Source: Saccoglossus kowalevskii
Taxonomy: Eukaryota; Hemichordata; Enteropneusta; Harrimaniidae
Assembly (NCBI RefSeq): GCF_000003605.2
Contig: NW_003116447.1
Coordinates: forward strand, 1,162,102 to 1,196,805
Length of the DNA: 34,704 bases
Reading direction: 5' to 3'
Shown here: positions 1 through 34,704 of the stretch, piece after piece
Numbering within the stretch: the first letter of the stretch is position 1
Layout of the letters: every line of letters starts with the position of its first letter
The notes under the pieces: generated by a model
Databases searched by the model: none
Seen by the model: the letters and a program-made list of their open reading frames with translations, nothing else
Told to the model about the DNA's origin: nothing
Made by a program: the position numbers and the translations under genes

Positions 1-1760
1 AAAAAAATGGAAAACTGAAAAAAAAAAAAAAACTTTAAATCTGCCACATTTTATGTGAAGCATTGGTTAAATTAGACAACAGGACTAGGCAGGGGTGGTA
101 GGGTATTAAACATTAAGCGATACCGTCATCCTATCCTATTCATACGTTTTCAACTTTTTATATAATATGTATAGTTCATACAAATTTTGCAATAAATAAT
201 AAAAAAAAATAATCTTGCGATATATGTGAACATTTCAATGTACACCGGTACCATGCATCCTCCATTACCCAGAGGCTGTCCATCTCTGTGGAGTACATTT
301 TTACATAGGTTTAAACTTGAAGGTCATTCAGACTTTTTTTCGTCTTTGTGAGAAATGGAATTATAATTTTGCCTACAGCTACCTTTCAACACAGAGGCAG
401 GCTTTGCATTTAATTAACCTCCTTCCCTTGAACAAAATGACACTCTGTGTATTGTACATAAAGATCATTGGTAAAGATCATTTAAAAAGAAATTATAAAC
501 ACATTCTGTAGAAAGACTTTAATTTTCATGCATGTTGTAACTTTTTTGCATGTCATTGTTTCTTTCCGAATTCACAATTTGTGTATATTAGCAAAGAATT
601 GCATTTATTACTACTTTGCTCGTCTCTTCTGACATTGCATTTTGATCTTCTCTCATATGATCAGGATTTATCCATTATACAGTGGGGGGTGCAGGTTAAC
701 TGAACCTCTGATGGGATGGACTTTTAAAAGTAATGAACTGTTAAACACAAGCAATAATCACTTCGTTGGATGATCTTATCTTGACACAATAGAGGATGTT
801 ATATATGTATATGAACATTGTTCCTGCTTAGAGAAATTGTCTCTGATGTAGGATTTTGTTAATCATATTTGGTCTTGACACTGCTTGTGTCCCGAGTCCA
901 CATTTGTATAGCAAGGGAGAGATGGTATCCTCTACCACAAGGCTGTATGTAGCCACCAGATGAACTGAAAATGATACATTAATTGCTTTCTAGAGTAATT
1001 GCTCTCCAGGCCCCACAAGTCTTGCAAAGTCATAGCTGGCATGTTGTGTGTACGCTGTGTAAGTGTGAATCGTGGGTTTGTAAATCTGAAGAGCTCTGGT
1101 CACGAACTTGTGACCAGGATAAATGTCAAATGAAGGAGATATAATGTGACAATAATTTTTGTCCTGGGTTCTTATTTTAACAAAATATTGTACATTCTTC
1201 CATGCATTTGAAAAAAAAAAAATTGAGCAATACAATTATGAAATTTCTAATTTTAGCTTTTTTTTTTCAACGAATACTTTATAGAAGACAAACAATGTAT
1301 AAAGCACAACATGAAAAAAATATATTAATGCACTACTGGGAATTTGGATATTTTTAAAATTCTTAAAAAAAAACAGCAAAGCTTAAACGATATTGTATTT
1401 TTTCAGTCAGAATTTTGTAGTCTTTAAAATGAGTTGATTTTAGTTGAAGACAAAGTCTTAAGCGTCTTAATACAGTATTGTATCATTCTTAAACTTAGAA
1501 TAGGATTTATTTTTTCATTGATTTTAATATAATTATTCTGACTATTTTAGTGTTTGTTTGTTTGTAGGAGGCGGAAATGTTTTATTGTATTTTTTGGCTG
1601 GCTGGCATCTCATCTGTTACTAAGTGATGTTCTCCCCATTGTTGTACACACACATTTGTGGGATGATTAGAGTTCTTTATCATGTAACTAAACAATCAGT
1701 TTTTGTGTGAATTTTGAAATAAACCGCTTCTTTAAGATTAGTAAAAACCTTGTCTGCATT
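1..1760. other. AT-rich segment without recognisable gene, possible 3' UTR of an upstream plus-strand gene
   Basis: Only short, low-quality reading frames occur here and none resembles a known protein. A plus-strand AATAAA lies at 1718-1723, just before a dispersed repeat begins at about 1764. Long AT-rich sequence ending in a polyadenylation signal is what a 3' UTR looks like, but no upstream coding exon is in the window, so this is inference only. Confidence 0.3.
1718..1723 (+). terminator. Candidate polyadenylation signal AATAAA
   Basis: Exact AATAAA hexamer on the plus strand, followed within about 30 bases by T-rich sequence. It would end a transcript entering the window from the left. 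In AT-rich DNA such hexamers also arise by chance. Confidence 0.3.
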
Positions 1761-1763
1761 TTT

Positions 1764-2326
1764 AGCTCCGCTGTCGACTTTGTTGAGTGGAGCTTATGAT
1801 ATGAGTGATTGTCTGTCTGTCTGCGTCCAGTGTCTTCCATGTCAATGTTTTACTTTTTCGACTTCTTCTTGAAAACTACAAGACTGAATGCTTTGATACT
1901 TGGTGTATATGTACCTTGGGTAGACCTCTCTGATTTATTCATTTCATGATATCTTCAATTCTCTAATTTTGGTGAAAATATCACTTTTTACCAAAAATAT
2001 TCAACTTCTTGTTAAAAACCGCAAGTCCAATTGCTTTGATATTACATATATAGGTACTACATGTGGACCTCGCAGATTTGTTCATTTCATGATGATATCT
2101 TTAATTCTCTAATTTTGGTGAATATTTTTGTAATTTTTGGTAAAAAGTGATATTTTCGACTACTTATTGAAAACCGCAAGTCCAATTGCTTTGATATATT
2201 ATACATATAAGGTACTACATGTGGACCTCTCTCAGATTTGTTCATTTTCTAATGATATCTTCAGTTCTTTAATTGCCATGTGCATTGCTAACAGCGGAGC
2301 TATCTCGGCCGACAGGCTGCTTGTTG
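1764..2326 (+). repeat. Hairpin-headed dispersed repeat, family A copy 1
   Basis: The unit begins after a T run with a stem-loop (left arm AGCTCCGCTGTCGAC, loop TTT, right arm GTTGAGTGGAGCT). A GTCT microsatellite follows, then about three diverged tandem units sharing words such as GCTTTGATA, GGTACTACATGTGG and TTGGTGAA. It ends near CCGACAGGCTGCTTGTT. A second copy with the same head and tail lies at 23709-24055. The short reading frames inside are not genes. No target-site duplication was identified. Confidence 0.7.
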
Positions 2327-2682
2327 CAAAGTATTATCCACTCGCTCTCACAGGATGGTTTGTGATTATTAGATAATGCAAAATCAGGAGAGACACTATA
2401 TATAGTTTGTTGTATTAGCCACAACCCCATAAATATTAGACATTGCATAAAGCACATCCCTGATGGTTAACCCATTAAGTTCATTCAATGTTCCAAATTA
2501 AATATTGGTAAGGTAAGTATGATTTCACTATGTGAAAAAGTGGTTGTACTGAAACTCCAAGGAAATGGAGGCAAAGCCACAGAATTAACTAAACACTCTT
2601 ACGTTAAAATAACATGAAATTAAAATAAAGCTTACTGAACATTTCCAACCAAAACTTCACCACTTTGTATGTCGTGTGCGTG

Positions 2683-2692
2683 GACCAATCAG
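2683..2692 (+). promoter_or_regulatory. CCAAT-box-like motif
   Basis: GACCAATCAG, a good match to the NF-Y CCAAT core, lies about 100 bases upstream of a good-context ATG at 2788 that is followed by a consensus splice donor. Together they resemble a small promoter and first exon. There is no independent support. Confidence 0.25.
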
Positions 2693-2787
2693 ACATGCTG
2701 GCCAGCAATTCCTTCCGGACCTCACTACACACAATTGGCAAGAGCTAGGGAATATTAATAGTTGTGTCTATCACTCTAGTGGACACA

Positions 2788-2824
2788 ATGGCTGAACCCA
2801 CCATAAAAATCAGTGTCTATGATG
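2788..2824 (+). CDS. Candidate first coding exon of an unidentified plus-strand gene
   Basis: ATG in favourable context (A at -3, G at +4) opens twelve codons reading MAEPTIKISVYD. After one more base comes a perfect donor, GTAAGT. A CCAAT box lies about 100 bases upstream. I do not recognise the peptide and could not find a convincing next exon downstream on the plus strand, so this may be chance. Confidence 0.25.
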
Positions 2825-3651
2825 GTAAGTGGATTCTGAATTGTCTTTTTGCAACTACCGGTAAGTACAAGTTTTATCGATCACATCCACATTAATTTTA
2901 ATTCTCATCTGGTTGTACTCAAAATTTGTCATAATACGTTGCACTTCTCAGCACGTTTCTCCTGTTGATATAACCACAGTATGCCGAAACTAACTCAGAT
3001 TCAAATTGCACTACAATACCAGCACTAAAGTTCAAGCAGAGACCCTATCGACACTCCTCTCGGTAGCACCCTGACTCAAGGTCTCCTGTGACAATCGCTG
3101 CAAAGTCAAGAACTATCCAAGAGTCACTTTGCTAGGGATGAGCATTCTCATTATCAATAGTAAGAACCGGATTAAAACTCAGATTTTGGCTTTTAAAAGG
3201 ATTATCAGTTGTGTTCATGGCACTCAACTACTGTCCTATTTGGACACTTGAGTGTTTCAGTTGTGCATGGACGATGAATCAGGCACAGAACACCTGGATC
3301 ACTATAATAAACATTTTTCCAAACAACTACAATAAATTGAGTAAAAATAACAATCACACATGGTAAAGACAGTATTAAAATGTTTGATAATATCAAATTC
3401 TGAATTGTCTGGAGTCAACATCTTAACTTTAAAGACTTTGTCAGGCGTGTTTTTTCAAACCAAAATGCTAATTTGGGAAAATCTCATGCTGAGCGGAAAA
3501 AGTTGGTCCTAACAAAGCCTCAACCCCAGAAACAATGTGCATTATGTAGACTGGTTTCCTTGATAATCCAAAATCATTTAACAAGATTATTATTCGAGGT
3601 AGCATTTCTGAAAATACTGCAGAACTGTAGACAGGTTATTTACCACACCCT

Positions 3652-4195
3652 TTAGACTGGCGCAGTCGGGCGATTAATTTGTTTTTGTAGTTTAAATAAA
3701 ATAAACAATTTCGCGAAATGCACGAAATCCCCTGCAACTGCAAAATCACCCCGACTGGTTTATTCTGCATGGCCCTCTATCGACACTGCAGGAACCCGTT
3801 GATTTTTCAACGGGTAATTATGTTAATGTGTTCTAATTGACAATCATCTAAGCCAATCACAACGTCTCTTCAACTGACCTCTGACCGAGAAGACGTCTGC
3901 TGATTGTAGCAGCCGATTTTTTTTTAATTCTACGACTAGTACGAGTTACTTTTTTACACCTTGTGATGAATTAGAAACGACGACTATGACAAATTTGAAT
4001 TTCAATGTGCAGCCATGTTGGGTCTGCAGTGTGACCATTACCTCATAATATGTGCATCATGAATATTTAATAGCAATGAATTTCCTGCAGAATAAACCAG
4101 TCAGGGTGATTTCGCGCTAACACCTCCATTTCACAATTTTTTTTTATTTTATTAAAACTACAAAAACAAATTAATCACCCGACTGCGCCAGTCTA
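3652..4195. mobile_element. hAT-like MITE with long terminal inverted repeats and 8-bp target duplication
   Basis: The element starts TAGACTGGCGCAGTCGGG and ends with the reverse complement CCCGACTGCGCCAGTCTA. Similarity between the two ends continues inward for roughly 110-120 bases, including TGACTGGTTTATTCTGCA-like blocks on both arms. It is flanked on both sides by the identical octamer CACACCCT (3644-3651 and 4196-4203). An 8-bp duplication is characteristic of the hAT superfamily and some others. No transposase reading frame is present, so it is non-autonomous. The TIR is offset by one base (an extra T at 3652). Confidence 0.85.
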
Positions 4196-4411
4196 CACAC
4201 CCTCTTGTATTCAAACAATTTTTCTTGAATACGCATTGCATATACACTGTCCAGCAGAAATGCACTTTCAACATGAATTACAATACTGTTTAATATAAAA
4301 TACAAGGATATTATCTATATTATCATTTTTAATACTGAAAAAAAAAAAGTATTTCCATTTGTACATTAAAACCACAACCCTGTATGTGAATCACCAGTTT
4401 AACTATTTTCA

Positions 4412-4618
4412 TCAAAACTTAAATGAGTATAGCGCCACCCAGTGTTCTGGCACATGTAATTTCATTCCAGAAAAGTAGCATTCCAGCAGCTTTGACATTG
4501 CAGATTCATTTTTCACTTTCAAGATAATTGTATCCCATAAATTCTGTGGTAGTGGTGATTTCCATTGAAATACTGTGACAGGAGGAATATCTGCACTCAA
4601 ATGCTGCAATAAGTTCAT
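4412..4618 (-). CDS. Possible terminal coding exon of an unidentified minus-strand gene
   Basis: A 68-codon open frame follows an AG acceptor-like site (TGTATGTAG before 4618) and stops at 4412. Its composition is more protein-like than neighbouring frames, with segments such as QWKSPLPQNLWDTIILKV and MKLHVPEHWVALYSF. I do not recognise the family, the acceptor lacks a strong pyrimidine tract, and no partner exons were found. It could be a chance frame or a decayed exon. Confidence 0.22.
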   Translation of the reverse strand: MNLLQHLSADIPPVTVFQWKSPLPQNLWDTIILKVKNESAMSKLLECYFSGMKLHVPEHWVALYSFKF

Positions 4619-6051
4619 CTACATACATACATGCACTACATAGCATTGCACTAGATTTGATTTACATTGTTACAAATTTACATAATTTTATGAATTGTAT
4701 AATTCAGCATCTAGAACAGCAAAAAAAAGTTGTGAAGCTGTAGCTCCGGTAGTTGGTAGATCCAGTACTGGTACTTGGTAGCGTAGTCCTAATAACCAGT
4801 TATTATTAAAGTGGAGTAGTCAGAGTTTGTAATCACAATTCAAACCTATAGGTGACTACTGTTATAGCTGAAAAATTTGCAAGTATCATATAAATATATT
4901 TTAAATATAGTACATGGTCCATAATGAATGAGTTTGTACAAAATTGTCCTCAATCTTCACTCGTCCACTTAGTTCAACTAATATATACAGTATCTCTTGT
5001 GATATGTACATACGGAAGCCACACTGTTTTAAGCTGTAGTGGGGACAAAAAGAGAGAACAAAAATTGGAGTTAACTTTTTCCTGTCTTTGCAGTGAAATA
5101 TATATATTTTAAGCATGTGAAAAGTGAAATTGAACACTGTCCAATAGAAATAAGAAGCAGCAGTGACATAATAAATGAAAAAGATGAGTATGAGCGGCAC
5201 AGTTATCATTTGTGATATGCAAGATAAAAAATTAGCAGCTATTGGGAAAGGTGAATTGCAATCTAAAGTAAATACTATGATTGATTCTATGGCAACAGTG
5301 ATTGATCAGACATCACAAAATTCTAACGTATATAACCCGTCACCACAAGACATACTGTAACACAATTAAAGAACGGTGGTCAATGACTAATCGTATTTAA
5401 AACGCAATATATACAATGCATGTAAATGCATGCATAGTGATTCTGTACTGGTTAATACTGCCTAAGAAAACCTTAGTGTTTTTGTTCGAATAACTGTAAA
5501 TATAGCCAAGCATTGAAATCTGTTATCTTATTGGCTATAGGTGTTTTAGTTTACCATTGGCATTCTGTATTAAAATGACAGAATATATTCCACCCATTCT
5601 TATCTACCAAAGTTTTCCCGACAGCATCACTGAATACATAAAGACATATACTATATCTACTAGTACACTATATTAGCTACCCCAATGCACTGATTTACAT
5701 GCAACCTTACAATCCATACAAGATGCTGTGCTCTCTACATGTATTTATACAATGGTGTCACTAGCAACAACCGTTGTCAAAGAATGAATTCCACGTACTA
5801 GATTACCAATGATCACCATGGTATAGATACAATACAATTATAGTTTATCTAATGACCAATGCTCTCCCCACACTACACGTATATGTGACTGATCATTGCA
5901 ATGCATAATAGAAATGTACAGTATAGACGACACACACATGGAACCTATGGGCTTGATGAGACAAAACTCGGTGTTCAACTAGTGTAATTAGGCCTTCATA
6001 AGCCTTCATTTTTTCTGCCAAAAAATTTATGGAACTTTTGGTATATTTGTA

Positions 6052-6057
6052 TTTATT
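6052..6057 (-). terminator. Candidate YIPF3 polyadenylation signal
   Basis: The minus strand reads AATAAA here, about 875 bases past the proposed YIPF3 stop. If used, the 3' UTR would contain the MITE at 6240-6791. No other evidence distinguishes it from chance. Confidence 0.25.
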
Positions 6058-6239
6058 TTTCAATAATTTCCTTCTTAATTTTTGGTCAAATACATATATC
6101 GGGTAATACGCCATGGGCTGCAGGTCTTGATAAATCCACATAAGAACAAATTAATCTGGATTTAATTTTTGTGACAAAATTGACAGCAAAAAGGGTTAAA
6201 AGCAATAATACATGTAGTAAGTTTAATAGATGTAATCAT

Positions 6240-6791
6240 TAGCTGTGTTCTCACTGGCCAACTCAATCTAAATTGAGATAGAAGTAATCTTTGATGTTTG
6301 TGTTGAAATTAACGATACCATGTTCACACCAGAAAGAAGACCCGGTGGAAAAATGCTGAAATCGTGTTCCTATATGAAGTGCTTAAGTAGCATATTTCCC
6401 CCAAATAATGGGTATGTTCCCTTACTGGAAACAGAAGATATATTTTCATGAACATGCTGACTGACTTCAATACTAGAAAATTTACTAAACCTTTTTTTTG
6501 AAAATCAACCTAAAATCGTTATTATACAAAAAAACAACTTCAGCAACAAAAGTAGAATTCAGCTTAGGCTCTAGAATTTCATGAATGACAACAACAGTGG
6601 TGGTGATATCACACAGTTTATGCTGGATATAGTACATGTGCGGATATAACCTTCAAACTAAACATATTCTTACACATCAGTAATTTCAATCACTGGGTTT
6701 CGGTTTTGGTACAACTAAATAATATACACAAAAGTTGACACATGCTCAATTGCACAAAAACTGGATCAAGTTCGCCAGTGAGAACAGGCTA
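6240..6791. mobile_element. MITE with about 30-bp terminal inverted repeats
   Basis: The left end reads TAGCTGTGTTCTCACTGGC. The right end is its near reverse complement, GCCAGTGAGAACAGGCTA, and both continue inward with similar AACT/GAACTTGATC sequence. About 550 bp with no reading frame of note. A clear target duplication was not found. It begins about 140 bases beyond the YIPF3 stop codon and so may lie in that gene's 3' UTR. Confidence 0.65.
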
Positions 6792-6931
6792 TAATGTCAC
6801 ACTATTTTATGACTGGTTGGTGACTTGGAAGCCTAGATTCAGTACCAGAATGTCTAAGCTAATAGTGGTATCAAGGACAGCTGAATAAAAAAGAACAATA
6901 TAGGGAGGAGTGGTCATCACTGAGAAAGTTA

Positions 6932-20927
<13,996 letters not shown>

Positions 20928-22504
20928 TTTGAATATTGTATTACCTCATTCTTCAACTCAAATTTCTATAAATACAAATATTTGTATTCAATATATTTAC
21001 TTAATTTTATAAACGATTGTTTACATTTTTATGATCTATCATATATAACCACAGGATGAAAATGTTATGTTTCTTATACTTATTAGGATGATTTACCTGT
21101 AGGTAAATATTGAGTGTGAACGAGGATGTATACCCTTTGACCCCTTTCCAACATGGCGCACTATTCAAAGGAGGTCACCAATCCATATAAGTACATACTA
21201 TAATTTACTTTGTGTGAACTGTTTCTACTTTTGGTGAGTATAAATTGAAGTTCGGCTATTTGTGATAACCATCTGTAGTGACACAGTGTATAACGTTTTA
21301 ATGAGGCGCGGACAGTACGTTTTGACTATAACAATGAAAGGTATGTCAAGTGAAAATAGCACTGACAGTGACATATTGCATTGATCTTTGACATAATGGA
21401 AGGGTCATGGCTGCGCATTCGTGGCCTCGGCTCAGTTTAGGGAAGACTGTCGTTGATGTTATGGATCGAACTGCTCAGGTGAACTAATACTCCCTGTCAA
21501 TCTGCCGTATATGTATTATGTGATTGAATGAACTTGTAGTCTCTGTGTCTGGTTATGTACCATTATGTTAGAGGGGGTGTTACCTACGTGTTGTCGTTGT
21601 TTGGCGTCGTATTATATCCGGGCTGGTTCTCTTCCAGAACGTATTCAGACCCAAATGACGTGAATAATAATAGTATGTTTTAAACCATGTATCTGACTTC
21701 GATTTCCGTTTTTTTCTGAACATTAACAGAAAGTTACAAGGAATAATGGATTACAGTAGAAAACTGCACAATGGTTTTTCAAAGAAGTGATTAGACATTT
21801 ATGAAAGGTAAAAATAGTGTTGACTGATACATTTTTACAGCACTCTGTTTTCAGAACTGTATCTCAGGCATACCTTGACTGAGTCTCTTCAGACTTTGCA
21901 CATATTTAAAACCTAGTCTGTTACATATGTATGTGTAATGAATTTGTGATTAAATAAAAGATGGCCGAATGATGACCATTTTAGTTGTAAAAATACACTA
22001 TAATCAGGTATTTTGACATGTTTGGTCGCATGGCCAGGTCTCTGGCATGTTTTGACCGATTTTCTGCAATTTTGGTGGAAGGAGTAACCATTACTAGGGG
22101 TTTATTCACATCACTTTGATTTGTAAAGTCTATTCATGATTGCTACCTATCAGGTCCCTCAAGTACTGCATCATTATTCCGGAAGCTATAAAATAGTAAT
22201 GTAAAATTGCATGCACAGGACTAGGAGCTAAATTGTACTGAAATGTGTATTGTTTTGAGACTGAACACAAATAAAGTATGTGCTTCAGTGCAATGCAAAA
22301 TGCATGTTTTTATTCTAAAATTAAATTTGTGCTTTATAATTGTGATTTTTTTGACAACTTGATCTTTCTGATAAAATAAAACTAGAAAAAACTGCTCAGT
22401 AATACTTGTGATGACTTAAAAGATGATTGGTTTCCCTGGGTTTAATTGTTGAACAGCTTTATATCAATAATAATATGTATGTGTTTTGCAGAGTTACTAA
22501 GATA
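20928..22504. promoter_or_regulatory. Head-to-head intergenic and 5' UTR region between YIPF3 and RFWD3
   Basis: The two start codons face away from each other across about 1.6 kb. A YY1-like CCAACATGGCGCAC lies at about 21148-21161. The segment 21295-21480 is locally GC-richer (GAGGCGCGGACAG; GTGGCCTCGGCTCAG) and likely holds the RFWD3 transcription start and a non-coding first exon. The rest, an RFWD3 5' UTR intron under this model, shows nothing recognised. Shared control of the two genes is inferred from layout only. Confidence 0.5.
21407..21478 (+). other. RFWD3: Candidate RFWD3 5' UTR exon end with upstream reading frame
   Basis: An ATG in good context (GTCATGG) opens 24 codons (MAAHSWPRLSLGKTVVDVMD...) up to a donor CAG|GTGAAC at 21479. 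Spliced to the acceptor at 22490-22491 the frame stops after two more codons (Ser-Tyr-stop), upstream of the main ATG at 22505. It would then be a 26-codon uORF rather than an N-terminal extension. A different donor or acceptor could change this. Confidence 0.4.
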
Positions 22505-23053
22505 ATGTCAATGTCACTGTATGATGATGTTATGGAAGTTGATCTCACACTGAGTGACAATGATGACACCGATGATGATGATAGAGTAGTTGAAATCAAT
22601 ACAGTACATGATAGTGATGAGACAATATACGACAGCGACAGTGGGGATGATGCTGTCTTGGTGGATGCTCGATCTCAGTCTTCATCAAGACTTCAACCAA
22701 ATAGAGTACCGGAGCAACAGCAAAATGAAGACAGCGATGAGACGATTTCCTTATTTGGTGATGATGATGATACTGGGGATGATGAAGTTCTGGAAGTCCC
22801 AGGGACAGCCTCTCAAAATACTGTCCAGTCTAACCAAGTGGAACGTGCTAGCCCAATTCCTCCATCAGTTTCACAGTCTGTAATCACTGAGAACAACCCG
22901 TCACAATCGCAAGATGAAAGCCAATCAGTTTTACAGGAGACAGAAAGACCAAGTACCAGCACTCAATCGGTAAACAGAAGAGAATCACATGAGCATTTCT
23001 CATATCATTTACAAATTGGTAATACTTATCCGGAATTCCAAAGTCCCTTGATG
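22505..23053 (+). CDS. RFWD3: RFWD3 exon 1 (coding): acidic, SUMO-interaction-like and SQ/TQ-rich N-terminus
   Basis: The acceptor GTTTTGCAG ends at 22491; the first ATG after it, at 22505, starts [25 protein letters not shown] followed by an Asp run is SIM-like, and human RFWD3 has SVDLTEVE in its N-terminal part. Two further acidic patches follow (about residues 36-54 and 75-97). Seven SQ/TQ sites fall at residues 57, 103, 123, 133, 135, 139 and 153. The donor chosen is TTGATG|GTAAAT in phase 0; an earlier one at CAATCG|GTAAAC, also phase 0, is possible. Without splicing the frame would stop at 23102. Confidence 0.8.
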
Positions 23054-26000
23054 GTAAATGATTCACATTATACAGTGTTTGGCAGAAACCTGGGAACATT
23101 ATAAACGTTTTTATAAATATATAAAATTTTATAAATTTAAAATAATGTATTTACAAATATTTATAATACGTGTATAAACGAATGTTTCTGCTGCACACCA
23201 TATTTTACATGCTATACATACTAATTTATAGTGATAGTAAATTGTAGCTGAATTCATTCATGGGTAAATGATTTGTTTACACACTCAAAGGCGAGGTAAT
23301 TAACACACTAGATGAGTTTCAAGTTCCCATAGTTTTTTATGTTATTGAGTAGGCTCACGACAGATATTGTTTGGCGGGGGGTGTCTCAGCTTTGTCAGAT
23401 TTGAATGGACATACTAGTACTTGTATGTTGTCATCAGAGACATCTTAGAAATGTGGTGGTGTATGAATGAATACAAAAACTTGTTTTCCTCATTTTATGA
23501 AAATTTCGGTACAAAACTTATGTTGGTATAGTGAAATATCTGCTGAAAACTGCATATTCTTTCTGGCCAGAAGTGAATTAATGCCAGTTTGCACAAAGGT
23601 ACATGTAGCTTTATTATTGTTGTCTAGATCTCGAAGAAATATACTTCCCAAAACCATTCACATACATGCATGCTAGTACGCTACTAGCTAGCACCGCGCT
23701 GTGTTTTTAGTTCCGCTGTCGACTTGTCGAGCGAAGCTTATCATATGAGTGATTGTCCGTCGTTGTCCGTGTCAATCTTTTACTTTTTCGACTCCTTCTT
23801 GAAAACTACAAGACTGAATGCTTTGATACTTGGTGTATATGTACCTTGGGTAGACCTCTCTCAGATTTGTTCATTTCATGATGATATCTTCAATTCTCTT
23901 ATTTTGGTGAATGTTTTTGTCAATTTTGGTAAAATGTGATATTTTTGACTTCTTGTTAAAAACTGCAGGTCCAATTGCTTTGATATTACATATATAGGTA
24001 CTACATGTGGCCCTCTCTCAGATTTGTTCATTATCTCAGCCAACAGGCTGTTTGTTTAAATTCTTACCTACTTTGAAACTGAAACAAAAGGTTTCTATTC
24101 GCCGATAGAATAACATTGGAACATTCAAATTACATCATTGCACACTGCGCTCATTGATTGGCTGATTGACAAGAAGCAAAAACAGTATGTGCAACTGCAT
24201 CAGAAAGAAAATCACAAACCTGACCATGAGAAAAGTGTACTGTAACAGAGATGGGAACATAGTGCTTGTACATGTACTTCAGAATGCTCACTCGTTATTG
24301 TTATTGTGGAATATGCAAATTGATTACTGATTCAAAATAGATCTTAAACTAGCTATTTCTGAATATTTCTACGTTTTGAGCAAAGTACTGAGTAAATTTG
24401 AATCAGTGTTAAATTTGTGAATAATTATGAATGCACACATAACTAGAATATCCACATTAGTGAATGAAATCGTACAAGAGTGTTGGTATATAAAACGTTC
24501 TAAAAGTAAACATGTCATTTCGCTGTTTTAACTCTTTAGTATTGGTTCGTTATCGAAAATGAGTAAAATATTGCGAGTCAAAACATTGGTTTTGTTATCA
24601 GTATTGATACTGATCATGTGTATTATCAACTCTAGCAAAGTTTTTGAAAAGTGATATTTTTTTTACCCGTCTCAAAAAATAAGATGGTCAAAAGATATTG
24701 TGTGATGTTGTTCGATTAGTGCACCTAAAATAATAGGAGACCATGAATACCAGAGTTCCTCATATAATATTCATATTTTGATAAAATATTGCCACCGAAA
24801 GAGCTTAAAGTAGCATCTGACATCATTGATAGACGATTATCTAAATTCCAAACTAGTTTGCAACTTAACAATAGGTTTATCACTCTTCCATTTAAAGTGC
24901 CATAGTCTCAGCACAGCAGGGAAACCATATTTTACATGCATTATAATTGCATTGCAATTGTTGACCTTAGTTGATGTATTCAATTGAAAAAACATCTGGT
25001 AATAGTGAATAATTAACATGCATATTTTTCAGGTCTCTGTTGGCAACAGATCTGCCAATACTAGTCTTCAGATGCCTGTGGTGAATCCATCTGCCAATGC
25101 CAGTTTTCAAACATCAGGACAGAACAGAACTGTCTCTACTACCAATAGTATTCAAGTGCCTGTAGCCTTTCAACTCGCTAATACCAGTTTGGCTGCCGTA
25201 AATCCATCTACCAGTGTTCGTGTGCCAGTTGTGATCCCATCTGCTGGTGTTGGTGTGCCAGGACTCGACCCATCAGCCAGTGTGCTAAGAGTGAACCCAT
25301 CGACCAGTGTTAATTTGCCCAGAGGAAACTCATCTGCCAGCGTTAATTTGCCCAGAGGAAACTCATCTGCCAGCATTACGTTGCCAGGAGGGAACTCATT
25401 TCCCAGTGTTAGTATGCCAGGAGTGAATCCATCTGCTGCAATCACATTGCCAGGAGAGAACCCATCTACCAGTTTTAGTTTGCCTAGAGTAAACCCATCT
25501 GCCAGTGTCAGCATGCCAGGAGTGAATCCATCTGCCAGTGTCGGTGTGCTTGGAGTAAACCCATCTGCTAGAATTACTGTGCCAGGACTGAACCCATTTT
25601 CAAATGTTACTTTGCCAGGAGTGAACCCATCTGCTGGTGTTAGTTGGGCAGCAGTGAATCCATATTCCAGTGTCAGTTTGCCAGGAGCAAACATATCTGC
25701 CAGTATTAGTTTTCCAGGAGTGAATCCGTCTCGAATTGTTACTTTGCCAGGATTGAATCCTTCTCCAATTGCTACTTTGCCAGGAGTGAATCCTTCTCCA
25801 ATTGCTACTTTGCCAGGAGTGAATTCCTTGTCTAGTGTTACTTTGGCAGGAGTGAATCCTTCTCCAATTGCTACTTCGGCAGGAGTGAATCCTTCTCCAA
25901 TTGCTACTTTGGCAGGAGTGAATCCTTCTCCAATTGCTACTTTGGCAGGAGTGAATCCTTCTCCAATTGCTACTTTGCCAGGAGTGAATTCCTTGTCTAG

Positions 26001-29000
26001 TGTTACTTTGGCAGGAGTGAATCCTTCTCCAAGTGTTACTTTGTCAAGAGTGAATCCTTCTCCAAGTTTTACTTTGCCAGGAGTAAATCCTTCTCCAATT
26101 GTTACTTTGCCAGGAGTGAATTCCATGTCTAGTGTTACTTTGGCAGGAGTGAATCCTTCTCCAAGTGTTACTTTGTCAAGAGTGAATTCTTCTCCAAGTT
26201 TTACTTTGCCAGGAGTGAATCCTTCTCCAATTGTTACTTTGCCAGGAGTGAATTCCTTGTCTAGTGTTACTTTGGCAGGAGTGAATCCTTCTCCAAGTGT
26301 TACTTTGTCAGGAGTGAATCTTTCTCCAAGTTTTACTTTGCCAGGAGTGAATCCTTCTCCAATTGCTACTTTGCCATTAGTTAATACTACATCTGCGGTT
26401 ACATTGCCAGGAGTGAATCCTTCTCCCCATGTTACTTTGCCAGAAGTGAACCCACCTGGCAATGCCAGTTCACAGGCACAGACAGAAAACCAGTCTGCCA
26501 ACTCTAATATCAGTCTTCTACAAACATCATTCCAGTCACCAAGTGATTTCAAACAAGTGAATTCATCAAAGAAGGTTTTATCTCCTGAAAGGGACGATGA
26601 AGCAGAGGTGAGTCACAAAACACTGCCACTATCACTATCATCACTACCATCTCGTAACTACTGCCACTATCATAACTGCCATCTCATAACAACTATCACA
26701 GCCATCTCATACATGTATCCACTGTCTCTATTGTCAATGCCATCGTGCACTGCCTACATGTATTTGTATCTATATCTAATTTAAATATACTTTGATTCAT
26801 TACAGTGCTGCCCCATATGTTTTGAAAACTGGACCAATTCAGGAGCTCATCGTCTAGCTTCCTTAAAATGTGGACACCTTTTTGGACAAAGGTTTGTTAA
26901 ATACTTTAGTGGCCTGATATCTAACATCACGTGGCAGTGAGGTTGAAATCTAGGTGACTGGCTACTGAGGGTATACAAGCATCTTCTGTCTTCATCATTA
27001 CTCAACCAATCAGAAATGTTTTACTTCTAAATAGATGTAGTGCAACACTTTATAATTAAAGAACATGTATTCTGATTGGCTATTGCGAAATTGTGAGTGT
27101 ACATGTACCAGTATGTGTGGCTTTCACAAAAAACCAAAACATTAGTGGGAAAAATTGTTTTAATCAGTTTTTAAAAGTCTGTATCTATTGAATTCAAATC
27201 TTTTTCCATCCCCCAGCTGTATTATGAAGTGGTTGAAAGGTCGGGGTGGAAAATGTCCACAGTGCAATGCAAAATCAAAAAAATCTGAAATCAGAGTGAT
27301 CTATGCTAAAGCAGTGAGAACAATGGACACAGCAGAAAGAGACAGGGCGTTGAAGGATTTGGAGATGGAAAAAGAAGTGAGACGGAAATCTGAACTTGAA
27401 GCAGCACAGCTAAAGATGCAGTATCAGTTAGCTATGGACGAATGCAATAGACTGAAAGCACAGTTACATTCACAGGACAGAGTGGGAATGTAAGTATAGA
27501 CTGAAAGCACAGTTACAATCACAGGACAGACTATGTACATTACAAATATGTTCAAGTTCATGGAGAAAGCACTTTGAATTCAACACTGGTGTTGAGACAG
27601 CCACACTAATCTTTATGATGTGATGTGATGCGATATGACTGTTGCAATCTTGCGATTGGCAGACTTGTGGCGAGGAGTGCAGACCCATTAACCTTGACTT
27701 TATTTCTAAACTACTGTTATTGTTTCAGGGCGGGTCCATCTACGTACACTGGTGCATCATGTAGTGGTATTAGTAGCAGCAGTCAGCCATCACATAAGGG
27801 AGGAGCCTATAAATTGGATAAAACTATACACATATCTCCAGTAAGTAGTTGTCACATCTTTGAGTCATGACTGTGTGTAAGGGACGACGTCAAAAGATCG
27901 ATGTCGGATAAAAAACTTACTGACCTCAAAAAGTTTCCATCCTACAAAAACGATTTTATTTTTTAATGAAGTCAAAAAAATTTTGGAGTATTTGTAGTTC
28001 GTTTTTATTCTATCCAATCATGGACAGAAATAACCGAAAAGGGAAAAAAACCCCAGAAAAATGGTTTGGTTCGAGTGTAAATCTGTGCGTCAAATGAGGT
28101 GCATTTGTAAAATCTTTTTACACCCACCCGACAACCAACGTCTATGCAATACTACTGTCCGATTATCAATTTGTATTTAATGGTAAATGTAGTCTGACGC
28201 CATGACCAATATTTATCAATTAAGTTTCAGTGGGGGGTAGGGGGGTTTGGAAAAAAACTAAAGGAATTAAGTTTTTTATCCGACATCGATCTTTTGACGT
28301 CGTCCCTAATCTCAGCACAACTTTGACCTAATTCTTTACTATTTCATATTTTTGTAGAATGGTGGTTGTCGTGTTATGGCTTATAACCCTACCCAGTATG
28401 CACTTGTCCTTTCTATGCCGTCTCCAAATCAGCTGTTTCCAGGTCATGGCATCAAAAAGGTTTGTCATATAAAGTTTTAAGCATGAAAGTCATATTTTAA
28501 TGATCCTATCTACATGTACAAATACATTTGTGTTTTTGAGTCCATTTTATTGGAAATGTGCTTGCAAAAAAGCGAATCTGGTAAATTAAATAATTTTTAT
28601 TCTTCCTTGACTGATAGGGATTTTGTCATGCTTAGCCACAGAAATGCCATGCTTGAACATTCAAAAGACAACTTACATATGCAAATTTGTTATTATGCAA
28701 ATTAACCACTGCTTGGACCCATCACTAATATTGAGAATTGCACTGTGTAATTTTTTGTTATTTTCAGCTGAGTATGATGGATATGAAAAGTAACCAGTAT
28801 GTGACAATTCATAGCAAAATGTTGAGAGATTGCTGTTTTAATAATCGCCAAGATGGTTTGTTACTTACTGCTTCTGTGGATAAAACTATTAAGATTACAA
28901 GTCTTCTTAGCAATACAGTTGTACAAACGTAAGTCGTAATATCTTATATATTACAAGCACATTTTTAGTCCCCATTTCAGGCACAGCCTGAAAGGTGACT

Positions 29001-32000
29001 ATTAATTCTTATTTCAATTTCCCGTCTGTGACGTCTCTAACATTTTCTCAGAAATTCTGCAGCAGATATCGATGAAACTTGACAGGTTGATGACAGGCCG
29101 ATTATGCACGTAATTTTTTTTGCCAGATCTGAGAATCCTAATTGGGTCTTTTCCATGATTTTCATCCAAAACTACCTCTCCCTACTGCACTGAGAGAACA
29201 ACTGAGCATGCTCAGAATAAATAATTAGCTTAGATTGTAATGCTAGGATTTTAGTGATGTCATGACCTTGATCTGAATCGTACCATTACCAATCTCAATA
29301 GAAAATGTAGAGGGGTGTCAGGACTACATTTTGATGGGAATTATAGTGGTGATACTGAAACAAACCCAGGTCCTGGTAATATACAAAGACCTGAATTAAC
29401 AAAGAAGTCAAGTTGTTATTAAAGGTACATCAAGGTTTACTTAGATTTATGAATGCAGTTTCTTGAGCATGTATGAGACATAGTTTGGTTGCACTTGTGT
29501 ACTCTGAGATTTTGGACCCGGGTCGATGAAAGTTTCCAGTTATCAGATTAAGGGAAATCACTTTATGATGAGTTGTACCCGCATAGAGTACATATTAATT
29601 CAATTGTTTGCAGATGTTCCATGTATTATTTTAACATGAGGATTTTATAATTAAATAACGTAGACTGTGACATTCATGTCTTATTTATGTAATACTGTAT
29701 TAGGAGATACCTTGTCTTGTTTTAGAGGGTAATATTTTTCAGCTACAATACATTGTCCAGGGCAATGTTTTTTTTATCACATTTTCAATTCCTTATATCC
29801 TAAAAACAATAGTCGTGACAAGGCTTGCAAGATATCAATGATATTATCGTCAGTATTCTGTTGATACATATATTAAACACAATTGGATCTTGATGCAGCT
29901 ATTTTGTTTTAAAGAATGCAGTTCTGGATCCATATATCAGACATGCCTAACCCAATAAAGTTTAAACTTCACACTTACATCAAACATCTTATCAAACAAA
30001 TGCATATGCGAAATGTCTGAATGGCTGACTTGAACTCATCTTGTTTAAATTAATGCAGTTCCACAAAGCCATGTGTCAATCATGCCTGGATTAATCAAAC
30101 TTCACACATGCATCACATATCAAGTTATACATCTTGCACCTATAATACATACAAAGACTACTGTAAAGGGGGTAATTATTCACTGGGTTTTAATTTAGCT
30201 TATTTCGCTGACTGGAAAAATGCGCTAAATTAAAACACAGTGAATATGTAAAATTTAGCATAGAACACATTATCTAAATGACGAAACCGTGAATTTAAAA
30301 CCCACTGAATATGCCCGAAATGGTAAATCAGTGAAATTTAAACCCAGTGAAAATTAGTCATTTTACAGTATGTCATTGACAGTGACTTGTTTTTACCAGA
30401 TATGCCTGTCAAGTACCTGTATGGAGTTGTGCATGGAACTTGGATGATACAAACTATGTATACGCTGGCTTGCAGAACGGGAGCATAGTCATGTATGACA
30501 CAAGAAATACTTTAACACAAGTAGCTCAGTTTAACAGAGATGGTTCTCGATGTCCAATTGTGTCTTTACAATACGTTGAGAATGACATCAACTCATCATT
30601 CAAGTAAGTTCGGCAGTCGTCGCGCCGCATTCTCTTTGATATGGGACTGATAGCAACGTATACAGCGCGTGTAAAAAACATTGTTTATTTATATGAAATT
30701 CGAACACGCACTGCGCGACGACCACCACGCTTTAAGGTCATATTCTGGGCAATGTTCAAATACACTTTATAAGAATGCAGAATGCAAGAGATATCTGTAG
30801 ACTTTATGGTGAATTGATCAATGGTGACCACCATTCATCTCCTATCTTGCCTTGAATTAATCAATTTGATTGTTGATTTAATTCTTATAAAAGAAACCTT
30901 AACACTATAACAACTTGTATGCTCATTTATTATATCCTGTGTCACAAAAGTTATATGTTTTTCACTTAAGCCCTTGATAAATAAAAATTTATCCTCACAA
31001 GGATTTGACTGTGATCCTGATCTTTTCACTGTGTATTAGGGCGTGTGGTTTGCTGACAGGCTCGTTGGAAGGTGTTCAATTCTGGGAGAAGAAAGCTGCA
31101 GCTGAATATAAACCCCATATCCTGCCACTGGAAGGTATGAATCATATCGTCAGCTTCACATCTGCTGTGAATTTTAAGCTTAAAGGCCCAGGTATACTGT
31201 ATTTATCCGGGTATAAGCCCAGGGTCCTGAACATTGAAAATCGCCAAAATGAAGGGGTGGGCGTTTGTCCGGATATCCCCGGCAAAAAAACAAAAAATCG
31301 CGAAAATTGGCAACACGCAGATCGAACTGCGACAAGGGGTAAAACGACAAATAAAAACATGCAACAAAAATAAATGAACAATATGCAGCATTAGAAGGGT
31401 ACCAAGAAATAATTTATTGGTTAGAATGTGACAAATATTAAAACCAGAAATAATAAAAATCGACAAACACGCCGCCCCATACAGGTTTTTTTCCAACGAC
31501 AGAAGAATAATTTCCATAAAATGCAATAGCTGTGGTGAAACATGGTAAAAAAGTTGGCAGTCTTCGGCGTGACATTGCAAAATTGCTGGCCCCAGTTATG
31601 GATTCGCAAATATTTTATAAAGCCAAAACAACGTGCTTTAAACCACTCTCCCAGGTACGGGTTGCTACAATATTGCAACATTAGTTTCATTGTCGGCGAC
31701 GCTAAAGCCGAACGAGTGCGACACTTGCTTCGGGGCTCTCTATATACTGTAAGATTTGCTTGAATCGTTTCTATAAGGAAACACAAACCTAACGGCCCTT
31801 TTCAGGGCCACGACGTATTTCAAAAAAAGAACTACCGTTTCTCCTTTAATATAACATTTTTTTGACTCGCTGGCTGTTATGTTTCTGATAAAAAATCTTG
31901 AAAAAATAAATGTAAACTACGTAAACAGTGGTGAACACACTGCTCTATTTATGTCACAGTTATTTCGCGTTCACTCCTTGTTTTACGCAATTGACATTTA

Positions 32001-33796
32001 TTTTTTAAAATTTGGTTATCAGAATCACAACAGACTGCAAGGAAGTAAACTGTTAATACAACGAATAAAAATAGTTTTTTTTTTTAAATTTTATTACAGG
32101 TGTAGAAAAAACACCCCTGGGTGTTTGCTAGGATATGACCTCAACTCCTTTATTTTATCAAAAGTGGGGGGGTGGGCGTTTGTCCGGGCATGGGCTCTTA
32201 GCCGGATAAATACGGTACTATAAATACGCTCCTAAACAATAGGGATTATTTCCTTGGTTGTCATGCTGTAGTAAACAGCTCCAGCCAAGCTCCAAACTTA
32301 CAGGTCGATTATGTCGTGCCAAAGTGGATGCATGTGACTATGAATATCACAGCAGTGACTGTGTAGTATTTATGACGATAAATAGTGTACGAGCTGAGAT
32401 TTTGGCGGATAAAAGCCAAAAACACGAACCGGGGAAAGAGACGCGCTACTAATCTTGAATAATTAACTACTGTCAATCAAAGTCATGTGATGTTGGACTG
32501 CAAGTGATTAACAACACTCATTAGCATAGCCACACCTCCACTTCACACTGGGCCTTTAACTACTTTCCTTAAGACCTACATATATGGCTGCTTTATGATG
32601 CAGGGACAGAAAAAGAGATTTTTCATATCATAGAGTCTATGAATCGTTATCATAAGCATGGCTTCTTCACAATCACGTTGTACTAACTACAAATCCTCAC
32701 CCCTGCCCCTGGCTCTTAGTAAGTTTCTGGGGATGCAAATTTACTTTCAATGAGAGTTCCTAATTTTACTTCTCTCCCCTCCCAAATCCAACGAGCTGAT
32801 CAAGTTCAAAAACAGTTAAACATGACAAAAATACCTCTAGATATTACCAGGATTTGTAACTTTTCAAAGTTCATGGTTGAGGTATATTATTAAAATGAAT
32901 GAAAACTTTAAAAATCAAGAATGTACTTGTATTGTCGTGGTTATGATTGTATTTTTCAGGTAGTTGTACGTATGTTTCATTTGAACGCACAACCAGACAC
33001 TGTATGGCATCATTCAGGCCAAATAAAAACCATCCATTCATCAAACATCTGGTAAGTAATATAATACTGATTTATTACCACTCAGTACTGTAAAATGCTG
33101 GCCGATTTTGAATCTTTCCTGTATGTGCCATCTCAGACTGCTTGAGCAGAGCTGCTGAATGGAATACTGTGACAGCAGTTTGTGTTTTTTGTGTTCAAGT
33201 GGTTTCAGGTATTTCACAAAATACCATACATAATACTGTAAAATCTGTATTAGAAGCTGTGGCTTCTATTAAAATGGTAGAATGCAACACAGGGGATGTG
33301 GTTTCTATTAGAGCATCTACACATATGAGAAATGATGAATTTTTGGTACTCAATTATTCAAAAAAAATGAGTGCGACTTCTATTGGGGATGCGGTTTCTA
33401 ATGCAGCATAGTACTGTAGATCAACAAATGTGCAATTTCATCCCAAATCATCTATGTTGTACGTCAATTTGTTACCAGTATTCAATAGAACAGTTCTATA
33501 TGGATTCATCTTTATAGGGCAGGGAATAAGAAAATATCGCTGACTTTCGATTTCACTTGCATACAGACTTTATCTGAGCTTTCTTGAAGTTATATATATT
33601 CTATGTTTGATTGTAGATGTGCGAGTTACAAAGTAGGAGTGGTGATTGTATCAGCTCGTCAACGTGTTCCTCTAATACAGTACAGACATTCTACGGGGGC
33701 TCCACTATGAAATTACTGACACGGTCAAGACTGTTTGCCAGTCCTCTTGGGAGTGGTCAGGTGTTGGCATGTGCAGGGGATGAGTCAAGTTTATCT
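22505..33796 (+). CDS. RFWD3: RFWD3, RING finger and WD40 E3 ubiquitin ligase (eleven exons, 3' end beyond window)
   Basis: RFWD3 (FANCW in human) ubiquitinates RPA, RAD51 and other factors at stalled forks and crosslinks in the nucleus and is phosphorylated by ATM/ATR (known family facts). Exons: 22505-23053, 25033-26607, 26806-26891, 27217-27489, 27729-27840, 28358-28459, 28768-28928, 30400-30603, 31040-31134, 32960-33051 and 33617-33796. All have GT/AG borders and compatible phases, giving 1143 residues so far. Order: acidic SQ/TQ-rich N-terminus (1-183), an 11-residue tandem repeat region (239-654), RING (about 710-753), coiled coil (about 775-823), then the WD40 region to the end. The last part (about 60 residues in human, ending in the final WD blade) is not in the window. 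Human RFWD3 is about 774 residues; the excess is the repeat exon. The junction of exons 1 and 2 is the least certain. Confidence 0.93.
23054..25032 (+). other. RFWD3: RFWD3 intron after coding exon 1
   Basis: Contains a hairpin-headed repeat at 23709-24055. The rest is AT-rich, with no conserved exon recognised, though a missed small exon cannot be excluded. Confidence 0.55.
23709..24055 (+). repeat. Hairpin-headed dispersed repeat, family A copy 2
   Basis: The head is AGTTCCGCTGTCGAC TT GTCGAGCGAAGCT, followed by TATCATATGAGTGATTGTCC and a GTCC tract. The body matches copy 1 (1764-2326) closely, for example ACTACAAGACTGAATGCTTT and TTGGTGTATATGTACCTTGG. The tail is CAGCCAACAGGCTGTTTGTT. It has fewer internal units than copy 1. 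It sits in an RFWD3 intron in the sense direction. Confidence 0.75.
25033..26607 (+). CDS. RFWD3: RFWD3 exon 2: 525-residue tandem-repeat exon
   Basis: The acceptor CATATTTTTCAG precedes 25033; the donor GCAGAG|GTGAGT follows 26607. It starts and ends in phase 0. After an Asn/Ser/Thr-rich lead-in ([20 protein letters not shown]) it encodes about 38 units of 11 residues, then an Asn/Ser/Gln-rich exit and SPERDDEAE leading straight into the RING exon. The first part varies ([22 protein letters not shown]); from about unit 18 the units are close to [11 protein letters not shown]. No cysteine or charged core is present, so it is probably an extended or disordered linker with many Ser-Pro sites. 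I know of no such repeat in vertebrate RFWD3. The frame is open throughout, arguing for selection on coding. Confidence 0.85.
25198..26445 (+). repeat. RFWD3: Coding minisatellite, 33-bp period
   Basis: 1248 bp of 33-bp units, except one 27-bp unit early in the array. The 5' half is diverged; the 3' half is nearly homogeneous at DNA level, with GTGAATCCTTCTCCAATTGC recurring. Units 25-36 form three copies of a four-unit (132-bp) higher-order repeat. Because the period is a multiple of three, an antisense frame of 460 codons is also open across it. Confidence 0.95.
26806..26891 (+). CDS. RFWD3: RFWD3 exon 3: first half of RING
   Basis: The acceptor TCATTACAG precedes 26806 and the donor CAAAG|GTTTGT follows 26891. 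It reads [20 protein letters not shown] and then KCGHLFGQ. It aligns with human [26 protein letters not shown]-type sequence. Zinc ligands visible are C710, C713, C730 and H732; the position that is Cys/His in classical RINGs after CGHLF is Gly here, as I recall it is in human RFWD3. Confidence 0.96.
26892..27216 (+). other. RFWD3: RFWD3 intron 3
   Basis: 325 bp of AT-rich intron ending in a pyrimidine-rich acceptor (TTTTTCCATCCCCCAG). Nothing else is seen. Confidence 0.7.
27217..27489 (+). CDS. RFWD3: RFWD3 exon 4: second half of RING and coiled coil
   Basis: A Ser codon split across the intron is followed by [20 protein letters not shown], giving the last ligands C738, C750 and C753. Then comes a charged heptad-like helix with [20 protein letters not shown] and [20 protein letters not shown], the coiled coil that in this family lies between RING and WD40. 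The donor GGAAT|GTAAGT follows 27489. Confidence 0.96.
27729..27840 (+). CDS. RFWD3: RFWD3 exon 5: linker to the WD40 domain
   Basis: The acceptor TTGTTTCAG precedes 27729; the donor TCTCCA|GTAAGT follows 27840. A Ser/Gly-rich linker ([19 protein letters not shown]) leads into [11 protein letters not shown], matching the human YHFQKTFTVS strand that opens the WD40 region. Confidence 0.9.
27881..28306. mobile_element. PIF/Harbinger-like MITE, 426 bp, TAA target duplication
   Basis: Begins GGGACGACGTCAAAAGATCG and ends with the reverse complement CGATCTTTTGACGTCGTCCC. The inverted repeat is perfect for at least 36 bases (27881-27918 against 28269-28306). Both flanks are TAA (27878-27880, 28307-28309). 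A 3-bp TWA-type duplication with G-rich ends is typical of PIF/Harbinger. The inside has no reading frame. It sits in RFWD3 intron 5, about 40 bases after a donor and 50 before an acceptor. Confidence 0.9.
28358..28459 (+). CDS. RFWD3: RFWD3 exon 6: WD40 strand block
   Basis: The acceptor TTTTTGTAG precedes 28358 and the donor AAAAAG|GTTTGT follows 28459. Its 34 codons in phase 0 start [20 protein letters not shown] and end LFPGHGIKK. It matches human GNCRIMAY ... SFLPGFGVK. Confidence 0.95.
28768..28928 (+). CDS. RFWD3: RFWD3 exon 7: WD40 repeat with DKTIK
   Basis: The acceptor TTATTTTCAG precedes 28768 and the donor CAAAC|GTAAGT follows 28928. It encodes [20 protein letters not shown], then [28 protein letters not shown] is a clear WD-repeat D-strand (human SLDNTIKLTSL), and NTVVQT is identical to human. 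Confidence 0.97.
28967..29170 (+). repeat. Hairpin-headed dispersed repeat, family B
   Basis: After a T run it starts AGTCCCCATTTCAGGC ACA GCCTGAAAGGTGACT, a stem of about 15 pairs with a 3-base loop. Then come CCGTCTGTGACG and GATGAAACTTGACAGGTTGA. It has the same plan as 1764-2326, 23709-24055 and 33940-34704 but its own sequence. The right boundary is approximate. Confidence 0.6.
29880..30120 (+). repeat. Decayed relative of the right-edge repeat (family C)
   Basis: TTTTGTTTTAAAGAATGCAG and TTCTGGATCCATATATCAGA, with GACATGCCT and AAACTTCACAC, match the corresponding words of 34320-34400 with scattered differences. Two partial units can be seen. No hairpin head is recognisable here. Confidence 0.6.
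30159..30370 (-). mobile_element. MITE with TACTGTAAAA terminal repeat, copy 2
   Basis: The full 212 bp is the reverse complement of 11321-11529, with a few substitutions. It runs from TACTGTAAAGGGGGTAATTA to CTAATT-rich inverse sequence ending TTTTACAGTA. Agreement of both ends between the copies fixes the element boundaries. Confidence 0.85.
30400..30603 (+). CDS. RFWD3: RFWD3 exon 8: WD40 repeat
   Basis: The acceptor TTTTTACCAG precedes 30400 and the donor TTCAA|GTAAGT follows 30603. It encodes [20 protein letters not shown], then [11 protein letters not shown], a canonical WD-like repeat. It matches human [32 protein letters not shown]. The second half reads [10 protein letters not shown], like human RCPLVSLSYM. 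Confidence 0.97.
30604..31039 (+). other. RFWD3: RFWD3 intron 8
   Basis: Contains a small inverted repeat (GTCGTCGCGC near 30617 and GCGCGACGAC near 30713) enclosing about 100 bp, possibly a tiny MITE. Otherwise nothing. Confidence 0.5.
31040..31134 (+). CDS. RFWD3: RFWD3 exon 9: WD40 repeat
   Basis: The acceptor GTGTATTAG precedes 31040 and the donor GGAAG|GTATGA follows 31134. It reads [20 protein letters not shown] and ends HILPLE. It matches human GVLAGTLEDASFWEQK ... HVLPLE. Confidence 0.95.
31193..32222. mobile_element. Inverted-repeat element of about 1 kb (TACTGTATTTATCCGG ends)
   Basis: Left end TATACTGTATTTATCCGGGT, right end GCCGGATAAATACGGTACTA: imperfect inverted repeats of about 25-30 bp. 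The block GGGGTGGGCGTTTGTCCGG occurs near both ends in the same orientation. The inside has only short frames without known domains, so it is non-autonomous. It lies in RFWD3 intron 9. Confidence 0.6.
32223..32959 (+). other. RFWD3: Remainder of RFWD3 intron 9
   Basis: No repeat or gene recognised. It ends in the acceptor TATTTTTCAG. Confidence 0.6.
32960..33051 (+). CDS. RFWD3: RFWD3 exon 10: WD40 repeat
   Basis: The acceptor ATTTTTCAG precedes 32960 and the donor CATCTG|GTAAGT follows 33051. With the split Gly codon it reads [21 protein letters not shown] then [10 protein letters not shown]. It matches human [25 protein letters not shown] in position and pattern. Too short for the reading-frame list; placed by splice sites and homology. 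Confidence 0.95.
33052..33616 (+). other. RFWD3: RFWD3 intron 10
   Basis: Carries a MITE at 33234-33418. Nothing else is recognised. Confidence 0.65.
33234..33418 (+). mobile_element. MITE of the GCTTCTATTAAAATGGTA family, near-complete copy
   Basis: Starts TACTGTAAAATCTGTATTAG, then AAGCTGTGGCTTCTATTAAA, and ends GGTTTCTAATGCAGCATAGTACTGTA-like sequence that is roughly the inverse of the start. It matches 10990-11118. The open frame across it is not a gene. Confidence 0.65.
33617..33796 (+). CDS. RFWD3: RFWD3 exon 11: WD40 repeat (last exon in window)
   Basis: The acceptor GATTGTAG precedes 33617 and the donor TTATCT|GTAAGT follows 33796. It encodes [20 protein letters not shown], then [20 protein letters not shown] and [14 protein letters not shown]. 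It matches human VHTFFGGPTCKLLTKNAIF ... LVCTGDEA. The open frame runs on to 34378 only because the following repeat lacks stops; the donor and the loss of similarity mark the true end. Confidence 0.95.
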
Positions 33797-33939
33797 GTAA
33801 GTTTATCAAACATGCTAGTGTGTGAGGGTGTGAGGACATCTCAGAAAGGATTGCTAATTGTCAGATTGTTAGTTCATGGACACTGCCAATATGGCAGGAT
33901 TCTGACCTTTTCACCACCAAATTTTTTGGCACTTTTTTT

Positions 33940-34704
33940 AGTCCCCGTTCGGACGCAGTCCGAAAACGGGGACTTATGTTTTGCCCTGTGTGCGTCCGTC
34001 CGTCCGTCCGTCCGTCCGTCCGTGATCACCTGTATCTCGAACATGCATGGACCGATTATATTCAAACTTCACTCATGCATCACACATTATATGGGACATA
34101 TGCACATGCATTTTTTTCATGATCCGATTAACGATAGCCGAATAGCGGCCATTTTAAGGCCGAAAATGCATCAAAATCGCACATTTTCACCATTCCGGAC
34201 CCGGATCTCAGTTATGCATGGACGGATTTCATTCAAATTTGGTACATACATTAAACATAATAGGACCTTGATGCACGTCATTTTTTTTTTTTGGATCGGG
34301 TTCGAAATGGCCGACTGGCGGCCATTTTGTTTTAAAGAATTCAGTTCTGGATCCGTATCTGAGACATGCTTGGATTGATCGAGTTCAAACTTCACACACA
34401 CAAGGTACATCATGTCACAAATATGTATGTGCATTTGTTTCATGATCTCATTAACGATAGCCAAATGGCGGCCGCTTTAAGGCCGAAAATGCATTGAAAT
34501 CGCACATTTTCACCATTCCGGACCCGGATCTCAGTTATGCATGGACGGATTTCATTCAAATTTGGTACATACATTAAACATAATAGGACCTTGATGCACG
34601 TCATTTTTTTTTTTGGATCGGGTTCGAAATGGCCGACTGGCGGCCATTTTGTTTTAAAGAATTCAGTTCTGGATCCGTATCTGAGACATGCTTGGATGAT
34701 CGAG
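33940..34704 (+). repeat. Hairpin-headed dispersed repeat, family C, running off the right edge
   Basis: Starts AGTCCCCGTTCGGAC GCA GTCCGAAAACGGGGACT, then TTATGTTTTGCC and a (GTCC)n tract at about 33987-34023. The body has repeated units with ATGCATGGACGGAT, TTCATTCAAATTTGGTACAT and GGCGGCCATTTTG. From about 34152 a unit is repeated 322 bp later with near identity to the window end. No coding potential. It lies in the last visible RFWD3 intron. Confidence 0.8.
33987..34023 (+). repeat. (GTCC)n microsatellite
   Basis: About eight GTCC units directly after the repeat's hairpin head, in the same place where the other hairpin-headed repeats carry GTCT or GTCC tracts. Confidence 0.85.

Follow-up and report, generated by a model that had tools for sequence, protein, structure and literature searches.

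We found that a gene for the DNA-repair ubiquitin ligase RFWD3 carries, in a single exon ahead of its RING, a tandem array of 38 consecutive in-frame units, 37 of them of 11 residues (25198-26445), which confirms the count of about 38 given in an earlier note on this DNA, and that the modelled protein contains no lysine in residues 1-689 and 32 in the following 454. Frame, splice phase, family, uniqueness in the assembly and the distribution of lysines on the gene model were all seen directly in the window (the whole stretch of DNA analysed, 34,704 nucleotides) and its assembly. The explanation that we rank highest, at about even confidence, is that RFWD3 is translated with the array included, and that this coding minisatellite of 33-nt period expanded in place before the RING and lengthened a lysine-free tail, which could escape self-ubiquitination on lysine. 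Lysine-desert ligases are already known, human RFWD3 among them.

The identification of the gene as RFWD3, proposed in the earlier note, is borne out by the Pfam domain WD40_RFWD3 (PF23419; E 5e-118; 394.7 bits, cut-off 47; model positions 1-289 of 337), the structure 6cvz, matched by the WD40 part (E 2.9e-86), and a RING preceding the WD40 domain (zf-RING_UBOX, 36.6 bits, cut-off 25.2; zf-C3HC4, 34.3 bits, cut-off 21). Our model joins 11 exons into 1143 stop-free codons through GT-AG sites, the end of exon 7 having been set one base over to reach a GT. Exon 1, the array exon and the RING exon are each entered in phase 0, so that the array is in phase with the RING and WD40 exons as had been claimed, and the same holds for the claim that it sets the RING far from the N-terminus, the Cys of the CPICF motif being residue 710. 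The array is flanked by an acidic N-terminal part and the RING; it does not separate the RING from the WD40 domain. The start codon at 22505 is inferred; the frame stays open upstream to an acceptor-like site, and a translation start farther upstream may place a lysine ahead of the desert. The coiled-coil region in Table 1 was placed from the RFWD3 family (PMC7056982). Ligase activity on RPA and RAD51 is a trait of the family and is putative here. The 10 kb 3' of the window consist entirely of N. The neighbouring gene is presumably YIPF3; Pfam gave no match above cut-off on five of its open stretches.

Table 1. Features of the modelled RFWD3 gene and its repeat array, in window positions
Feature	Position	Strand	Basis or remark
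RFWD3 coding exon 1 (183 aa)	22505..23053	+	acidic, lysine-free, 7 S/T-Q at residues 57-153
RFWD3 array exon, 525 codons	25033..26607	+	phase 0 at both ends (symmetric)
Diverged upstream unit (11 residues)	25081..25113	+	76% to old-unit consensus, 79% to downstream relic
Units 1-17, older	25198..25752	+	units 1-16: nearest other unit 76-85%; unit 17: 94%
Units 18-38, mostly young	25753..26445	+	units 18-36: nearest other unit 94-100%; unit 37: 73%; unit 38: 88%
Diverged downstream unit (11 residues)	26446..26478	+	70% identity to old-unit consensus
Pre-RING stretch, acidic end	26548..26607	+	first lysines at residues 690, 696, 697
RING exon, first part	26806..26891	+	exon model, Pfam
RING second part and coiled-coil region	27217..27489	+	exon model, Pfam
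Exon 5, linker to WD40	27729..27840	+	exon model
WD40 exon	28358..28459	+	exon model, Pfam, 6cvz match
WD40 exon	28768..28928	+	exon model, Pfam, 6cvz match
WD40 exon	30400..30603	+	exon model, Pfam, 6cvz match
WD40 exon	31040..31134	+	exon model, Pfam, 6cvz match
WD40 exon	32960..33051	+	exon model, Pfam, 6cvz match
WD40 exon, last inside window	33617..33796	+	exon model, Pfam; match ends at 289 of the 337 positions of WD40_RFWD3

The array is made up of 37 units of 33 nt and one of 27 nt (9 residues, 25264-25290, excluded from the identity counts), and this sole length change keeps the reading frame; Tandem Repeats Finder independently reported a 33-nt period at 25376-26450 (32.6 copies, score 1058). 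The consensus of the young units is nearly uncharged, rich in Ser, Pro and Val, and without lysine or cysteine. We treated the downstream unit as a diverged relic, the inclusion of which brings the unit list to 39, and with it counted in, Asn occupies unit position 2 in 37 of 38 eleven-residue units. The identities of the two relics to the old-unit consensus compare with 61% for the best of 20,000 random 33-mers taken elsewhere in the window. The upstream relic is likely a remnant of the array's seed. Within 25984-26379, three four-unit blocks of 132 nt are 94.7-97.7% identical to each other. Judged from the sequence, the array grew in place from a unit already present in the exon, and its C-terminal half is young.

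We found no strong relative of the array, as a dispersed repeat or mobile element, elsewhere in the 572-Mb assembly: an exact 20-base array pattern occurred in this array only (6 times), and of 10 matches to the array at E <= 0.001, 8 were the array itself and the other two, both weak (E 5.3e-4 and 6.7e-4), fell in a lysine-rich repeat on C4407. We likewise looked for a further RFWD3 in the form of another allele, a paralogue or a processed copy, and the assembly gave only two exons of the same gene (E <= 0.001, 15 candidates scored). Among 19 pattern matches in the genome_contigs collection, tblastn identified no homologues; a single WD40 match, covering 39 query residues (E 1e-4), was seen in viral_contigs.

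Several observations bear on whether the array is coding. Across 25291-26445 the claimed frame has no stops, compared with 29 and 13 in the other two forward frames, and one reverse frame is likewise stop-free; in the other minisatellite in the window (33/65-nt, 12020-12459), every one of the six frames carries 5 to 15 stops. A codon-usage score, for which the RING-WD40 exons versus introns served as training set, ranked the claimed frame first of six in exon 1, and also in the pre-array segment, the array, both of its halves and the post-array segment. In units 1-17, pN/pS was 0.70 over all pairs and 0.675 against their own consensus (null 1.06 +- 0.23, P 0.0135), and in units 18-38 it was 1.26; selection on the array units is weak and the young units look neutral. 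Here the ratio says little about coding, since one wrong forward frame gave 0.56 as against 0.70 in the claimed frame. We consider translation of the array likely.

The absence of lysine extends well beyond the repeat. On the gene model the lysine-free span is 689 residues, of which the first 238 precede the array, where at least 150 residues are taken to define a desert (PMC10665810). The earlier note mentions neither this span nor the S/T-Q cluster of exon 1. In the 273 desert residues outside the array, lysine was the most depleted residue (0 versus 13.2 expected, z -4.3) and arginine was not depleted (10 versus 12.0 expected), while none of 20,000 shuffles of this portion was lysine-free. 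The Arg:Lys ratio is 19:0 inside the desert versus 23:32 beyond it (Fisher P 2e-6), and 10:0 for the desert minus the array (P 9e-4). In exon 1 alone, alanine depletion (z -4.5) exceeds that of lysine (z -3.8). The array itself has 0 lysines versus 6.0 expected, for which P is 0.0012 only if codons are independent, but the units are copies, so that the lysine-free units weigh little more than one; inside the array, lysine absence is indistinguishable from conservation of the unit.

One could envision that a seed unit already in the exon was amplified ahead of the RING and, the unit being lysine-free, that the expansion extended a tail already without lysine. The WD40 domain would anchor the ligase on RPA-coated DNA with the RING acting alongside, and a long, flexible and probably disordered tail bearing the S/T-Q cluster of exon 1 would sweep past the loaded E2 and present no lysine, self-ubiquitination being left to lysines within and after the RING. 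In this scheme we infer translation, disorder and protection from self-ubiquitination, and the lysine-free tail could be shielded from tagging by RFWD3 itself. Lysines introduced into deserts are reported to make some proteins, BAG6 and RAD23A being named, more heavily ubiquitinated and to lower the abundance of UBQLN1 and BAG6 (PMC10169902), and RING ligases are described as typically combining a desert with a lysine cluster, both being present in 12 of 14 human E3s (PMC10665810). Ubiquitination on non-lysine residues is possible in lysine-desert proteins (PMC10665810, PMC10169902), and Ser and Thr abound in the RFWD3 tail. Tail length past the desert itself may be neutral. More tentatively, and in our judgment rather improbably, the lineage would have amplified the unit because the tail escapes its own RING on lysine, with the far-end damage-kinase S/T-Q cluster serving as a tethered signal.

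Alternatively, the array could be a neutral coding minisatellite, translated but idle in length and content and tolerated owing to low constraint on the RFWD3 N-terminal region. The ratio in the young units agrees with this, the identities of the three blocks suggest recent block duplication, and the pre-RING region is poorly conserved across the seven animals compared in PMC7056982; however, lysine is depleted outside the array and units 1-17 show weak constraint, neither of which says anything on length. We regard this as possible, if doubtful, and it overlaps the explanation that we favor, which leaves length open. Skipping of the array exon, constitutive or tissue-specific, might instead yield a shorter RFWD3, and the frame would be preserved, given the symmetric phases (0-0) of this exon. 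Its acceptor and donor are consensus-like, however, codon usage favors the claimed frame in array and flanks alike, and the frame is open, although chance yields equally stop-free sequence for the 16 full units of units 1-17 in 22% of simulations; such skipping is unlikely. An assembly error in the number or order of near-identical units is more improbable again: units 17-36 each have their nearest other unit at 94-100%, but the diverged units 1-16, 37 and 38 fix both ends, and frame and splice phase are intact.

Two further alternatives concern the composition of the unit. The array resembles elastin-like repeats, and its 19 PG and 14 LPG motifs, charged fraction of 0.029 and mean hydropathy of +0.33 would suit a mildly hydrophobic, nearly uncharged Pro/Gly-containing repeat that aids condensation of the ligase through self-association. 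Elastin-like polypeptides share a PG-containing, low-charge repeat, whereas here an 11-residue unit sits in a ligase, and we claim no homology; as the argument is one of composition, and the best solved-structure match of the array (the only one, E 0.81) is attributable to chance, we think self-association improbable. A match of the array exon to the mucin-like family PF16058 (E 2.7e-5, 24.9 bits) fell under its cut-off of 28.7 and was put down to composition. The earlier note had also counted about sixteen Ser-Pro dipeptides as possible CDK/MAPK sites. There are exactly 16 in the array (18 in the entire exon), which could be taken for a multisite phosphorylation switch, but none of the 16 fits S/T-P-x-K/R, S/T-P-x-x-K/R or P-x-S/T-P, the array has no Thr-Pro, and the number of sites may just track copy number; the assignment to these kinases is weak, and we consider a switch of this kind very improbable.

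Human RFWD3 (Q6PCD5) shares with the present protein the RFWD3-type WD40 domain and RING and is itself printed as a lysine-desert ligase, with a desert of 258 residues (PMC10169902, Table 1), as against 689 on the model here, mostly 11-residue repeat; the comparison is of these two proteins only. RNF6, RNF12/RLIM and RNF111 also have long lysine-free stretches (527, 477 and 663 residues, respectively; PMC10169902), and in RNF6 and RNF12 lysines are concentrated in the RING (PMC10665810), but the present ligase is of another family, with WD40 repeats, and most of its desert is a tandem repeat. If the model is correct, its lysine-free stretch tops every E3-labelled entry in the published human table, the longest being RNF111, with BAG6 (950) and AMBRA1 (693) longer still (PMC10169902), although the entries of that table had passed a sequence-complexity filter and 689 versus 663 is therefore not like for like. 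In titles and some passages of papers in an open-licence library we found no earlier description of a repeat linker in RFWD3; there was no title about a repeat in RFWD3 and no paper joining lysine desert, tandem repeat and intrinsic disorder. If our reading holds, repeat expansion is a route to a longer lysine desert. The minisatellite offers a natural test, since the RING would stay untouched while units are inserted, deleted or supplied with lysines.

The S/T-Q motifs of exon 1, which are motifs only, all lie within 97 residues; in residue shuffles their number had P 0.040, and their clustering P 0.006 in 100 residues and P 0.002 in about 50. A match of exon 1 to MSP1a (E 0.079, 12.7 bits, cut-off 27) was ascribed to chance. 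Human RFWD3 is likewise reported to have two N-terminal S-Q sites, S46 and S63 (PMC7056982); such N-terminal S/T-Q sites are reportedly absent from other animals or show no conservation there. Among these, Drosophila Mus302, the fly RFWD3 orthologue with RING, coiled coil and WD repeats, reportedly has no counterpart of the human ATR S-Q sites (PMC7056982), in contrast to the seven motifs here. If the more tentative reading above, with the cluster as a tethered signal, is right and the source of this DNA is not a mammal, for which 572 Mb would be a small assembly, S/T-Q sites in RFWD3 would be no mammalian novelty.

By sequence similarity, the identity of the gene as RFWD3, proposed in an earlier note, can be regarded as settled: its RING-WD40 part matches the Pfam RFWD3 WD40 model (E 5e-118), with RING models also above cut-off, and it also matches 6cvz, a structure of human RFWD3 (E 2.9e-86). 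The model is a single gene on the + strand, running from 22505 to 33796 in eleven exons with GT-AG ends and comprising 1143 codons with zero stops. RFWD3 was found once in the whole assembly (572 Mb, 4830 contigs; the window occupies C993:1162102-1196805), the two matches at E <= 0.001 both being exons of this gene. Because the Pfam WD40 match ends at model position 289 of 337, RFWD3 should run on past the window, where the DNA expected to hold the rest is N; the frame is open upstream of the predicted start codon as far as an acceptor-like site, so the real N-terminus may differ from the model.

The note had also described about 38 in-frame 11-residue units, and both the count and the bounds hold: the array spans exactly 25198-26445 (38 units, all 33 nt long except one of 27 nt), in an exon (25033-26607) that is in phase 0 on both sides. 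The claimed frame is open, as is one antisense frame. In a codon-usage score trained on the RING-WD40 exons versus introns, the claimed frame was the best of six in 6/6 stretches scored, among them the whole array and each half; in contrast, each of the six frames of the window's second minisatellite contains 5 to 15 stops. The pN/pS ratio is a weaker coding test and carries no weight in our argument: it was 0.675 for units 1-17 against their own consensus (null 1.06 ± 0.23; P 0.0135) and 1.26 for units 18-38, one wrong + frame gave 0.56 versus 0.70 for the claimed frame, and stop-free units 1-17 arise by chance in 22% of simulations. We infer that the array is translated as part of RFWD3, in a tail that is probably disordered.

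On either side of the array lies a diverged relative of the unit: the one at 25081 is 76% identical to the consensus of the old units, the one at 26446 is 70% identical to it, and the two share 79% identity. Of 20,000 33-mers drawn at random from other parts of the window, the closest came to 61%. With such units on both flanks, the array most likely grew inside its own exon. Nearest-unit identity is 76–85% in units 1-16 (27-nt unit left out), 94–100% in units 17-36, and 73% and 88% in units 37 and 38, and three 132-nt blocks are 94.7–97.7% alike, so the N-terminal half of the array is old and most of the C-terminal half is young. When the whole assembly was searched at the protein level with the array, 10 matches came back, eight within the array and two weak ones (L019 and L020) on another contig, C4407. 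The latter, at C4407:150873-151539, belong to a different 11-residue repeat whose unit resembles VNLKPVQTEPC and almost always contains lysine.

In the modelled protein the first lysine is residue 690; lysines resume at 690, 696 and 697, then in the RING and beyond, with 32 in the final 454 residues. The Arg:Lys ratio is 19:0 in this desert versus 23:32 after it (Fisher P 2e-6), or 10:0 with the array left out (P 9e-4), and since arginine is present the desert does not reflect a shortage of positive charge. Within the array, lysine absence is inseparable from unit conservation, the units being copies. The 273 non-array residues hold no lysine versus 13.2 expected from codon-position composition, and 0 of 20,000 shuffles were lysine-free. 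Of all 20 amino acids, lysine is furthest below expectation there (z -4.3), followed by alanine (-3.5), and arginine stands at -0.7; when exon 1 is taken by itself, alanine falls below lysine (-4.5 vs -3.8). Cysteine is also absent from the desert, versus 22 after it, but only mildly under expectation (z -2.0).

Lysine-desert ligases are a known kind: a desert with a lysine cluster is reported as typical of RING ligases, in several of which the lysines are concentrated within the RING (Szulc et al. 2023, PMC10665810), and human RFWD3 is listed with a 258-aa desert, 33.3% of the protein (Kampmeyer et al. 2023, Table 1, PMC10169902). The variant here is that the desert is repeat-built. The longest E3-labelled entry in that table, RNF111 at 663 aa, is not directly comparable with the 689 residues here, as the published list was filtered for sequence complexity.

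A lysine-free tail might be protected from self-ubiquitination; the WD40 domain, to judge from the RFWD3 family, would bind RPA32 (PMC6851490). Other desert ligases are reported to be ubiquitinated at Ser, Thr or the N-terminus (PMC10665810, PMC10169902), which would get round a lysine desert. An elastin-like reading of the array draws on its composition, and the suggestion that its roughly sixteen Ser-Pro dipeptides are CDK/MAPK sites failed all consensus tests tried. The explanations offered for the array are not mutually exclusive and can hold together.

Exon 1 carries seven S/T-Q motifs inside 97 residues (residue shuffles: number, P 0.040; cluster in 100 residues, P 0.006), which is not proof of phosphorylation but gives grounds to reopen the S/T-Q account set out in the work on the fly protein, Mus302, which is reported to lack the human ATR S-Q sites (PMC7056982).

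Other features of the window
Feature	Position	Strand	Remarks
Head-to-head neighbour gene, exons	12547-20970	-	YIPF3-like look
Second minisatellite, 33/65-nt period	12020-12459		stops in all six frames
N stretches	14176-14430		also 10 kb past window end
tRNA-Gly, ARAGORN	29498-29593	+	96-base span, in intron
Histone 3' UTR stem-loop match	31789-31834	+	35.1 bits, gathering 34, E 1e-06
CGTC run, then two long near-copies (by eye)	33940-34704

The neighbour resembles YIPF3; five of its open stretches gave no Pfam match above cut-off. The tRNA-Gly call is likely spurious, and the near-copies at the window end resemble a dispersed repeat. The histone stem-loop match falls in a modelled RFWD3 intron.
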